Assembly: GCF_009184635.1 (NCBI RefSeq)
Contig: NZ_WELI01000006.1
Coordinates: 124,001-188,000, forward strand
Direction: 5' to 3'
Length of the DNA stretch: 64,000 bases
From: Rudanella paleaurantiibacter
GTDB lineage: Bacteria > Bacteroidota > Bacteroidia > Cytophagales > Spirosomataceae
The notes under the pieces: model-generated
What the model was told of the DNA's origin: nothing
Seen by the model: the letters and a program-made list of their open reading frames with translations, nothing else
Databases searched by the model: none
Part shown: positions 1 through 64,000 of the stretch, piece by piece
Numbering within the stretch: the first letter of the stretch is position 1
Layout: each line of letters begins with the position of its first letter
Program-made: the position numbers and the translations under genes

Positions 1-1
1 A

Positions 2-1249
2 GTAGGTATGGGAACCAACTTTGTAGTTCTTGGCTGGGCAGGCCCTTCGGGGGGGTCGGGATATTCAGTCCGATGGCGCGAAGTGGGCACAACGAACTGG
101 AATAGTTATACAACCTGTTGTGCGGGCACTAACTACCTATACAATGTGCAATATGGTCGTTCGTACGAATGGCAGGTGGCAGCTCGCTGTGGCTCGGTTC
201 TAACCAGCTATACACCTGTGCGCACTTTTGGCATGAATTGCCCGACCCCATTTGGCTTGCGCGAAGTGGTGTCTGTATCCAGTGCCAAACTCTATTGGAA
301 CTATCAGGGAGATGTATCGTATGTATTGCAGTGGCGGCCGCAGGGAACAGCTAACTGGAGTACAGTAACGGTTACGGGTACATTTTATCAGTTGACAGGG
401 CTAACACAAAACCAAGTGTATGAATGGCGAATTCAGACCATTTGCCCCGATAATAGTACCTCGTCCTTTTCGAATATTCGCCTGTTTACTCCTCAATGTA
501 GTGTGCCATCCGAAACGTACCTGCTTAGCTCTGGACCAACGTCGGTTTGGCTCATCTGGAATGCCTTTGCTGATGTTAGCTATACGGTTCGATACCGCCT
601 TTCTGACACCACTAACTGGTCAGTTATTAATGGGATTACATCGTCGCCGTATAGCCTGACAGGCCTGATTTCGTACCGGGAGTATGAGATACAGATTCAA
701 GCGGCATGTTCGGCTACAGCCGCGTCGGGTTTTTCATCTTCTATATATGCCTATACGGATTGTTGGTTTAAAAGATATAGCACTTCGGTTTCGGGTACAA
801 ACGTTAGCTTATCTTTTGACACACCCGGTACGGATAGAACGTATGATTTGGTGTATCGGGTTGTTGGTTCGCCTACGTCGATAACCGTCGGCTCCCTCTC
901 CGGTGCCGGCCCCATTCTGACACACACGCTGACCGGTCTGTTGCCCAATACCGCGTACGAGTGGTGGCTCACCATGCTTTGCCCCGGTTCAACAACGCCT
1001 ACGGTTTCGGATTTACGTACCTTCACAACCGGTAATGGTTGCTCAAGCATGTTTACCCTCAAAACCGGCTCGTGGACTGACCCCACCGTGTGGTCGTGTG
1101 GTCGGATCCCAACCAGCGCCGATCCGATCGAAATACGGCATGTGGTTACGATACCAGCCAACACGGCGGGCAATAGCAAACGAGTGGTCTACACGGCTGG
1201 GGGGAAGGTTGTGACGGAGACCGGCGCGACGCTTCGGTTAGGATTTTAG
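2..1249 (+). CDS. Fibronectin type III-like surface/secreted protein, 5'-truncated by the window edge
   Basis: The frame is open to the window edge, so only the C-terminal ~415 residues are present and the ATG at 8 need not be the start. The sequence holds about four repeats of roughly 85-90 residues. Each carries a tyrosine-corner phrase such as LTGLTQNQVYEWRIQTIC or LTGLLPNTAYEWWLTMLC and a W-rich strand (YVLQWRPQGTANW), typical of Fn3 sandwiches. Each repeat contributes a conserved cysteine. The last ~65 residues form a different module (GSWTDPTVWSCGRIPTSAD, then HVVTIP, then a GG turn) that recurs at the end of the sugar dehydrogenase at 6065-7420. Adhesion or cell-surface display is inferred from the domains. 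No signal peptide can be judged because the N-terminus is missing. Confidence 0.8.
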   Translation, partial: VGMGTNFVVLGWAGPSGGSGYSVRWREVGTTNWNSYTTCCAGTNYLYNVQYGRSYEWQVAARCGSVLTSYTPVRTFGMNCPTPFGLREVVSVSSAKLYWNYQGDVSYVLQWRPQGTANWSTVTVTGTFYQLTGLTQNQVYEWRIQTICPDNSTSSFSNIRLFTPQCSVPSETYLLSSGPTSVWLIWNAFADVSYTVRYRLSDTTNWSVINGITSSPYSLTGLISYREYEIQIQAACSATAASGFSSSIYAYTDCWFKRYSTSVSGTNVSLSFDTPGTDRTYDLVYRVVGSPTSITVGSLSGAGPILTHTLTGLLPNTAYEWWLTMLCPGSTTPTVSDLRTFTTGNGCSSMFTLKTGSWTDPTVWSCGRIPTSADPIEIRHVVTIPANTAGNSKRVVYTAGGKVVTETGATLRLGF

Positions 1250-1265
1250 CCGCAATCAGCCAGCT

Positions 1266-1302
1266 AAAACGTCCCACTGCTCAGAGCAGTGGGACGTTTT
1301 TT
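1266..1302. terminator. Bidirectional intrinsic terminator
   Basis: A perfect 17-bp inverted repeat (1266-1282 and 1284-1300) is flanked by an A-run on the left and a T-run on the right. It lies between two convergent genes and can therefore terminate both. Its right arm ends 2 bases before the stop codon of the minus-strand NFACT gene. Confidence 0.9.
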
Positions 1303-2945
1303 TACCCCCTCGGTACCACCATCACTACCTCTTCCTTGTCGACTACCACCTGCCCTTCGGCCAGGCCTTTGGGTTTCCGAACGAACTTCTTGGGGGTGTA
1401 GATAACCGGGCATAGGCTGTCGGTTCGGCGTTTGGAGTACCAGGCCGCGAGTTCGGCGGCCCGCTCGATGACGGTTTTCGGGAACCGCTTGCCCGCCTGA
1501 TACTTCACCACCACGTGCGAGCCCGACACGTCGCGGGCGTGGAGCCACAAGTCTTCTTTGAAGGCGTAACGTTGGGTGAGCAAATCGTTGTTTTTGGCGT
1601 TGCGGCCAATCAGAATCGTGTACCCTTCGTGTTGGATCTGCTTGAACAACTCGGCGGGCCCGGCTGCCGGGCCGCCGTCGGTCAGCAGGCCATGCTGTTT
1701 TACGTATTTACGGAGAGCTTTCAGACCCTCAATACCGGCCAAAGCCTCTTGATGCTGCCGGATGGCCACCAGCTCAGCTTCGCGCTGTTCAATCTGCTGT
1801 TGCAGGTGCTCTACCTCAATCTTTTCGTTTTTCGCCTTGCGGTAGTAGCCTTCGGCGTTTTTCTGCGGACTGAGATCGGGCTTGAGTTTGATCAGAATAG
1901 GGCGGTCGCGGTAAAAATCGTATAGTTCTACCCGTTCGGGCGAGCGTTGGCCCGGCGGTTCGGGAATAGCGTGGAGGTTGGCCATCAGAATATTGGCCAT
2001 TTCTTCGTGCGTAGCCCCTTCTTCCCGTCCAATGAGCCGTTGCATATTGGCGTCGATGAGGCTCTCGGCGCGTTTCAGGCGCTTGTCGAGCAGGCGCAGC
2101 ACCTCCGAGCGCTCCCGTTCGAACGTATTCAGCCCCGCGTAACTGATGTAAAACCGGTTGGCCGCTTCGATTGGGTCAGCCAGCGTCTGCCGAATTTCGC
2201 CCAGCGGAACGAGGGTCAGGGTTGGCCGGTGCTCAAATGTGGTCAGGTAATAGGTGGGGTTGTCGAGCAACGTCAGCACCGACTGGATTTGGCCCCATTT
2301 TGCCTTACCCTGTACGCTCGCTTCGTCGGAAGGCGTGGAGTTTTGGTTGAGATAAGCGTTTACTTCTTTCCCGAACGTGGGAAAGAGTTTCCGATGGTCG
2401 AAACCGGCCCGCTCAAAGGCTTCGTACGACTGATCGAGGGGCCGGTCGAGGGCGTCGAGCCGGAGCGTTTGGTCGGAGGCCAGTTTCTGGTTGAACAACT
2501 CCACTACCTCGTTGCTCTGAAACGCAAGCAGATTTGGGCGGTTGCCAAAAAACTTGAAGAGCAGGGTGTAGCCATCGTCGAGGGTAATACCCAGGCAGCG
2601 TTCGTTCAGAAACGAGCGTACGCCCGTGACCAACCGGCCAGGAATAGCCCCCTGTTCGAGGGCCTCATCGTCGTCGGGCGAGATGCCAATTACCTGCCCA
2701 AACAGGTCGATGCTGTTGGTGCGGGCCCGCTGCACTACGTCGGGGAAAAGCAGCCCTGAAAAATCGGGTCGGAGGCTGGTTTTGATGTAAAACGGGCGGT
2801 AGTAGTTCGCCTTGCCTTTTGCCTGCGCAAACACTAGCACCAGCTCGTCGCGGTCCTGACTGAAGCACTCCAGCAGGCGCAGGCCCTGAATGTGCCCCTC
2901 CAGTGCGGGTGCCAGCTGGCGAAGAAAGTAATAATTAGTATGCAC
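1302..2945 (-). CDS. rqcH: NFACT family ribosome quality control protein (RqcH/FbpA/Tae2-like)
   Basis: The 547 residues have NFACT architecture: an N-terminal NFACT-N domain starting MHTNYYFLRQLAPALEG, two helical coiled-coil stretches at about 275-300 and 375-410 (EKIEVEHLQQQIEQREAEL), and a C-terminal NFACT-R/DUF814 domain with LWLHARDVSGSHVVVK near residue 475. Family members bind 60S/50S subunits obstructed by peptidyl-tRNA and add C-terminal alanine tails to stalled nascent chains. The start is a GTG at 2945; the following MHxNYYFLRQL matches the usual Bacteroidota N-terminus. The older name 'fibronectin-binding protein' is misleading for this cytosolic family. The upstream 200 bases are packed with palindromic repeats. 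Confidence 0.9.
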   Translation of the reverse strand: MHTNYYFLRQLAPALEGHIQGLRLLECFSQDRDELVLVFAQAKGKANYYRPFYIKTSLRPDFSGLLFPDVVQRARTNSIDLFGQVIGISPDDDEALEQGAIPGRLVTGVRSFLNERCLGITLDDGYTLLFKFFGNRPNLLAFQSNEVVELFNQKLASDQTLRLDALDRPLDQSYEAFERAGFDHRKLFPTFGKEVNAYLNQNSTPSDEASVQGKAKWGQIQSVLTLLDNPTYYLTTFEHRPTLTLVPLGEIRQTLADPIEAANRFYISYAGLNTFERERSEVLRLLDKRLKRAESLIDANMQRLIGREEGATHEEMANILMANLHAIPEPPGQRSPERVELYDFYRDRPILIKLKPDLSPQKNAEGYYRKAKNEKIEVEHLQQQIEQREAELVAIRQHQEALAGIEGLKALRKYVKQHGLLTDGGPAAGPAELFKQIQHEGYTILIGRNAKNNDLLTQRYAFKEDLWLHARDVSGSHVVVKYQAGKRFPKTVIERAAELAAWYSKRRTDSLCPVIYTPKKFVRKPKGLAEGQVVVDKEEVVMVVPRG

Positions 2946-2950
2946 GATGG

Positions 2951-2975
2951 GTAGAGACGCAATCGGTTGGGTCTC
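2951..2975. repeat. Short palindromic repeat, 'GAGACGCAA' family (copy 1)
   Basis: The sequence GTAGAGACGCAAT followed by GGGTCTC is a degenerate copy of the GACGCAACATATTGCGTC-type palindrome found again at 3084-3163 and 8529-8583. It lies 5 bases upstream of the GTG start of the NFACT gene. Confidence 0.55.
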
Positions 2976-3026
2976 GTTGCCGAATGGTTCTTAGTAATGT
3001 CGATGAAACAGATCCGCTGTTGCGGA

Positions 3027-3069
3027 AATCCCTGGCGTCTGCCGGATAACTGCGGAGACGCCAGGGATT
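3027..3069. repeat. Strong isolated hairpin between glycogen synthase and NFACT genes
   Basis: A perfect 14-bp inverted repeat (3027-3040 and 3056-3069; arm AATCCCTGGCGTCT) has a 15-nt loop. No T-run follows on either strand, so it is more likely a dispersed palindromic element or a processing/stability hairpin than a classical terminator. Confidence 0.6.
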
Positions 3070-3083
3070 GCTGAGGGACAGAC

Positions 3084-3163
3084 GTAATATGTTGCTGTGA
3101 TGAGCAATGAGACACAACATATTGCTGTGATGAACGATGAGACGCAACATATTGCGTCTCTAC
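3084..3163. repeat. Palindromic repeat, 'GAGACGCAA' family (copy 2, composite)
   Basis: Three successive half-units are visible: AATATGTTGC, ACACAACATATTGC and GACGCAACATATTGCGTC. The last one is a near-perfect palindrome. The final bases of the unit (GTAGAGACGC on the minus strand) contain the TAG that terminates the glycogen synthase gene. Confidence 0.75.
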
Positions 3164-4971
3164 TTTCGGCGTTTCAGCGCCAGGTCGTGTGCGGTGTCGT
3201 AATACGAGCGGAGGTTGGTCCAGTCGAACACTTCGGCTATACTTTCGACCCGGTTGCGCTGCTGAATCCGGTCGCGCTGACTCATTCGGACGAAGCGCCA
3301 GAGAATGTTGGCGAGCTGATCGGCGGCCTGGTTGAAATTCTGACTACGCCGGTCGACCACGTAGATGCCCCGGTTTTCGTAGTCGCGCATGATCTGCATG
3401 ATAAAGTCGCCGAAGCCCGACTGATCGCTCGTCACGGTCGGAATCCCGCGCACCACGCACTCCAAGGGGGTGTAGCCCCAGGGTTCGTAATAACTTGGGA
3501 AAACGCCCAGGTGACAACCCCGCACAAACTGGCTATAGTCGAGTTTGAATAAGGGGTTGGTTGAGGCAATAAAGTCGGGGTGGTACACGATTTTCACCCG
3601 GTCGTACTCATTATTGACGAGGTTCGACTGCCGGATAAACCGGGTCATGTCGTCTTCCTGCACCAGATCGTGCGTCACAAACGGGGGCAGTTGCTTCGTT
3701 TTCCAGCTCTGCACGGTGCGCCGGAGCCGGAGCCGCCAGTAGTCGTCAACAAAACTATTGAGGTCGGGCAGGGTATTCTGCGACGACGAAGCCGCTGCGT
3801 GGAAGAGCCGCTCGCCAACCTGTGTTTCAATGTTCTCGCAGGTATCGCGGATTTCGTCGAGCAGGGCGCGGGAGTGCAGCACCTCGGGGTTAATGGACCG
3901 GTAGGGCTGTTTGGTCACCATAAACATCACCACGGTGGTGTCCATGTTGGCCTCACGCATCCGCCAGTTAAGCCGGGCGAGGGCTTCGAGCGTCAGGTCA
4001 TAGCCTTTGTTTGAGAACTCAAACCGGCCCGATGTGAAGAAGTACAGGGTTTTTTCGAGATCGAACGAATAGTTATGGAAGAAATGGCCCATCACAAATT
4101 CGTGGATGTTCTCCTTGTACTTCACGTGCAGGTTCTGAAACTCGTGTGTGGCTGCAAACCGGGTGATGTTGAGGCCATTGGGGAGTACCAGATCGGGGTT
4201 ACGCCCCAGAAAAACCTCGCACTCGCGGGCGGTCACATCGCTGACGGTGGTAAACGTGTGACTGTTGATAGCCGCCAGCCGCTCGATGGTTGCCTGAGCC
4301 TCGATACCGTAGTGCCGGGCCTCTTTGAGCCAGTCGAAGAAAGGCAGCTTTCCGTAAAAGCCTTCCACATTCTGGGCCAGATACCGCCCCAGCATGGTGG
4401 CATGGGTAGTAAATACAGTGGCCACCTTCACGTTGTCGTGTCGGAGGTCGGGCAGGCCGGTGCTCGCCATCCACTCATGGAAATGGGCGCAGAAATCAAC
4501 CCGCTTGGCGTGTCCCTCGGCCAGGAGCGTCAGAAACACGCGTACCATCTCGCCAAAGGCAATGGTCTGATTCACCAGGTCCTCCACGCCGAGGGTAGGG
4601 AGCTTGTGGCGCTCCCAAAGGCCCGCCTTGATGGAGTCGAGCTGATCGGTGACACTTTGCAGGTTGAACAGCACCACGCGCGGACGCCCCGTAATGAGCC
4701 AGTAGCCATATTCGACTTCGTAGCCCAATTGGCGCATTTTACGGACGGTTTGCCCTATTTCGGTTTCGTCGGGTTCGGTAATGGGTTCGAATTCGGCAGC
4801 TGCTTTGGCCGGAAAATAAGGGCCCAGCAGCAGGTAATTGTCGTCCCACTTCTCGACCATTGCCGGGACTTTCGATCGGATGACCGTGTAAATGCCGCCA
4901 ACCTGGTTGCATACCTCCCAGGCTATTTCGATAAGCAGCTTACGCTTTGTCGTTGAAAATACGGATTCCAA
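3160..4971 (-). CDS. Glycogen synthase, GT3 (eukaryote-like) family
   Basis: The 603 residues resemble GT3 glycogen/starch synthases, which elongate alpha-1,4-glucan from a sugar nucleotide. The N-terminus shows EVCNQVGGIYTVIRSK (about 17-32), the donor-domain loop of the family. The C-terminal domain has YYEPWGYTPLECVVRGIP followed by SGFGDF near 494-525, containing the paired glutamates of the E-X7-E motif. Bacteroidota use this GT3 enzyme where most bacteria have the GT5 enzyme GlgA. No other glycogen genes are adjacent. The TAG stop lies inside a dispersed repeat, so the C-terminus ALKRRK may have been trimmed by insertion. A divergent promoter region with purU lies at 4972-5112, but no clear -7 box was found. 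Confidence 0.9.
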   Translation of the reverse strand: MESVFSTTKRKLLIEIAWEVCNQVGGIYTVIRSKVPAMVEKWDDNYLLLGPYFPAKAAAEFEPITEPDETEIGQTVRKMRQLGYEVEYGYWLITGRPRVVLFNLQSVTDQLDSIKAGLWERHKLPTLGVEDLVNQTIAFGEMVRVFLTLLAEGHAKRVDFCAHFHEWMASTGLPDLRHDNVKVATVFTTHATMLGRYLAQNVEGFYGKLPFFDWLKEARHYGIEAQATIERLAAINSHTFTTVSDVTARECEVFLGRNPDLVLPNGLNITRFAATHEFQNLHVKYKENIHEFVMGHFFHNYSFDLEKTLYFFTSGRFEFSNKGYDLTLEALARLNWRMREANMDTTVVMFMVTKQPYRSINPEVLHSRALLDEIRDTCENIETQVGERLFHAAASSSQNTLPDLNSFVDDYWRLRLRRTVQSWKTKQLPPFVTHDLVQEDDMTRFIRQSNLVNNEYDRVKIVYHPDFIASTNPLFKLDYSQFVRGCHLGVFPSYYEPWGYTPLECVVRGIPTVTSDQSGFGDFIMQIMRDYENRGIYVVDRRSQNFNQAADQLANILWRFVRMSQRDRIQQRNRVESIAEVFDWTNLRSYYDTAHDLALKRRK

Positions 4972-5112
4972 TGCTTCGAATGGATTAAGAGGGGGTGGCT
5001 AAAAACTTTGGCCAAACTACAGACTACAACTGACAAATGATAGCCGGTAGGCCAAAAACGAGGAAGTGCTGGATTTTGCTTATTTTGCGCCCCCAGCGTT
5101 ATACAACCTCGC

Positions 5113-5964
5113 ATGACCAACTCCCGACATATTCTTCTCATGGACGGCCCCGACCAGAGAGGGCTAATTTACCACGTTACGAACATCTTATTCAGACAAG
5201 GTCTCAATATTATTCGGAACGACGAATATGTTAGCCCCGACGGGCAGTTTTTTATGCGAACCGAGTTTGAAAGCAGCAACCCACAGGATCTGCTCGACGG
5301 CCCGGCTCTGTTGGCCCAGTTGAGCGCGGGGCTCGACCCCGCCATTACGCTCCGGCTCAACCCCCGCAAAAAGAAAAATGTGGTGTTGTTGGTTACTAAA
5401 GAACACCATTGCCTCGGCGAACTACTTATCCGGTACGCCTTTGATGAGCTCGATGCCGATATTTTGGCGGTTGTGAGCAATTATAACCACCTGCAACCGC
5501 TGGTGAGTAAGTTCGGGATTCCGTTCCATTACATCTCGCACGACCACAAAACCCGCGAAGAGCACGAGGAGGCTATTTTGCGCACGTTGGCCATTTATGA
5601 GCCGGAGTATCTGGTGTTGGCGAAGTACATGCGGGTGCTTACGCCCGAGTTTGTGCGACATTATCCTAACCGGATTATCAACATTCACCACTCGTTTTTA
5701 CCCGCTTTTGTGGGGGCAAGCCCGTACCGGCAGGCCTACGAGCGCGGTGTAAAAATTATTGGGGCCACGGCCCACTTTGTCAATAATGACCTCGACGAAG
5801 GCCCCATCATCACGCAGGATGTGAAAGAAGTAGACCACCGGCATACGGCTGCTGATATGGCTACCATGGGCCGCGATGTAGAAAAGCTTGTTTTATCCAA
5901 AGCACTCAAGCTCGTTTTCAACGACCGGGTATTTATCCATAACAACCGCACGGTGGTGTTTTAA
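5113..5964 (+). CDS. purU: Formyltetrahydrofolate deformylase
   Basis: The 283-residue protein matches PurU, which hydrolyses 10-formyl-tetrahydrofolate to formate and THF, balancing C1 units and feeding formate to purine synthesis. Residues 1-80 form an ACT-like regulatory domain (ILLMDGPDQRGLIYHVTNIL). Residues about 88-283 form the formyltransferase fold. The active-site region shows INIHHSFLPAFVGASPY near 192-208, with the conserved asparagine and histidine, and the catalytic aspartate in NNDLDEGPII. Length is typical for the family. It is monocistronic, divergent from glycogen synthase and followed by a separate promoter. Confidence 0.93.
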   Translation: MTNSRHILLMDGPDQRGLIYHVTNILFRQGLNIIRNDEYVSPDGQFFMRTEFESSNPQDLLDGPALLAQLSAGLDPAITLRLNPRKKKNVVLLVTKEHHCLGELLIRYAFDELDADILAVVSNYNHLQPLVSKFGIPFHYISHDHKTREEHEEAILRTLAIYEPEYLVLAKYMRVLTPEFVRHYPNRIINIHHSFLPAFVGASPYRQAYERGVKIIGATAHFVNNDLDEGPIITQDVKEVDHRHTAADMATMGRDVEKLVLSKALKLVFNDRVFIHNNRTVVF

Positions 5965-6029
5965 ACGCTTGCAATCAGGTACGTACCTACCACCCGTTCG
6001 ATTCTGGAGTATCTACACAAGTTGTGCAG

Positions 6030-6037
6030 TATCTTTG
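6030..6037 (+). promoter_or_regulatory. Promoter -7 box for the sugar dehydrogenase
   Basis: TATCTTTG matches the Bacteroidota TAnnTTTG consensus and lies 27 nt before the ATG at 6065. No clear TTG-type -33 box is visible. Confidence 0.6.
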
Positions 6038-6064
6038 ATTGCACATTTTCTCCTTGTGTAGCCT

Positions 6065-7420
6065 ATGAAGTTAATCTTTACCTGTTTTGTGTTTATAATT
6101 GGCCTTACGGTGACGCTGACTCACGCGCAGACGCCCGTTGTCAGGCTTAAAACAGTAACCGGCGGTCTTTTTCGTCCTATTGATCTGGCTTCCATTGATG
6201 CCGACCGACACCTGATCGGACAGACCAACGGGAAAGTGCGGCTGGTTGCGAATGGGATTCTCAACCCAACGCCTTATCTGGACATTAGCGCGCTCGTGCA
6301 GGATACGTCGTACAACGGCATTTTCGGCCTTTGTCTGCACCCCAGGTTTGCTTCCAATGGATACCTGTACGTGCAGTACTTCCGAAAAACGGATAAAGCC
6401 GCTGTGGTGGCCCGCTACACCCGCGATTCGCTGAATCCAAACCGGGCGAATCCGGCCTCGGCTCAGGTTGTATTCACAGTGCCGTATCCTACGTTTGGAC
6501 ACCGGTCGGGGCGCATGGCGTTTGGGCCCGACGGCTATCTGTACATCACAACTGGCGACTCGGCCCCTGGCGACCGGGGTTCAATTGGCGATCCCAATGG
6601 GTACGCGCAGAACCCGCGCAGTCCGTTTGGTAAGCTGTTTCGAATTGATGTCGACAAGGGAAACCCCTACGCTATTCCGCCCGGTAACCCGTTTACTACC
6701 CCGAACGACAGTATTCCTGATGAGTTGTACGCCGTGGGTTTGCGAAACCCCTGGCGCTGGAGTTTCGACCGGCTCACCGGCGACTTATGGCTCACCGATG
6801 TCGGGCAGGATGGCTGGGAGGAGGTAAACTTCACCCCGGCTGGGGCCTCGGCTCCGCAGAATTATGGCTGGCGATGCTACGAGGGCAATGTACCGTACAT
6901 AACAACCGGTTGCAGCGTCACCGCAACCTATGCTATGCCGCTGCATACCTATGCTGGATACAATAACAACGGCAATCAGCAGGTATCGGTAACGGGTGGG
7001 TTTGTGTACCGGGGCGAACGCTACCCCGAATTGCAGGGCTGGTACGTTTACGGCGACTGGAATGGGGGGACGATCTGGACGCTCCGGCGGAATGCCGCTA
7101 CCGGAACCTACCAGAATGTGAAACAGGCGGCCTCGGTAGCTAGTCTGGTATCATTCGGCGAAGGTACCGACGGCGAGTTGTATATCCTGTCGTTCAATAG
7201 CGGCATGCTGTATCAGATCACAACAGACGCTATTGTGAGCCGCCAAACCGGCGATTGGCACACCTCGTCGACCTGGGATTGTGCCTGTGTCCCCTCGGCG
7301 GATAGCCGGGTGGTGGTGGCACCAGGGCATAAGGTTACCGTTCGGCAACCGGCCCCGGTACAGTCTGTTCGGGTGTTGGGAGGGCTTCGCTTCGAGGGTG
7401 GGGGCGTACTTCGGTATTAG
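6065..7420 (+). CDS. Secreted PQQ-dependent-type sugar (glucose/sorbosone) dehydrogenase with C-terminal W/C module
   Basis: The 451 residues start with a signal peptide (about 1-21, ending THA before QTPVV). Residues about 25-380 form a six-bladed GSDH beta-propeller. Seen motifs are H146 at the position expected for the catalytic base, FGPDGYLYITTGD at 153-165 and LRNPWRWSFDRLTGDLWLTDVG near 228-249 (a 22-residue stretch, only its key W, R and D residues being diagnostic). Family members oxidise soluble sugars in the periplasm using PQQ. The canonical HNGG is altered to HRSG here, so activity is not assured. The final ~60 residues repeat the module found at the end of the 2-1249 protein (GDWHTSSTWDCACVPSAD). 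Confidence 0.85.
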   Translation: MKLIFTCFVFIIGLTVTLTHAQTPVVRLKTVTGGLFRPIDLASIDADRHLIGQTNGKVRLVANGILNPTPYLDISALVQDTSYNGIFGLCLHPRFASNGYLYVQYFRKTDKAAVVARYTRDSLNPNRANPASAQVVFTVPYPTFGHRSGRMAFGPDGYLYITTGDSAPGDRGSIGDPNGYAQNPRSPFGKLFRIDVDKGNPYAIPPGNPFTTPNDSIPDELYAVGLRNPWRWSFDRLTGDLWLTDVGQDGWEEVNFTPAGASAPQNYGWRCYEGNVPYITTGCSVTATYAMPLHTYAGYNNNGNQQVSVTGGFVYRGERYPELQGWYVYGDWNGGTIWTLRRNAATGTYQNVKQAASVASLVSFGEGTDGELYILSFNSGMLYQITTDAIVSRQTGDWHTSSTWDCACVPSADSRVVVAPGHKVTVRQPAPVQSVRVLGGLRFEGGGVLRY

Positions 7421-7423
7421 AGT

Positions 7424-7490
7424 TTAATGTATAATGTGCAGTGTGAAATGGACAATGAGCAGCACAATCCATTATCCATTATCCATTCCC
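7424..7490. repeat. AATG-rich hairpin repeat (family B, copy 1)
   Basis: The left arm (AATGTATAATGTGCAGTG and similar) faces a complementary right arm (CCATTATCCATTATCCATT). The element fills the gap between two convergent genes, and similar elements recur at six other places in the window. Confidence 0.7.
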
Positions 7491-7498
7491 AGTACAGC

Positions 7499-8521
7499 TT
7501 ACCGGTACTTTGTCAGCGTAGCCTGCAACGACTCGCGCATGGCGTCGACCAGGCTTTGGGGGGCCAATACGGTAAGGTCTTCGCCGTAGCTGCGCAGGTG
7601 CATCATCAGGTCGCGGTTGGGTGCGAGCCGAAGTCGAATCCGGCACTCGGTATCCGTATCGAGCACAACCTCCTGACTTTGGTGAATGGGCTTGGCTTTC
7701 ACGTAACGGCCGCGCAATGGTGTAAACGATAACAGAATCTCCTCAACCGGGCCGCTGCTGTCAGTAATGCCGTAGATGTGCTCAAACAACTCGCTCACAC
7801 TCGCCATCACGGCCGGGGGTACATCGCAGGGGTTGTCGGTAATTTCCAGGTCGCTCATCCGGTCGAGGGCGAAGGTGCGCTCTTTGCCTGTTTTCTCGTC
7901 GTACCCAATCACATACCAACTGTCGTATACCTCGCGGAGCAAAATGGGGTGTAATGTTCGGAGGGGCAGGGCCTCTTTGCGGGCGGGGGCCGGTTCGTCG
8001 CTTTCGTGTTTGCTGTAGCGGAAGGTAATCTGCCGGTTCTGATTCACGGCTCTGACCAATATAGGCACGTAATGCCGGTTGCCACCCAAAATTCGCTCTT
8101 CTACGTATACCACTCGCCGGGTGGGCATATCGGTTTTCACTTCCCGGATAATGTCGAGGCTCTGCCGTACTTTCTGAAGAGCGTTGCTCAGTTCATCGGC
8201 AACTGAGGCCCCCTGCGTAGCGGCCAACACCTCGCGGGCGTAGTCGAGGGCTTCCATATCGTCGGGGTTAAGCATCAGCTGCAACAACCGAAACGAGGGA
8301 TCGGTGTAATAGTATCCATTGGCGCGTTTATCGTAGGCAATGGGCGCGTCGTGGTCTTCGCGCATGCGCTGAATGTCTTTTTCAAGCGACGAAATAGACC
8401 GGATACCGCATTTCTCCTGACAAAGCTCAAACAACCTTTGCTTGGAATACCGGCGGGGGTAGCGACTAATGACCTCGTCAATGAGTCGGTAACGCTGAAA
8501 GGCAGATCGGGTGATAGGCAT
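7499..8521 (-). CDS. HTH-WYL domain transcriptional regulator
   Basis: The protein (340 residues from MPITRSAFQRYRLID) has an N-terminal DeoR/HTH_11-like winged helix (about 1-65; SKQRLFELCQEKCGIRSIS), a linker and a C-terminal WYL domain at about 145-230 (PILLREVYDSWYVIGYDE), then a WCX-type tail. WYL proteins sense nucleic-acid or nucleotide ligands and often repress stress, CRISPR or defence genes. An upstream in-frame start (at 8548) is less likely, because the extra nine codons lie in a dispersed repeat and are unlike the family. A -7 box CAAAAATA (minus strand TATTTTTG) lies at 8609-8616. The gene is divergent from the orphan gene at 8704. Confidence 0.88.
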   Translation of the reverse strand: MPITRSAFQRYRLIDEVISRYPRRYSKQRLFELCQEKCGIRSISSLEKDIQRMREDHDAPIAYDKRANGYYYTDPSFRLLQLMLNPDDMEALDYAREVLAATQGASVADELSNALQKVRQSLDIIREVKTDMPTRRVVYVEERILGGNRHYVPILVRAVNQNRQITFRYSKHESDEPAPARKEALPLRTLHPILLREVYDSWYVIGYDEKTGKERTFALDRMSDLEITDNPCDVPPAVMASVSELFEHIYGITDSSGPVEEILLSFTPLRGRYVKAKPIHQSQEVVLDTDTECRIRLRLAPNRDLMMHLRSYGEDLTVLAPQSLVDAMRESLQATLTKYR

Positions 8522-8528
8522 AGGGTAT

Positions 8529-8583
8529 CGGGTAGAGATGCAACACATTGCGTCTCAGTTCAGCAACACATTGCGTCTCAGTT
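8529..8583. repeat. Palindromic repeat, 'GAGACGCAA' family (copy 3)
   Basis: Two tandem half-units CAACACATTGCGTCTCAG follow a GTAGAGATGCAACACATTG unit. They sit in the 5' leader of the WYL regulator, immediately before its start codon. Confidence 0.7.
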
Positions 8584-8608
8584 TAGCAAAAAAAATTCTG
8601 TATTACAC

Positions 8609-8616
8609 CAAAAATA
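8609..8616 (-). promoter_or_regulatory. Probable promoter -7 box for the WYL regulator
   Basis: On the minus strand TATTTTTG fits TAnnTTTG. It would give a leader of about 85 nt that contains the palindromic repeat at 8529-8583. Confidence 0.5.
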
Positions 8617-8620
8617 GGGG

Positions 8621-8674
8621 AAGAACGGAAAAAGGTTACGGTCTGGGGGGCGCAGCTTTGTAGCGAACAATAAA
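8621..8674 (+). promoter_or_regulatory. Conserved upstream element shared with the paralogous gene at 27359
   Basis: Bases 8621-8674 align without gaps to 27291-27344, with 42 of 54 positions identical by hand count. Shared blocks include AAGAACG, AAAAAG, TTACG, TTTGT and TAAAC. The CAGCTTTG here and CAAATTTG there could be variant -7 boxes. The block ends about 29 nt before this start codon. Confidence 0.65.
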
Positions 8675-8703
8675 CGACCACCGGACTACGGTGAGTTATA
8701 CTA

Positions 8704-9117
8704 ATGAACGCACACATTGCCTCCGTTTCATTCACCAGGGGTGCTCATGCAACGGCCCGGGCTGTCAGTCTGACGGCCCGGCAGTTGTCTGAGGTGGAAT
8801 TGGGCCTGTTTTTGCTTTCGCAACTATCGCCCTCAGCACCGCCAACAGCTTTGCCGGCCTTACTCAACGGTACCGATCCGTTAGTAACCGAACGTCCTGT
8901 CTGGACAGCTAAACAACACAAATACTGGCAACGCGGGCAACTGTTGCTTGCCCGTTTTCGGGAGCCCTCCGTCTGGAACCGTCTTATCGAACGGTACGCC
9001 CTCCTGACCGGCACATTGGCTGCCTACGACGTCAGTGGGGATCGGAGCTGCTTTCGGGAAAAATCAGTCGGTTTTTTTCGAAACCGAACCGCTACCTTCC
9101 GGCAGATGCTGGCTTAG
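8704..9117 (+). CDS. Small uncharacterised protein, orphan family copy A
   Basis: This 137-residue protein has no recognised domain. The core (about 27-100) matches the 154-residue protein at 27359-27823 in roughly half of 71 aligned positions. Shared blocks are VELGL, APP-ALP-LLNG, RPVWT-KQH-Y and QLLLA. No signal peptide or membrane segment is seen, so it is probably cytosolic. The C-terminus differs from copy B and is richer in F and R ([14 protein letters not shown]). The upstream 54 bases are also conserved between copies, which supports a real gene under shared control. A palindromic 'ACAGGATT' repeat begins immediately after the stop. Confidence 0.75.
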
Positions 9118-9230
9118 TTTTTTTCGACAGGATTTACGGGGTTACAGGATTTTTTTGCGTTTGGCAAATCCTGCAATCCCGTAAATCCTGTCAGAAAAAC
9201 TTGTCCTACCTCCAAATCCTGTCAGAAAAA
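9118..9230. repeat. 'CTGACAGGATTACAGG' palindromic repeat (family C, copy 1)
   Basis: The left arm (CGACAGGATTTACGGG) starts right after the orphan gene's stop. The right arm (CCCGTAAATCCTGTCAGA) ends near 9200, and an extra half-unit AAATCCTGTCAGAAAAA lies at 9214-9230. The long stem could also act as a terminator. A second copy lies at 27074-27149, just upstream of the paralogous orphan gene. Confidence 0.75.
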
Positions 9231-9239
9231 TCTAAGCCG

Positions 9240-9247
9240 TATCTTTG
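9240..9247 (+). promoter_or_regulatory. hemE promoter -7 box, probably giving a leaderless mRNA
   Basis: TATCTTTG matches TAnnTTTG and is followed by only four bases (CGGC) before the ATG at 9252. Transcription would be expected to start at or next to the start codon. Confidence 0.65.
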
Positions 9248-9251
9248 CGGC

Positions 9252-10295
9252 ATGAATTTGCAAAACGATCTGTTGCTCCGGGCGGCCCGGGGCGAAGCTG
9301 TAGAGCGGGTGCCTGTCTGGATGATGCGTCAGGCGGGCCGGATGCTGGCCGAATATCGGGCAGTGCGGCAACGGGCCGGTGACTTTATCACGCTCGCCAA
9401 AACCCCCGAACTGGCCGCTGAGGTAACTATTCAGCCGGTCGATCTGCTGGGTGTCGACGCGGCCATTATCTTCTCCGACATTCTGGTGGTGCCCGAAGCT
9501 ATGGGGCTACCTTACGAAATGGTCGAAGCGCGTGGGCCGGTGTTCCCAACGACCGTTCGGACCCTCGCCGACCTCGACCGCCTGCGGGTAGCCGACGCCG
9601 AAACCGACCTGGGTTACGTGCTCGACGCCATTCGGCTGACCAAAAAAGAGCTGAACAACCGGGTGCCGCTTATCGGTTTTGCCGGGGCTCCGTTCACCAT
9701 TTTTTGCTACATGACCGAAGGCAAAGGCTCCAAAACGTTCTCGGTCGCCAAAAAGCTGCTGTACACCGATCCGGCGTTTGCCCACGCCCTGCTGCAACGC
9801 ATTACGGATAGTACCATTGCGTACCTGCGGGCACAGGTACAGGCGGGTGCTAACCTGATTCAGATTTTCGATTCGTGGGCGGGTATTCTGTCGCCTGAGC
9901 AGTACAATACATTTTCGTTGCCGTACATCCAGCAAATCTGCGATGCCCTGAACGACGCTGCCGAGGGCGAGGTGGTGCCGGTGACGGTTTTTGCCAAAGG
10001 GGCGTTTTTTGCCCGGCAGGCTATTGGGCAGCTATCCTGCTCAGTGGTGGGCCTCGACTGGAACATGGACCCTGTCGAGTCGCGGGCCCTGGTGCCGAAC
10101 AAAACGTTACAGGGCAACATGGACCCGTGCGTGCTCTACGCCGATTTCGATGGGGTGCGGGCCGAGGTGAAGCGGATGCTTCAGGCCTTTGGTACGCAGC
10201 GGTACATTGCCAATCTTGGTCACGGGGTGTACCCGGACACCGACCCCGACAAAGCCCGTTGCTTTATCGAATCGGTAAAAGAGTATAGCGCGTAA
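9252..10295 (+). CDS. hemE: Uroporphyrinogen decarboxylase
   Basis: This 347-residue enzyme converts uroporphyrinogen III to coproporphyrinogen III in cytosolic haem synthesis. It carries both family signatures: [16 protein letters not shown] near residue 23 and [13 protein letters not shown] near 140. The arginines and the aspartate ([12 protein letters not shown]) of the active-site cleft are present. The chosen start [15 protein letters not shown] follows the -7 box. An earlier in-frame ATG at 9201 lies in the repeat and upstream of the promoter, so it is rejected. Length is normal. No other haem genes are adjacent. Confidence 0.95.
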
Positions 10296-10315
10296 CGACC
10301 TATTTGGAAGTGATA

Positions 10316-10478
10316 AGAAGCTGTTTGAGTTAATCACTTTGGCCCGCAAGGGCAGCTTTTGGTCGCTGTCTGCACCACTTTTTTGGGCTGTAGCAACCGC
10401 TACGACCGGCAAAAATTGGCTTGTCAGCAACCAAAATCCGCTCCCTACGGTCTCAAATCGCTAACTCAAACAGCTTCT
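10316..10478. repeat. MITE-like element bounded by 17-bp perfect inverted repeats
   Basis: The arms AGAAGCTGTTTGAGTTA (10316-10332) and its exact complement (10462-10478) enclose about 129 bases with no open frame. A second copy was not found in this window. Confidence 0.5.
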
Positions 10479-10543
10479 AAGCGATGACATCTTGCGGTAT
10501 GAAAGCAAACGAGGTCATCGCTAAATGAGTGGCATAACGAATA

Positions 10544-10592
10544 CAACGCCCTTCAGGAACCGATAAGTCGGCTCCTGAAGGGCGTTGCTTTT
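10544..10592. terminator. Intrinsic terminator
   Basis: A perfect 15-bp stem (CAACGCCCTTCAGGA at 10544-10558 with 10573-10587) is followed by CTTTTT on the plus strand. It can end hemE readthrough and, as a hairpin, may also serve the convergent gene ending at 10599. Confidence 0.8.
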
Positions 10593-10598
10593 TGACTA

Positions 10599-11948
10599 TT
10601 ACCGCCGTAAGCCAACCGTGAGGCCGTAGGTGTAAGGCCGAATCCGGAAAAGGCTTTCGCGGTCGCTGAGGGTATTGAGACCATACTGTACGGTGGGGGC
10701 AACCCGCAACCAAAGCGACCCACCAATTGCCCGCTCGATGCCGTAGGCGGCCTGTACAAAACCCGATACCGGGTGTCCCGTGCGGGTTTGGGCGGGGCCA
10801 ATCATGAGCCCTACGGTGGTTCCCATTGTGGTATAATGTCGCCAGGCCCCCAGGCTGCCTACACGCCAGACCAACTCGGTGCCCACGCCCACAAAATGCC
10901 AGTTGGCACGGGTTTCCACCCGCTTGTCGCTATAGAAAGGAGTCACGCGGACGGTTTTTTCGTCGATGCGCTCCACCCGTACGGAGTCGGGAGTCGGGTT
11001 GCGGGTTGTGTACGTCACTTGCTGACTCAGGTGATTGTACGCCAAACTGGTACGCAAAGACACTTTCTTGCTAAGGGGCCACTCTACCCCCGCTTGAATC
11101 CGGACACCTACGCGCTCGGTCGACAGGGCATGTTGGGTGCTCAGATCGCGTACCAGTACGCCGTCGTTCTGAATTGGATTGATACGTTGGTACAGGTACA
11201 AGGGCATGAAGCTCACGAACGAAATAGGCCGTTGTCGGCTAACCACCGGCTGCTGGGGCGCGGCTTCGTCGGCAACAGGGGCCTGTATAGTTGGAAAGTG
11301 TACCTTACCATAGCCCCGAAATGGCCTACTGCGCAGATCCTCAACCGGCTCGCTGGGGTTGGTCCAATGGGCTTGCTTTTCCAAAGGAATAGCTGTCTGA
11401 GCGGCAAACGATGGGTTGATTGATACCAAACCGGCACCGGCTTCACGCTGTGGAAGAACCGCATGGATTGGTGGTTCTGTCGACTTGGGTCGGCTACCTA
11501 AACGAACCAACGTTGGTGTTGCAGTGGGTGCCGTTCGGTCGTTCGGGTCTAAGAGGATAATGGGCCGAATAGATTCGTTATTCTGTTCAACCGGTTGCGC
11601 GGCTTTCGTTTTTCGCTGTTGTGATAGACCCTTCATCGGCTGATTCGCCGGTGTATGGTTGGGGGTCAGCAACAAGGAGCTTACCCGGCTTGCTGAGGTG
11701 GCTATGGGTATTGGTCCCGGCTCAAAAGACCGGCTCAGGAACCATGAGCCCGTGAGCAAGGCCAAAAGGCTCACACCAATTAGTAAACGACCATACCGAA
11801 AACCGGGGGCCGGTTTCCGAGCCTGCAAGTCGGTCAGGATGCGGTTGAGTGCGTGGTCGGGTGGGTTGGCTCTGAAGTCGGCAAAGCGCTGCCGAAACCC
11901 ATCTTCCCAGTCGTCGGGTTGTATGTTTTCGGGGTCAATGTTCTTCAT
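10599..11948 (-). CDS. Membrane-anchored protein with anti-sigma-like N-terminus and beta-barrel-like C-terminus
   Basis: The 449 residues begin with a ~50-residue cytosolic segment (PDDWEDGFRQRFADF), followed by one membrane helix at about 55-71 (LLIGVSLLALLTGSWFL). A long low-complexity stretch rich in T, P and R covers about 72-240. The C-terminal ~200 residues show alternating amphipathic strands ending in an aromatic/RR terminus (YTYGLTVGLRR), like small outer-membrane barrels. The start overlaps the upstream ECF sigma gene by 14 nt, so the two are translationally coupled, and an anti-sigma role is inferred from this position. The topology is odd, because an inner-membrane helix is joined to a barrel-like domain. 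No known enzymatic motif is seen. Confidence 0.7.
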   Translation of the reverse strand: MKNIDPENIQPDDWEDGFRQRFADFRANPPDHALNRILTDLQARKPAPGFRYGRLLIGVSLLALLTGSWFLSRSFEPGPIPIATSASRVSSLLLTPNHTPANQPMKGLSQQRKTKAAQPVEQNNESIRPIILLDPNDRTAPTATPTLVRLGSRPKSTEPPIHAVLPQREAGAGLVSINPSFAAQTAIPLEKQAHWTNPSEPVEDLRSRPFRGYGKVHFPTIQAPVADEAAPQQPVVSRQRPISFVSFMPLYLYQRINPIQNDGVLVRDLSTQHALSTERVGVRIQAGVEWPLSKKVSLRTSLAYNHLSQQVTYTTRNPTPDSVRVERIDEKTVRVTPFYSDKRVETRANWHFVGVGTELVWRVGSLGAWRHYTTMGTTVGLMIGPAQTRTGHPVSGFVQAAYGIERAIGGSLWLRVAPTVQYGLNTLSDRESLFRIRPYTYGLTVGLRR

Positions 11949-12486
11949 AGCTGTAAATGCCCAACGTTTTCAATTTTTGTTTGAGCAGGTTTTTGGCCCG
12001 CGCCAGTTGCGATTTCGAGGTGCCCTCAGCAATCTGGAGCATCTCGGCAATCTGGACATGGTTATACCCGTCAATGACGTACAGGTTAAACACCAGCCGA
12101 TACCCGTCGGGGAGTTGCTCGATCAGTTCCAGTAGTTCGTAATTACTCAGTCGCGAAAGGGTATCCAGATGGTCGTCTGACGCGTGCATCCAGGCATCGT
12201 CGAGGTCGGTTTCGGCTTGCTGTTTATGGTTTTTGTGGTACACATTGATGGCGGTATTGACCATCACGCGTTTCATCCAGGGTAATAATTTTTCGGACTG
12301 TTCGAGGGTGTGTAACTGCTGAAAAATCCGGATAAACCCCTCATGAAACATATCTTCGGCTTCGGGCTGGCTACGGGCGTATCGTCGGCAAAGGCCCATC
12401 AAACGTGTCTTGTACAGGTTGTACAAGGCAGTTTGGGCCCGCACATCGTGCTGCTGACACGCGCGTAACAGGTCGATTTCGGTCAT
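11935..12486 (-). CDS. ECF-type RNA polymerase sigma factor
   Basis: The 183 residues show sigma-70 region 2 at about 20-90 (YARSQPEAEDMFHEGFIRIFQ, with the -10-binding helix ending in LPWMKRVMVNTAINVYHK) and region 4 at about 125-178 (LPDGYRLVFNLYVIDGYNH, then an HTH with IAEMLQIAEGTSKSQLARAK). The region 2-4 linker is short, as expected for ECF factors. Such factors direct RNA polymerase to envelope-stress or transport regulons under control of a membrane anti-sigma factor. The downstream overlapping gene (10599-11948) is the obvious candidate partner. No clear TAnnTTTG box was seen upstream, so it may be autoregulated. Confidence 0.93.
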   Translation of the reverse strand: MTEIDLLRACQQHDVRAQTALYNLYKTRLMGLCRRYARSQPEAEDMFHEGFIRIFQQLHTLEQSEKLLPWMKRVMVNTAINVYHKNHKQQAETDLDDAWMHASDDHLDTLSRLSNYELLELIEQLPDGYRLVFNLYVIDGYNHVQIAEMLQIAEGTSKSQLARAKNLLKQKLKTLGIYSYEEH

Positions 12487-12543
12487 CCAGAGTAAATGTT
12501 AGGCAGACGACCGACGGGCGGGGACAACTATGGGCTTCGGTAC

Positions 12544-13818
12544 TCACGGTTTGAGGTTGATTTTTACCGTGGCGGTACTCGACTGCCCCTGCAGGTCGGT
12601 CAGTTCGTACGTAAAACTAATGATCCCCGGCATTGGATTGGCACTCAGGGTGTAAGTAATTTGACCATTAGGTAAAACCTGCACCGGAGCATTGCCTGAA
12701 TTAGCCTTGATTATCATTGACCGGAGCGGGGCGCACAGCATATCGTTACCCAGCACATTGAGGCTCACTACCCCCTTGCGCATAGCGGCTGTGGGGTTGC
12801 TCAGCGAAAATTCAAAGGTGTTGTTATTGGCTTTCAGCACGCAGTTAGCCGCTGGCTGCCGAACGCTGATGTCGACGGTAGCTTCGAGGCAGTTCCCGTT
12901 TTCGCAACGCCGGTACCGGAGTTGATCGGTAGCGGTGTTGGGCAAGGGTTTGTACACAATGGTGTTGCTACGCGTGAGGTAAGCCGTACCGCCTGAGGGC
13001 GATTTCGATAAAGTCAGTGGCAGCGTGCGACTGGCTTTGCAGAGCTGATCGTTGATCAGTACCGGAATAATGAGTGAGTCGGAGGCAAACCGTTGCCGAA
13101 AGGCTACTTCGTCGTTTCGGAGCAGCAGCTTGCAGTCGGTGGCGGGGTTGCCAACAATAACCGTGGCCGTGGCCACTACGCAATCCTGAGCGGAGCCTCC
13201 AACGGGGCACACCCGGTAAACGAGGGTCTCGCGTCCGCTGAAGTCTTTGTCGGGCGTGTAGATAACCTGTCCGGCTTCGATTCGTGCCTTGCCGTAGCGG
13301 GGGGCTACCTCGATACGGAGGCTACTCACATCGGCCTGGCTATCGCAAAACACATCGTTTTTCAGGACCGGGATCGTGATGGGGGTATTGGTGGGCGTCT
13401 CGACCCGGTCGGCCACTACGCCCACGGTGCAGGGCAGTTTGGTGGCGTCGGGAGCCATCGTTACATGAAATACGACGGGGGTGCTGGGTTTGTCGGGGGT
13501 TGGGTTGGCTGAGGAGAGCGTAAAACCGTCGTCGCCCGCGACAAAAGCTACCTTGGGTGAGTAGAGAAGCATGCCGTTGGCCGCAAACGTAACTTCCCCA
13601 GAGGCCGGTTGCCGGTCGATTCGGAAAGTGGTGGCTGTTTTCAGATCGGCAAGCTGCTTCAGATCAATAGCCAACGGGTTGTCGGGCAGGGTCAGAAACT
13701 CGTTTTCGGTATTGACGCTCTCGGGATTTTCAACAGGCGCGGCTACATCCTGCCCAACCTGATCGCAGGCAAGGCAAGTCAGCAGCAAAAAACAACAGAG
13801 CGTAGAAAAACGAGCCAT
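12544..13818 (-). CDS. Lipoprotein with tandem bacterial Ig-like (cadherin-like/Big_9) domains
   Basis: From the ATG at 13818 the protein starts MARFSTLCCFLLLTCLACDQ, a lipoprotein signal with lipobox LAC. About four domains of ~85-95 residues follow. Each contains a phrase like ITIPVLKNDVFC, then a GKA/GGTA turn and YTPDKDFSGRETLVYRVC, typical of Big_9/cadherin-like surface domains. Paired cysteines in each domain suggest disulfides. Surface exposure or adhesion is inferred; no enzyme motif is present. The -7 box CAAAATTA (TAATTTTG on the minus strand) at 13859-13866 supports this start over the earlier in-frame start at 13854. Confidence 0.8.
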   Translation of the reverse strand: MARFSTLCCFLLLTCLACDQVGQDVAAPVENPESVNTENEFLTLPDNPLAIDLKQLADLKTATTFRIDRQPASGEVTFAANGMLLYSPKVAFVAGDDGFTLSSANPTPDKPSTPVVFHVTMAPDATKLPCTVGVVADRVETPTNTPITIPVLKNDVFCDSQADVSSLRIEVAPRYGKARIEAGQVIYTPDKDFSGRETLVYRVCPVGGSAQDCVVATATVIVGNPATDCKLLLRNDEVAFRQRFASDSLIIPVLINDQLCKASRTLPLTLSKSPSGGTAYLTRSNTIVYKPLPNTATDQLRYRRCENGNCLEATVDISVRQPAANCVLKANNNTFEFSLSNPTAAMRKGVVSLNVLGNDMLCAPLRSMIIKANSGNAPVQVLPNGQITYTLSANPMPGIISFTYELTDLQGQSSTATVKINLKP

Positions 13819-13858
13819 GGGCATTGAACCGGGATGAAGAGAGCCTGAACGCACCAGG

Positions 13859-13866
13859 CAAAATTA
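13859..13866 (-). promoter_or_regulatory. Promoter -7 box for the Ig-repeat lipoprotein
   Basis: The minus strand reads TAATTTTG, a match to TAnnTTTG, 40 nt before the ATG at 13818. Confidence 0.6.
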
Positions 13867-14006
13867 CGGTGTAAATCGACCAGAGGTTCACTTTACACAG
13901 ACAGGGCCTTGGAATAAAGGGTTGCATAGTTCGGTGACGCCGTTTGGATTGATCGCCACTTTTGGGTTAAGTGTTGCGCAACCCCTTCCAGTACCCTGAA
14001 TCTATG

Positions 14007-14014
14007 TACCTTTG
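14007..14014 (+). promoter_or_regulatory. Promoter -7 box for the ABC exporter, near-leaderless
   Basis: TACCTTTG matches TAnnTTTG and ends six bases before the ATG at 14021. The following CGGCAC-ATG resembles the hemE arrangement (CGGC-ATG). Confidence 0.65.
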
Positions 14015-14020
14015 CGGCAC

Positions 14021-15859
14021 ATGAAGACGTACTTTCGCATTTTGTCGTATGCCCGTCCGCTGGGCCGCTTCCTGGCGCCGTTTTTGGCGACCTCGCTGTT
14101 GGCCAGTGTGTTTGGGGTACTCAATTTTACCTTGCTGATTCCGCTGCTCAACGTGCTTTTTAATCAGGTAAGCCCTGATGAAGTAACTAAAATCCTGAGT
14201 AAGCCTGCCCCGTCGCTATCACTGGACACTTCACTGACCGACGTTTTTCAGTATTATTTCGCGCAGTTTTTTCAAGCCTACGGACAGGTGGGCGCGTTGC
14301 AGTTTGTGTGCGCCTTCATTGTCTCGTCGGTATTGCTCAATAATGTATTTAAGTATCTGTCGGTAAGGCAATTGGAGGGTTTTAAGGCGCGCATGGTCTC
14401 GCGGCTTCGCGAAGCCGTTTTCGACCGGGCGGTGCGGTTGCATCTGGGGTATTTTTCGAACGAGCGCAAAGGCAACCTGATTGCCCGCATTATGACCGAT
14501 GTGCAGGAGGTAGAGGGTTCCATTGCCAATACGCTTTCGGCGGCTTCCAAAGAGTTTTTTCTGCTCATCGCCTACATTGGCGGCCTGTTTTATATCTCCA
14601 CCAAGCTCACCTTTTTTGCCCTGCTCGTGATTCCGGTATCGGGCGTGTTTATTTCGACGCTCGTGCGCCGGATGAAGCGCGACGCGCAGGATGGGCAGCA
14701 GCGGCTGGCAAGTATCCTGAGCATTCTCGACGAAACCTTTGGCGGTATGCGCGTGGTGAAGGGGTTCAATGCTGAGGGGTTTGTGCTCGATAAGTTTCGG
14801 GCTGAAAATAACGGCTACCGCGACTCGGTGCGGTCGTTGGCGTTCCGGCGCGAGTTGGCGTCGCCCTTCTCCGAAACCATGGGGGTTCTGGTAGTAGCGG
14901 GTATTCTCTTGTACGGCGGGTCGTTGGTCTTGTCGGGGCAGTCGGAGTTGACGGCGGCCCAGTTTATTTCGTACATCGCCATGTTTTCGCAGGTGACTCG
15001 CCCGGCCAAAGAGATTTCCAACGCGTTCAGCAGCTCGCAACGGGGTATTGCCGCCGGCGACCGGGTGCTTCAGCTTATTGATACCCCGCAGGGCGTAGCC
15101 GACCGCCCCGGTGCGGGGGCCATTCAGGCCTTCGACCGGGCTATTGAGGTTCGTAATGTATCGTTTGCTTACGAAAAAGGCGTTCCGGTTCTCAGCGAAG
15201 TCAACTTTACCCTTCAGAAAGGGAAAACCATTGCATTGGTTGGCTCGTCGGGTGGGGGTAAATCGACTATTGCCGACCTGATTCCCCGTTTTTACGACCC
15301 TACCGAGGGGCAAATTCTGATTGACGGACACGACCTGCGCGATATTACGGTGGCCTCCCTGCGCGATCAGATGGGCATTGTGACCCAAGAGAGTATCCTG
15401 TTCAACGATACGATTTTCAACAACATTGCCTTCGGGAGTCAGGCCACGCCTGAGCAGGTGGAGCAGGCCGCCCGTATTGCCAACGCCCACGAGTTTATCC
15501 GGCAGCAACCCAACGGCTACCAAACCCTTATCGGCGACCGGGGTAGCCGCCTGTCGGGTGGGCAACGGCAACGAATCAGTATTGCCCGCGCCGTGCTTAA
15601 AAACCCGCCTATCCTGATTCTCGACGAAGCGACCTCGGCCCTCGACACGGAGTCGGAAAAACTGGTGCAGGAAGCCCTCACCCGGCTGATGGCCAACCGG
15701 ACAACGCTCGTGATTGCGCACCGCCTGAGTACCATTCAACATGCCGACGAGATTCTGGTGGTGCATCAGGGCCGCATTGTGGAGCGGGGAAGCCATCAGG
15801 ATCTGCTCGCACTCGATGCCGGTTTTTATCGGCGACTGAGCACGCTACAGCAGGTATAA
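14021..15859 (+). CDS. MsbA-like ABC exporter (fused permease and ATPase)
   Basis: The 612 residues form a half-transporter with an ABC-1 membrane domain (six helices, about 15-330) and an ATPase domain (about 365-610). Visible motifs are Walker A GSSGGGKST, Q-loop TQESILF, signature LSGGQRQR, Walker B ILILDEATSALD and the switch histidine in IAHRLST. It probably works as a homodimer that flips lipids, lipid A or other amphiphiles across the inner membrane; the exact substrate is not determined by sequence. A TTG nine bases upstream is in frame, but the ATG fits the promoter and family N-terminus better. It is convergent with the membrane protein ending at 15926. Confidence 0.92.
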   Translation: MKTYFRILSYARPLGRFLAPFLATSLLASVFGVLNFTLLIPLLNVLFNQVSPDEVTKILSKPAPSLSLDTSLTDVFQYYFAQFFQAYGQVGALQFVCAFIVSSVLLNNVFKYLSVRQLEGFKARMVSRLREAVFDRAVRLHLGYFSNERKGNLIARIMTDVQEVEGSIANTLSAASKEFFLLIAYIGGLFYISTKLTFFALLVIPVSGVFISTLVRRMKRDAQDGQQRLASILSILDETFGGMRVVKGFNAEGFVLDKFRAENNGYRDSVRSLAFRRELASPFSETMGVLVVAGILLYGGSLVLSGQSELTAAQFISYIAMFSQVTRPAKEISNAFSSSQRGIAAGDRVLQLIDTPQGVADRPGAGAIQAFDRAIEVRNVSFAYEKGVPVLSEVNFTLQKGKTIALVGSSGGGKSTIADLIPRFYDPTEGQILIDGHDLRDITVASLRDQMGIVTQESILFNDTIFNNIAFGSQATPEQVEQAARIANAHEFIRQQPNGYQTLIGDRGSRLSGGQRQRISIARAVLKNPPILILDEATSALDTESEKLVQEALTRLMANRTTLVIAHRLSTIQHADEILVVHQGRIVERGSHQDLLALDAGFYRRLSTLQQV

Positions 15860-15879
15860 GTGACTGATTGACTGAGTGG

Positions 15880-15920
15880 TGAGCGATTGAATGGTTTTCC
15901 GAAAATTATTCAATCGCTCA
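15880..15920. terminator. Hairpin between convergent genes, possible bidirectional terminator
   Basis: A perfect 12-bp inverted repeat (TGAGCGATTGAA at 15880-15891 with 15909-15920) is separated by 17 bases. T-rich flanks are weak (TTCATTT on the plus side). Confidence 0.5.
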
Positions 15921-15925
15921 TTCAT

Positions 15926-16843
15926 TTACATGGGGGCCACATCGCCGGTTGGCATGTGGGCTCTCAACGTCCCTGTCTGTCCATACAGGTTGTACGCTAT
16001 GCCGAGGTTCCAAACCTTCAACACAATCCGCGACAGGATAAAGGCTTGCTGAATTAGGAGCATCAGGCCGATGGTAAACCAGTTGCTCATGCCGATTAGC
16101 TCATCCAGTACGAAATAGAGGCCGAATAGCCCCGTACCCAGCCCAATCAGGAGCCAATACCGGCCGTAGGTGGCCCTTAGGTTGCGCCAAACGAATCGGA
16201 CTGCCGTGCCAAACGCCCGGAAAGCGCCCCTTTCGTCGTCGCGGAACATAATCACTTTGGCATAGTCGCCCACGCACAGAATAAACGTGACGGCTATCGA
16301 AAACAGCCCGAAGGCGCCGGCCCCGATGCCAAACAGCCCGCGCTCGGTGAAGGTATCGGTAAGGGCAACAATGGCCAGTGCACCAATAACGAGCCAGATC
16401 AGCCCGGCCGAAAAAACAAATAGACCCGTTACACCCAACAGCCGCAGATACCGCCCAAAATACGTGCTCGACGCTCGCCAGAAATCGACCGTTCGGAAAC
16501 CGAGTCCCGGCTTTGTGTTGCCGGGCTGCGCAAAGCCGGGCTGCGTAAAGCGGTACAGAATACCCCCCGCGAAAAAAACGCTCAGTAGCAGATAGGCCAC
16601 GCCCACCCAGCGGCCCACCCGCAACAGGGGTGAAACGGCCTTTTCGTTTTCGGCCATAAAGTCGGAGTAGACCGTGTAATCAAAGCCGGGTAGCATCCGC
16701 AACGGGGCCAGCGAGTCGGCATCTTCGGCGGTGAGCGTCGAAAACAGGGGCAAGGCCACCAATAGACCCAACGCCAGCGACGCACCGTACAAAATAGCCA
16801 GCATCGGGCGCGATTTCAGGGTAAGGAGTAACGGGGAATGCAT
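15926..16843 (-). CDS. Uncharacterised polytopic membrane protein
   Basis: Starting at MHSPLLLTLKSRPM, the 305-residue protein has about six hydrophobic helices (for example AILYGASLALGLLVALPLF, GVAYLLLSVFFAGGILY, LLGVTGLFVFSAGLIWLVI, GLFSIAVTFILCVGDYAK). A soluble insert near residue 110 carries a small tandem repeat (QPGFAQPGNTKPG). No catalytic motif was recognised; the fold recalls six-helix regulators of membrane composition, but this is a guess. An upstream in-frame start at 16897 would add codons from an AATGGATAATGG repeat, so it is rejected. Confidence 0.7.
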   Translation of the reverse strand: MHSPLLLTLKSRPMLAILYGASLALGLLVALPLFSTLTAEDADSLAPLRMLPGFDYTVYSDFMAENEKAVSPLLRVGRWVGVAYLLLSVFFAGGILYRFTQPGFAQPGNTKPGLGFRTVDFWRASSTYFGRYLRLLGVTGLFVFSAGLIWLVIGALAIVALTDTFTERGLFGIGAGAFGLFSIAVTFILCVGDYAKVIMFRDDERGAFRAFGTAVRFVWRNLRATYGRYWLLIGLGTGLFGLYFVLDELIGMSNWFTIGLMLLIQQAFILSRIVLKVWNLGIAYNLYGQTGTLRAHMPTGDVAPM

Positions 16844-16868
16844 AATGGATAATGGATAATGTAGAATG
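16840..16868. repeat. AATG-rich repeat (family B, copy 2)
   Basis: The tandem words ATAATGGATAATGGATAATG cover the start region of the minus-strand membrane protein, so the start codon ATG at 16843 is itself part of the repeat. Confidence 0.65.
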
Positions 16869-16946
16869 GTGCCTAAGGTTCTGTTTTTCAGTATCAAGCC
16901 GCACGGTTGCTCCTCAGTACAGGGATTTAATTAGCCAATCGATGTC

Positions 16947-17036
16947 AATTGGACGCGGATAACGCAGATCGGGCAGATGTACACTGATTACCAATCCGTG
17001 AAAATCGGCTTAATTCGTTTCATCCGCGTGCCAATT
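16947..17036. repeat. 'GACGCGGAT' palindromic repeat
   Basis: The left arm AATTGGACGCGGAT (16947-16960) pairs imperfectly with ATCCGCGTGCCAATT (17022-17036), with further complementarity in GCAGAT and AATCGGCTTAATTCG inside. It ends one base before the stop of the M1 peptidase gene. Related words appear at 27010-27055. Confidence 0.6.
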
Positions 17037-19004
17037 CTAAAATAGCCAGGCCAGCCACTGTATCCAGTTTTGCACCCAGAAAAGCATCTTGGTGGCATAC
17101 TTGGCTGCGGGGGCGCTTGAGGGGGCCAGTGTCAGGCTGTTGTTGTTCAGATTGGTGTCGATGTAGAGTTTCTGTTTCGGGTCGGCAATGGCCCAGCGTA
17201 CGGCCGAGGGCCCGTTGTGTGTAAACGTGTGCGTGCGGGCCTTTCCGTCCCAGAATAGCATTAGCTCTTTGCCATCCTCAAAATGTACTAATACATCAAT
17301 CGGCATTTGTGCATCGCCCCGGCGCGTTACCTGCACCGTCGACCGGTAGCCGGTGCCCTGCTTGCGGTTTCGGATTTTAGTCAGCTCGTAGTCGCAAACT
17401 TTATCGCCGTACAAGACCTGATCGAAAAACCAGTTCATGTCGGGGCCGTACCGAAACCGGGTGCGGGCCGGGGCAATCTGGTTCACAATGTCGATGAAAT
17501 TCTGGGCGTTGGGGTGCCGAAACTGCCAACGCTCAAAGTACGTCCGCATGATTTCGTCCATAGTCTTGCGCCCGACCAACCCCTCCAGCGTGCGGAGCCA
17601 CGTGGCTGTTTTAGAGTACGTGAGCACACCGTAGTAGCCATCGGGTAGTTGCCAGGTATTGCCAAACGAGGGCCCAATGGCCGGGTTGTCGAGCCGGACG
17701 TAGCTATCCCGCGAACTTTCCATATCGCCCATCCGAAACCCAAACAAGTCTATTTGTGACGTTTGCGGGCCGTAGGTTTCGTCCATAATCCGGCCTTCGA
17801 AATACTGGTTGAACCCCTCGTCGAGCCAGGCTTCTTCAAACTCATTGCTGGCTAGTAACTGCATAAAGTATTGGTGGCCAAACTCGTGTACCGTTACGAT
17901 TTCGGGAGCCCGAACGCCCGCCGGTAAGCCCCAGCTTGTACCGGCCGTGATAAACGTGGGGTATTCCATACCGGCCGAGCCCGACGCGTGAATGGGTGGG
18001 TCGACAACCGTGAGCGTGGGGTATGGATACCGGCCCAGCACCCGGTCGAAATAGCTTAGCGATGCCTTTACCGCGTGCAGATGCCGGTCGGCCTGAGCGC
18101 GGTGTTCGGGCTGCATCAGCAATTGAATCCGCACCGACCCGCCCGAAGGCCGCGTCCATGTATCCTCGACTACCTCATACCGGGGCGAGGCCGTCCAGGC
18201 AAAATCGACCACATCGTCGGCGTGCCAGTGCTGCGTTTTGAAGCCATTTCGGGTGCGGGTTTCAGTTTTGAGCTGCCCCGTAGCGCCAACAATGTAGTCG
18301 GTCGGGGTGGTGATTCGGACGTCGTACACGCCGAAGTCAGCGTAAAATTCGGAGTGGGCATGAAACTGATGGCAGTTCCAGCGGCCGCGTGGCCCGGTTT
18401 GGTAGCGGGTGCCGGGGGCTTCGTACACGCCTATTTTCGGGAACCACTGTCCCACCAGGAAATAGTCGCGGCTGAAGCCCGTGCGGGCAAAGATTTTGGG
18501 CAGTTTAGCCCGAAACGCCATCTCGATCGCCACCGTTTCGCCGGGGCGGACGGGCGTTTTGAGTGGTATTCGGACAACGGTTCGGTCGTCGGGGTTAGCG
18601 TCGTCGGGCTGAATGAACTGCACTTTGCCGGTCAGGTTTTCGGCTGCGCCGGTGCCCCCGTCGTGCGTGAGCCGGGTCGATAGCAGGTCTATCCAGCCCC
18701 AGGCTTCTTTGTCGTCTTTATCGATGTAGTCTCCGCGCAACTGCCCACCCGATTCGCGCATAAACGTCGATTTTTCGCTGCGGAACGCATTGAGATACAG
18801 GTGAAACTGAAGCTCGGTAATCGGGTCGTCCGACGTATTGCGCCAGCGGAGTGTCTGTCGGCCGGTCAGTCGTTTGGTGGCCGGGTCGAGCGAAACCTCA
18901 ATCTGGTAATTGGCAATGCGTGGGCTGAGGGGCTGCGTGGGTTTGAAGGCCAGTACCTCCCCACCCAACAGGCAGGCCAGTACGATAAGCAGGAAACGGT
19001 TCAT
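17037..19004 (-). CDS. Secreted M1 family aminopeptidase-like metallopeptidase
   Basis: The 655 residues begin with a signal peptide (MNRFLLIVLACLLGGEVLAF). The gluzincin zinc site HEFGHQYF is followed 18 residues after the second histidine by the third ligand glutamate in EEAWLDEGFNQYFEGR. The exopeptidase substrate motif (GAMEN in classical M1 enzymes) is replaced by SAGMEYPTF, as in the Bacteroidota M1 subgroup. The catalytic tyrosine is likely in GYYGVLTYSKT. These periplasmic peptidases trim N-terminal residues. The C-terminus ends in an unusually aromatic, hydrophobic tail (MLFWVQNWIQWLAWLF), perhaps a membrane contact. Confidence 0.9.
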   Translation of the reverse strand: MNRFLLIVLACLLGGEVLAFKPTQPLSPRIANYQIEVSLDPATKRLTGRQTLRWRNTSDDPITELQFHLYLNAFRSEKSTFMRESGGQLRGDYIDKDDKEAWGWIDLLSTRLTHDGGTGAAENLTGKVQFIQPDDANPDDRTVVRIPLKTPVRPGETVAIEMAFRAKLPKIFARTGFSRDYFLVGQWFPKIGVYEAPGTRYQTGPRGRWNCHQFHAHSEFYADFGVYDVRITTPTDYIVGATGQLKTETRTRNGFKTQHWHADDVVDFAWTASPRYEVVEDTWTRPSGGSVRIQLLMQPEHRAQADRHLHAVKASLSYFDRVLGRYPYPTLTVVDPPIHASGSAGMEYPTFITAGTSWGLPAGVRAPEIVTVHEFGHQYFMQLLASNEFEEAWLDEGFNQYFEGRIMDETYGPQTSQIDLFGFRMGDMESSRDSYVRLDNPAIGPSFGNTWQLPDGYYGVLTYSKTATWLRTLEGLVGRKTMDEIMRTYFERWQFRHPNAQNFIDIVNQIAPARTRFRYGPDMNWFFDQVLYGDKVCDYELTKIRNRKQGTGYRSTVQVTRRGDAQMPIDVLVHFEDGKELMLFWDGKARTHTFTHNGPSAVRWAIADPKQKLYIDTNLNNNSLTLAPSSAPAAKYATKMLFWVQNWIQWLAWLF

Positions 19005-19052
19005 CCTGAATGAGTTAAAAACTAAAAACCCAGAATCTAAAACGACAAATTA

Positions 19053-19070
19053 AGTGAATGAACAATGTAA
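19053..19070. repeat. AATG-rich half repeat (family B)
   Basis: GTGAATGAACAATGTAA matches the left arm of the element at 61482-61568 (GTGAATGAACAATGTAAAA). No facing arm is seen. The preceding bases (TTAAAAACTAAAAACCCAG, 19014-19032) belong to the AAAACTAAAAAC word family. Confidence 0.5.
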
Positions 19071-19072
19071 TT

Positions 19073-20686
19073 TCAGAACTTTGGCTCTACCCAGAGGGCT
19101 GTCAGGCAAACGAGCAGCGCTGTTAACCAAACCCAATCGGGCACGTCTTGTTTCTGTGTTCGCGACGGCGCTGTTCGGAGGAGGTCTGTCCCATATCGGT
19201 TTTGGGTTTGCACCCAGGCACGCACTCGCTCGTGCGGGGCTGCCAGGCTATCCTCCACGTACACCTCGACCGAATCGGCAAGGGGTTGCCAGCCGCTACG
19301 GCTAAACCGGTACTGAGCCCGTAATGTCCGGTTGTTGATGACTGAGGGGGTTAACTGAGCGGTATCATTTGCCACCCGAAGGCGGGTTGCACCTCCGGTC
19401 GCGTTGTTGAGTACCAACGGTTTCCGCAGCCCGGCAAGTACCGGCCCCTCGGCCGCGAAGTTGTTGGCCTGAATCGGCTGTAAGGTAGCCAGCACGGCGT
19501 TCCAGATGCGGGCATACCCCAAACTGTCGCCACTAAGCCGTAGCGGAAACGTTTCCATAAACAGGCTCATGGCTACCCGCCCGCCTATGCGTTGGGTGGC
19601 TATCGGATAACCGGCCACGGCCACCTGTCGCGGGTTTGGCGTAAACTGATACGGGAGGGCGGTAAGGCCATTGCCTGCCGGGATGGTGGCTTCGTTGCTC
19701 ACCTTGCGGAGCCGCCATTGCGTGCCCAAGCTGCGGTTTACGGCTGCCACTTCGGCATCGGGGTTGGTGAGGTTGAGCACCAGCACGGCTTTGCCCTCGG
19801 CTATTGCCTTCCGAACGGCCGGTTGGCTTACCAGAGCCGGTTCGGTTACGATGAGGTCGGGAGAAGAATTGGCCCGGCCACCCGTAGGAGCGTTGATTTT
19901 CACCGTTGCGTCGATACCTTCCGATAGGACGTTGCTCAATTCGACGCGGTTGCCCTGCCGCCCAAGCCAGTCGGCCAGGGTTTTGGTTTCAAAATCGGGC
20001 GTGCCCAGCACAAACTGCACATGAAGTGGTCGGGCGGCCTGCGCAAAAAAACGCACGGTATCGGTGGTTTGGCTGCCTACCTGCAGTACCGTCTCGATGC
20101 GCCCTTTAGCTACAGCCGGAAACCGGAGCGTAAACGCCTGCCGACCCGGCTTGAGCCACAGGCTGTCGAGGGTTTGGGTGCCAAACCGAACGGCGAGTTT
20201 CTGGCGTTCGGGTACGGTGATTTGCCCCCGAACCGTCTGCTCTTCGCCCAAACGCACTACACTTTGCCAGTGCAGATGGGTGGGCGTACCGGGGGCCTCG
20301 TAGGGCACCCACCGTACGGCCCGGTTGCCGAGCCGGGCAAGCAGTGGGGCCGGAAAGGCTTGCCCCAGCATAGTGACCGAGTCGATGTTTTCGAGCCGGA
20401 TGTCGGTAGCCGTCACCCGAGCGCGTAGGCCCAGGCTGTCCTGCACTTGCCGGGCTACGGCCGTGGGCACGTCATTACCCACCAGCAACACGTGCGTAGT
20501 GTCGAGCGGGCGTGTCCAGATGGGTTGCCAAACAAAAGCGAGTAATACCAGCCAAAGCAGCAGGTTAAGACCCGCCCGCACGGCTTTGCGGCTGCCCGAA
20601 AGCGTCTGGTTACGCAGGATAAACCAACTTTGAATAACGCCCAGCAACAGGAGCGGTATAAACAGGAAGGGTGGGGTCAAGGTCAT
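19073..20686 (-). CDS. Uncharacterised membrane protein of the MoxR/Bat cluster
   Basis: The 537-residue protein has two N-terminal helices (about 5-23 and 37-55), a long periplasmic or cytosolic middle, and one C-terminal helix (about 515-532). This matches the layout of proteins encoded beside BatA-like genes, where a vWA or glutamine-amidotransferase-like domain sits between membrane anchors. The middle contains a region (SPDLIVTEPALVSQPAVRKA) that reads like an amidotransferase-like fold lacking the catalytic cysteine. It is the last gene of the cluster, 33 bases after the DUF4175 gene. Confidence 0.7.
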   Translation of the reverse strand: MTLTPPFLFIPLLLLGVIQSWFILRNQTLSGSRKAVRAGLNLLLWLVLLAFVWQPIWTRPLDTTHVLLVGNDVPTAVARQVQDSLGLRARVTATDIRLENIDSVTMLGQAFPAPLLARLGNRAVRWVPYEAPGTPTHLHWQSVVRLGEEQTVRGQITVPERQKLAVRFGTQTLDSLWLKPGRQAFTLRFPAVAKGRIETVLQVGSQTTDTVRFFAQAARPLHVQFVLGTPDFETKTLADWLGRQGNRVELSNVLSEGIDATVKINAPTGGRANSSPDLIVTEPALVSQPAVRKAIAEGKAVLVLNLTNPDAEVAAVNRSLGTQWRLRKVSNEATIPAGNGLTALPYQFTPNPRQVAVAGYPIATQRIGGRVAMSLFMETFPLRLSGDSLGYARIWNAVLATLQPIQANNFAAEGPVLAGLRKPLVLNNATGGATRLRVANDTAQLTPSVINNRTLRAQYRFSRSGWQPLADSVEVYVEDSLAAPHERVRAWVQTQNRYGTDLLRTAPSRTQKQDVPDWVWLTALLVCLTALWVEPKF

Positions 20687-20719
20687 AGTCAGAGCATACA
20701 GAGGGGTGGCAGGACTCGG

Positions 20720-23011
20720 TTATAAGCCCCGCCAGAAGGCCCGTTCTAAAGCGGCATTGGTTCCATACGACGGCCCCTGCCGTCCTTCAGTTTTGCCAAG
20801 CAGTCGGTATAAATTGGTTTTTAGCTGTTGGCGTTGCGCCACGGCCAGTACCCGGCCCGCGGCCAACTCCTGCAATGCGCCCAGCACCGACCAGTTGGGC
20901 AACCCGACCGACGTGGGCCGGTTGAGCAAATACCCGCTTAGTTGCTGCACTGATAGGCGCTGTGCTGCCGTTAGCTGTGGCCGGTCGAGCAGGCCGAGTA
21001 CGTCGGCAATCAGGGCGTTAGCCTGAGCCTCGGTGTAGGTTCGCGATTGGGCGTAGCGGTCCGTTACGTTTTTGCGCTCCCCTTTGAGCCGGGTTTCGGC
21101 TTCTTTGATGGGGGGCGGGTCGAGGCCGGTTTTTTTGGCGTAGGCGCGTGCCTTTTGCTGGGCTGTTTTTAGGTATTCGAGGGCTTTTTTCTCGTATGGT
21201 AGTGCTTTTTCAGGCTCGTACAGGCGCAGGTGCAGTTCCGATTGCCACATCTGTTCCAGCGCCATTTTGAGCAACGACCGCGTCGATTGTTCGTAGAACG
21301 TGTTGGTCTCGGCATCGTCGTGTTCGTGCACGTACTGTTCCATCAGAGCCGCCAGTGGGTCCTGTGCTTTTTCGGGGGTTGCCGGGTCGTTATGGCTATG
21401 CCCACCCGCGCCATGCCCTCCGGCGTTTTGTCCCGGTGTACTGCCCGGTTCTTTGTTAGCCTGCTGCGCTTTTTCGGCCAGTTTGAAGGCAAAGGTGCGG
21501 GGTGTTTCGTTGGCGGCTTTGTCTTGTTCGGTATCGTGTTTGTGCATGAATCCGTCGAGCAGGTGAGCGTCGTTTTCGGCTAATGGGTCGTGCCCGCCAA
21601 TCTGATTTTCAAACTCCTCGCCCAGATACTGCCCGTACCGGAGCCGCAGCACTTTCTGGTCGAACCCGATTTCGTTGGAGAAACTGTTGAACGTTTCACG
21701 CAGGATTTTGCCCCGCTTGGCAATCAGTTTTTCGGTGTCGATTATAATCTGCCGCTGACTCCTGAAATACTCAGGCATGAGGTTTACCGCCATCGTGGCC
21801 AGTTGAGCCTCGTCGGTTTTGGTGGTGTCTTTGTAGACCACAAAATACGTGTCCGACTTGGTGAAGTTCGGTTCGGGTTGGCGGTTGTCGATGGCTGCCC
21901 AGTAGTAGTACAGTTCGTCGCCGGGGGCAAAACCAAGGGCTTTGAGGTCGAGGGTCTTGCTCAGGCGGGCATCGGTGAAGTTGCCCGGCGTGAGCGGCAT
22001 CCTGACCTCCCGAAACTTGACGTTCTCGCCCGACCCCCGCGCCAGGGTGGCAATGATGTAAGCTTGCTGTACCCGAAAATCGTCGAAGATCCGGGCCGAA
22101 ACGGTCAGTTGTTTTGGGTCGTTGAGCCGGTGGTAGCGGTAGAGTTCTTTGGAGGTGGGTTCAATTTTGGGGGCGAGGTCGGGCTGTGCTTCGAGCCGGT
22201 AAAACGGCGACTGGTAAAACAGCGAGTCGCGGTTGGTATCGGGGTTGCGCCAGTACGCCCGAATGGTGTACAGCCCCGAACTGACGAGCCGGTCGGTATG
22301 GGTAAAGCCGTTTGTTGTGGCTTTCAGACCTATCTCTTCGCCCCGACTGTTGGCGAGCCGAACCCGCAGACCAGTATTCCGCGAAAACGCGATGATCCAG
22401 TCCAGCCGCGACCCTACGAGCGAGCTCACGTTGAGGTCACGCGACTGACGCACGGGCAGGCCTGTGTACGTGGGGGGCTGCACCCGTACCGTAGCCGACT
22501 CGAAGCGTGGAGGGCGAGCCGGTTCGTCGGCCGGGCTGTCTGTAGATCCACCCAGAACGGTTTGCCGAGTGCCGGGCCGTTGGTTGGCTGGTTTCAGGAA
22601 AGGAAGCGTGTAGGCTAACCCGACCGAGAGAAGCACCGCCAGAACATACGGACCCATGTTGGCTTGCCATACCGTCGGGATGGGCGTTTGGGCCAGCCGC
22701 TCGGAGAGTCGCTCCAGCTGAAGTTGCTCGGCTATATTGAGGCTCGGTTTGTCGAGCAGGGGCAGGCTGTATTCGGCATCGCCTACAGTGCGGTGGATGA
22801 GGGCAACGGCTTCGGGTTGGCGGGGCTGGCGAATGCGCCCCAGCCATAGCCCGGCCAGCAGGCCCGCCAGAGCCGCCACAAGCCTGTAAGCAACCCCCAG
22901 CCCGAAGGCAGTGGCTATAAAGTAAGCAGCAAGGCCCAGCAACAGCCCTTTGAGCAGGGTGTTGAGGTAAAGTTGGTGCCGAACCGAGTCGATAATTTTC
23001 CGGGCAGTCAT
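20720..23011 (-). CDS. DUF4175 family membrane protein
   Basis: The 763 residues start MTARKIIDSVRHQLYLNTLL. Three hydrophobic helices lie within the first ~165 residues (LLKGLLLGLAAYFIATAFGL; the next at about 45-62; and GPYVLAVLLSVGLAYTLPF). A large periplasmic region follows, with Ig-like strands and then a helical, charged C-terminal half (EQYVHEHDDAETNTFYEQS, ALEYLKTAQQKARAY). This matches the Bacteroidota proteins annotated DUF4175, found with MoxR, DUF58 and BatA genes. Its function is not established. A short histidine/glycine-rich stretch (GGHGAGGHSHND) could bind metal. The upstream in-frame start at 23086 is rejected because the family N-terminus begins at MTARK. Confidence 0.82.
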   Translation of the reverse strand: MTARKIIDSVRHQLYLNTLLKGLLLGLAAYFIATAFGLGVAYRLVAALAGLLAGLWLGRIRQPRQPEAVALIHRTVGDAEYSLPLLDKPSLNIAEQLQLERLSERLAQTPIPTVWQANMGPYVLAVLLSVGLAYTLPFLKPANQRPGTRQTVLGGSTDSPADEPARPPRFESATVRVQPPTYTGLPVRQSRDLNVSSLVGSRLDWIIAFSRNTGLRVRLANSRGEEIGLKATTNGFTHTDRLVSSGLYTIRAYWRNPDTNRDSLFYQSPFYRLEAQPDLAPKIEPTSKELYRYHRLNDPKQLTVSARIFDDFRVQQAYIIATLARGSGENVKFREVRMPLTPGNFTDARLSKTLDLKALGFAPGDELYYYWAAIDNRQPEPNFTKSDTYFVVYKDTTKTDEAQLATMAVNLMPEYFRSQRQIIIDTEKLIAKRGKILRETFNSFSNEIGFDQKVLRLRYGQYLGEEFENQIGGHDPLAENDAHLLDGFMHKHDTEQDKAANETPRTFAFKLAEKAQQANKEPGSTPGQNAGGHGAGGHSHNDPATPEKAQDPLAALMEQYVHEHDDAETNTFYEQSTRSLLKMALEQMWQSELHLRLYEPEKALPYEKKALEYLKTAQQKARAYAKKTGLDPPPIKEAETRLKGERKNVTDRYAQSRTYTEAQANALIADVLGLLDRPQLTAAQRLSVQQLSGYLLNRPTSVGLPNWSVLGALQELAAGRVLAVAQRQQLKTNLYRLLGKTEGRQGPSYGTNAALERAFWRGL

Positions 23012-23063
23012 GGTCAGTTTGTTCGGAGAGGCCGTACCCAGGGATAACGGCTTCGGAGGAAAC

Positions 23064-24140
23064 TCACGTATTTTTTCGCAACGCAATCCAGCGTTCCAGT
23101 CCCATCACGAGCAGAAACGCCAGCAACACCCCCATTTGCTCAACAGAATGCCCAAATCGGGTTTTGGCGTCTGTTTTGGGCGGAGGCTGAGACACGAATA
23201 GCTGTGCCATTTCGGACTGGGTCAGGGGTGGGGCTGGTAGCCGGGGGCCATAGAAACGGAGCAGTTGTTCGCCCAGCCATTCGGGGAGTTGGCCATTGGC
23301 AACCCAGGTTGCCGTTTGCGGGGTGAGCGTGTCGGCCACTACCCGGACGTTGGGCTTGTTTGGCCCCGAAACCTGCCCCGATACCGTGTACAGGGTTTTG
23401 TCGGCCGGGTTTTGGGGTATTCGGTCGGTCAGAATCCAGTCGGGTGCGGGGCTGTTTCCGGCTGGGTTACTCAGGTTCAGGCGGAGGCCAAATACCGTTT
23501 CGAGGGCGCGCAGGGCTGCTGTTACGGTTTGTCGCTCAGTCGGGTTGCGGTAGTCGAGTTGTACGTTGAGGGGTTTGTCGATGCGCGCAAACGGCCGGGT
23601 TTGGGTGGCGGGTGTTGGGGTTGGGAGCAGGGCGGTATGCAGACTAAACCGGGCGGGCGTACTGAGCACCGGTACATCGGCCAGTGTGGCTTCATTGAGG
23701 GCGTACAGGTGCAGGGCCACGTCGGGTTTATGGACCGAATCGATGAGGGTTTGCAGCCGCACAGGGTTGGTCGGGCTGGGCAGGGTTACTACGGTTTCGT
23801 TGCGTTGCCGGGCCTGTTGCAGCTCAAACCGGAAGGTACGCATCACCAGCGAGTCGGCTACGGCGAGGTGTACGGTTGCCCCATCTGTGGGGTTGGTTTT
23901 GCCGGGCCACACGGGTTCGGCCAGCCATACCGAGAGCAAGGCAATGAGCAGGCATCGAAGTGCAAGCAGCAGGGCATTTTCAAATTTGAGCCCCCGCTGT
24001 GGCTGCTCGGTGGCTTCGCGGAGCCACTCCATAGCGGCCCACGCCATCGGCTGACCTTTTTTCTGATGCCAGAAGTGAATCAGAATGGGCACCGCTACGG
24101 CCAGCAAACCCCATAAAAAAGCAGGCTGTATAAATGTCAT
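23064..24140 (-). CDS. BatA-domain membrane protein
   Basis: Starting MTFIQPAFLWGLLAVAVPIL, the 358-residue protein has the classic BatA N-terminus: a first helix ending in HFWHQKK, a short loop, then a helix near 58-75 (LLLALRCLLIALLSVWLAEP). A ~250-residue extracytoplasmic region follows, and a final helix lies near 335-352. Full BatA proteins carry a vWA domain, but no DxSxS motif is obvious here, so this is a BatA-N-only type. It probably forms a complex with the DUF58 and MoxR products at the inner membrane. Confidence 0.82.
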   Translation of the reverse strand: MTFIQPAFLWGLLAVAVPILIHFWHQKKGQPMAWAAMEWLREATEQPQRGLKFENALLLALRCLLIALLSVWLAEPVWPGKTNPTDGATVHLAVADSLVMRTFRFELQQARQRNETVVTLPSPTNPVRLQTLIDSVHKPDVALHLYALNEATLADVPVLSTPARFSLHTALLPTPTPATQTRPFARIDKPLNVQLDYRNPTERQTVTAALRALETVFGLRLNLSNPAGNSPAPDWILTDRIPQNPADKTLYTVSGQVSGPNKPNVRVVADTLTPQTATWVANGQLPEWLGEQLLRFYGPRLPAPPLTQSEMAQLFVSQPPPKTDAKTRFGHSVEQMGVLLAFLLVMGLERWIALRKNT

Positions 24141-24183
24141 GTGAAAAGGGGTTTGTCGTTTTTGGTGGTCGCTAAAAACGATG

Positions 24184-24212
24184 AACCAAAAACTAAAAAC
24201 CAAAAACTGAAA
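24184..24212. repeat. 'CCAAAAACTAAAAAC' word repeat
   Basis: AACCAAAAACTAAAAACC is followed by CAAAAACTGAAAACC. The same word occurs at about 48568-48590 and, degenerately, at 19014-19032 and 50170-50205, always intergenic. Confidence 0.5.
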
Positions 24213-24246
24213 ACCGGAGCACCGGCCGCCATAAACCCAAAACCAT

Positions 24247-24374
24247 ATTCCATTAACCCAGTACTGGACATTAGATGTTGGATATTAGACGTTAGACCTC
24301 CCTACAGAATGGTAGTAAGTCTAACGTCCAGTGTCTGAAGTCCGAATGTCCAGTACTGAATTCCATTAACCCAG
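24247..24374. repeat. MITE-like inverted repeat flanked by a 15-bp direct repeat
   Basis: ATTCCATTAACCCAG occurs at 24247-24261 and again at 24360-24374. Between them, inverted ends CAGTACTGGACATT face each other, with inner ACGTTAGAC/GTCTAACGT arms. The right direct repeat includes the TAA stop of the DUF58 gene. This arrangement resembles a target-site duplication around a small non-autonomous element. Confidence 0.65.
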
Positions 24375-25214
24375 AACCCTCCGAAGCACCAGCGCGATAG
24401 GCTCGTTCAGTAGAGCGCGGGTCAGTTGTACGTTAGGGACGCGCAGACCTTCGTCCAGCATCTGAAAATAAGCCGCAGCACGCTCCCGAACGGTTTGTTG
24501 CACGCTCTCGGCCTGTATCTCTACCTCCCGACCGGTTTCCAGGTCCTGAAACCGGAAAAAGCCTGCCATCGAGAAGTCCATTTCCTGATTGCCCAATACC
24601 TGAATCAGCAAAATCTCCCGGCGTGGATGCGCCAGCGTACGTACCAGCGCGAGCCACTCGTCGTTGACCTGCAACAAATCCGACACCACAATGAGCATCT
24701 CGTTGGTTTTGGTGCCAAACGGCGGCAGCGTCGGCTCGGTGGGGTTCCAGGCCCCGGTGGCTTCGGCCTTTTCGAGGGCCACCACAATCTGCTGAAACGC
24801 CTGATGCCCCGGTCTTACCAACGGTTGTATAACACCGTTTTGCAGGCCGTACAGGCTCATATCGTCGCCCTGCCGAAAGCCAAGGTATGCCAGCGAGGCC
24901 ACCACAATTTTGGCATAGTTGAGCCGAGAGACACCGTTTTCGGCGTAATTCATCGAGCCCGATAAGTCGAGCAGAAACCGGATTTGGCGGTTGCTTTCCG
25001 TGGCTGATTCGCGCACCATGTGCCGGTCGGTGCGGGCCAGCAACTTCCAGTCGATGCGTTTGGGGTCGTCGCCGGGTAGGTAGTGTCGGTATTGCTCAAA
25101 CTCCGCACCCACGCCCGCCCGCCGACTGGTGTGCAGGCCTAGCCGAAGCTCCTCGCTAACGAGTTTGCCGGCAAGGTGGAGGTCGTTTAGTTTGATAAGT
25201 TCCTGAGCAAGCAT
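24366..25214 (-). CDS. DUF58 domain protein (MoxR-associated, vWA-like)
   Basis: The 282 residues match the DUF58 family encoded next to MoxR ATPases. The family signature GVGAEFEQYRHYLPGDDPKR is followed by IDWKLLARTDRHMVRE near 45-70. A MIDAS-like motif (LLDLSGSMNY) lies near residue 86-95, so a divalent-metal vWA fold is likely. The protein is predicted soluble and cytosolic. It starts 4 bases after the MoxR stop, so the two genes form an operon. The stop codon lies within the 15-bp direct repeat. Confidence 0.92.
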   Translation of the reverse strand: MLAQELIKLNDLHLAGKLVSEELRLGLHTSRRAGVGAEFEQYRHYLPGDDPKRIDWKLLARTDRHMVRESATESNRQIRFLLDLSGSMNYAENGVSRLNYAKIVVASLAYLGFRQGDDMSLYGLQNGVIQPLVRPGHQAFQQIVVALEKAEATGAWNPTEPTLPPFGTKTNEMLIVVSDLLQVNDEWLALVRTLAHPRREILLIQVLGNQEMDFSMAGFFRFQDLETGREVEIQAESVQQTVRERAAAYFQMLDEGLRVPNVQLTRALLNEPIALVLRRVLG

Positions 25215-25218
25215 AGGG

Positions 25219-26298
25219 TCAGAGCTTCAGTTCAGCCAGCACCTTGTCGATAAGCGTATCGGTGGTGATGCCTTCCGACTCGGCCCGGAAGTTGAGCGCC
25301 ACCCGGTGCCGCAGTACGGGGTGGGCCAGCGCCCGAATGTCGTCGGGAATTACCGAAAACCGCTCATTGAGCACGGCGCGGGCTTTGGCGCACAAAATGA
25401 GGGCTTGCCCGGCCCGTGGACCAGCGCCCCACTCGCCCCACTGCTTCACAAAAGCCACGGGTGTTTGGTCGGATGGTCCGGTTCCCGGCCGGGTCGACCG
25501 AACGAGTCGGTTGACCATCGTCAGCAGCTCGTCGCTGATGTGTACCTGCCGGGTGAGGTTTTGCAGTTCGAGCACTTCCTCATCCGTAAAGATGGTCGAC
25601 AGGGCCGGCCGGTTGGTGCCGGTGGTTTGGCGGAGTACGGCCAGCTCTTCGGTTTCGGAGGGGTAGCCGAGCCGGATATATAGCAAAAACCGGTCGAGCT
25701 GGGCTTCGGGCAACGGGTAGGTACCGGCCTGCTCAATGGGGTTTTGGGTAGCAATAATCAGAAATGGCCGGGGCAACGGGTAGTCCTGCCCGTTGTAGGT
25801 AACCCGGTACTCCTGCATGGCTTCGAGCAGGGCGGCCTGGGTCTTAGGCGGGGTCCGGTTAATCTCGTCGGCCAGCACCACGTTGGCAAAAATGGGCCCT
25901 TTGTTGAACTGGAAAAACTTCCGGCCGGTCTGATGGTCTTCTTCCAGTACCTCGGTGCCCAGAATATCGCCGGGCATCAGGTCGGGCGTAAACTGCACCC
26001 GCTTGAACGACATGGCCAACGCGTCTGCCATGGTTTTCACGAGCAGCGTTTTGGCCAGTCCGGGCACCCCTTCGAGCAGGCAGTGACCGCCCGCCAGCAA
26101 GGTAATCAGCACCTCGTCGATGGCTTCGTGTTGCCCAACAATTACTTTTCCAATCTCCGCTTTCAATAGCGGTAGTTTACTGACGAGTTGTTTGTAGTGT
26201 TGTGTGTTCAATGTCAATGAATAATCAATAATGAAGAGTGAATAATGAGAAATAATGCATTTGAACGGTTGCCTTATGGCCTGAAAACCATTCCTCAT
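25219..26298 (-). CDS. MoxR family AAA+ ATPase
   Basis: The protein has MoxR motifs: Walker [10 protein letters not shown], Walker [21 protein letters not shown], sensor 1 IATQNP and the C-terminal lid ([20 protein letters not shown]). MoxR proteins act as chaperones that mature or insert metal into vWA-domain partners, here probably DUF58 and BatA-like products. The start is uncertain. The only in-frame ATG is at 26298, and it would include ~15 residues encoded by an AATGAATAATG repeat ([11 protein letters not shown]). TTG codons at 26217 and 26211 sit immediately after the repeat and would give a family-typical N-terminus. Confidence 0.93.
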
Positions 26299-26322
26299 TC
26301 CTCATTATGCATTGTTCATTTA
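26207..26322. repeat. AATG-rich inverted repeat (family B, copy 3) overlapping two genes
   Basis: The left arm (AATGAATAATCAATAATG, then GTGAATAATGAGAAATAATG) covers 26211-26258 and runs through the 5' end of the MoxR frame. The right arm (CCTCATTATGCATTGTTCAT) ends at 26322, inside the stop codon of the DUF4159 gene. Confidence 0.7.
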
Positions 26323-26934
26323 GAGTAAAGCATACGTTACAATATTGACGCCAAATTTGGTGTTGTCCTCGGCCAGAAACCGCTTGTTTCGGAAGTCATA
26401 ATCCCACTCGCAGCCGTAATCTTTGTTACTGTACAAGACCCCAATCCGGCCGTTTACCATCACCGCCTTCAGGTAGTCATGCACAAGGTCGTCGCCCCAG
26501 CCATTGAGCTCAAACGAGGTGGTTGGCGGGCCGTCGTAAAAGGTAAAGAAACAGGTGTAAAGGGGATGGTTATTCGGGATTTTTTGCAGGGCTTTGGGGC
26601 CAAAGGTTCGGGCCATTTCCTGCTCAAACGACTTGGCAAAAAGCCCGTCGATGTCGTGGTTACAATCGTCAACAAACACAAAGCCACCGTTCTGAACATA
26701 CCGCCGGAAGTGGTCGCGCTCGACGGCCGAAAACTCGACCAGTTTGTGCCCACTGAGGTAGCAAAACGGCGCCCGGAACAGGTCGTTGCTGCTGAGGAGC
26801 ACCACGCGTTCCTTCTGGTCGACCGGTATTTTGGTGTATTCGACAAGCGAATGCAGCAGGTTGACTGGCATCCGTTGGTCGGTATCCCAATCGCCGGAGG
26901 TGTACTGGATGCGGGTAAAAACGAATGGTTTCAC
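26320..26934 (-). CDS. DUF4159 domain protein
   Basis: The 204 residues correspond to DUF4159, a glutamine-amidotransferase-like domain often joined to or encoded near BatA/MoxR genes. Seen are FTRIQYTSGDWDTDQR at the N-terminus, a central GGFVFVDDCNHDIDG strand-loop and GVLYSNKDYGCEWDYD near the end. No signal peptide is visible, although related proteins may be periplasmic. It is the first gene of the cluster that runs to 19073. Its TAA stop is supplied by the AATG-rich repeat. Confidence 0.85.
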   Translation of the reverse strand: MKPFVFTRIQYTSGDWDTDQRMPVNLLHSLVEYTKIPVDQKERVVLLSSNDLFRAPFCYLSGHKLVEFSAVERDHFRRYVQNGGFVFVDDCNHDIDGLFAKSFEQEMARTFGPKALQKIPNNHPLYTCFFTFYDGPPTTSFELNGWGDDLVHDYLKAVMVNGRIGVLYSNKDYGCEWDYDFRNKRFLAEDNTKFGVNIVTYALL

Positions 26935-27073
26935 GCGGACGCTAAGCGCTCTTCAGGTTGTTGATTGGGTAAAAATAGCGATTTGTAGCCGACCAACCCG
27001 TGAATTGTGATAAACGGACGCGACTTGGCCGCAGATAATATGGAATAAACGGATTTTTGCCGAATCAGCAGTG

Positions 27074-27149
27074 GTTTTTTTCTGACAGGATTACAGGATA
27101 AACAGGATTCATTCGGGTCGGAGAAAATCCTGTTTATTCTGTAATCCTC
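27074..27149. repeat. 'CTGACAGGATTACAGG' palindromic repeat (family C, copy 2)
   Basis: The left arm (CTGACAGGATTACAGGAT, AAACAGGATT) pairs with AAATCCTGTTTATTCTGTAATCC on the right; the key complement is AATCCTGT. It relates to the copy at 9118-9230. Confidence 0.7.
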
Positions 27150-27290
27150 CGGGTGGCCGGGGCCGGGTGGTCCCAAAACTTTTTTGGCAAGCCTGCTCTG
27201 ATGAGCTTGCCCTATACCCGGTCAGGCTGCAACGCCGGAGGTCTCTTCGGTAGGGAAGAAAAAAATTGAAAAAAAAGTCGGCAAGTATAG

Positions 27291-27344
27291 AAGAACGTAA
27301 AAAGATTACGTTTTGGGGGTTGCAAATTTGTCATGAACAGTAAA
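27291..27344 (+). promoter_or_regulatory. Conserved upstream element of the orphan family (copy B)
   Basis: Ungapped alignment with 8621-8674 gives 42 of 54 identities. Possible variant -7 box CAAATTTG at 27323-27330. The block ends 14 nt before the start codon at 27359. Confidence 0.65.
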
Positions 27345-27358
27345 CAACAATACTGATT

Positions 27359-27823
27359 ATGAACACGGCAACGCTTCTTTCATCTTCGCAACGAATCGCC
27401 CCGGCAACGCAGCATCTGATGCGCTGGCAGGAGCCGTTGGCTACGCGCCTGCGCTACGGCCACAACTTGCCGGGTCAGGTAGCGAACCGGCTTCTCAACG
27501 TTGAACTCGGTCTGTACCTCCTGGCTGAACTGCTGCCCATGGCTCCGCCCGAAGCCCTGCCCGATTTGCTCAACGGCCGCGAGTCGGCTTATCTGAAGCG
27601 GCCGGTCTGGACACCTAAGCAGCATCGGTACCTCAGCCGTTGCCAGTTGTTGCTGGCTCCGTATAAAGACCGGGCTACCTGGTTCAATGCCCTAGCTAAG
27701 TACAACACGCTGCCTATTGGCCCCCGGGTGTTTACGCTCAATGCCAACGGGGTGTACCGGTCGGGTGTAGATATGTACGCGCTACACGAGCGGCTCATTT
27801 TGTTCCGCCGGGCGCTCATGTAG
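27359..27823 (+). CDS. Small uncharacterised protein, orphan family copy B
   Basis: This 154-residue protein is homologous to the one at 8704-9117 over the central ~71 residues (VELGLYLLAELLPMAPPEAL; RPVWTPKQHRYL; CQLLLAPYKD). It is rich in leucine, arginine and alanine, has no signal peptide or membrane helix, and matches no domain known to me. The C-terminal third (GVYRSGVDMYALHERLILFR) is not clearly shared. Both copies keep the same upstream block and lie beside an 'ACAGGATT' repeat, suggesting duplication together with regulatory DNA. A terminator follows at 27849. Confidence 0.78.
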   Translation: MNTATLLSSSQRIAPATQHLMRWQEPLATRLRYGHNLPGQVANRLLNVELGLYLLAELLPMAPPEALPDLLNGRESAYLKRPVWTPKQHRYLSRCQLLLAPYKDRATWFNALAKYNTLPIGPRVFTLNANGVYRSGVDMYALHERLILFRRALM

Positions 27824-27848
27824 GATTCAACAGAGTTAATACACAAAG

Positions 27849-27907
27849 CCGTTAAGGGTTGTCAACACCGGTAGTTTACCGCTGTAGGGCAACCCTTAAT
27901 GGTTTTT
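27849..27907 (+). terminator. Intrinsic terminator of orphan gene B
   Basis: The stem TTAAGGGTTG (27852-27861) pairs with CAACCCTTAA (27890-27899), extended by CC/GG pairs, and is followed by TTTTTGAG. Confidence 0.75.
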
Positions 27908-27937
27908 GAGATAGAGTCTGTGGAGCCCTTTATGGTC

Positions 27938-28147
27938 AAAGCTGGCTAAAGTGGCTTAACTTAACGTGAATTGTGCATACTGGCTGACGCCAAGGCCTTC
28001 GACAGGCTCAGGCTGACTAGGGACTCTCAAGCCGAATGTCAGCCTGAGCCTGTCGAAGGCCTTGGCGTCAGCAAACATTTGTTAAACAAGTAGTTGCAAT
28101 ACAAATTATCCATAATTCACGTTAACTTAAGCCGTCTGAGCCAGTTT
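27938..28147. repeat. MITE-like element with long terminal inverted repeats and 'CCTTCGACAGGCTCAGG' core (copy 1)
   Basis: The outer arms (CTGGCTAAAGTGGCTTAACT and rightwards TTAACGTGAATTGTGCAT) face near-complementary arms ending ATAATTCACGTTAA and on to 28147. Inside, GCCTTCGACAGGCTCAGG and its inverse form a second stem. An asymmetric ~45-bp spacer lies in the right arm. A shorter relative lies inverted at 34953-35065. Confidence 0.7.
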
Positions 28148-28190
28148 AAGAACTGAGCCAAAACCAAATGTATACGTAGTTGGGCAGAAT

Positions 28191-28345
28191 TAAATGTATA
28201 ATGAACAGTGTAAAATGTGCAATGAAATAGTTGATTGTCAGTAGGCAACCCAATTATTCATTTTACATTCACTTAGCGTAGAACGGGTAGTGAATAAATT
28301 GATAATCAGAGGGGAGACTCATTGTTCATTGTCCATTATTCATTC
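28191..28345. repeat. AATG-rich inverted repeats (family B, copy 4)
   Basis: The left arm is AAATGTATAATGAACAGTG plus TAAAATGTGCAATG. Right arms are ATTATTCATTTTACATTCAC (28253-28272) and CATTGTTCATTGTCCATTA (28320-28338). Confidence 0.7.
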
Positions 28346-28375
28346 TTTAGTTGAGACGCCCAAAACCCTTGTGCT

Positions 28376-29440
28376 ATGAACCCGGACTTTCTGCTCTACG
28401 GAGCCAATGGCTACACCGCCCGGCTTATTATTGAACAAGCCGCCCGCTACGGTCTGAAGCCGATTCTGGCGGGGCGCAACGCCGAAAAAATAGCCGAACT
28501 CGCCCGGCAGTATGCGTTGGAGTACCGCATAGCTGACTTGGCCAATGCCGCCACGCTCGATGCTGCCCTGGTGGGTGTTCCGGTGGTGCTACATTGTGCC
28601 GGACCATTTTCCAAAACGGCCTTACCGATGCAGCAGGCCTGTTTACGCACCCAAACGCATTATCTGGATATTACGGGCGAGGTGGCCGTGTTTGAGCAGG
28701 GGAAAGCGTTGCACCAACAGGCAGTAGAGCGCCAGATTATGTTGATGTCGGGCGTTGGGTTCGATGTGGTGCCTACCGATTGTATGGCTCTCCACCTGAA
28801 AAACAAGCTCCCCGATGCGACGCATCTGCAACTGGCGTTCGCGAACAACGGAGGGAGCGTGTCGCGGGGTACGGCCCTCACCGCCGTCGAAAACCTGGGG
28901 ACTGATGGGCTGATTCGGCAGAATGGGCAGCTAAAAGCCGTTCCGAATGCCTACAAAACGTTGGAGGTGCCCTTTGAGCTGGGTCGAAAGCATGTTTGTG
29001 CGACTATTCCGTGGGGCGACTTGTCGACGGCGTACACGACAACAGCCATTCCGAATATTGAAACGTACATGGCCATGACGCCGGGCATGATTCGGGGGTT
29101 GCGGTTGGGTAACACGCTGGGTTGGTTATTGGGGAGTAAGCCGGTGCGGACGTTTCTGCAAAAGCGCATCGAAAAGCGGCTCACCGGCCCCGACGCCGGG
29201 GTGCGCAGCCGGGCGCGGTCGCTGGTGTGGGGGCGGGCCGAAAACAAAACCGGGCAGTCGGTCGAAGCGCGGCTGGTATGCCCGGAAGGCTACACGCTCA
29301 CCGCCACTATGGCACTAATCATTACTCAGAAGGTACTCAACGGTAACTGGCAACCCGGCTACCAGACTCCCGCCGGTCTCTACGGAGAGGGGTTGGTGCT
29401 GGAAGGGGGCGGGGAGTGGGGAAATCGTTCAGCAAAATGA
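28376..29440 (+). CDS. Saccharopine dehydrogenase-like / trans-acting enoyl reductase family oxidoreductase
   Basis: The 354 residues have an N-terminal Rossmann fold (about 5-130) with the nucleotide loop YGANGYTARLI and the acidic/basic switch AGRNAEKI typical of NADP use. VVLHCAGPFSKT follows near residue 72. The family covers uncharacterised saccharopine reductase-like proteins and mycobacterial trans-acting enoyl reductases. The substrate cannot be set from sequence. A hydrophobic stretch near 235-255 may contact membrane. It is not in an obvious operon; the next gene has its own -7 box overlapping the end of this one. Confidence 0.85.
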   Translation: MNPDFLLYGANGYTARLIIEQAARYGLKPILAGRNAEKIAELARQYALEYRIADLANAATLDAALVGVPVVLHCAGPFSKTALPMQQACLRTQTHYLDITGEVAVFEQGKALHQQAVERQIMLMSGVGFDVVPTDCMALHLKNKLPDATHLQLAFANNGGSVSRGTALTAVENLGTDGLIRQNGQLKAVPNAYKTLEVPFELGRKHVCATIPWGDLSTAYTTTAIPNIETYMAMTPGMIRGLRLGNTLGWLLGSKPVRTFLQKRIEKRLTGPDAGVRSRARSLVWGRAENKTGQSVEARLVCPEGYTLTATMALIITQKVLNGNWQPGYQTPAGLYGEGLVLEGGGEWGNRSAK

Positions 29441-29448
29441 TATATTTG
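29441..29448 (+). promoter_or_regulatory. Promoter -7 box of the ATPase/TOPRIM-like module
   Basis: TATATTTG matches TAnnTTTG. It begins on the base after the stop of the upstream gene and lies 19 nt before the ATG at 29468, so the two-gene module has its own promoter. Confidence 0.6.
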
Positions 29449-29467
29449 ACTTTATAATTTTCTGCCG

Positions 29468-30982
29468 ATGCTGACTCGACTTCGTGTTAATGGTTTCAAA
29501 AATTTGGTTAATGTGGATGTTCACTTTGGACCATTTACATGTATTGCCGGGGCCAACGGAGTTGGTAAATCCAATCTGTTTGACGCTATTCGCTTTTTAA
29601 GTGATCTGACGCATATGCCGTTACTTGAAGCTGCTAAGTCTGTTCGGAGTGAGGGGCAGAAAAATTCAGATATACGGGACTTGTTTCATAAAATAGGTGA
29701 CGAATATGAGCCACAGATGCAATTTGTCGCTGATATGATTATTCCTAAGAAGGGGGTTGACGATCTTGGTCAGGAAGCCAAAGCCAGTATCACGACTGTG
29801 CGTTATGAGTTAGTGCTTAATTACCGTCAAGGCGATGGCCTGGCCACGCAGGGTTTGCTAGAAATCGATAAAGAGGAATTAAAACCAATATCATTGCAGG
29901 AAAGTAGGCGTATTATGCGGTTTATAACTCTCGAACAATCTACGCCAAGTGAGCAAACAAAAATACGAAATCAGGAAAAACAGTGGCAAAATTCTGTAAT
30001 AGATGGTAGAAGGACGGTTCCTTTCATTTCAACGGAAGAAGGCATAATTAATTTTCATCAGGACGGAGGTAGCAGCGGTAAACCCTTTCGGCTGAAAGCC
30101 GCACAATTACAGCGCACAGTATTGTCAACAGCAAATGCTCTAGAAAAGCCTACAGCCTTATTAGTTAAGAACGAGATGAAATCTTGGCAGATGCTTCAGC
30201 TTGAGCCTGGCGCATTAAGGCGATCTGATGAATTCAATGTAATTTCAACTGCACGGTTAGGGTCAGATGGGAGCCATTTACCAGCAACGCTTTATCGCCT
30301 AAAATTGGAGAATGAACAAAGTAAGCAGATACCTGATGTATATCAGACACTTGCGAATAAACTTTCTGAGTTAGTCGAGCAAGTTGCTGGCGTTGATGTG
30401 GAGCGTGATGACCGACGCGAAATGCTCACACTGATGCTGAGAGGTAAAGACGGAACTGTGTTTCCTGCTCGTTCGCTTTCAGACGGCACACTACGCTTTC
30501 TTGGCTTGGCAGTATTAGAATTAGATCAGAAATCAGGCGGGGTTGTTTGTCTTGAAGAGCCAGAAAATGGAATTCATCCAGACAAAATCGGGGCTATTCT
30601 CCAGTTACTTAAAGATATGTGTACTGATATTAGTCAACCGGTTGGAGATGATAATCCGCTTCGGCAAGTAATTATTAATACACATTCGCCTAGCGTTGTG
30701 CAATTGGTTGAAGACGATAATTTGCTTGTGGCTGAACGGAAGGAAGCAAAAAGCCCCAATGGTATCCGTTTTTCACAGGTTGTTTACAGTCCATTAGAAA
30801 GTACGTGGAGAACTAAGATAGAAAATAATACGTACAAGGCTGTTTCGATGGGTATGTTGCTAGGGTACCTTTTACCGCCAAATGCACCTGAACAGGAAGG
30901 TCACTGGCCTCGTAAACGAGTTAGAGATCGCCCTGATGTAAAGCGAGTGCAGCAAGACACTGGTCAGTATTCGCTTTTTTAG
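29468..30982 (+). CDS. AAA/ABC-type ATPase of a two-gene, probably acquired (defence-like) module
   Basis: The 504-residue protein belongs to the RecF/SMC-like AAA_21/AAA_15 ATPases. Seen are Walker A GANGVGKSN (about 29-37), signature-like LSDGTLRFLGLAVL (about 338-351), Walker B VVCLEEPENGIHP (about 360-372) and the H-loop INTHSP. The middle region (about 90-330) is a divergent insert instead of a long coiled coil. Such ATPases act as sensors in OLD, Gabija, PARIS-like and Septu systems when paired with a nuclease. Coding GC is visibly lower than in neighbours (hand-counted 60-base samples 33-45% versus 52-73%). Partner: the gene 4 bases downstream. Phage defence is inference. Confidence 0.85.
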   Translation: MLTRLRVNGFKNLVNVDVHFGPFTCIAGANGVGKSNLFDAIRFLSDLTHMPLLEAAKSVRSEGQKNSDIRDLFHKIGDEYEPQMQFVADMIIPKKGVDDLGQEAKASITTVRYELVLNYRQGDGLATQGLLEIDKEELKPISLQESRRIMRFITLEQSTPSEQTKIRNQEKQWQNSVIDGRRTVPFISTEEGIINFHQDGGSSGKPFRLKAAQLQRTVLSTANALEKPTALLVKNEMKSWQMLQLEPGALRRSDEFNVISTARLGSDGSHLPATLYRLKLENEQSKQIPDVYQTLANKLSELVEQVAGVDVERDDRREMLTLMLRGKDGTVFPARSLSDGTLRFLGLAVLELDQKSGGVVCLEEPENGIHPDKIGAILQLLKDMCTDISQPVGDDNPLRQVIINTHSPSVVQLVEDDNLLVAERKEAKSPNGIRFSQVVYSPLESTWRTKIENNTYKAVSMGMLLGYLLPPNAPEQEGHWPRKRVRDRPDVKRVQQDTGQYSLF

Positions 30983-30986
30983 ATCT

Positions 30987-31628
30987 ATGTCAGAAATAAC
31001 CTATACTTTGCTTGGCGATGGCTCTTCGGACAAAGCATTGGTGCCAATTATTAACTGGACTTTAGAGCGACATTTTCCCGATCTAATAATTCAGAGTCAA
31101 TGGGCGGATTTCTCTCAGCTGAGAAACCCGCCCCCAATAAACCAGCTTTCCAAACGAATCGCTGTGGCACTTCAGTTGTTTCCGTGTAATTGGTTATTTG
31201 TGCATCGGGATGCGGAAAAGCAAACTGTAGAAATGCGCCAGCAAGAAATTGATGATGCTTGGCGAGAGCAGAAAAAGACAGCCAGTCAATACCAAATAGT
31301 TAGTGTCATTCCTGTTCGAATGACGGAAGCATGGCTACTTATAGATGAACAGGCTATTCGGGTAGCTGCCGCTAATCCGTCGGGCAAGCAACGCATTCAA
31401 TTACCATCAGTTCGTTTGCTTGAATCACTGTCTGATCCCAAAAACAAGCTTAAGCAACTCCTTCGAGAAGCTAGTGGCTTACAGGGGCGTAGACTACAAC
31501 AGTTTAACGAATCTAAGGCTATTCAGCTCGTTGCCCAGAATATACAAGATTTCTCTGCACTTAAAAACTTGAGTGCCTATGCTCAGTTTGAAGAAATGGT
31601 TAAACGACTCCCTTCTCCTTTTTTATAA
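30987..31628 (+). CDS. DUF4276/TOPRIM-like partner protein
   Basis: The 213 residues begin ITYTLLGDGSSDKALVPIIN, which places an acidic residue in the first loop as in TOPRIM folds. LFVHRDAEKQ near residue 72-81 supplies the second acidic pair. VIPVRMTEAWLLIDEQAIR near 110-128 resembles the conserved block of DUF4276. A metal-dependent nuclease or nuclease-like effector is therefore plausible but not proven. It lies 4 bases after the ATPase gene and shares its AT-richer composition. The last two codons overlap the convergent aquaporin gene by 6 bases. Confidence 0.75.
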   Translation: MSEITYTLLGDGSSDKALVPIINWTLERHFPDLIIQSQWADFSQLRNPPPINQLSKRIAVALQLFPCNWLFVHRDAEKQTVEMRQQEIDDAWREQKKTASQYQIVSVIPVRMTEAWLLIDEQAIRVAAANPSGKQRIQLPSVRLLESLSDPKNKLKQLLREASGLQGRRLQQFNESKAIQLVAQNIQDFSALKNLSAYAQFEEMVKRLPSPFL

Positions 31629-32348
31629 CTTATACCAAGCTATCAGCAATCCACCAATAGCGGCTCCGACGAGTGGGCCGAGTACCGGAACCCAGGCGTA
31701 ACCCCAGTCGGACGACCCTTTGCCGGGTATGGGCAGTACGGCGTGCGCCAACCGGGGGCCCAGGTCGCGGGCGGGGTTGATGGCATAGCCCGTGGTGCCG
31801 CCGAGCGATAGACCAATGCTCCATACCAGTACACCCACCAGATACGGCCCTACTCCCACGGCCATTTGCCCCAGTCCTTTCGAAGAAATGCCCGCCAGGC
31901 CCAGAATGAGTACAATGGTACCCAGCGCTTCGCTCAAAAAGTTGGCCCCGTAATTCCGAATGGCCGGCCCGGTTGAGAAACAAGCCAATTTGCTGCCGGG
32001 GTCGGGCGTGGCGGCCCAGTGGGGCAGGTGGTGTAGCCACACCAGAATGGCCCCCAGGAAGGCACCAATCATCTGCGCCAGAAAATACGACGGAATTTTG
32101 CTGTAATCGTCCGTTGCGACGGCAAAGGCGAGCGTTACGGCGGGGCTCAGATGGGCATCAATACTGCCGAAGGCTTTAGCCACAAATACGCCAATGGTAA
32201 CCGCAAAGGCCCAGCCGGTGGTGATGACAATCCACCCGGCATTTTCGCCTTTGGTTTGTTTCAATACAACATTGGCAACAACGCCATTACCCAACAAAAG
32301 CAGCACCATCGTGCCAATCAGTTCACCCAGGAAAGGAGAGGTTTGCAT
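31623..32348 (-). CDS. MIP family aquaglyceroporin with altered first NPA motif
   Basis: The 241 residues form a six-helix MIP channel in the inner membrane, conducting water, glycerol or small neutral solutes. The second pore motif is a normal NPARD, in which the aspartate is typical of glycerol facilitators. The first motif reads HLSPAVTL instead of HLNPAVTL, so the pore asparagine is serine (codon AGC). Other helices match the family (FLGELIGTMVLLLLGNG). No glycerol kinase is adjacent. Gating or selectivity may be changed by the N-to-S substitution; this is inference. Confidence 0.9.
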   Translation of the reverse strand: MQTSPFLGELIGTMVLLLLGNGVVANVVLKQTKGENAGWIVITTGWAFAVTIGVFVAKAFGSIDAHLSPAVTLAFAVATDDYSKIPSYFLAQMIGAFLGAILVWLHHLPHWAATPDPGSKLACFSTGPAIRNYGANFLSEALGTIVLILGLAGISSKGLGQMAVGVGPYLVGVLVWSIGLSLGGTTGYAINPARDLGPRLAHAVLPIPGKGSSDWGYAWVPVLGPLVGAAIGGLLIAWYKL

Positions 32349-32443
32349 AAGTTTTACAAGAGAATGGAGCGACCGTTGGTTTAGGTTAAGATGCAGGTCG
32401 GTCGCCCGGCTTCTGAGAGTGATATTTTGTGCTAATTAAGCCA

Positions 32444-32451
32444 TATTTTTG
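32444..32451 (+). promoter_or_regulatory. Promoter -7 box of the MDR reductase
   Basis: TATTTTTG matches TAnnTTTG and lies 24 nt before the ATG at 32476. It argues against the in-frame start at 32449, which overlaps the box. Confidence 0.6.
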
Positions 32452-32475
32452 AGACTCATACCCAATTCATCACGA

Positions 32476-33447
32476 ATGAAAACTGTCGAATTTGAAATAA
32501 CCGGCAAACCCGCCGAAATTCTTCGCGCCGTTGAACGCCCACTGCCAGAGCCCGGACCGGGCGAAGTACGGGTGAAAGTACTCGCGAGCCCGATTAACCC
32601 GTCGGACATTATGTTTGTGCAAAACCTGTATGGCATTCGGCCGCAGCTGCCGTCGGGCGCGGGTTTTGAAGGCGTAGGTATTGTCGACAAAGCTGGCGAG
32701 GGCGTATCGGTTCAGCCGGGCACCCGTGTAGGCTTTTCGGGCGTAGGGGCCTGGTCGGAATACACGATTGCCCACCACCGGAGCCTCATTCCGGTACCCG
32801 ACACCATGCCCGATGAGGTGGCCGCCCAACTGTTTGTGAATCCGTTTACGGCCTTCGCTATGGTGCAGGAGTCGGGGGTGCAGGCTGGGCAGTGGCTCAT
32901 GCTTACGGCCTGCGGGTCGGCGTTTGGTAAAATGGTTATTCAGCTTTGTAAGCAGAAAGGCATTCAGACGATCGGCACCGTTCGGCGCGACGACCTCAAC
33001 GAGGAACTGAAAGCCCTGGGTCTGACGGAGATTATCAACACCGAAACCGAGAACATGGCCGCTCGCGTCCGCGAGATTACCGGCGGAGCGGGCGTTTCCT
33101 GCGTGCTCGATGCCGTGGGCGGACATACCGCGAGCGAGGCTGTCAAGTGCCTCGGCAAAGGCGGGGTGATGCTCATTTACGGGTTGTTGAGCCTGCAAGA
33201 CCCGACTATCAATGTGGGCCTGATGATTTTCCGCGAGCTGACCATCCGGGGCTTCTGGCTTACCGACTGGATGCGTCGGGTTGACAGTAAAACCCGGCAG
33301 GAGGTGGCTCAGAATGTTATTTCGATGCTGGCGTCGGGACAAATTCAGCTGCCTGTTGAAGCCACCTACTCGCTCGATCAGATTGTTGAGGCTGTTGAAC
33401 ACTCAGAGCGGCATGGGCGCTGGGGCAAGATTCTGGTGAAGCCCTGA
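32476..33447 (+). CDS. Zinc-independent MDR superfamily reductase (quinone oxidoreductase / enoyl-ACP reductase-like)
   Basis: The 323 residues match the medium-chain dehydrogenase family, closest by eye to mitochondrial-type trans-2-enoyl reductases (MECR/ETR1). The N-terminal GroES-like fold holds ASPINPSDIMFVQNLYGIRP. The Rossmann fold has LMLTACGSAFGKMVIQL near 145-161 in place of the usual AGSGGVG loop, and the basic residues of TVRRDD suggest NADPH use. No zinc ligands are seen. It probably reduces an activated double bond with NADPH in the cytosol. The gene is monocistronic. Confidence 0.88.
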   Translation: MKTVEFEITGKPAEILRAVERPLPEPGPGEVRVKVLASPINPSDIMFVQNLYGIRPQLPSGAGFEGVGIVDKAGEGVSVQPGTRVGFSGVGAWSEYTIAHHRSLIPVPDTMPDEVAAQLFVNPFTAFAMVQESGVQAGQWLMLTACGSAFGKMVIQLCKQKGIQTIGTVRRDDLNEELKALGLTEIINTETENMAARVREITGGAGVSCVLDAVGGHTASEAVKCLGKGGVMLIYGLLSLQDPTINVGLMIFRELTIRGFWLTDWMRRVDSKTRQEVAQNVISMLASGQIQLPVEATYSLDQIVEAVEHSERHGRWGKILVKP

Positions 33448-33493
33448 GGCCCGCCCTTCCCTAATTTTACACCCCGGTTTGCGGGCTCTTTGC

Positions 33494-33501
33494 TATCTTT
33501 G
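33494..33501 (+). promoter_or_regulatory. Promoter -7 box for exbB-exbD
   Basis: TATCTTTG matches TAnnTTTG. It implies a leader of about 140 nt if translation begins at the ATG at 33649. Confidence 0.55.
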
Positions 33502-33648
33502 AACACATAGCTACGGGTATAAGGTGCTCCCTGAGTGCCTTATATCTGGAGTTTGACACTGTATATTAACAATATCCGGCAAAGCCTTCTCGTTAACACC
33601 GAGGTAATGCGCTGCCGCTCATTGCTTTCAACCTCCGACGATTACTGT

Positions 33649-34356
33649 ATGATTTTGCTTCAGGTTCCGGCTCTTGACACAGCCGCATCGGCCTCCGCTG
33701 CTACGGGAGTGGCCCCCCAACAAAGCCTGCAACTAATTGACCTTGTTGCCAAAGGGGGCTGGGTTATGATTCCCATCGCTATCCTTTTCTTTGCGGCCCT
33801 GTACATCATTTTCGAACGATTTTTCGTGATTCGGGCGCAAACCCGCGTCGACGAAGGATTTGTCGACAATGTAAAAGACATGGTGTTGCAGGGGAACATC
33901 AAATCGGCTGAGTCGTTTTGCCGGAATCAGAAAACATCCGTTGGTCGGGTATTTGAAAAGGCCGTTGGCCGGATTGGCGCTCCCATCCGCGAAATCGAGA
34001 GTACCATCGAAACCGTTGGGCAGATTGAACTCGGGCGGCTTGAGCGTAACATGGGTTACCTGGGGGTAATTGCCGGTATTGCGCCCATGCTTGGGTTTAT
34101 CGGAACCATTTCAGGGATTATCCGAATCTTCTACGACATCTCGCTGTCCGACAATATCAGCGTCGGGATTATTGCCGGTGGTCTGTACGAGAAAATGATT
34201 ACTTCAGGGGCCGGTCTTATCGTGGGGGTTATTGCCTACACGGGCTACCACCTGCTCAATATGATGGTCGAGAAGTTTACACTCCGGCTCGAAATGAACG
34301 CGTTTGAGTTTCTCGAAGTACTCCAAAAACCTACCGAGAGCGTTCGGGCCAGATAG
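33649..34356 (+). CDS. exbB: MotA/TolQ/ExbB proton channel family protein
   Basis: From MILLQVPALDTAAS the protein is 235 residues with three membrane helices (about 30-52, near 150-172 and 185-207). Conserved sequence GVIAGIAPMLGFIGTISGII covers the channel helix. A cytosolic domain between helices 1 and 2 carries GQIELGRLERNMGYL. ExbB pentamers with ExbD use proton motive force to drive TonB- or Tol-type transport across the envelope. Earlier in-frame GTG and ATG codons exist (33535, 33607), but they would add polar sequence absent from the family. exbD follows after a 94-base repeat-filled gap. Confidence 0.9.
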   Translation: MILLQVPALDTAASASAATGVAPQQSLQLIDLVAKGGWVMIPIAILFFAALYIIFERFFVIRAQTRVDEGFVDNVKDMVLQGNIKSAESFCRNQKTSVGRVFEKAVGRIGAPIREIESTIETVGQIELGRLERNMGYLGVIAGIAPMLGFIGTISGIIRIFYDISLSDNISVGIIAGGLYEKMITSGAGLIVGVIAYTGYHLLNMMVEKFTLRLEMNAFEFLEVLQKPTESVRAR

Positions 34357-34446
34357 TGGATAATGTACAATGAATAATGGGTAATGGTCTGAATATTAAT
34401 AGGCCTAATACCCGTTCTACATTTTCCATTCTACATTATTCATTCA
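34357..34446. repeat. AATG-rich inverted repeat (family B, copy 5) between exbB and exbD
   Basis: The left arm GGATAATGTACAATGAATAA faces the right arm TTCTACATTATTCATTCAT. It lies inside the operon, so the mRNA would carry this hairpin between the two genes. Confidence 0.7.
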
Positions 34447-34450
34447 TACA

Positions 34451-34843
34451 ATGAAGCTACGCCGAAAAAATAAGTTTGCTGCCGAAGTGGCCACCTCGTC
34501 GCTGAACGACATCATGTTCTTCCTGCTGTTGTTCTTCCTGATTATCTCGACGGTGGCCAACCCGAATGTAATAAAGCTGATGCTGCCAAAGGCGTCGTCG
34601 TCGCAGCAGTTGAGCAAAAAGCAGGTGACGCTCTCGGTCGATGCTAACAAGCAGTACTTTATCGACAAGCAGCCGGTTGCCCCCGAAAATCTGGAGAATG
34701 AACTCAAGGCGATCATGGCCGGTATCGACGAACCCACGGTGGTGGTTCGGTTCGACAAAAGTCTGACGGTTCAGGATTTGGTGGGCGTACTCGAAACGGG
34801 GGCCAAGCTGAACATCAAAATGGTCATGGCTACGTCGAAGTAA
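34451..34843 (+). CDS. exbD: ExbD/TolR family biopolymer transport protein
   Basis: The 130 residues have a short cytosolic N-terminus, a single helix at about 21-37 (IMFFLLLFFLIISTVAN) preceded by the conserved aspartate of SLNDIMFF, and a periplasmic domain (KQYFIDKQPVAPENLENEL, then VVVRFDKSLTVQDLVGVLE). The aspartate carries protons through the ExbB channel. The position after exbB and the terminator at 34865 define a two-gene operon. No tonB homologue is adjacent. Confidence 0.92.
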   Translation: MKLRRKNKFAAEVATSSLNDIMFFLLLFFLIISTVANPNVIKLMLPKASSSQQLSKKQVTLSVDANKQYFIDKQPVAPENLENELKAIMAGIDEPTVVVRFDKSLTVQDLVGVLETGAKLNIKMVMATSK

Positions 34844-34864
34844 GCAGACGAAACGTTTTAATAG

Positions 34865-34903
34865 CAAAGGGGAGCCGGTTTTCGACCGGCTCCCCTTTGT
34901 GTT
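34865..34903 (+). terminator. Intrinsic terminator after exbD
   Basis: A perfect 15-bp stem (CAAAGGGGAGCCGGT at 34865-34879 with 34885-34899) with a 5-nt loop. The T-run is weak (TTTG within the arm). Confidence 0.75.
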
Positions 34904-34952
34904 GGTGTCAGGCTTTGAAGCCCTGCCTTCTGTACGTATCGGCTACCTATAA

Positions 34953-35065
34953 ACTAACGTGAGTTATGGATAGTTTGTATTGCAACTAGCTGTTTAACAG
35001 ACAATTGCTGACGCCAGGGCCTTCGACAGGCTCAGGCGTCAGCAATCATGCATCATTCACGTTAA
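34953..35065. repeat. MITE-like element (copy 2, inverted and shorter)
   Basis: The ends CTAACGTGAGTTATGGAT and ATCATTCACGTTAAAC match the ends of the 27961-28125 element. The interior keeps TTTGTATTGCAACTA, GTTTAAC, GCTGACGCC and CCTTCGACAGGCTCAGG, but only one copy of the core. Confidence 0.7.
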
Positions 35066-35094
35066 ACTACAAACGGCCAACTGAAAACTGTTTT

Positions 35095-36510
35095 TTAGAG
35101 AAGCCAGCGGAAGAACACGAACAAGGTTGCTGAGAGCAAAATGGCAACCGGTAAGGTGAGCAGCCAGGCGAGCATGATACTCTGTATGGTACCGGCTTGC
35201 AGGTTTTTAATGCCTTTGCTGGCCACCATAGCACCGGCAATACCCGACGATAGGGAGTGTGTTGTACTAACCGGTACTTTAAAGGCTGAGGCCATACCAA
35301 TGGTAACGGCGGCTACCAGCTCGGCCGATGCGCCCTGCGCGTAGGTCAGGTGGCTCTTACCAATCTTTTCGCCCACGGTTACAACAATCCGTTTCCAGCC
35401 AATCATGGTGCCGAAGCCCAATGAGAGCGAAATCATCAGAATAACCCAGAAAGGCGCGTGGTCGGTAAATTTCCGAAGGCCCTTTTCTTCCTGCGTAGCG
35501 GCCGCACTCAGGGCTTTCCGGTCGGCGTCGCTCAGTTTCACGGCTTCGCTTTCGTTCAGTTTTTTGACGTTGCTGCTGATGGTAAGCAGCGCCTGCCGCA
35601 CGTCGAGGGCGTGTTCGCGTTCAATTTTGTTGGCGGCCAGTACCTTCTCCAGATTCTGCGCACTCGCCTTGATCTGAGCAATTCGGGCCTTCTCGCTCAC
35701 GTTGAGCAACGTGGTGTCGATGAGGGCAATTTTCTGCTCCACAACCGTGAGGTCGGGGCGGAGTTGCTGCACATCAAGCCGGTTGTCTACGGCGAAATAA
35801 GCCGGTAAAATACCGATCAGGATAAGCATGACCAGACCAATGCCCTTCTGACCGTCGTTGCGGCCGTGGAAAAAGCTCACCAGCGTACAGGTCATAATCA
35901 GAATACCGCGTACCCAGGCTGGTGGTGCCTGACCGGGCTGTGGTTCATCAAACAGTTGCTTACGAACCTCTTTGTTGAGCGACCGGCGCAACACAAACAT
36001 AAGTACTACGGCAAGGCTAAACCCGATCAGGGGCGACAGAAACAAGGCGGCAAATACTTCCTTGGCTTTGTCCCAGTTGACGGCCGCAATACCCATTTCG
36101 TTGTCGGGGAGCACGGCATAACCCAGCCCGACGCCAATGATGGCCCCAATCAGGGTGTGTGAGCTTGAAGCGGGCAGACCAAAATACCAGGTGCCAAAGT
36201 TCCAGATAATGGCGCTGAACAGAAGCGCCAGCACCATGGCTATACTATGGTACACGTTCTGATCGATCAGCAACTCAACCGGAAGCAAGTTTACAATGCT
36301 CATACCCACACCAACCCCTCCGGTGATTACCCCCAGAAAATTCATAAATCCAGACCAAACAACGGCCTGAGTTGGTTGCAATGAGTTGGTATAAATAACG
36401 GTGGCAACGGCATTGGCGGTGTCGTGAAAGCCGTTGATGAATTCGAAGACGCAAGCGGCTAAAATGCAGAATGCGAGTAGGATAAAAATGCCGGTCTCTA
36501 AGCCGAACAT
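35095..36510 (-). CDS. pit: Inorganic phosphate transporter, PiT family
   Basis: The 471 residues match PiT/PHO4 low-affinity phosphate symporters of the inner membrane. Both signatures are visible: GFHDTANAVATVIYT near 26-40 and VPVSTTHSLSSGIAGAM near 415-431. The central soluble loop is large, with a helical, charged segment at about 265-345 (LLNVSEKARIAQIKASAQNL). PiT genes often sit beside a DUF47/PhoU-like partner; none is adjacent here. No promoter box was identified. Confidence 0.92.
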   Translation of the reverse strand: MFGLETGIFILLAFCILAACVFEFINGFHDTANAVATVIYTNSLQPTQAVVWSGFMNFLGVITGGVGVGMSIVNLLPVELLIDQNVYHSIAMVLALLFSAIIWNFGTWYFGLPASSSHTLIGAIIGVGLGYAVLPDNEMGIAAVNWDKAKEVFAALFLSPLIGFSLAVVLMFVLRRSLNKEVRKQLFDEPQPGQAPPAWVRGILIMTCTLVSFFHGRNDGQKGIGLVMLILIGILPAYFAVDNRLDVQQLRPDLTVVEQKIALIDTTLLNVSEKARIAQIKASAQNLEKVLAANKIEREHALDVRQALLTISSNVKKLNESEAVKLSDADRKALSAAATQEEKGLRKFTDHAPFWVILMISLSLGFGTMIGWKRIVVTVGEKIGKSHLTYAQGASAELVAAVTIGMASAFKVPVSTTHSLSSGIAGAMVASKGIKNLQAGTIQSIMLAWLLTLPVAILLSATLFVFFRWLL

Positions 36511-36597
36511 AGTGATTTTAAGTTAGATACAAGCTGCTGGTTTGACTAAACCACCACAAAGGTCTGCAAAACCCGGCACGCGCCGGGAAATCCAATG

Positions 36598-37746
36598 TTA
36601 TGTAATTGTTAAGTCTGTTGCAGCGCTTTTGTCTGCCTCGCTATTTTGGGGTATCCGCGCGGGCTCGAACTGAACCCTGGTTTGGGGTAGGCTCTCGGGG
36701 TATTCTTCCCGTAAAAACACAATAATGGCCTCGCGCAGGTGGCAGCGCAGGTCGAAGGCCGAGGGGGCGTCGGCCGCAGAGACCAAAATCCGCACAATAA
36801 CACCCGTAGGGGTGGTGTCGGTAATTTGAACGGCAAAAACGTCCTGATTCCAGAGCGGGTCGGCTTCGGCGAATTCGCGGGCTTTTTCGCGGAGCCGCTC
36901 AATAGGCACGTTGTAATCCAGATACAGCAGAATGGCTCCCGTGATGGAAGCATCGGAGCGGGTCCAGTTCTGAAACGGCGTTTCGACGAAATACGTGATG
37001 GGCAAAATCAGTCGCCGACGGTCCCAAAGCCGGACGACCACGTTGGTCAGGTTAATTTCTTCAATACGCCCCCACTCGTTTTCCACCACCACGGCATCGT
37101 CGAGCCGAATTTGCTGGGTAAAGGCTATCTGGATACCCGCCAGTAGGTTAGCCAGCGTTTTCTGGGCCGCAAAACCGATCAGCACCGAGAAAACCCCCGC
37201 CGAAGTAAGCACGCTAAGGCCTACTTTTCGGCTTCCTTGGAAGGTGAGTAAAAGCAGGGCTCCACTGATAATGAAAATAAGAAAGACAATAAATCGCCTG
37301 ACGAACCGAACCTGCGTGACAAACTTTCGCTGCGAGAGGTTTACGTCCTGCGTGGTGTCGTATTGGCGTACCAGAAGCAGTTCGCCTACTTTCAGGAGTT
37401 GGACCACCAGCCAGGTAGCGGCTATCAGAAATAGCACCTCGGCTGCCTTGTCGGCTACGGGATGGCGTCGGATAAACCGTGCCGATTGTATGTTGGTGGC
37501 TAACAGAAAAAACAGAGAGGGCACAAATGCCCAGAATGCCCAGCGTACGTAGGTGCGTAGGTAGCCCAGGGCCTGCGAAGGTCGTTTTCGGTTCACAAAC
37601 CGGATGGTTTGCGTAACGACCAAGTTGACAATAAGCCCCGCCAGAACGGCAATAATTAACAGAATCCAGCCCGACAGGTCGCGGTTGGGAACAAACCCAA
37701 ACCACCGGATCAGGCTACGAATCCAGGTATCAATCTGTTGCTGCAT
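36598..37746 (-). CDS. MscS family mechanosensitive channel
   Basis: The 382-residue protein has about four membrane helices followed by the MscS pore and beta domain. The pore helix and adjoining region read GVFSVLIGFAAQKTLANLLA near 184-203, and the beta domain includes WGRIEEINLTNVVVRLWD near 228-245. Such channels release solutes on hypo-osmotic shock. The start is ATG at 37746, only 4 bases after the -7 box at 37751-37758. Confidence 0.9.
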   Translation of the reverse strand: MQQQIDTWIRSLIRWFGFVPNRDLSGWILLIIAVLAGLIVNLVVTQTIRFVNRKRPSQALGYLRTYVRWAFWAFVPSLFFLLATNIQSARFIRRHPVADKAAEVLFLIAATWLVVQLLKVGELLLVRQYDTTQDVNLSQRKFVTQVRFVRRFIVFLIFIISGALLLLTFQGSRKVGLSVLTSAGVFSVLIGFAAQKTLANLLAGIQIAFTQQIRLDDAVVVENEWGRIEEINLTNVVVRLWDRRRLILPITYFVETPFQNWTRSDASITGAILLYLDYNVPIERLREKAREFAEADPLWNQDVFAVQITDTTPTGVIVRILVSAADAPSAFDLRCHLREAIIVFLREEYPESLPQTRVQFEPARIPQNSEADKSAATDLTIT

Positions 37747-37750
37747 GGGG

Positions 37751-37758
37751 CAAAGGTA
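37751..37758 (-). promoter_or_regulatory. mscS promoter -7 box, probable leaderless mRNA
   Basis: The minus strand reads TACCTTTG, then CCCC, then ATG. The spacing equals that of hemE. Confidence 0.65.
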
Positions 37759-37869
37759 AGGCTATTCGACTGTGATTTGCCGGTAAATCGCCTGCATGGG
37801 CCACGTCAGATCGCCTAATCTTATGATTTGGTTCAAGATAGATCGGCTATTAATCGATTGGTTTTTCGG

Positions 37870-39309
37870 CTACGCCAGCAAGGGTTTTATCACCTTCCCG
37901 TGCACATCGGTGAGCCGGTACCGCCGACCTTGGTGCTTGAAGGTTAGTTTCTCGTGGTCTACCCCCATCAGGTGCATCACTGTGGCCTGAAAGTCGTGTA
38001 CGTGCACGGGGTCTCGGGCAATGTTGTACCCAAATTCGTCGGTTTCGCCGTATACAAAGCTCTTTTTGATGCCCGCACCAGCCATCCAGATCGTATAGCA
38101 ACGTGGGTGATGGTCGCGGCCGTAGTTGTCTTTTTTTAGTTTGCCTTGTGAGTAGTTGGTACGCCCAAACTCACCCCCCCAAATCACGAGCGTATCGTCG
38201 AGGAGGCCGCGCTGTTTGAGGTCCATCACCAGAGCCGCCGAGGCCTGATCCACGCTTTTGGTTTGCACCTTAATGTCATTGGGTAGGTTGCCGTGCTGAT
38301 CCCAGCCCTGATGGTAAAGCTGCACGAATTTCACATCTTTCTCGATCAGCTTCCGGGCCAGCAGGCAGTTGGCCGCAAACGTGCCGGGCTGCCGACTATC
38401 GGGGCCGTACAGGTCAAAAATATAGTTGGGCTCTTTGGAGAGGTCGAGGGTTTCGGGCACGGAGGCCTGCATTCGGTAGGCCATTTCGTACTGCTGCATT
38501 CGATTGTCAATCTCCGGGTCGAGTACGTGTTTAACTTGCTCCTGATGCAGTTTGGCCAGGTAATCGAGCATCCGTCGGCGGCTTGTCCGGTCAATGCCGG
38601 GCGGGTTGTTGAGGTAAAAAACCGGGTCGGGTCCCGACCGAAATACCACGCCCTGATGCACCGAGGGCAAAAAGCCGTTGCTCCAGAGTTTGGCGTAGAG
38701 GGGCTGGTCGCCGTTGCGGCCTTTGGAAAGCAGCACTACAAACGCGGGCATATTCTGGTTGTCGGAGCCGAGGCCATAACTTACCCACGACCCAAAACTG
38801 GGCCGACCCGCCTGCTGGCTGCCCGTTTGGATAAACGTAACGGCGGGGTCGTGGTTGATGGCTTCGGTGTGCATGGTTTTGATAAAGCACAGGTCATCGA
38901 CCACCCGCGACGTGTACGGCAGCAACTCGCTCACCCAGGCGCGGCTTTGGCCGTGTTGCGCAAATTTGAAGGCCGATGCCGCCAGCGGAAACCGGCTTTG
39001 TCCGGCGGTCATGCCCGTCAGGCGTTGCCCTTTCCGAACCGATTCGGGCAACTCTTGCCCCCACATGGTTTCGAGCCGGGGTTTGTAATCGAACAGCTCG
39101 AGTTGGCTGGGAGCTCCGCTCTGAAACAGATAGATCACCCGCTTTACCTTGGGCGGAAAATGCGGTTTGCCGAGGGCCGGGCCTGATGCCGCCAAAGCCG
39201 CACCCGGATTGAGCAACGAGGCCAGGGCCAGCGTACCAATACCGGCACCGGTTTGCCCCAGAAACGTCCGGCGGCTCATCATATCGTGGATTTGATCCTG
39301 AAGGTCCAT
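37870..39309 (-). CDS. DUF1501 family Tat-exported protein
   Basis: The 479 residues start with a twin-arginine signal (SRRTFLGQTGAGIGTLALAS) and form a DUF1501 sulfatase-like fold. Seen are VIYLFQSGAPSQLELFDYKP near 58-77, AVTFIQTGSQQAGRPSFGSW, and the late motif VIWGGEFGRTNYSQG near 385-400. These are positions at which alkaline-phosphatase-type metals would bind. The family has no settled function. DUF1501 proteins are nearly always encoded next to a DUF1549/DUF1553 protein, as here (39 bases downstream of it, likely one operon). Confidence 0.92.
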   Translation of the reverse strand: MDLQDQIHDMMSRRTFLGQTGAGIGTLALASLLNPGAALAASGPALGKPHFPPKVKRVIYLFQSGAPSQLELFDYKPRLETMWGQELPESVRKGQRLTGMTAGQSRFPLAASAFKFAQHGQSRAWVSELLPYTSRVVDDLCFIKTMHTEAINHDPAVTFIQTGSQQAGRPSFGSWVSYGLGSDNQNMPAFVVLLSKGRNGDQPLYAKLWSNGFLPSVHQGVVFRSGPDPVFYLNNPPGIDRTSRRRMLDYLAKLHQEQVKHVLDPEIDNRMQQYEMAYRMQASVPETLDLSKEPNYIFDLYGPDSRQPGTFAANCLLARKLIEKDVKFVQLYHQGWDQHGNLPNDIKVQTKSVDQASAALVMDLKQRGLLDDTLVIWGGEFGRTNYSQGKLKKDNYGRDHHPRCYTIWMAGAGIKKSFVYGETDEFGYNIARDPVHVHDFQATVMHLMGVDHEKLTFKHQGRRYRLTDVHGKVIKPLLA

Positions 39310-39348
39310 AGTGGTTATCGGTATCGGGGCTCGGAATGCCCCCGTGAT

Positions 39349-42300
39349 TTATCGCTTTACGATTGCTTCGTCGAAATTCATAATCGTGTTGCCCACCACC
39401 GTCCAGGCCGCGAGTTGGTCGGGCGGCAGTTGCCGGGTAACGGGATACTCGCCCACGGTGAGCAATTCTGCAGCACGTTTGGGATTGGCCCGGAAATCGC
39501 GTAGCTCTTCGGTGTAGAGTTGTTGCATCAGGCGGAGTTCCTGCGGGCGCGCCGGCCGGCCGACAATCGACTTGAAGAAGGCATGGATTATCTCTGCTCC
39601 GTTTGTCAGGTTGCCCTTTCGTTTTTCACCTTCTTTCTGGGCCAACACCCGAGCGGCCTCTACAAACTGAGGGTCGTTAAGCGTAACCAGTGCCTGTAAC
39701 GGGGTCGATGTTTTTTGGCGTTTTACGGTGCAGGTGTGCCGCTCGGCCGCGTCGAAGTTGAGCATCATGGGCGGGGGCGACGACCGTTTCCAGATCGTGT
39801 ACATCGACCGTCGGTAGAGGCTATCGCCGTGGTTTTGCACGTAATTGACAGCGTTACGTGTAGCCAATGCCTCCCAGATGCCCGCGGGCTGGTAGGGGTG
39901 TACGCTCGGGCCGCCAATCTGGCGAGTCAGAAGGCCGCTGGCCGCAAGGGCATTGTCGCGCACTTGTTCGGCACTGAGCCGGTAGCTGGGCCCCCGGCTC
40001 AGGTAGGTGTTGTCGAGGTCGCGTTCGCGGACGGAGGGTGGTACACTTGACGATTGCCGGTACGTGGCCGAGAGCACAATCAGTTTGTGCAGGGCTTTCA
40101 CGTCCCACGGGCCTACGGTCTGGCTGGGGTCGTCGGGTGCTGGCCCCCCTTCCCGGAACCGAACCGCCAGATAGTCGAGCAGGGCGGGGTGGGAGGGTAG
40201 GTTGCCCTGATTGCCAAAGTCATCGCTACTCTTCACGAGCCCCTGCCCGAAATATTGCTGCCAGATCCGGTTTACGGCCACGCGGGCAAACAACGGGTTG
40301 TCGGGCCGGAGTAGCCATTGGGCCAGCCCCAGCCGATTGGGCGTTTCGTTGGTGAGTGGGGGCAGAAAATGAGGAACCTCGGCCGTAACCTGCTCGCCGG
40401 GGGCGTCGTAAGCCCCCCGTTTGAGCAAGTGCGTAGCTACCTTGTACCGACGTTCGCTCATGGTCATCACGTCGATTTGCTCGTTCAGAATCCGGGTTTC
40501 CTCGGCCAGTTGAGCTTGTCGGGCGGCTTGTCGTTGCCCATACGGTCTGTCGAAATTAGTCAGGTAATACGCAAACAGGTCGGCTTGCTGGGCCTCGGTC
40601 CGGTCGGGGTTCAGCAGGGCTTCGCGCACCACATCGCGCTGCACCGTTAATGACTGAGCTTCGAGCCGGGTGAGCGCGCGGTTATACACCCGCACTTCAT
40701 CTACAGCGTAGCCTTTGTAGTTCTGGTCGTGCGAGTGTCCAATCGAAAAGTTAGGTGTACCAGCACCCCAATAGCTGTGGTTTTTACCCCAGACGGTGCT
40801 TTGGGTGAGGTTGTCGGTCATCACCCGCGTAGGGGTTGGGTTGCCGTTGACAAAAAACTGCACCCCATCGGCGCGACTACTGCCATCGTAGCTGATGGTC
40901 AGGTGCATCCAGTGGTTTAGGGGAAGCCGTTGGCGGGTTTCGATGTCGATGGCATCGTCGGGCCATACGTAGCTCATCCGAAACGCCAGCCGACCGTCGG
41001 GAAGCCGTTGAAGCCGGTAGCCTCTGAATCCGTTGAAAGGCCCCAAATCGCGGTTAAAAAGTGACCCTTCCAGTTTAGGATCATTGACGTTGACCCACAG
41101 GCTCACCGTAAACGGTTGGTGCCGTTCGAACCAGGCCGGGCGGGCCCAGTCGTTTTCGGGTTTCTCCCAGCGGCCTGCCCCTTTGAGCTGGAGCAGGCTT
41201 TCGCCCACGAGCCTGACCCCGCGCCCAACGGCCCCTTTCACAAACGGAATCGGGTAGTCGAGATCGCCCTGGGTTTCGAGGGGGAGTGTATCGTTGGCGA
41301 TGTTGGCAAACAACCGGCGTATTTTTGGCGGTTCGGGTTTAGGCTCGGCTGGCTTTGGCGGTTCTGGTCTGACCGACGCGAGACGCACAAGCGACGAGGC
41401 CTTTGTTGGTTTTTGTTTGGCTTCGTCAGGCTTCTTCTCGTCTTTCTTTTTCGATTCAACCGGCACGTCTTTGCTTTGGTCGAAGGGTACGTAAATGACC
41501 AGATTTTTCTGGGCGGGCAACAGGGCCGTTTGGGGGGCTTTTTCGGCCTTCGCCAGCCAGTCGGCAAATCGTTGTTTTACACCTTCCTCATCGGCTTTCC
41601 GGGCGCGGTCGAGCGTATTGATGCGCTTTCGGATGGCCGTCAGTTTGGCGTCGGCTTCGGGCGTGGGCAGCGTAATATGCGGAGAAGGCTCTCCATTGTA
41701 CGGAATCTGGCCGTATTCGTTGTTTTGGGCGAAAAAAGCGGTCAGAGCGTAATAATCTTTCTGGCTGATGGGGTCGTACTTGTGATCGTGGCAACGGGCG
41801 CATTCGACCGACATACCCAGCATGGCTTTCCCGAAGGTAGCTGCCCGGTCGGCCAGGTACTCCTGCCGGTACTCTTCGGGCACGATACCGCCTTCCTGGC
41901 TTTGCTGATGGTTCCGGTTAAACGCCGTGGCAATCAGCCGGTCGCGGTCGGTGGCCCGGTTGCCGGTGTTGGGCAGTAGGTCGCCCGCCAATTGCCAGGT
42001 GATAAAGGTGTCGTAGGGCTGATTCTGGTTAAACGACCGGATCACCCAGTCGCGGTAGGGCCACATGGTCCGCAGGCCGTCGTCCTGATACCCGTGGGTA
42101 TCGGCGTAGCGGGCCAGATCGAGCCAGTCGACGGCCTGCCGTTCGCCATAGTGCGGGCTTTTCAGGAGTCGGTCAACGGCTTTTTCATAGGCTTGTGGTG
42201 ATTTGTCGGCCATAAACTGATCTACTTCGGCCGGGGTAGGGGGTAAGCCCGTCAGGTCGAGCGATACCCGCCGGAGGAGGGTAAGCCGGTCGGCTTCGGG

Positions 42301-42897
42301 GGCTGGCTTCAGCTTTTGCTGGCTATGGGTTTGGGCCACAAACCGGTCAATCTCGTTACGCGCCCAGGCCTCGCCCGCTTTGGGCACATCGGGGAGGGTG
42401 GGGGCCGTGAGCGACCAGTGCTCTTTATACTCAGCGCCCTGCTCAATCCACCGAATGAGGGTCGCTTTTTCCTCAACCGATAACGCCAGATTAGATTCGG
42501 GCGTGGGCATCATGTAATCGGGGTCGGTACTGACGATGCGGTGATACACCTCGCTATGAGCCAGATTGCCGGGGTCAATGGCCGTGTTTCCACTCTCGGC
42601 CAGTGCTTCGTAGGCGCCCTCGGGGGTGTCGAGCCGGAGCCCGGCCTTTTGCTTGTTCTGGTCGGGGCCGTGGCAGGCAAAGCACCGGTCCGACAGAATC
42701 GGCTTCACATGCAGGTTGTAATCGACCTTTTCGGGCAGGTTGGCCTCGGCCGCTACAATCTCTGCGGGCTTTTCAACCGACCGCTGGCAGGAGCTAAGCC
42801 CAAGAGCCAGTTCCAGAATACCAACGGTCGTGATGAGAGAAGCGTGACGGAACAGCGGATTCAGGCGACGCAGCATATCAGGGCTAAATTTTTGCAT
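39349..42897 (-). CDS. PSCyt1/DUF1549/LamG/DUF1553 multi-domain cytochrome-like lipoprotein
   Basis: The 1182 residues from MQKFSPDMLRRLNPLFRHAS carry a likely lipoprotein signal ending LGLSSC. Next come a PSCyt1 domain with a haem motif CFACHGPD, DUF1549 (about 155-360) with a second CxxCH (CARCHDHKYDP), and a K/P-rich linker near 470-530. A LamG/concanavalin-like domain follows (about 600-745; FTVSLWVNVND, WMHLTISYDGSS), then DUF1553 (about 830-1100). The set is best known from Planctomycetes, linked to polysaccharide use, but activity is unproven. The -7 box at 42919-42926 supports this start rather than one at 42921. Confidence 0.88.
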   Translation of the reverse strand: MQKFSPDMLRRLNPLFRHASLITTVGILELALGLSSCQRSVEKPAEIVAAEANLPEKVDYNLHVKPILSDRCFACHGPDQNKQKAGLRLDTPEGAYEALAESGNTAIDPGNLAHSEVYHRIVSTDPDYMMPTPESNLALSVEEKATLIRWIEQGAEYKEHWSLTAPTLPDVPKAGEAWARNEIDRFVAQTHSQQKLKPAPEADRLTLLRRVSLDLTGLPPTPAEVDQFMADKSPQAYEKAVDRLLKSPHYGERQAVDWLDLARYADTHGYQDDGLRTMWPYRDWVIRSFNQNQPYDTFITWQLAGDLLPNTGNRATDRDRLIATAFNRNHQQSQEGGIVPEEYRQEYLADRAATFGKAMLGMSVECARCHDHKYDPISQKDYYALTAFFAQNNEYGQIPYNGEPSPHITLPTPEADAKLTAIRKRINTLDRARKADEEGVKQRFADWLAKAEKAPQTALLPAQKNLVIYVPFDQSKDVPVESKKKDEKKPDEAKQKPTKASSLVRLASVRPEPPKPAEPKPEPPKIRRLFANIANDTLPLETQGDLDYPIPFVKGAVGRGVRLVGESLLQLKGAGRWEKPENDWARPAWFERHQPFTVSLWVNVNDPKLEGSLFNRDLGPFNGFRGYRLQRLPDGRLAFRMSYVWPDDAIDIETRQRLPLNHWMHLTISYDGSSRADGVQFFVNGNPTPTRVMTDNLTQSTVWGKNHSYWGAGTPNFSIGHSHDQNYKGYAVDEVRVYNRALTRLEAQSLTVQRDVVREALLNPDRTEAQQADLFAYYLTNFDRPYGQRQAARQAQLAEETRILNEQIDVMTMSERRYKVATHLLKRGAYDAPGEQVTAEVPHFLPPLTNETPNRLGLAQWLLRPDNPLFARVAVNRIWQQYFGQGLVKSSDDFGNQGNLPSHPALLDYLAVRFREGGPAPDDPSQTVGPWDVKALHKLIVLSATYRQSSSVPPSVRERDLDNTYLSRGPSYRLSAEQVRDNALAASGLLTRQIGGPSVHPYQPAGIWEALATRNAVNYVQNHGDSLYRRSMYTIWKRSSPPPMMLNFDAAERHTCTVKRQKTSTPLQALVTLNDPQFVEAARVLAQKEGEKRKGNLTNGAEIIHAFFKSIVGRPARPQELRLMQQLYTEELRDFRANPKRAAELLTVGEYPVTRQLPPDQLAAWTVVGNTIMNFDEAIVKR

Positions 42898-42918
42898 AAT
42901 GCGGATAGCGCATATATA

Positions 42919-42926
42919 CAAAAATA
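42919..42926 (-). promoter_or_regulatory. Promoter -7 box of the PSCyt1-DUF1501 operon
   Basis: The minus strand reads TATTTTTG, matching TAnnTTTG, 21 nt before the ATG at 42897. Confidence 0.6.
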
Positions 42927-43027
42927 AGAATTGCTCTTTCTGCTGGACCTAAATGGCAATTTCTACGACAAACCGGGCAAAATAGCCCATAAATAAACGG
43001 TCGGTCCTGAATCGGCTGATCGTTTGG

Positions 43028-45694
43028 TTAATATTCGCGCTGAGCCTGCAAGGGCACGCAGCCTCCGCAACCCGGCTCAATCCGGGGTTGAAGCTTGTCG
43101 TTGGCTCGCGGTGCCCGTATGAGTTGCTGGGGTGGATACGCCTGAAAAACACCGTATTGCAGCACGACCTCCACCGAAACCTCGGTGTCGGGCTGATTGG
43201 CCAGCCGTGCCTTGATTCGGTAGGTACCCGCTACAACACCACCCACACCCGGCGATACAGGCAGGTACAATCGTTGTTGGCTGTAGCCCGGCTGCTCGGT
43301 GTACGAGACAGCCATTTGCCAGTCGGTGGGGCTGAATGACCCATCAACCCGCTCCAGACTAATCTGCACCGGGCTTTCGGCGGCTACCAATACCTGAAAA
43401 CCGTGGGTCGGCGCATCGTATTTGTAGCCCAGTCGGTTAATGCCTGCTGCCACCGTGCCCGTTTTCGGGGGCGAGGTGGTTGTGGTGGTGGTTGAGCCCG
43501 GTGGCGTAGCGGGAGTCTGCGCGATGAAGATCGAGAATACGCCGTAAGCCAGGGTTACCTCGGAGGTAATCACGGCATCGGGCTGACTGGTGAGCCGCGC
43601 CGACAGTCGGTATCGGCCGGCTACGACGCCCCCAACGCCCGGAGCAACGGGCGCGTAAAACCGCTGGGCCGTGTAACCCGACTCATCGGTAAAGGGAACC
43701 ACCGGACCCCAGCCGGTTTCGGCGAAGGGACCATCCAGCCGTTCGAGCCGCACCTCAACGGGCCCGTCGGCATCGGTCAGCAACTGAAAACCGTGGGTTG
43801 GCGCATCGTATTTATAGCCCACTTTACGCAAACCGGCCACGGTGGGGTTGGTGGTTGCGGGCGTTTGTGGGGTAGTTGGGATTGGCGGAGTGGCAGGTGT
43901 CTCAACGGGCGGAGTCGTGGTGGTGGTTTCGCTGGCTGGGAAAATCGTGCGGAAACCGCCACTCAGCACAACCGCAATCGCTTTTTCAGACGTGGGCTGA
44001 CCAATACGTCGGGCGCTGATCAGGTACTGACCGGGTTCAACACCACCTTCGCCCGGCCGAACCGGCGGGTAAAAGCGGGTGTAGTTGTATGAGTCCCGGA
44101 ACGCACCGGCATTACTTGTGAACCAGCCGTTGTCGCTAAAGTTGCCATTGAGTCGCTGCACTTTTACTTCAACGGGGCCATCGGCATCCACAAACAGGTT
44201 GAAACCATGCGTCAGGGCGTCGTATTCGTAGCCAATGCGCCGGACGGAGGTAGCTGTGCCGGGCTGGGTGGTCGGGATAGGCGTGGGGGCGGTCACACCA
44301 AATGGCTGACTTGGCCGCCCGGCCACGGCTGGGTTCGTGGCATCGACCCGAACCGTGTACGTACCAGTGGGCAGTGACTCGGGCAACCGAACGGTCAGCG
44401 GGTTTTGCGTGCCCGTGCCAAGGTCGGCGAGCTGCTGACCGTCACTATTGAAAAGCCGTACCACAAACGGGCTGTCGGCGGTCAAGCCTTCGGGCCGAAC
44501 GTACGGTACCGTAATCGTTTGCCCCGACCGGGCACCAATGGGTACAATGAGGCCCGTTGTGATCTCGGGCGAGCTACCCGCAAGGGTGCCCGGTTGCGAT
44601 TGGTTGAAAAACTGATCGGTCAGGCTGTTGTTCCAGAGATCGGCAAACCGAATCATACCGTTGCCGCTGAAATGCAGTCCGTCGCCCCGGTCATCCGGGC
44701 CGGTGTACAGGTCTGTTTCGGGGCCGGGCCACACTCCCTCAACAGTGCTGATAAGTTCGTTCTGCCCCGCAATGATGGCTGGGTCGGTGCGGCCACCGAT
44801 GTACGATACCCGCGACATGATCCAGGGTAGTCGGCTGTAGCCGCTCTGCTGGCGGGTTTTGTCGATAACCACTTTAACGTTGGCTACGTATTCCTGCTGC
44901 CCCCGGTAGCCGTTGTCCGACTCGCCCTGATGCCACAAAATGGCCCGGACGCCCGTCCGGCGGACGTAGTGATCGAGGGCGGCACTCATAGACCGGTAGG
45001 GCTGTAAGTAGGGGCCGGGCGATCCGCCGGGGTCTTGCCCCTGAGCCGAAATCCGCCAGACATTGCTGTTTGTGCCCCCATAAGCCGCGCCCAGAAATAA
45101 TACCGGCACATTGAGCCGGGCCGTAAGCCGGTCGCCGAGCAAACCAAATACGTGCAGAAAGTTGTTAGGGGCCATTTTACGGCCCGCGCTTGCCTGGCTA
45201 AATGTGAGGGGTAGGTTAAACTCCGGCAGGTTCTCGTCGCGGAAATCAACCACCGACACCCGGTCGTCGGAGGCACCGGCAACCGGTGTCCAGGGATTGC
45301 CCTGTGCGTTGGATTGGCCCGATACAATAAAGACCTCACCCACGCCCACACGCTCGACGGTGGTTTCGGCCAGTAAATCGCTGTTTCGGTAAGCCCGTAC
45401 TGCCAGTCGATACCAGCCGCCCCGTACGGGTAATTGCCCGCTGAAACGCCCGTTTCGGGGAGCGGGGTCAATGGTTGTCCAGTTGGTGGCAGTACCCTGG
45501 CCCGGCACCATAGCCTCCACGCGGGCTTCAATGCGGTTGGCACCCGCCGGGCATGAGCCTGCAATTGGGACCTGAGCCCCATTTTGGTTGTTGCGTTGGT
45601 ACACAATGCGCGATTGGGGCGTATGCACCGTCAGTTGCGCGTAGAGTACTGTAGAAACTAGTAAGAGGGAAAGTGTGAGTAGTGCTTTTGTCAT
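43028..45694 (-). CDS. Secreted sialate O-acetylesterase-like SGNH hydrolase with three C-terminal repeats
   Basis: From the ATG at 45694 the protein has 888 residues and a signal peptide (MTKALLTLSLLLVSTVLYAQ). The SGNH/CE6-like domain shows nucleophile serine 128 in VSGQSNAQG, block III HQGESDNG at 255-262 and the Asp/His pair in DGLHFSG (338-344). It should remove acetyl groups from carbohydrates outside the cell. A beta-rich linker domain spans about 375-470. Three repeats follow (485-585, 621-724, 751-854), each starting GY-YDA-THGF and ending in a GVF-like strand, joined by T/P-rich linkers. The tail has GCGGC. The in-frame start at 45724 is less likely than the one preceding the signal peptide. 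Confidence 0.85.
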   Translation of the reverse strand: MTKALLTLSLLLVSTVLYAQLTVHTPQSRIVYQRNNQNGAQVPIAGSCPAGANRIEARVEAMVPGQGTATNWTTIDPAPRNGRFSGQLPVRGGWYRLAVRAYRNSDLLAETTVERVGVGEVFIVSGQSNAQGNPWTPVAGASDDRVSVVDFRDENLPEFNLPLTFSQASAGRKMAPNNFLHVFGLLGDRLTARLNVPVLFLGAAYGGTNSNVWRISAQGQDPGGSPGPYLQPYRSMSAALDHYVRRTGVRAILWHQGESDNGYRGQQEYVANVKVVIDKTRQQSGYSRLPWIMSRVSYIGGRTDPAIIAGQNELISTVEGVWPGPETDLYTGPDDRGDGLHFSGNGMIRFADLWNNSLTDQFFNQSQPGTLAGSSPEITTGLIVPIGARSGQTITVPYVRPEGLTADSPFVVRLFNSDGQQLADLGTGTQNPLTVRLPESLPTGTYTVRVDATNPAVAGRPSQPFGVTAPTPIPTTQPGTATSVRRIGYEYDALTHGFNLFVDADGPVEVKVQRLNGNFSDNGWFTSNAGAFRDSYNYTRFYPPVRPGEGGVEPGQYLISARRIGQPTSEKAIAVVLSGGFRTIFPASETTTTTPPVETPATPPIPTTPQTPATTNPTVAGLRKVGYKYDAPTHGFQLLTDADGPVEVRLERLDGPFAETGWGPVVPFTDESGYTAQRFYAPVAPGVGGVVAGRYRLSARLTSQPDAVITSEVTLAYGVFSIFIAQTPATPPGSTTTTTTSPPKTGTVAAGINRLGYKYDAPTHGFQVLVAAESPVQISLERVDGSFSPTDWQMAVSYTEQPGYSQQRLYLPVSPGVGGVVAGTYRIKARLANQPDTEVSVEVVLQYGVFQAYPPQQLIRAPRANDKLQPRIEPGCGGCVPLQAQREY
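43133..44242 (-). repeat. Three tandem ~103-residue coding repeats in the esterase
   Basis: Units at 43940-44242, 43523-43834 and 43133-43444 share YDAPTHGF, DGPVEV-LERLDG, RFYAPV-PGVGGVVAG and a QPD-containing strand. Units 2 and 3 are more alike than unit 1. Linkers of 27-36 residues are rich in T, P and A. Confidence 0.85.
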
Positions 45695-45729
45695 AACCGT
45701 GCAGAACACGTACGGCATAGGCAAAAACT

Positions 45730-45772
45730 GTACGAAAAAAGGCCAATGTACACTGACTGGTACGTTGGCCTT
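45730..45772 (-). terminator. Intrinsic terminator of the cytochrome-LRR operon
   Basis: On the minus strand a 13-bp stem with one mismatch (45760-45772 with 45739-45751) is followed by TTTTTTCG. It ends transcription arriving from the genes at 47399-48478 and 45871-47394 before the esterase gene. Confidence 0.8.
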
Positions 45773-45870
45773 GTAAAAAAAAGTCTCTTTAGTCGCTAAA
45801 TAACTTGAACAATAGACACTTACATTGCTCGAAAATAAAGGCGTATCGGCTTATCAAAAATCAGGCCACT

Positions 45871-47394
45871 CTACTGCTTGGTTGCTTTGGGCGACTCAAT
45901 AGCCGGTTGGGTTACACTGGTTGCAAACGTGGCGATTGCCTGCTCGTTGAGCCCGCCAATAATTTCAAGCTGAGGGGCTGCCTTTTTCAACTGAGCAATA
46001 CCCGCCGGGGTGACTTTGGTTTGCCACAGATACAGGGTCCGCAGGCTTTTGATGCCCGCGAGTTCGGCTAAACCGGCGTCTGAGATGGCCGTGCCGTACA
46101 GGTTCAGGTACGTCAGGTGGGGTAATCCTTTCAGATTTTTGAGGCCCGCATCGGTGATTTTGGTTTGCTCCAGATGCAGTTTGTGCAGGTTTTTCAACTT
46201 GGCTATCTGGGTCAGCGCCCCGTCGCCCACGCTCGTGTTGCTCAGCTTTAACCAAACCAGCTGCTCATCGAGCGCGGTAAGGGCGGCAGCATCGGCATCG
46301 CCGAAGGCACGGGCGTTTACGGCGCTTACTTCGAGCTGATTCTGCTCTTTCGACAAGGGCATTACGAGCAAGCCCGTTTTGCGCACGGTTTCGAGGGCCC
46401 CGGCATCGGCTGCGGGTACCTGCATGGTGAGTACCTCTGGTTCGGGGGCCGGGCCAGTGGCGGCTGCCGGTGCCGCGCTACTGCCTCCGGCCGGTGCACC
46501 GCTGCCGAGCTGCGCCAGAGCTGGTTTTACGGCATCGGTCACGGTCAGGTCAGCTACCTTCTTGTCGAAGGGCGCTCCCTGATCAATCCACCAGCTCAGG
46601 ATAGCCACCTGACTATCGGTGAGTTGGGTTTTGCCTTTGGGCGGCATGTGCTCATCGTCGTCAAGAGGGAGCAGGCAACGCTTAATCAGCTCGCTGTCGA
46701 GGCCTTTGCCCGGAACAAATACGGGCCCGCCTTCGCCCCCTTTGCGGAGCATCTCAGCCGTATCGAAGCGGAGGTCACCTTTCGATTTTTCGGCGTTGTG
46801 GCATTGTACGCATCGGGCCTGCAAAATAGGGTTGACCACCTGCTCGTACACCAGCGCCTGATTTACGTCGGCCAGCGGTTTTATAGCAACTTCAGATTCT
46901 TTGCGCGGAGGCATTCCTGCCAGCGACCGGAAGGGTTCGGGCGTGTATTGCGTGAGGTAGTCGGACCCGTGCGTGAGCGCCCCCCCATGATGCCCGGCTA
47001 CCATCAGCAAGACAATAGAGACGACCAATGCCGGTACGTACAGGAGCGACCCGAACGGGATACGGTCGCCGAACCGCTCTGATTTAACCAGCCAGGCTAC
47101 CCAGGCAAAAACGGCCACCCCAATACCCTGCCATTGGTGTTCTTCCAGAATTTCGGCTTCGTAGCCGCCCCCCAGCGAGAGCAGATAGCCAAACAAACAG
47201 GCTACCGTAGCGCTCACCGCCGACCAGAACAGGATCAGGCTAATGACCGAGTCGGTCAGGCTGACGGCTCCTAACCGCCGACCCACTTCCAGAAGCCCGG
47301 CAATGAACAGAAAGCCAATAGGCAAGTGCACAATGAGCGGGTGGAAATGACCAAAAAACAATGCCCAATCCGACGGGGCCTGGAGAAGTATCAT
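45871..47394 (-). CDS. Membrane PSCyt1 cytochrome-like protein with leucine-rich repeats
   Basis: The 507 residues begin with a DUF2231-like membrane domain of about four helices (HFHPLIVHLPIGFLFIAGLL; SLILFWSAVSATVACLFGYL). A PSCyt1 domain contains the haem motif CVQCHNAEKSKG near residue 194 and the distal methionine region DDDEHMPPKGK. After an A/G/P-rich linker come four leucine-rich repeats of about 24 residues (LHKLHLEQTKITDAGLKNL; LTYLNLYGTAISDAGLAEL). It is probably an inner-membrane protein with a periplasmic haem and LRR part. It lies 4 bases after the beta-propeller gene, so they form an operon. Its partner redox protein is unknown. Confidence 0.86.
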   Translation of the reverse strand: MILLQAPSDWALFFGHFHPLIVHLPIGFLFIAGLLEVGRRLGAVSLTDSVISLILFWSAVSATVACLFGYLLSLGGGYEAEILEEHQWQGIGVAVFAWVAWLVKSERFGDRIPFGSLLYVPALVVSIVLLMVAGHHGGALTHGSDYLTQYTPEPFRSLAGMPPRKESEVAIKPLADVNQALVYEQVVNPILQARCVQCHNAEKSKGDLRFDTAEMLRKGGEGGPVFVPGKGLDSELIKRCLLPLDDDEHMPPKGKTQLTDSQVAILSWWIDQGAPFDKKVADLTVTDAVKPALAQLGSGAPAGGSSAAPAAATGPAPEPEVLTMQVPAADAGALETVRKTGLLVMPLSKEQNQLEVSAVNARAFGDADAAALTALDEQLVWLKLSNTSVGDGALTQIAKLKNLHKLHLEQTKITDAGLKNLKGLPHLTYLNLYGTAISDAGLAELAGIKSLRTLYLWQTKVTPAGIAQLKKAAPQLEIIGGLNEQAIATFATSVTQPAIESPKATKQ

Positions 47395-47398
47395 GTAA

Positions 47399-48478
47399 TT
47401 AGCCGATGCGTTCGAGTTTGATCGGATACGTTTTCTGTGAGCTCCACTGCGCTACGTACAGGTTCTCGTCATTGTCGACGTGTACGTCGTGCGGGTGCAT
47501 GAGGCCCATAAACGACCGGTCTTTTTGTTGTTCCTGCAGTTTGCCGTTCTGGTAAATAGGGGCTGTACCACCGGGGGTCGAAACTACCTTGTCGTTTTTG
47601 TCCAGAATCTGCACATAGCCCGAGTTGGGATATTGATCGGACGTGCTCCGGTAGGCCGCCCCGAAAATGTAATCTCCGTGAAGTACCGGCCGGCAAATGT
47701 AGGTGCCTGGCATCGGAATGGTCGACAGGTATTTACCATCGAGCGTAAACCGCTTGAAGCACTGATGCCGCCTGTCGGTAACGAGCAGGGTTGGGTTGGC
47801 CTTATTGCGGGTGTCGACAAGTACGCCGTGGCAGCAGTCGAATTTATCGTTTACGGCCGCGTCGTTGCTTTTGCCGCCAAAGTGCCGGATGTACCGCCCT
47901 TTGGCGTCGTACTGCGTAATGTAATTGGCCCCATAGCCATCGGCCACGTAAATATCTCCATTAGCGGGGTTGACGGCCGTTTCGGTTGGGGTAAACTCAC
48001 CGGCATGGGCATACACCCCGGTTTCTCGGGGGTAGTCGATCTTCATGATCTCGCGGCCTTTGAGGTCGGTTTTGATCACCTGCCGCCGGGCGTTATCGCT
48101 GATGAGCAGAAACTGTTCGCCCCCCTCGTTCAGAATAGTGAGGCCGTGAGCGCCGGGGTAGGTGGTGCCCCAGCTATCGAGCAGCTTACCCGATTTATCG
48201 TAAATCAGGATATTATTTTTGGTTTCGTTGGTGAGCAGGAAGATCCGTCCTTTAGCGTCTTCCACCATTTCGTGGCAGTCGTTGACGGGGTTTTTGCCCG
48301 CATCCAGAACGCCCCAGTTGGGTACTACCCGGTACCGGTGCGAGTTGTGGCCGAGCACCACATTATCGGCTGTGCGGATGTGTTTGGCCGGAGCCAGAAC
48401 GGGCAACGTAACGCCCGCGAGGGTTGCCAGAGCCGCTTTCTGCAAGAAATCGCGACGGTCGAGCCGGTTCGTATTCAT
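47399..48478 (-). CDS. Tat-exported NHL-type beta-propeller protein
   Basis: The 359 residues start with a twin-arginine signal (NRLDRRDFLQKAALATLAGV). About six NHL-like propeller blades follow, each with a phrase such as GDIYVADGYGANYITQYDAKG or NLYVAQWSSQKTYPIKLERIG (key residues V, D, G and the aromatic strand). Conserved histidines and cysteines (FDCCHGVLVD, LMHPHDVHVD) resemble the peptidyl-amidating-lyase-like propeller group, whose bacterial function is not known. It is co-transcribed with the cytochrome-LRR gene (4-base gap). Confidence 0.85.
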   Translation of the reverse strand: MNTNRLDRRDFLQKAALATLAGVTLPVLAPAKHIRTADNVVLGHNSHRYRVVPNWGVLDAGKNPVNDCHEMVEDAKGRIFLLTNETKNNILIYDKSGKLLDSWGTTYPGAHGLTILNEGGEQFLLISDNARRQVIKTDLKGREIMKIDYPRETGVYAHAGEFTPTETAVNPANGDIYVADGYGANYITQYDAKGRYIRHFGGKSNDAAVNDKFDCCHGVLVDTRNKANPTLLVTDRRHQCFKRFTLDGKYLSTIPMPGTYICRPVLHGDYIFGAAYRSTSDQYPNSGYVQILDKNDKVVSTPGGTAPIYQNGKLQEQQKDRSFMGLMHPHDVHVDNDENLYVAQWSSQKTYPIKLERIG

Positions 48479-48810
48479 ACGTGATACGTGGTTTTTGGTC
48501 TTTCGTTCGTAGTGGTATGGTGGGGTGGTTTCGCACTCAGTACAGAAATAGTGTGTCTGAATTAGGTAAACCGTAAACCAAAAACTAAAAACGATAAACG
48601 TTGTAAGGGTTTGTCGTAAAAGAAGAACAGACGGGTTTGCTTACTTGATAGTCGGCAGTTTTTGCGCGCCCGTGGGGTAGGTAGCGGCAAGTGCCGCCGG
48701 GCTTGCCTACCACTTTACTGAAGATTGTTCGTGTCGCTTTTCATACTTTTGTGGTTCTATTACCCACCCGGAAACACGGTACTAACAAGAAAGCTTTATT
48801 TAATTGACCC
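48479..48810. other. 332-base divergent intergenic region
   Basis: No gene is seen. It contains the AAAACTAAAAAC word repeat (48568-48590), an imperfect hairpin at 48672-48712 (GGTAGG/CCTACC and GCGGC/GCCGC arms) and the -7 box of the exonuclease gene at 48744-48751. Confidence 0.7.
48744..48751 (+). promoter_or_regulatory. Promoter -7 box of the DnaQ-like exonuclease
   Basis: TACTTTTG matches TAnnTTTG and lies 59 nt before the ATG at 48811. Confidence 0.55.
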
Positions 48811-49626
48811 ATGACGCACCAATTACAACTTCGTAAACCGCTGGCTTTCTTCGACCTCGAGACCACAGGGGTTAACATTGCGAAAGACCGAATTATCGAT
48901 ATCTGCATTGTTAAGGCGATGCCCTCGGGCGAAGTCGTAATCAAAAATCAGCGCGTGAACCCCGGTATGCCGATTCCGGTAGAGTCGAGCCTGATTCATG
49001 GTATTTACGACGAAGATGTAGTTGATGCACCGCCGTTTAAAGCCGTGGCCCGGATGTTGGCTCAGTTTCTGGATGGTTGCGATTTGGCCGGGTTCAACAT
49101 CAACCGGTTCGATGTGCCCTTGCTGGTAGAGGAGTTTTTGCGGGCTAATATTGATTTCGACATGCGGAACCGGCGGATGATCGACGCGCAGCGGATTTAT
49201 CATCTCATGGAACCGCGTACTCTCTCGGCTGCCTACAAGTTTTACTGCAATAAAGACCTCGAAAACGCGCACAGTGCCGAAGCCGACACCCTCGCTACGT
49301 TTGAGGTGCTCAGTGCCCAAATGGCCCGTTATGAGGGGATGCCCGCCAAAGACGAAGCGGGCCGGGCGGTGGTATTCCAGGCCGATGTTGATTTTCTGCA
49401 CGCGCTGACCATGAATAAAAACGTAGACCTGGCCGGGCGGATTATTTATAACGACAAAGGCGAAGAGGTTTTCAACTTCGGCAAACACAAGGGCGTAGCC
49501 GTGCTGGATGTGCTCAAAAAAGAGCCTTCTTTCTACGACTGGATGCTTAAAGGCGAGTTTCCGCTCGATACCAAACGCCGACTGACCGAGATCCGGCTGC
49601 GGATGTTTACCAACGGCACTAAGTGA
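48811..49626 (+). CDS. DnaQ-like 3'-5' exonuclease (DEDDh)
   Basis: The 271 residues hold a DEDDh exonuclease domain at about 10-180: ExoI FFDLETTGVN, ExoII LAGFNINRFDVPLL and ExoIII HSAEADTLAT with the catalytic histidine and aspartate. The C-terminal ~80 residues (VFNFGKHKGVAVLDVLKKEP, then FYDWMLKGEFP) form a small conserved add-on common in Bacteroidota homologues. Such enzymes degrade or proofread DNA or RNA ends using two metal ions. The gene has its own promoter and precedes nuoK but is unrelated to complex I. Confidence 0.92.
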   Translation: MTHQLQLRKPLAFFDLETTGVNIAKDRIIDICIVKAMPSGEVVIKNQRVNPGMPIPVESSLIHGIYDEDVVDAPPFKAVARMLAQFLDGCDLAGFNINRFDVPLLVEEFLRANIDFDMRNRRMIDAQRIYHLMEPRTLSAAYKFYCNKDLENAHSAEADTLATFEVLSAQMARYEGMPAKDEAGRAVVFQADVDFLHALTMNKNVDLAGRIIYNDKGEEVFNFGKHKGVAVLDVLKKEPSFYDWMLKGEFPLDTKRRLTEIRLRMFTNGTK

Positions 49627-49719
49627 GTATGTGCCGACGGAGGCCCGTTTTAGGGCCAAATTCGGTCGGATAGGCCCTCGACGAAAGAAGTCAGCTATCC
49701 ACCGACACACTTTTATCAT

Positions 49720-49727
49720 TACATTTG
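49720..49727 (+). promoter_or_regulatory. Promoter -7 box of nuoKLMN
   Basis: TACATTTG matches TAnnTTTG and lies 26 nt before the nuoK ATG at 49754. Confidence 0.6.
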
Positions 49728-49753
49728 CGCGACTTTTACATTACCGGTTCACT

Positions 49754-50098
49754 ATGCAACCCACTCAGCAGGTACTCATTCCGGAGGTCATTCAACAAAT
49801 ACCGCTCAACTATTATCTCATTTTTAGTACAGCGTTGTTTGTGATTGGCATTATCGGTGTGTTGACCCGGCGTAATGCCATCATAATCTTCATGTCGATT
49901 GAGCTCATGCTCAATGCTGTCAACATGCTCCTCATTGCCTTTTCGTCGTACAAGTCCGATCCGACGGGGCAGGTATTCGTCTTTTTCATCATGGCTGTGG
50001 CTGCCGCCGAAGTTGCGGTTGGGCTTGCCATTATCGTGATGATCTATCGAAATACGCGCTCAATTGATATCGGGGCACTCAACAAACTGAAATGGTAA
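49754..50098 (+). CDS. nuoK: NADH-quinone oxidoreductase subunit K
   Basis: The 114 residues show the NuoK three-helix pattern, with the conserved buried glutamates in FMSIELMLNAVN and MAVAAAEVAVGLAI. NuoK is an antiporter-like membrane subunit of complex I in the proton path. The start MQPTQQVL follows a -7 box; the long in-frame extension upstream to 49631 is rejected. nuoL follows after 113 bases containing an AAAACTGAAAAC-type repeat. nuoJ and earlier subunits are not upstream. Confidence 0.95.
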   Translation: MQPTQQVLIPEVIQQIPLNYYLIFSTALFVIGIIGVLTRRNAIIIFMSIELMLNAVNMLLIAFSSYKSDPTGQVFVFFIMAVAAAEVAVGLAIIVMIYRNTRSIDIGALNKLKW

Positions 50099-50211
50099 AG
50101 CGAGTTTTCGGTTTACAGCTCTCTGTTTACCGTTGCGCAGGGCGATTGGCCTGTGTTGCAACCGGTAAGCATGACTGAAAACGGAAAACAGCAAACTGAA
50201 AACTTGTTTCT

Positions 50212-52164
50212 ATGCAAGCTGAACTACTCTGTATTCTTATTCCCCTATTGCCCCTTCTTGGTTTTGTGGCCAATGGTTTGGGGTTCCGTCGGGTTCCGGC
50301 GTCGTTGGTAGGGCCGCTGGCCGTAGCCGGGCCGGTGCTGTCATTTCTGGCGGTTCTTAGCCTGTTTTCAAACTTCCGGGCCGGGGGTAATCAACCCTTC
50401 AAAGCCTTGTTGTTCGACTGGATCAGCGTGGCCGACCTGCATATTAACTTCTCTTTCCAGATCGATCAGCTCTCGCTGATTATGCTGCTGGTGGTGACGG
50501 GCGTAGGCTCGCTCATTCATCTCTACAGCATTGGCTACATGAAGCACGATGAAGGATACGGCAAGTTTATGGCTTTCCTGAACCTGTTCTTGTTCTTCAT
50601 GCTCCTGCTGGTGATGGGCTCCAACTACGTCATCATGTTTATTGGCTGGGAAGGCGTTGGTTTGTGTTCATACCTGCTCATCGGGTTCTGGAATACCAAT
50701 ACCAGTTACAACAATGCCGCCCGCAAAGCCTTTGTGATGAACCGGATTGGTGACCTTGGCTTCCTGCTGGGCATTTTCCTCATCTTCACCACCTTTGGTT
50801 CGGTTGAATACAGCGATGTGTTTGCCTCGGCAACGGGAATGACCATTGGCGATAAAACGGTGCTGGCCATTACGCTGCTGCTGTTTGTAGGGGCTATGGG
50901 TAAGTCGGCGCAGATTCCGCTCTACACCTGGCTGCCCGACGCTATGGCTGGCCCAACACCGGTTTCGGCCCTCATTCACGCGGCTACCATGGTGACGGCC
51001 GGCATTTACATGGTGGTTCGGTCCAACGTACTGTACACCCTGTCTCCGCTGACGCTCGAAATCATGGGTGGTATTGCGATGGCAACGGCCCTGCTGGCCG
51101 CATCGATTGGTCTGTTGCAGAATGATATTAAGAAAGTACTGGCTTACTCAACGGTGTCGCAGCTCGGCTACATGTTCCTGGGTCTGAGTGTAGCGGCTTA
51201 TACCGGCGGTATGTTCCACGTACTGACGCACGCTTTCTTCAAGGCGCTCCTCTTCCTTGGGGCTGGTAGTGTAATTCATGCCATGTCCGACGAGCAGGAC
51301 ATCCGCAACATGGGTGGTTTGCGCAAGTACCTGCCCATCACGTTCTGGACGTTCCTGATCGGTACCATTGCTATTTCGGGTATTCCGCCGTTTGCCGGTT
51401 TCTTCTCGAAAGACGAAATCCTGGCGCATGTTTGGGAGCACAACAAGGTACTCTGGGCGTTGGGTGTGCTGGGATCCGCCATGACTTCATTCTATATGTT
51501 CCGGCTTTTGTTCCTGACGTTCTTCGGTGAATTCCGGGGCACAGCCGAACAAAAACATCACCTGCATGAGTCGCCCCTGACCATGACCCTGCCCCTGATG
51601 GTACTGGCGGTATTGTCGGTAGTGGGTGGTTTGCTCAATGTGCCGCACGCACTGGGTGGACACTCTGCCCTGGCCGAGTTCATGGCACCGCTATACGCCG
51701 GATCACAGCAGGTGAACCCGGCCGCCTTTGGTGGTCACACCATGGGCGCCAGCGAAGAACTGATGCTCATGGGCATTTCGGCGGGGGTAGCTCTGCTGTC
51801 GGCCATTGTAGCTTATGTGATGTACGTCCGTAACGCGGCCGTACCCGCCCCTGATTCGGCTGAGCGGTCGCTGCCTGCCAAAGTGGTGTACAACAAATAC
51901 TACATCGACGAATTTTACGAAGTACTCATTGTGCGTCCGGTGCGGGCACTGGGCGATGGGCTCTACAGCGTTGGCGAATTCGTTGTCGACGGGGTGGTGG
52001 GTGCCGTAGCCTGGTTGGTTCGGACGGTATCGGGCCAACTTCGGCTGGTGCAGAACGGCTCCATTGGCTCGTACGTGTTTGCCATGGTTCTGAGCCTGGC
52101 CCTGATTATTGCCCTGCGGTTTTTTATCAACTGGACGTCCGTTTTGGGCTACCTGAATATCTGA
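50212..52164 (+). CDS. nuoL: NADH-quinone oxidoreductase subunit L
   Basis: The 650-residue protein has about 16 helices of the Mrp-antiporter type and a C-terminal lateral helix region. The conserved MFIGWEGVGLCSYLLIGFW and YTWLPDAMAGPTPVSALIHA (near 240-260) hold the pump glutamate and lysine/histidine residues. Length is slightly over the usual ~620, with a polar loop near 530-560. NuoL is the distal proton pump of complex I. Confidence 0.97.
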   Translation: MQAELLCILIPLLPLLGFVANGLGFRRVPASLVGPLAVAGPVLSFLAVLSLFSNFRAGGNQPFKALLFDWISVADLHINFSFQIDQLSLIMLLVVTGVGSLIHLYSIGYMKHDEGYGKFMAFLNLFLFFMLLLVMGSNYVIMFIGWEGVGLCSYLLIGFWNTNTSYNNAARKAFVMNRIGDLGFLLGIFLIFTTFGSVEYSDVFASATGMTIGDKTVLAITLLLFVGAMGKSAQIPLYTWLPDAMAGPTPVSALIHAATMVTAGIYMVVRSNVLYTLSPLTLEIMGGIAMATALLAASIGLLQNDIKKVLAYSTVSQLGYMFLGLSVAAYTGGMFHVLTHAFFKALLFLGAGSVIHAMSDEQDIRNMGGLRKYLPITFWTFLIGTIAISGIPPFAGFFSKDEILAHVWEHNKVLWALGVLGSAMTSFYMFRLLFLTFFGEFRGTAEQKHHLHESPLTMTLPLMVLAVLSVVGGLLNVPHALGGHSALAEFMAPLYAGSQQVNPAAFGGHTMGASEELMLMGISAGVALLSAIVAYVMYVRNAAVPAPDSAERSLPAKVVYNKYYIDEFYEVLIVRPVRALGDGLYSVGEFVVDGVVGAVAWLVRTVSGQLRLVQNGSIGSYVFAMVLSLALIIALRFFINWTSVLGYLNI

Positions 52165-52180
52165 ACGTAACGACCCATTC

Positions 52181-53626
52181 ATGCTCACGCTTGCTCTTAT
52201 TTTCTTCCCGGCCGTAGCAGCCACGGTCACGTTACTTCTCAACGGTGACTCGGCTAAGCGGTTTGCCCTCGGGGCCGCTCTTCTCGAGTTTTTGCTGGCG
52301 GCCTACGTAATCAGTCAGTTTATAGCCACGCCCGAGTTTCAGTTTGGCTTCGACGTGCCCTGGATCAATGTCCTTGGTATCCGGTTCAGCGGTGGAATCG
52401 ACGGCATCAGCATCTTGCTGGTTTTATTGACTGGTCTGCTGGTTCCGCTTATTGTACTGTCGGCCTTTGGCCAGAATTACAATCGGTCGGCCACGTTTTA
52501 CGCCCTGATTCTGTACATGCAGGCGGCCCTGATGGGGGTATTCACCGCCCGCGATGCGTTCCTGTTTTATCTCTTCTTCGAAGCTGCCCTGATTCCGGTG
52601 TATTTTCTGGCGGCTTTGTGGGGTGGTGCCAACCGAATCCCGGTTACGTTTAAGTTTTTCATCTACACGATTTTTGGTAGCCTGCTGATGCTCGTTGCCC
52701 TTGTGTATCTGTACTACCAAACGCCCGGCCTGCATTCGTCGGCCATTGCCGATTTCTACAAGCTCAATCTGACACCGGCTGCACAGGGCTGGGTTTTCTG
52801 GGCTTTCTTCATTGCCTTCGCCATCAAGATGCCGGTGTTCCCATTCCACACCTGGCAACCCGATACCTACGTTGAGTCGCCGACACCAGCCACCATGTTG
52901 CTGGCGGGTATCATGCTCAAAATGGGGGTTTACGGGCTTATTCGGTTTATTCTGCCCATTGTACCCGCCGGTCTGGATACCTGGGGTATGATGGCCGCGG
53001 TCCTGTCGGTGATTGGTATTGTGTATGGTTCGGTCATCGCTATCCGTCAGCGCGACATGAAGCGCCTGATCGCGTACTCATCGTTTGCGCACGTGGGTCT
53101 CATGGCTGCCGGGGTTTTCTCACAGACTACCTATGGCGTACAGGGTGCCCTGATTCAGATGCTGGCGCACGGTATCAATGTGGTGGGTCTGTTTTTCGTA
53201 GCCGAGCTGATCTTCGACCGGGCCAAAACCCGGCAACTCGATCAGTTGGGCGGCATTACCCGCACTACACCCAAGCTGACGGTGCTGTTTATGATTCTGA
53301 TGTTGGGTAGTGTGGCTTTGCCGCTGACCAATGGCTTTGTGGGTGAGTTTCTGCTGCTCAAAGGCGTGTTCGACTATAACAACTACCTGGGGGCGTTGGC
53401 CGGCCTGACCATCATTCTGGGCGCGGTGTATATGTTGCGGATGTTCCAGAAAACCATGTTTGGCAAGCCCAGCAACAATACACAGTCGTTTGCCGACCTG
53501 AGCACCTCCGAACTATGGGTGCTTGTTCCCTTAGTATTCTTTGTGTTCTGGATGGGCTTGTATCCGGCCTCATTCCTTAAACTCACCGAACCCGCCGTTA
53601 CGAACCTGTTGCGGTACATCAAATAG
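52181..53626 (+). CDS. nuoM: NADH-quinone oxidoreductase subunit M
   Basis: The 481 residues form the second antiporter-like subunit of complex I. Seen are FYLFFEAALIPVYFLAALWG with the conserved glutamate near 128, and FPFHTWQPDTYVESPTPATM near 225 with the lateral pathway residues. Lysine and histidine positions in later helices are present (RDMKRLIAYSSFAHVGLM). It starts 16 bases after nuoL and ends 5 bases before nuoN. Confidence 0.97.
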   Translation: MLTLALIFFPAVAATVTLLLNGDSAKRFALGAALLEFLLAAYVISQFIATPEFQFGFDVPWINVLGIRFSGGIDGISILLVLLTGLLVPLIVLSAFGQNYNRSATFYALILYMQAALMGVFTARDAFLFYLFFEAALIPVYFLAALWGGANRIPVTFKFFIYTIFGSLLMLVALVYLYYQTPGLHSSAIADFYKLNLTPAAQGWVFWAFFIAFAIKMPVFPFHTWQPDTYVESPTPATMLLAGIMLKMGVYGLIRFILPIVPAGLDTWGMMAAVLSVIGIVYGSVIAIRQRDMKRLIAYSSFAHVGLMAAGVFSQTTYGVQGALIQMLAHGINVVGLFFVAELIFDRAKTRQLDQLGGITRTTPKLTVLFMILMLGSVALPLTNGFVGEFLLLKGVFDYNNYLGALAGLTIILGAVYMLRMFQKTMFGKPSNNTQSFADLSTSELWVLVPLVFFVFWMGLYPASFLKLTEPAVTNLLRYIK

Positions 53627-53631
53627 ACATC

Positions 53632-55029
53632 ATGCTACCCATCATATTACTTTCGGTTTTCGGAATTGCCCTGTTGTTTCTGGGGTTTGCCAAATCAAAA
53701 GCGATTTTACTCCCGGCTACGCTGCTGTTTATTGCCATAGCCTTCGGAGCGTCGTTTGTTGACTGGGGCAAGAATTACATGTACTTCAACGACATGTTGT
53801 TGTCCACCAATCTGTCTATTGCCTTTACGGCTATTGTGCTGTTGTCGGCGTTCATGGTGGTGTCGTTGTCGAGCAGTTTTCTGGAGGATGAATCGGCTCA
53901 ACCGGCCGAGTACTACGCCATCATGCTGTTTTCGCTGGTGGGCGCCATCATGATGATTAGTTTCGAGAACCTCATCATGCTGTTTGTAGGAGTCGAGATT
54001 CTGTCGGTAGCTATGTACGTACTTACCGGTAGCGACAAGCGCAACCTGCGCTCCAACGAGGCCGCTTTGAAATACTTCCTGATGGGGTCTTTCGCCACGG
54101 GTATCATGTTGTTTGGCCTGGCCCTGCTTTACGGAACGTCTGGGTCATTTGTGCTTTCAGACCTCCGTTCGTACGTAAACGGCGGGGTTGCGTATGGTTC
54201 ACCCCTGTTGCTGTACATGGGCCTACTGCTGCTCTTGGTGGGTATCCTGTTCAAAGTATCGGCGGCTCCGTTCCATTTCTGGACGCCCGACGTGTACGAA
54301 GGGGCCCCCACGCTGTTCACGGCGTTTATGTCGACGGTAGTGAAAACGGCTGGCTTTGCCGCTCTGCTTCGCTTGCTATCGTTTTCATTTACGGGCATCT
54401 ATTCGTTCTGGGGCGTTATTCTGATGGCGGTAACGGTGATTACGCTGGTTGTGAGCAACTTTACGGCGGTGTATCAGAGCAGCTTTAAGCGGATGATGGC
54501 TTACTCGAGCATCTCCCATGCGGGCTATCTGCTGATTGCCCTGACGGCCGTAGGTCAGCAGAGCAAGCAGGCACTGGTGTTTTACTCACTCGCTTACTCG
54601 GTAGCCACAATTGCAGCCTTTGGGGTGCTGCTCGTGGTGAGCCGCCATCAATCAGGCGAAGGCAAGCCTACCGACGAAAGCTACGATGCCTTCAACGGCC
54701 TGGCCCGACAAAACCCGTTACTGGGCTTTATTATGACAGTAGCCATGCTATCATTGGCGGGTATTCCGCTGACGGCCGGCTTCTGGGGTAAGTTTATGGT
54801 GTTTACGACGGCCGCCAACCGGGGTATCTTCTGGTTGCTCGTTGTGGCCGTGCTGATGTCGGCGGTAAGCATCTATTATTACTTCCGTGTCATCATTGCC
54901 ATGTACCTCCGCGACGGGCAGACGACCGCCATTCGGGTAGCCCCATTCTATCGGTATGTACTAATTGCTGCTACCATTCTTACCATTGTATTAGGTATAT
55001 TGCCTAACTTGGTTCGCAGTCTGGTGTAA
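53632..55029 (+). CDS. nuoN: NADH-quinone oxidoreductase subunit N
   Basis: The 465 residues have the 14-helix antiporter fold. LIMLFVGVEILSVAMYVLTG holds the conserved glutamate near residue 123, FHFWTPDVYEGAPTLFTAFM lies near 218, and SFKRMMAYSSISHAGYL carries the central lysine. It is the last complex I gene of this cluster. A strong hairpin lies at 55085. Confidence 0.97.
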   Translation: MLPIILLSVFGIALLFLGFAKSKAILLPATLLFIAIAFGASFVDWGKNYMYFNDMLLSTNLSIAFTAIVLLSAFMVVSLSSSFLEDESAQPAEYYAIMLFSLVGAIMMISFENLIMLFVGVEILSVAMYVLTGSDKRNLRSNEAALKYFLMGSFATGIMLFGLALLYGTSGSFVLSDLRSYVNGGVAYGSPLLLYMGLLLLLVGILFKVSAAPFHFWTPDVYEGAPTLFTAFMSTVVKTAGFAALLRLLSFSFTGIYSFWGVILMAVTVITLVVSNFTAVYQSSFKRMMAYSSISHAGYLLIALTAVGQQSKQALVFYSLAYSVATIAAFGVLLVVSRHQSGEGKPTDESYDAFNGLARQNPLLGFIMTVAMLSLAGIPLTAGFWGKFMVFTTAANRGIFWLLVVAVLMSAVSIYYYFRVIIAMYLRDGQTTAIRVAPFYRYVLIAATILTIVLGILPNLVRSLV

Positions 55030-55084
55030 CGCAGTATGAGCATACCCATTGTGGGATAGCTCATCGTTTCAATACGCATTGCTC

Positions 55085-55130
55085 TGAACGGCTACACAAC
55101 CATTCTGTCTATTGGTTGTGTAGCCGTTCA
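55085..55130 (+). terminator. Strong hairpin after nuoN
   Basis: A perfect 18-bp inverted repeat (TGAACGGCTACACAACCA at 55085-55102 with 55113-55130) has a 10-nt loop. No T-run follows, so termination may depend on Rho or the hairpin may stabilise the nuo mRNA. Confidence 0.65.
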
Positions 55131-55223
55131 ATCAGTAAAGAAGTAAGGTCTAAGCCAACGGCTAACTTATCCATTCGTTTGTCGGTTGAATACCTATTCA
55201 GAACAACTAACTGGCCTGTAAAC

Positions 55224-55712
55224 GTGAATGTAGAGGTACTACAAACAACCAAAATCGGTCGGCGTAAAGACTTTCTTACGTTTTTCCTGACGGCACTGTT
55301 TGGGGCCTCCGTCAACTTCTTTAGCCAGATCGTGTACCGCGAAAATCTGGACTACACCTTTGATACGAGTGTCGTGCTGGGCTACCTGACTGCCACTGTC
55401 GTCAGTTTTGTTCCGACTAAAGTGTACGCATTCTCGGCCCGGCAAACGGGCAATACCAGCCGCGAAGCCGTAAAATTTGTAGCCATTGCGTTAGTGGCCT
55501 GGGCGGTGCAGTACTTCGTATCCGTTGGCACGCTCCGCTGGATTGCCACCCCTCTGCTACCCAAAGTAGAAATATTCTGGCGCGAAAAAACCTCACACGT
55601 AGCCGGTATGGGTTTTAGCTTCCTCGCCAATTATTTCGGGCATAAGCTGCTTACCTTCCGCAGCACCGGCGTATATGACCGCCTGCGGGCACGGACCGGC
55701 CGGGTTTCGTAG
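55224..55712 (+). CDS. GtrA-like membrane protein
   Basis: The protein (about 162 residues from the GTG at 55224) has four helices in the GtrA layout: DFLTFFLTALFGASVNFFSQ, SVVLGYLTATVVSFVPTKVY, KFVAIALVAWAVQYFVSVG and VAGMGFSFLANYFGHKLLTF. GtrA proteins are thought to move polyprenyl-linked sugars across the inner membrane for glycan decoration. No ATG is available before the first helix. The frame is open back to a TTG at 55116 inside the nuoN hairpin, but a GTG start after it is more plausible. Start is uncertain. Confidence 0.82.
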   Translation: MNVEVLQTTKIGRRKDFLTFFLTALFGASVNFFSQIVYRENLDYTFDTSVVLGYLTATVVSFVPTKVYAFSARQTGNTSREAVKFVAIALVAWAVQYFVSVGTLRWIATPLLPKVEIFWREKTSHVAGMGFSFLANYFGHKLLTFRSTGVYDRLRARTGRVS

Positions 55713-55860
55713 CCCCATTTCAATAAAGTTAACCTACCTGCAAACAGGATTTTTCTGATAGATAAGCCCTTGAATCAAAATTAAATAGGGGTTTGCTTTG
55801 TATTTTTCAAGCTAACTCTACTATTTGCAGGTGGAACTTAAAACAACCACTATTAAGACA

Positions 55861-56064
55861 ATGAAAAAAGCACTCGCTTTACTGTTCGTTGGTACGATGG
55901 TCACTTTCGCTGCCTGCCAGAGCAAGCCTAAGACTGAAGAAGCTGCTGTTGACTCAACGGCAACGACTACCATGTCAACTGACTCAGCTGCCATGTCAAC
56001 CGACACGACGGCTGCTGCAGCTACGGATTCAGCTGCTGTTGCTCCTGCCGACAGCGCGAAGTAA
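55861..56064 (+). CDS. Small lipoprotein with low-complexity tail
   Basis: The 67 residues comprise a signal peptide MKKALALLFVGTMVTFAAC with lipobox FAAC. The ~48-residue mature tail is made almost only of A, T, S and D in repeats such as ATTTMSTDSAAMSTDTTAAA. The tail should be unfolded and acidic. Such entericidin-like or spacer lipoproteins are common in Bacteroidota, with unknown roles. A terminator follows at 56092. Confidence 0.75.
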   Translation: MKKALALLFVGTMVTFAACQSKPKTEEAAVDSTATTTMSTDSAAMSTDTTAAAATDSAAVAPADSAK

Positions 56065-56091
56065 TTTCGGACACCAACCGAAAGCACTGGA

Positions 56092-56124
56092 AGAAGCCTT
56101 ATCTTTGATAGGGCTTCTTTTTTT
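56092..56124 (+). terminator. Intrinsic terminator whose loop contains a promoter -7 box
   Basis: The stem AGAAGCCTTATC (56092-56103) pairs with GATAGGGCTTCT (56107-56118) with one wobble, followed by TTTTTT. The T-run ends on the base before the ATG of the SprT-like gene. Confidence 0.8.
56100..56107 (+). promoter_or_regulatory. Promoter -7 box for sprT-porU inside the terminator hairpin
   Basis: TATCTTTG is a perfect TAnnTTTG match at the top of the hairpin, 17 nt before the ATG at 56125. Confidence 0.6.
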
Positions 56125-56736
56125 ATGGACGTTTTTGAAAGGTATTTCCCGGCCGGGGCCTCGGCCTACGCACGAGAGCTGTGGGGGGAATACAAGTTTG
56201 GATTTACCATTTCGCGCCCCCGTCGTACACGGCTGGGCGATTTCAGGGCGCTGCCCGACGGGTCATTGCATATTTCGGTCAATGCCGATCTGAATCCGTA
56301 CGCGTTTCTGATTACGTATGTGCACGAAGTGGCGCATGCGGCTGTGCACCGGGCTCAGCCACTGGGTCGCCGTCGGACTATGCCCAAGCCACATGGGCCG
56401 GAATGGCAGCAAACGTTTGCCAACCTGATGCGGCCTGTGCTGACCGCATCGGTTTTCCCGGAAGCTATTCTGACGCCCCTGCGCGACTATCTCCGGCAAC
56501 CAGCAGCCTCCTCGCACGCACATCCGGGTTTAATGGCCGCTTTGCGTAGTGCTGATCCACAACCAGCGGGCCGGGTGCTGCTACAGGATGTGCCCGAAGG
56601 AAGTGCGTTTCGGTTGGCGAAAAAGACCTTTGTGCGGGGTACTGTTCGGCGCACCCGTATCGTTTGTAAAGAGGTGGCATCGGGCCGTTCGTATGCGATT
56701 CTGGCTCATGCTCTGGTCGAGATGGAAAATGGATAA
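56125..56736 (+). CDS. SprT-like zinc metalloprotease domain protein
   Basis: The 203 residues match the SprT/SprT-like family. The zinc-binding HEVAH lies at 67-71, and the third ligand is likely in PKPHGPEWQQTF near 88-99. A C-terminal treble-clef part (FRLAKKTFVRGTVRRTRIVC) contains one cysteine, but no full CxxC pair is seen, so the zinc ribbon of other members is reduced. Eukaryotic relatives (Spartan) cleave DNA-protein crosslinks; bacterial roles are unknown. Its end overlaps the porU start by 8 bases. Confidence 0.85.
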   Translation: MDVFERYFPAGASAYARELWGEYKFGFTISRPRRTRLGDFRALPDGSLHISVNADLNPYAFLITYVHEVAHAAVHRAQPLGRRRTMPKPHGPEWQQTFANLMRPVLTASVFPEAILTPLRDYLRQPAASSHAHPGLMAALRSADPQPAGRVLLQDVPEGSAFRLAKKTFVRGTVRRTRIVCKEVASGRSYAILAHALVEMENG

Positions 56737-59700
56737 GGTGTACGGTTTTCGGGGGAACAGGCAACGTGATGGCGGAGCAGGCCGGCTGGTGTGGTTCTGC
56801 CGGTACGGGTTGGCCGGTTTGGCTCTTCTACTGAGTGTGTACGCATCGGCCCAGTCGGTTTTGCGCACCGGTACGTGGGTCAAAATCGGTATTACCCAAA
56901 CAGGTCCGTACCGGCTCAGTTACGAGGCTATAAGTGCTATTCAGCCAGCTTTTGCCAATGCCGACCCGCGCCGTTTTCGGCTGTACGGCAACGGTGGAGC
57001 CCCTTTACCGCAAGCCAACTCGACTCCACGCCCAGCCGATCTCACCGAGAACGCCATTCTGGTCGAAGGCGAGGCCGATGGCCGTTTCGACCGGGGTGAT
57101 GCCTTGTTGTTTTGGGGTGAGGGCCCGCACGTAATTCGGCAAGACTCGGCAACGGGCCGGTTGAGCCACACCATTAACCCCTATAGCGATACCACTTTTT
57201 ATTTCCTGACCGTAGCCGATCAGCCCGGCCGCCGAATGGCCATGCGGGCACCGGGCGATGGCACCGGCTTACCGGCCGTATCATCGTTTGCCCATTACCG
57301 GTTTCACGAACTCGAACAAACGAGCCGTGTGCGGTCGGGGCGTGAGTGGCTGGGTGAGTTTTTTGGCATTACGACTGAGCAGACGTTTGCGTTTGACATC
57401 CCCGGTCTGGTGACCAATTCGCCCATAGAAATTACCTCATCGGTGGTGGCCGATGCCCCTGCTACCACACAATTTACTCTCCGCCTGAATAGTCTGTCCC
57501 TGGGGACGCAATCGGTTGAAGCCCTTTCAGGATACCGCTACGACCGGAAAGGCATCGAGAACCGTCGCCTTTTCTCGGCCACGGCGGGTACCGACCCCAA
57601 CCTGCGGGTTACGCTCAGTTACGATAGGGCCGGTCAGTCGTCGGCAGCGGCTTACCTCAATTTTCTGGGGGTCCAAACCCGACGGGAGTTGCGACTGTAC
57701 GATACCCCGACGTTGGCATGGCTTTCTCCCGGTCGGTACACCGTGCGGCAGGTTACGGGTGGGTTGCGTGTGTGGGATGTGAGCCTGCCTACTGCGCCCG
57801 TGAGCCAATCAGTAACCCCCACAGGCCCCGATGGTACGTGGGCAAGCGCGAGCCAGGGGAGGTATGTGCTGTTTGCCGATAACCAGTTTAGACAACCTCT
57901 CACACTCGCGTTGGTGCCTAATCAGAACGTGCGGGCCGAAGCAACGCCCCAGCTGCTGATTGTGACCCCGGCGGCTTTCCGGGCTGAGGCCGAACGACTG
58001 GCATCCTTCCGGCAAACCAATGATGGCCTCACCACGCTGGTTGTGACCACGCAGCAGTTGTATAACGAATTTGCGTCGGGGCAGCCCGACCCGACTGCTA
58101 TCCGCGATGCGGCCCGGTATTTCGACAGGAAAGCACCCGGCACTTTGCGCTACCTGCTCCTGTTTGGCGATGCTACCTTCGATTACCGGAACCTGTCGGG
58201 TATATTAAACCCGGCACAGTGGGCCAATACGGTACCCGTGTACGAAAGTCGCGAATCGCTCCACCCGGTGCTTAGTTATTCGTCGGACGATTATTTTGGC
58301 TTTTTGCAGGAAAATGCTGGTGAATGGCCCGAAACGAATGCCGGTGACCTACGGCTCGACATTGGGATTGGGCGACTTCCTGTGAAAACACCTGACGAAG
58401 CCCGTACTGTGGTCGATAAGCTGATTCGGTACGCTACCGACCGCTCGCTGGCTGGCGATTGGCAAACCCGGGTTGCGTTCGTAGCCGATGATGGCGACTC
58501 AAACATTCACCAGAATGATGCCGACCAGCTAGCTCGTGATATTGAACGGAAAACCCCATTCCGGCCGCAGCGAATTTTTCTGGATGACTTTGTGCAGGAG
58601 TCGGCGCCGGGCGGGCAGCGGGCTCCGGGCGTGAATCAGACCATCAGCCGGATTATTGACGAAGGCCGCCTGATTATCAACTATACCGGTCATGGGGGCG
58701 AAACCGGCTGGGCCGAAGAGCAGGTGCTGACCCTGAACGACATTTTTACCTGGCGAAACCGGCGTTTGCCCCTGCTCGTAACGGCTACCTGTGAGTTTGG
58801 GCGCTACGATGACCCCAACGTAAACTCCGGGGCCGAACTGGCGCTGCTGAGTCGGCAGGGCGGGGCCATCGGTTTGCTTACCACTACCCGCCCGGTGTAC
58901 GCCAATACCAACTTTCTGCTTAACGAAGCCTTTTACCAGGCCGTGTTTAAACCTGTGAATGGCCAGATGCCGCGCCTGGGCGATGTGTTTCGGGAGACGA
59001 AAAACAACAGTTTGAGCGGCAGCCTCAACCGCAACTTCGCCCTCATAGCCGACCCATCCATGCGGTTGGCCTATCCGCAGGCCGACGTTGCCCTAACGCA
59101 CGTCAACGGGCGGGCTGTAAAGGCGGGTGCTCCCGATACCCTGCGGGCGTTGCAGTCGGTGGTGCTGGAGGGCGAAATTCAGCAGCCAGCTACCCGCCAG
59201 CGCATGAGCGATTTCAACGGACGCGTGCGCCTGACTCTCTACGACAAACCGCTTTCGCGTACCACACGCGGCACCGAGAGTAGCCCGATGAACTACCAAA
59301 CCTACGCAAGCCTTATTTTCTCGGGGCAGGTAGCCGTGAATCAGGGTCGTTTCCGGGTGCAGTTTGTGGTGCCCAAAGACATTGATTATAGCTTTGGGCA
59401 AGGGCGGTTGTATGCCTACGCGCTACGGGCCGACAGCCTATTCGATGCGATTGGGCAAGCGGCCAGCCTCGTTATCGGCAGTACGGCAGCGAATCCGGTT
59501 GTTGATACCCAACCACCCTCGCTCACCCTGGCCGTAATCGGGGGCACTCCAGATGGGAGCGATCGGGTTCGTGTGGCCGGGCCCGACGTTACGTTACGCA
59601 TTCAGGTGGCCGATAATCTGGGTATTAATCTGGCACAAACCGGCTTGGGTCATGAGCTAACGGCGCAATTGAATACAGACGCTCCAATCGTTTTGAACAG

Positions 59701-60172
59701 TAATTACGTATCTGAAGATAGCGAAGGTCGGCGGGGGAGTGCGAGCGTAACGTTCCGAAACCTGCCTTCGGGGTCGTACACGGTGCGGGCGAAAGCCTGG
59801 GATGTTAACAATAATTCAACCGAGGGGGCGTTGACGTTTATAGTGTCGGAAAAGCCCTCCCTGCTGATTCGTTCGCTCTGGGCCAGCCCCAATCCGGTAG
59901 TCGATCAAACGCAGTTGGCACTGAACCACAACCGGCCGGGCGAAACACTCGACTGGTCAGTGCAGGTGTACGATCAGGCCGGGCGTTTACTGAGCGAACA
60001 GGTTGGTCAGTGCGATAGTTGCCCCGAAACGGTGTCGTTGGGTCAATGGGACGGACGAAACGGGGCTGGGTCGTTGCTAATCAACGGGTTGTATCTGTAC
60101 CGGGTCGTGCTTCGGGCCGCTTCGGACGGTTCCGAAGCTAAAGCTGGCAACCGGATTCTGCTGGTGCGGTAA
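56729..60172 (+). CDS. porU: Type IX secretion system sortase PorU
   Basis: The 1147 residues match PorU, the C25 gingipain-family sortase at the outer-membrane surface that removes the C-terminal signal of T9SS cargo and attaches A-LPS. The catalytic histidine lies in NYTGHGGETGW (H655) and the nucleophile cysteine in LVTATCEFGRYDDP (C688). A signal peptide (about 20-42, ending SVYASAQ) follows a basic start. The C-terminal domain resembles an FlgD-Ig/T9SS type A domain (SLLINGLYLYRVVL). Starting at MDKVYGFRGN it overlaps sprT by 8 bases; the upstream in-frame extension lies inside sprT. Confidence 0.95.
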   Translation: MDKVYGFRGNRQRDGGAGRLVWFCRYGLAGLALLLSVYASAQSVLRTGTWVKIGITQTGPYRLSYEAISAIQPAFANADPRRFRLYGNGGAPLPQANSTPRPADLTENAILVEGEADGRFDRGDALLFWGEGPHVIRQDSATGRLSHTINPYSDTTFYFLTVADQPGRRMAMRAPGDGTGLPAVSSFAHYRFHELEQTSRVRSGREWLGEFFGITTEQTFAFDIPGLVTNSPIEITSSVVADAPATTQFTLRLNSLSLGTQSVEALSGYRYDRKGIENRRLFSATAGTDPNLRVTLSYDRAGQSSAAAYLNFLGVQTRRELRLYDTPTLAWLSPGRYTVRQVTGGLRVWDVSLPTAPVSQSVTPTGPDGTWASASQGRYVLFADNQFRQPLTLALVPNQNVRAEATPQLLIVTPAAFRAEAERLASFRQTNDGLTTLVVTTQQLYNEFASGQPDPTAIRDAARYFDRKAPGTLRYLLLFGDATFDYRNLSGILNPAQWANTVPVYESRESLHPVLSYSSDDYFGFLQENAGEWPETNAGDLRLDIGIGRLPVKTPDEARTVVDKLIRYATDRSLAGDWQTRVAFVADDGDSNIHQNDADQLARDIERKTPFRPQRIFLDDFVQESAPGGQRAPGVNQTISRIIDEGRLIINYTGHGGETGWAEEQVLTLNDIFTWRNRRLPLLVTATCEFGRYDDPNVNSGAELALLSRQGGAIGLLTTTRPVYANTNFLLNEAFYQAVFKPVNGQMPRLGDVFRETKNNSLSGSLNRNFALIADPSMRLAYPQADVALTHVNGRAVKAGAPDTLRALQSVVLEGEIQQPATRQRMSDFNGRVRLTLYDKPLSRTTRGTESSPMNYQTYASLIFSGQVAVNQGRFRVQFVVPKDIDYSFGQGRLYAYALRADSLFDAIGQAASLVIGSTAANPVVDTQPPSLTLAVIGGTPDGSDRVRVAGPDVTLRIQVADNLGINLAQTGLGHELTAQLNTDAPIVLNSNYVSEDSEGRRGSASVTFRNLPSGSYTVRAKAWDVNNNSTEGALTFIVSEKPSLLIRSLWASPNPVVDQTQLALNHNRPGETLDWSVQVYDQAGRLLSEQVGQCDSCPETVSLGQWDGRNGAGSLLINGLYLYRVVLRAASDGSEAKAGNRILLVR

Positions 60173-60234
60173 CACACTGGATAAATGCCCGGCATCAATT
60201 TTGAGCACTTTTTTTCATTCATAGCGAATCGTCG

Positions 60235-60242
60235 TAATTTTG
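60235..60242 (+). promoter_or_regulatory. Promoter -7 box of porV
   Basis: TAATTTTG matches TAnnTTTG and lies 54 nt before the porV ATG at 60297, so porV can be made apart from porU. Confidence 0.6.
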
Positions 60243-60296
60243 ACCCCCGGCCCGCATCTCAGTGGAGATCAGCGCCGTGTTCACTTACCATATTTT

Positions 60297-61481
60297 ATGA
60301 AGCGCAGCTCTTCCCGCCTTTTTCTCGGAGTCATCTGCTTTGTTCCTTTTCTGGCTTCCGCGCAAACAACGCCAGTAAATGCCAGCGGTCAGCAAGTCCG
60401 CAATGCCGTTACCTCTGCGGTGCCATTCCTGAACTTCACGCCCGATGCCCGTAGCGGTGCCATGGGCGATGCCGGGGTCGCTCTCAGTGCCGACGCTAAC
60501 GCCATTTACTGGAACCCCTCCAAACTGGTATTTGCCGATAAAGACGCCGGAGCCTCGCTCTCGTACACGCCCTGGCTGCGCGACCTCATCGGCGACATGT
60601 ATTACACCAACCTGATGGGGTATAAGAAGATCGGTAAGAATCAAGCTATTGGCGCTTCGATGACGTATTTTGATCTCGGAACCATTCAGTTCACGACTAG
60701 TCAGGGCCTGGCTGCCGGTACGTTCAACTCCCGCGAGTATGCCTTTACCGGGTCGTATTCGGCCCGTCTGACGAAGAACTTCTCAATGGGCGTAAACATC
60801 AAGTACCTGAACTCAAACCTTGCTGGTTCGACGATGGTAGTGGGTACGCCGGTGAAGCCAGCTGCCACTGCTGCTGCCGATATTAGCGCGTTTTACCGGA
60901 ACGAGGTTCGCGACGAAGCAACCGGCCGGGGCCTTGGCCTGGCGTTCGGAGCCATGCTCTCGAATCTGGGTGGCCGCGTATCGTACGGGACAGATCAACG
61001 CTACTATATCCCAACCAATTTCCGTTTGGGAACCGCTTTGACGTACTATGCCGATCAGTACAACAAATTCAACATCGCGCTGGACCTGAACAAGCTGATG
61101 GTGCCTACACCGCCTGTCGACACAACGAAGTCGTACATTGCGTCGGTGTTTGGTTCCTTTGCCGATGCACCGGGTGGTTTCTCTGAAGAACTGAAAGAGG
61201 TTACGATCTCGACCGGGGTGGAGTACTGGTACAATGATCAGTTTGCGGCCCGGCTGGGCTACTTCCACGAGTCGGCGCAGAAAGGCGGCCGTCGGTTCTT
61301 TACGGCTGGGGTTGGCATCCGGCTTCAGGATCGGTACGGCGTTGATTTCTCGTATCTGATGCCCGTCACGCAGGGAAGCCCACTGGCTAATACCTTCCGG
61401 GTATCGCTGCTGATCAACCTGAGCAAAGGCGTTCGTATTGCCGATGATGAAGAAGATGTCGAAGATGACTCTTCCAACTAA
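60297..61481 (+). CDS. porV: Type IX secretion outer-membrane protein PorV (LptO)
   Basis: The 394 residues form a FadL-like 14-strand outer-membrane barrel. After a signal peptide (MKRSSSRLFLGVICFVPFLA) come the family motifs FLNFTPDARSGAMGDAG near 44-60 and AIYWNPSKLVF near 70-80. PorV shuttles folded T9SS cargo from the translocon SprA to the PorU sortase. Adjacency to porU fits this. The acidic C-terminus (ADDEEDVEDDSSN) is unusual in length. The upstream in-frame ATG at 60240 is rejected because it precedes the signal peptide. Confidence 0.95.
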   Translation: MKRSSSRLFLGVICFVPFLASAQTTPVNASGQQVRNAVTSAVPFLNFTPDARSGAMGDAGVALSADANAIYWNPSKLVFADKDAGASLSYTPWLRDLIGDMYYTNLMGYKKIGKNQAIGASMTYFDLGTIQFTTSQGLAAGTFNSREYAFTGSYSARLTKNFSMGVNIKYLNSNLAGSTMVVGTPVKPAATAAADISAFYRNEVRDEATGRGLGLAFGAMLSNLGGRVSYGTDQRYYIPTNFRLGTALTYYADQYNKFNIALDLNKLMVPTPPVDTTKSYIASVFGSFADAPGGFSEELKEVTISTGVEYWYNDQFAARLGYFHESAQKGGRRFFTAGVGIRLQDRYGVDFSYLMPVTQGSPLANTFRVSLLINLSKGVRIADDEEDVEDDSSN

Positions 61482-61568
61482 AAGTGAATGAACAATGTAA
61501 AATGCACAATGCAATAATTGGTTTATCTGCTGATAATCAGCTTCCCCGTTATACATTTTACATTTAAT
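61482..61568. repeat. AATG-rich inverted repeat (family B, copy 6)
   Basis: The left arm GTGAATGAACAATGTAAAAT faces ATACATTTTACATTTAATT. It lies immediately after the porV stop. Confidence 0.75.
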
Positions 61569-61592
61569 TGTACTTATATTCAGTTACTAACG

Positions 61593-61647
61593 GGAAGACG
61601 TTAGGCTTCAGGCTCGATTAAGACTGTCTGACGCCTAACGTCTTTCC
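61593..61647. repeat. 'GACGTTAGGC' inverted repeat
   Basis: GGAAGACGTTAGGCTTCAG (61593-61611) pairs imperfectly with CTGACGCCTAACGTCTTTCC (about 61628-61647). The ACGTTAG words recall the inner arms of the element at 24247-24374. Confidence 0.6.
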
Positions 61648-61719
61648 GCATACATACACCTACGGGTTTGCGCTCAGCCAACCCTCTTGCGTAAGGCCCC
61701 CCTGAGGGGCCGTTCGGAT

Positions 61720-63003
61720 ATGCTTTTAGATCGTACACAGTCACCTTCGTTTCAGGCCATTCATGAAGTGCGTTTGCCCGCCGTGCAATCTACCACATTG
61801 GCCAATGGTTTACCCGTTCATCTGGTTTCGGTTCATCAGCAGCCGGTTATGCGGATCGAGTGTATTTTCGATGCCGGTACCTGGTACGAAAATGGGCAGG
61901 CGGGTGCTGCCTTTTTCGCTATGAAAATGCTCGCCGAAGGAACCGCCGGGCATTCGTCGGCCCAAATCAGTGAGTATTTCGACCGGTACGGGGCGTTTCT
62001 GGAACTCAACGCTGGCCCCGACCGGTGCAGTGTAGTGGTGTACTGCCTCACGCGCCATCTGGCCGATGTGTTGCCTATGGTGAAAGAAATGCTCACCGAA
62101 CCGGTGTTCCCTGAGAAAGAGTTTGAAGACCTGCGCAACATTACGCTCCAAAACCTGCGCGTCAACCTCGAAAAGAACGCCTATGTGGCCGGGGTGCTGT
62201 TTCGGGAAAATCTGTTCGGGAAGGCGCATCCGTACGGGCGTACACAGCGGCCGGAGGTAGTCGAACAGATTACCCGGACCGATATTGCGGGCCATTTCGA
62301 CCGAACCATTCGCAACCGGCCCTTTCAGGTCTTACTGGCCGGACACGTGACCGAAGCGGAAGTTGCACTCGTAGATCATTACTTCGGCTCCATGACCTTT
62401 GCCGGGGCCGTTACCGACACAGAGGCCCTGCCCGAACGGACCACGAGCCAACCGGTTATTCTGGCCGAAAAAGCCGAGAGTCTGCAATCGTCAATTCGGA
62501 TGGGACGCCGGTTGTTTACCCGCGATCATCCCGATTTCTTCCCGATGCTGGTGACCAACGAACTGCTGGGGGGTTATTTCGGGTCGCGACTCATGAAGAA
62601 TATCCGCGAAGAAAAAGGGTTCACCTACGGCATTTCGTCAAATCTGATCTCATTCCGGCACGAAGGCTACTTCCTCATCGGTACCGATGTAAAGAAAGAG
62701 TTTACCCAGCAAACCCTCGACGAAACCCGGAAGGAGATCCGGCGATTGCAAACCGAGCTTGTTCCGGCCGACGAGCTCGAAACGGTCAAGAATTTCATGG
62801 CGGGTGAATTTGTGGGGTCGCTTAACACCCCATTCGAAATTGCGGACCGGTACAAGCTGATTCTGCTGGATGGCCTGCCAACCGATTTTCTGACGAATTA
62901 CGTGGCTAACATCCGGTCTGTTTCCGCCGAAACCATTGCCCAAATGGCTACCCGCTACCTGACCGAAACTGACCTTATTGAGGTCGTAGTTGGAGGAAAG
63001 TAA
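61720..63003 (+). CDS. M16 family peptidase homologue lacking the zinc-binding motif
   Basis: The 427 residues have the M16 (insulinase/processing peptidase) two-domain fold. Where active members read HxxEH followed by FKGT, this protein reads AAFFAMKMLAEGT, so the zinc ligands are absent. The C-terminal domain keeps the R/Y substrate-binding site (SRLMKNIREEKGFTYGI). It is therefore likely the non-catalytic partner of a heterodimer, like mitochondrial MPP-alpha. Active and inactive genes are usually adjacent, but no active partner lies beside it here. The start at ATG 61720 is preferred over an upstream TTG at 61687. Confidence 0.88.
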   Translation: MLLDRTQSPSFQAIHEVRLPAVQSTTLANGLPVHLVSVHQQPVMRIECIFDAGTWYENGQAGAAFFAMKMLAEGTAGHSSAQISEYFDRYGAFLELNAGPDRCSVVVYCLTRHLADVLPMVKEMLTEPVFPEKEFEDLRNITLQNLRVNLEKNAYVAGVLFRENLFGKAHPYGRTQRPEVVEQITRTDIAGHFDRTIRNRPFQVLLAGHVTEAEVALVDHYFGSMTFAGAVTDTEALPERTTSQPVILAEKAESLQSSIRMGRRLFTRDHPDFFPMLVTNELLGGYFGSRLMKNIREEKGFTYGISSNLISFRHEGYFLIGTDVKKEFTQQTLDETRKEIRRLQTELVPADELETVKNFMAGEFVGSLNTPFEIADRYKLILLDGLPTDFLTNYVANIRSVSAETIAQMATRYLTETDLIEVVVGGK

Positions 63004-63030
63004 GATTATGCAATAAAATAATGGTTTTGG

Positions 63031-63038
63031 TATATTTG
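63031..63038 (+). promoter_or_regulatory. Possible plsY promoter -7 box
   Basis: TATATTTG fits TAnnTTTG, 118 nt before the plsY ATG. The long distance makes it tentative. Confidence 0.35.
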
Positions 63039-63155
63039 ATATGCCAAAAACTTTTATTAAATCTCAACTTTGGGATAATATTGACGGTTTCATGTGTTAT
63101 CATTGCGACTGCCTGCAAAATAAAATGTAGGTTCAATCCATAATAACTCACGTTT

Positions 63156-63806
63156 ATGAGTGTATTGGCTGTAGCCGTAGCGTTTGTACTTGCGTATCTG
63201 TTGGGCTCCATCCCAACGTCTGTTTGGTATGGTCAGGCCTTTTTTGGGGTCGACGTTCGCCAGTTTGGAAGTGGTAACGCGGGAGCCACCAACACCTTTC
63301 GGGTGCTGGGCAAGCGGGCTGGTACAGTAGTAATGCTGGTTGATGTGCTCAAAGGCTACACGGCCGCTTTACTGGCTACGCTCCTGGGGCAGATTGGCTG
63401 GATTACCGAAGACCATATCCTGATTTTTAAGCTTCTGTTTGGCCTCACGGCCGTAGTGGGTCACCTGTATCCGGTGTTTGCTCAGTTTCGGGGTGGCAAA
63501 GGCGTTGCTTCATTGTTGGGTATGGTACTGGCTACGCACCCGGAGGTAGCTGCCGTTTGTATCGGTATCTTTTTGCTGGTGGTGCTTTCGTCGCAGTACG
63601 TATCACTCGGTTCAATGCTGGCTGCACTGGCGTTTCCGGTTCTGCTGCTCATGCGCGCCTTTGGTCAGAAAGAAAGCCCCCTGCTCATTGTGTTTGGCTT
63701 TGTGGTGTTTCTGCTGGTGGTGCTTACCCACAAAAAGAATATCAGCCGAATCCTGAACGGACAGGAAAGCCGAACCGTGCTGATTCGGTTGCGGAAACGG
63801 AAATAA
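63156..63806 (+). CDS. plsY: Glycerol-3-phosphate acyltransferase
   Basis: The 216 residues match PlsY, which transfers an acyl group from acyl-phosphate to glycerol-3-phosphate in the inner membrane, the first step of phospholipid synthesis. The three conserved motifs are visible: GSGNAGATNTFRVLGK near 38-53, GHLYPVFAQFRGGKGVA near 103-119 and the late HKKNISRILNGQE near 190-202. About six hydrophobic helices alternate. A terminator follows at 63838. Confidence 0.95.
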   Translation: MSVLAVAVAFVLAYLLGSIPTSVWYGQAFFGVDVRQFGSGNAGATNTFRVLGKRAGTVVMLVDVLKGYTAALLATLLGQIGWITEDHILIFKLLFGLTAVVGHLYPVFAQFRGGKGVASLLGMVLATHPEVAAVCIGIFLLVVLSSQYVSLGSMLAALAFPVLLLMRAFGQKESPLLIVFGFVVFLLVVLTHKKNISRILNGQESRTVLIRLRKRK

Positions 63807-63837
63807 AGATTTACGAAATAGGGTGGGCATACGCCCC

Positions 63838-63891
63838 GAAGCGAAGGCACTGTGCAGAGATTAATTCTGTTCCGGTGCCTTCGCTTCTTTG
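63838..63891 (+). terminator. Hairpin terminator after plsY
   Basis: A perfect 13-bp stem (GAAGCGAAGGCAC at 63838-63850 with 63875-63887) with a 24-nt loop, followed by TTTG. Confidence 0.65.
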
Positions 63892-63966
63892 TATGAGGGT
63901 TTCAAAACCCGCCCGGTTTTTGCCAACTTTGCGAATCAACAGCGTGAACCTAAAAACCAAATCCTG

Positions 63967-64000
63967 ATGAATGCTGCTACTGCATCGTACATTGAGTCAA
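63967..64000 (+). CDS. First codons of a further gene, truncated by the window end
   Basis: An ATG at 63967 opens a frame reading MNAATASYIES to the window end. An AACTTTGCG sequence 35 bases upstream is a weak -7 box match. Too little is present to identify the product. Confidence 0.35.
   Translation, partial: MNAATASYIES

Follow-up and report, generated by a model that had tools for sequence, protein, structure and literature searches.

In Rudanella paleaurantiibacter, a relative of Spirosoma that lives in soil, two paralogous genes are preceded by a conserved 54-base block, most likely a genetic switch in which the landing site of a regulator is fused to a promoter, and through which a WYL-type regulator would control scattered genes. 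The block carries an inverted repeat held at a fixed distance from a -7 box, it stands before several gene families, and it co-occurs exactly with, and is physically linked to, orthologs of a divergently transcribed gene for a transcription factor with a WYL domain and a WCX extension. We consider it probable that the block is the composite promoter of a regulon, on which a dimer of the WYL/WCX protein would sit on the repeat, near -32, and activate transcription through the -33 contact. The two copies lie in a stretch of 64,000 nucleotides, hereafter the window (G000:C29:124001-188000), which belongs to a genome of 6.72 Mb (G000) that contains two PF18155 genes and three close copies of the block. 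The coordinates of the features discussed below are collected in table 1.

The resemblance between the two blocks of the window is real. Their ungapped alignment gives 42 identities over 54 positions, as the first-pass annotation of this DNA had stated, when the top same-strand pair with members at least 100 bases apart reached only 34 to 36 identities in 12 dinucleotide-preserving shuffles of the window. Elsewhere in the window, both strands being scanned, the best similarity to either block was 30/54. The window also holds comparable pairs, namely one direct pair (43377/43767, with 44/54) and four inverted pairs (42 to 47), three of the latter having arms that lie close together or overlap. 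The same annotation had noted that the flanks of the two blocks differ, that both blocks end shortly upstream of start codons, and that both include CANNTTTG, all of which is borne out by the sequence comparison and by the positions in table 1. A GGGGG run is conspicuous in this pair but, because its conservation stops at the genus, we do not count it as a defining part of the block. As a side observation, two long imperfect inverted repeats around GCCTGAGCCTGTCGAAGGCCTTGGCGTCAGC are found in the window (27964-28100 and 34984-35037), with a similar one on another contig (L016), and these are a dispersed palindromic repeat.

Table 1. Features of the window, with coordinates counted from its first base.
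Feature	Position	Strand	Basis
Block, operator plus promoter of the long paralog	27291..27344	+	42/54 identities with 8621-8674
Operator core AACGTAA-AAAGA-TTACGTT, inverted repeat, perfect over 7 bp per arm	27294..27312	+	direct reading
Variant -7 box CAAATTTG	27323..27330	+	spacing to the repeat constant in 66/66 blocks; -7 consensus from the excerpt of PMC9723704
Putative 5' untranslated leader, 24 nt	27335..27358	+	start placed from a -7 box at -12 to -5
Long paralog, 154 aa, PF18155 (pPIWI_RE_Z)	27359..27823	+	Pfam E 3.6e-15
Block, copy 2	8621..8674	+	identity to 27291-27344
Copy-2 operator core AACGGAA-AAAGG-TTACGGT, imperfect repeat	8624..8642	+	direct reading
Variant -7 box CAGCTTTG	8653..8660	+	family alignment and direct reading
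Short paralog, 137 aa, PF18155	8704..9117	+	Pfam E 3.5e-15
WYL and WCX transcription factor, 340 aa, proposed regulator	7499..8521	-	PF13280 E 5.4e-14, PF25583 E 4.2e-13

The two genes behind the blocks had been described as orphans; they are paralogs rather than unrelated genes (50% over 78 aa, E 2e-24), both products being well above the cut-off of the Pfam family PF18155 and both matching the pPIWI_RE_Z model of PADLOC. No match was returned by an NCBIfam search of the PF18155 proteins, by a PDB sequence search with P0001 as the query, or by Foldseek at E <= 0.001 with a PF18155 model (8 sequences, pLDDT 78), and the best VIA-align score of this model (Z 4.8, among hits that include MarR-type regulators and RecQ cores) falls in the common range of the tool. 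PF18155 is found in 39 of the 150 genomes of the family, which we take to be the Spirosomataceae of GTDB (NCBI taxonomy places Rudanella and Spirosoma in Cytophagaceae). These 39 genomes represent 7 of 36 genera and mostly carry two copies each, for a total of 79 matches, and a phylum-wide draw retrieved the domain in 3 of 395 genomes, all three of them from Spirosomataceae.

The paralogs share the domain Z model (Pfam PF18155, PADLOC) with the pPIWI-RE island, in which the genes for a REase-fold protein, a DinG helicase, and pPIWI-RE itself are described as lying in a row (excerpt of PMC3702460). Unlike in that island, this three-gene order is not found around the paralogs, and the pPIWI-RE gene (PF13032) is missing from G000 and was detected in a single one of the 150 family genomes (G142), so that we reject the membership of the paralogs in a pPIWI-RE island. 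Because pPIWI-RE went undetected in 149 of the 150 genomes, the Pfam name of PF18155 is not readable as a function. In G142 (C34:302823-309247), the pPIWI-RE gene lies 5 kb from a third PF18155 match, apart from the pair, and perhaps forms with it a true three-gene island that exists beside an orphan pair.

We collected 76 PF18155-type proteins from G000 and 37 other genomes, leaving out the two near-identical proteins of G001 and the G142 match beside the pPIWI-RE gene, and called a block wherever a 15-base core was matched with at most four mismatches. A block was found upstream of 66 of the 76 genes, at invariant spacing, which lends support to the earlier suggestion that a shared regulator acts on a multi-copy family. 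As for the remaining genes, five long ones (L074, L083, L087, L098, and L103) and a short one (L089, some 220 bp away) apparently come second behind a block-bearing paralog, judging from their positions; two long ones (L075 and L076) have a block copy broken by an indel; and no block was found upstream of two extra paralogs (L085 and L101).

The consensus of the 66 blocks reads AGAACGTAA-AAAGR-TTACGTTCT, followed by a weakly conserved stretch and then by NAnnTTTG. Its arms match as reverse complements for nine bases, with weak conservation at the outermost one. TTTG follows TTACG at a distance of 21 nt in every block, and the predicted start codon lies 39-108 bp after the first base of the block. 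The A and the TTTG of NAnnTTTG are invariant in all 66, and the first T is degenerate. The first-pass annotation had proposed CANNTTTG as a possible variant -7 box, a reading that is strengthened by the constant spacing and by the fit of NAnnTTTG to TAnnTTTG, the -7 box for sigma-A reported in a flavobacterium, where it occupies -12 to -5 (excerpt of PMC9723704). With the box so placed, the 7-bp arms would span about -41 to -23 and the centre of the repeat would lie near -32, and transcription in the window is expected to start near 27335. Sigma-A promoters of Bacteroidota also have a -33 TTG/TTTG element, which the block is without; because a comparison set of 23 ordinary promoter-like sites showed no TTG enrichment either, at any offset (maximum 2/23), this missing -33 box is uninformative.

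A sequence-only profile made from 39 blocks (R1) was run on four genomes of the genus and on the 150 family genomes, the best 37 candidates per genome being scored in the latter. At E <= 0.01, it returned at least 113 rows in 44 of the 150 genomes, namely all 39 that have PF18155 plus five in which there is a single weak row (4.5e-4 at best). All 74 rows at E < 1e-7 fall within the 39 PF18155 genomes, 68 of them at most 190 bp upstream of a PF18155 match. Since the blocks that built the model match by construction, the informative outcomes are that strong rows are missing elsewhere and that other genes were found. Four of the six strong rows located elsewhere lead to a protein of ~80 aa (in G000, in G001, and before a second gene copy in G020 and G045), another leads to a PARP gene (G056), and the last is an additional site within the WYL/short region of G031. 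By comparison, a relaxed 19-base pattern gave 21 matches in G000 (16 of them at 2 mismatches) versus 13 for its reversed control, so that the profile scan alone is informative. The one-family scope of the earlier suggestion was too narrow, as blocks also stand before genes for the ~80-aa protein, DUF1801, VOC, PARP, and JetA-like proteins, and the reading that only one family is concerned can be rejected on G000 itself, whose third block, 6.6 kb before the window, precedes the gene of an 80-aa protein of another family. Because it precedes several gene families, the block marks a regulon rather than a single family.

Thirty sites remote from PF18155 starts were examined, drawn from the strong rows (4 of 74), the weaker rows (25 of 39), and the genus scan (one row). 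Because 14 of the 113 rows, all with E > 1e-4, were left out and only the best candidates of each genome had been scored, the targets named below are a minimum. Ten of the sites precede a VOC/glyoxalase-fold protein and four the ~80-aa protein (one per genus genome); three precede a RibD_C-like protein at some 250, 270, and 610 bp, a doubtful link; two each precede DUF1801, JetA/DUF3375-like proteins, and a short reading frame ahead of a TetR-like gene; two (G000 and G001) sit in a gap between convergent genes; and the others are the G031 site and single sites before PARP, GIY-YIG, ankyrin-like, and GNAT genes, the last followed by a VOC gene. Pfam confirmed a single representative for each of VOC, JetA, RibD_C, DUF1801, GIY-YIG, PARP, and GNAT, and PADLOC also confirmed JetA; the ~80-aa protein is without a family, and the remaining identities were assigned by eye. 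No recA-, ssb-, or similar gene was recognised downstream of the sites inspected. TA-N3-TTG occurs at offset 17 in 17 of the 30 sites, at offset 16 in one, and nowhere else from 5 to 59, 12 sites being without it, several of which keep TTTG without TA. In six sites the R1 match ends before model position 42 and leaves the -7 box unscored; the box is present in all six, at offset 17 in five and 16 in one (L126, L185, L195, L196, L197, and L198, of which L197 and L198 are homologous).

Two kinds of sites in this collection call for a separate mention. The block between convergent genes in G000 is a good one (L175:3850-3890, that is G000:C29:457848-457886, minus strand) with a counterpart kept in G001 (L122); no normal gene lies behind it, and a small RNA or a very short reading frame may start there. 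In G003 (L123) and G002 (L124), a weaker block is followed by a frame of ~16 codons and then, as judged by eye, by genes for a TetR-like regulator and a TolC-like efflux protein.

In G000, the likely targets are the two PF18155 paralogs, the ~80-aa gene upstream of the window, and, on a second contig, a DUF1801 gene; those on the first contig are scattered across 34 kb or more, and every target has a block to itself. In relatives, the regulon likely extends to PARP and VOC genes and, in two genomes, to JetA-like ones. While the VOC, RibD_C, and DUF1801 families are uninformative, PARP and JetA, together with the analogy to other WYL proteins, point to DNA damage or defence. Among seven proteins submitted to PADLOC, JetA (L185) was the sole defence-system match beyond PF18155 and WYL.

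The gene of the proposed regulator starts 182 bp from the start of the short paralog, in divergent orientation. Its WYL domain and its C-terminal WCX extension are both above the Pfam cut-offs, the Pfam scan gave no match to HTH models at E <= 1, and PADLOC returned its WYL model and, more weakly, CRISPR-associated WYL-like models. Relatives of this gene are present in 12 of 17 stretches compared, the five without one (L134, L174, L176, L177, and the second part of the window) having the long or the ~80-aa gene only. Across the family, orthologs (75-100% identity, the next match being at 32%) occur in 39 of the 150 genomes, which are related (7 genera, one family) and are not 39 independent events. 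These are exactly the 39 genomes with PF18155 and strong blocks, and every one of them has a strong block that points away from the WYL match, at 18-323 bp on its upstream side. Within one genus (g26), G028 has the WYL ortholog, PF18155, and a strong block, and its congener G049 has none of the three. On these genomic grounds, we infer that the WYL protein is the regulator that binds the block. On the minus strand of the window, at 8590-8625, a perfect TATTTTTG box faces the WYL gene beyond the repeat, at 18 versus 21 nt, and such a WYL-facing box was seen by eye in both G000 and G001; the regulator may control its own gene.

The PARP domain, PF00644, was detected in 21 of the 150 genomes, with 19 of the 39 WYL-positive ones and 2 of the 111 others (Fisher 1.9e-11, relatedness being ignored). 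By position, 18 of these 19 genes have a PF18155 gene no more than about 1.5 kb away, and the 19th, in G056, carries its own block (L179). All three PARP-locus proteins scanned have the PARP domain, with WGR above the cut-off in one and below it in two, and the search of the four genus genomes yielded no PARP. The remote PARP of G056 starts with MSHTQRPQ, and a short PF18155 protein of Fibrella (L137) with MTQTQRPQ, a likeness that would fit a joint copying of the promoter and the first codons.

From these elements, we propose that a dimer of the regulator would bind the inverted repeat, centred near -32 and set at one fixed distance from the NAnnTTTG -7 box, and that the bound protein would support or replace the -33 contact of RNA polymerase and so activate transcription as DriD does in Caulobacter, the signal being possibly single-stranded DNA that arises from DNA damage or phage attack. 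According to the excerpt of PMC12340889, DriD of Caulobacter crescentus is a WYL activator of an SOS-independent DNA damage response, and its sites overlap the -35 element and keep a single distance to the -10 box, in promoters with a poor -35. The arrangement seen here resembles it in its WYL regulator, its pseudo-palindrome over the -35 region, its fixed distance to the core box (a constant 21 nt in 66/66 blocks, which would put the centre near -32 for a -7 box at -12 to -5), and its small scattered regulon. The differences concern the phylum, the core box, which is NAnnTTTG here, the operator (AGAACGTAA-N5-TTACGTTCT versus ATACGAC-N7-GTCGTAT), and the targets (PF18155, the ~80-aa protein, PARP, and VOC versus didA, bapE, recJ, and dnaG), as far as the same excerpt goes. 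PafBC, a second WYL-family activator, is described in the excerpt of PMC11804915 as acting in mycobacteria by sigma adaptation, between sigma domain 4 and DNA; it is a heterodimer with a -26 motif, whereas one gene and an inverted repeat near -32 are found here. The solved WYL proteins nearest to the regulator by sequence include PafC (7p5x, 3.1e-7) and DriD (8tp8, E 4.5e-12), the DriD match spanning residues 183-333 only, which is the WYL/WCX part general to WYL proteins. A WYL activator is favoured because of the promoter geometry of DriD and PafBC and because DriD and PafC are among these relatives, and the constant distance between operator and core box over unrelated genes likewise favours an activator that touches polymerase. 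By analogy, then, the regulator would activate rather than repress, and it likely senses single-stranded DNA as a signal of damage or phage attack, as predicted from DriD.

The same operator and the same WYL protein could also make a repressor of the BrxR/CapW type, covering the promoter until phage attack or damage releases it, a reading that we deem unlikely but worth weighing. BrxR is a WYL regulator encoded beside its targets, which uses 11-bp inverted repeats with a 5-bp spacer, as here, and represses a defence island (excerpt of PMC9122601); a 5-bp-spacer repeat that covers about -41 to -23 is placed where a bound dimer could block polymerase; and a JetA-like (Wadjet) gene lies downstream of two sites. 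However, a repressor needs no exact distance to the -7 box, and the spacing is identical in 66/66 family blocks and in 17 of the 18 other sites with TA-N3-TTG. The BrxR site is moreover placed downstream of the predicted -10 in that excerpt, whereas the repeat is here upstream of the -7 box and phased to it, and the targets are scattered.

It is improbable that another dimeric factor, for instance the ~80-aa protein, reads the repeat and that the WYL gene is a linked passenger or a target. The ~80-aa family has a block upstream in all four genus genomes, it is present in 31 of the 39 positive genomes (in the stretches fetched), and its model, built from 2 sequences with low confidence, has three helices and a beta hairpin resembling a winged helix. 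Yet the mean pLDDT of this model is 61 and its fold search gave no usable match, when the WYL ortholog adjoins a strong block in 39/39 genomes. A relative of the ~80-aa protein is moreover found in 20 of 21 PARP loci (L201-L221; e.g. L208, L166, L172, and L211), including behind PARP in G027 (66% complete), where WYL ortholog, PF18155, and block were not found. The ~80-aa protein and PARP look like an older functional pair.

An alternative sigma factor of the ECF type that would use the repeat as its -35, no activator being needed, is very unlikely: a conserved upstream element at fixed spacing would also be typical of a sigma-specific promoter, but all 66 blocks have NAnnTTTG, an element of the sigma-A kind, on the downstream side, and we know of no ECF -35 element that is an extended inverted repeat, which we count against this reading. 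The leader RNA evoked by the first-pass annotation, or any hairpin acting on the mRNA, we reject as having hardly any chance of being right: the repeat could form a 9-bp hairpin and 85.5% of cells pair, as in any DNA palindrome, but this pairing comes without covariation above shuffles (2 double-changed cells versus a mean of 2.4; score 0.057 versus 0.055), one arm has an uncompensated T to G change at position 2, the loop AAAG is about as conserved as the stem, and the repeat lies upstream of the -7 box. The block is best read as an operator plus a promoter, not as a leader RNA. There is likewise next to no chance that the likeness of the blocks is a functionless leftover of gene duplication, for, despite the paralogy of the genes, the identity of long and short blocks between genomes is on a par with that within a locus (0.638 and 0.629), and the block persists in 7 genera and stands before unrelated genes at other loci too.

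Spirosoma is a genus that includes radiation-resistant species. With the WYL activator as the preferred reading, we tentatively suggest that the relatives of Spirosoma may have an SOS-independent DNA-damage or phage regulon, in which a highly conserved WYL activator, probably sensing ssDNA, would act through an operator standing in for the -33 contact of TAnnTTTG-type promoters, and whose targets would be orphan pPIWI_RE_Z genes, PARP and its small partner, VOC, and sometimes Wadjet. WYL-controlled promoters are a kind already known, and among the open-literature matches listed none describes a WYL-controlled regulon in the Spirosoma group, this operator, or this target set. The damage response of Spirosoma has been ascribed to a Crp/Fnr master regulator inferred from UVC transcriptomes (excerpt of PMC10036542). 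If our proposal were true, a domain that takes its name from pPIWI-RE islands would gain both a regulator and a promoter, a bacterial PARP would be tied to a WYL regulator, and there would be a handle, in the form of a testable lead, on the way in which the Spirosoma group may respond to DNA damage or phages.
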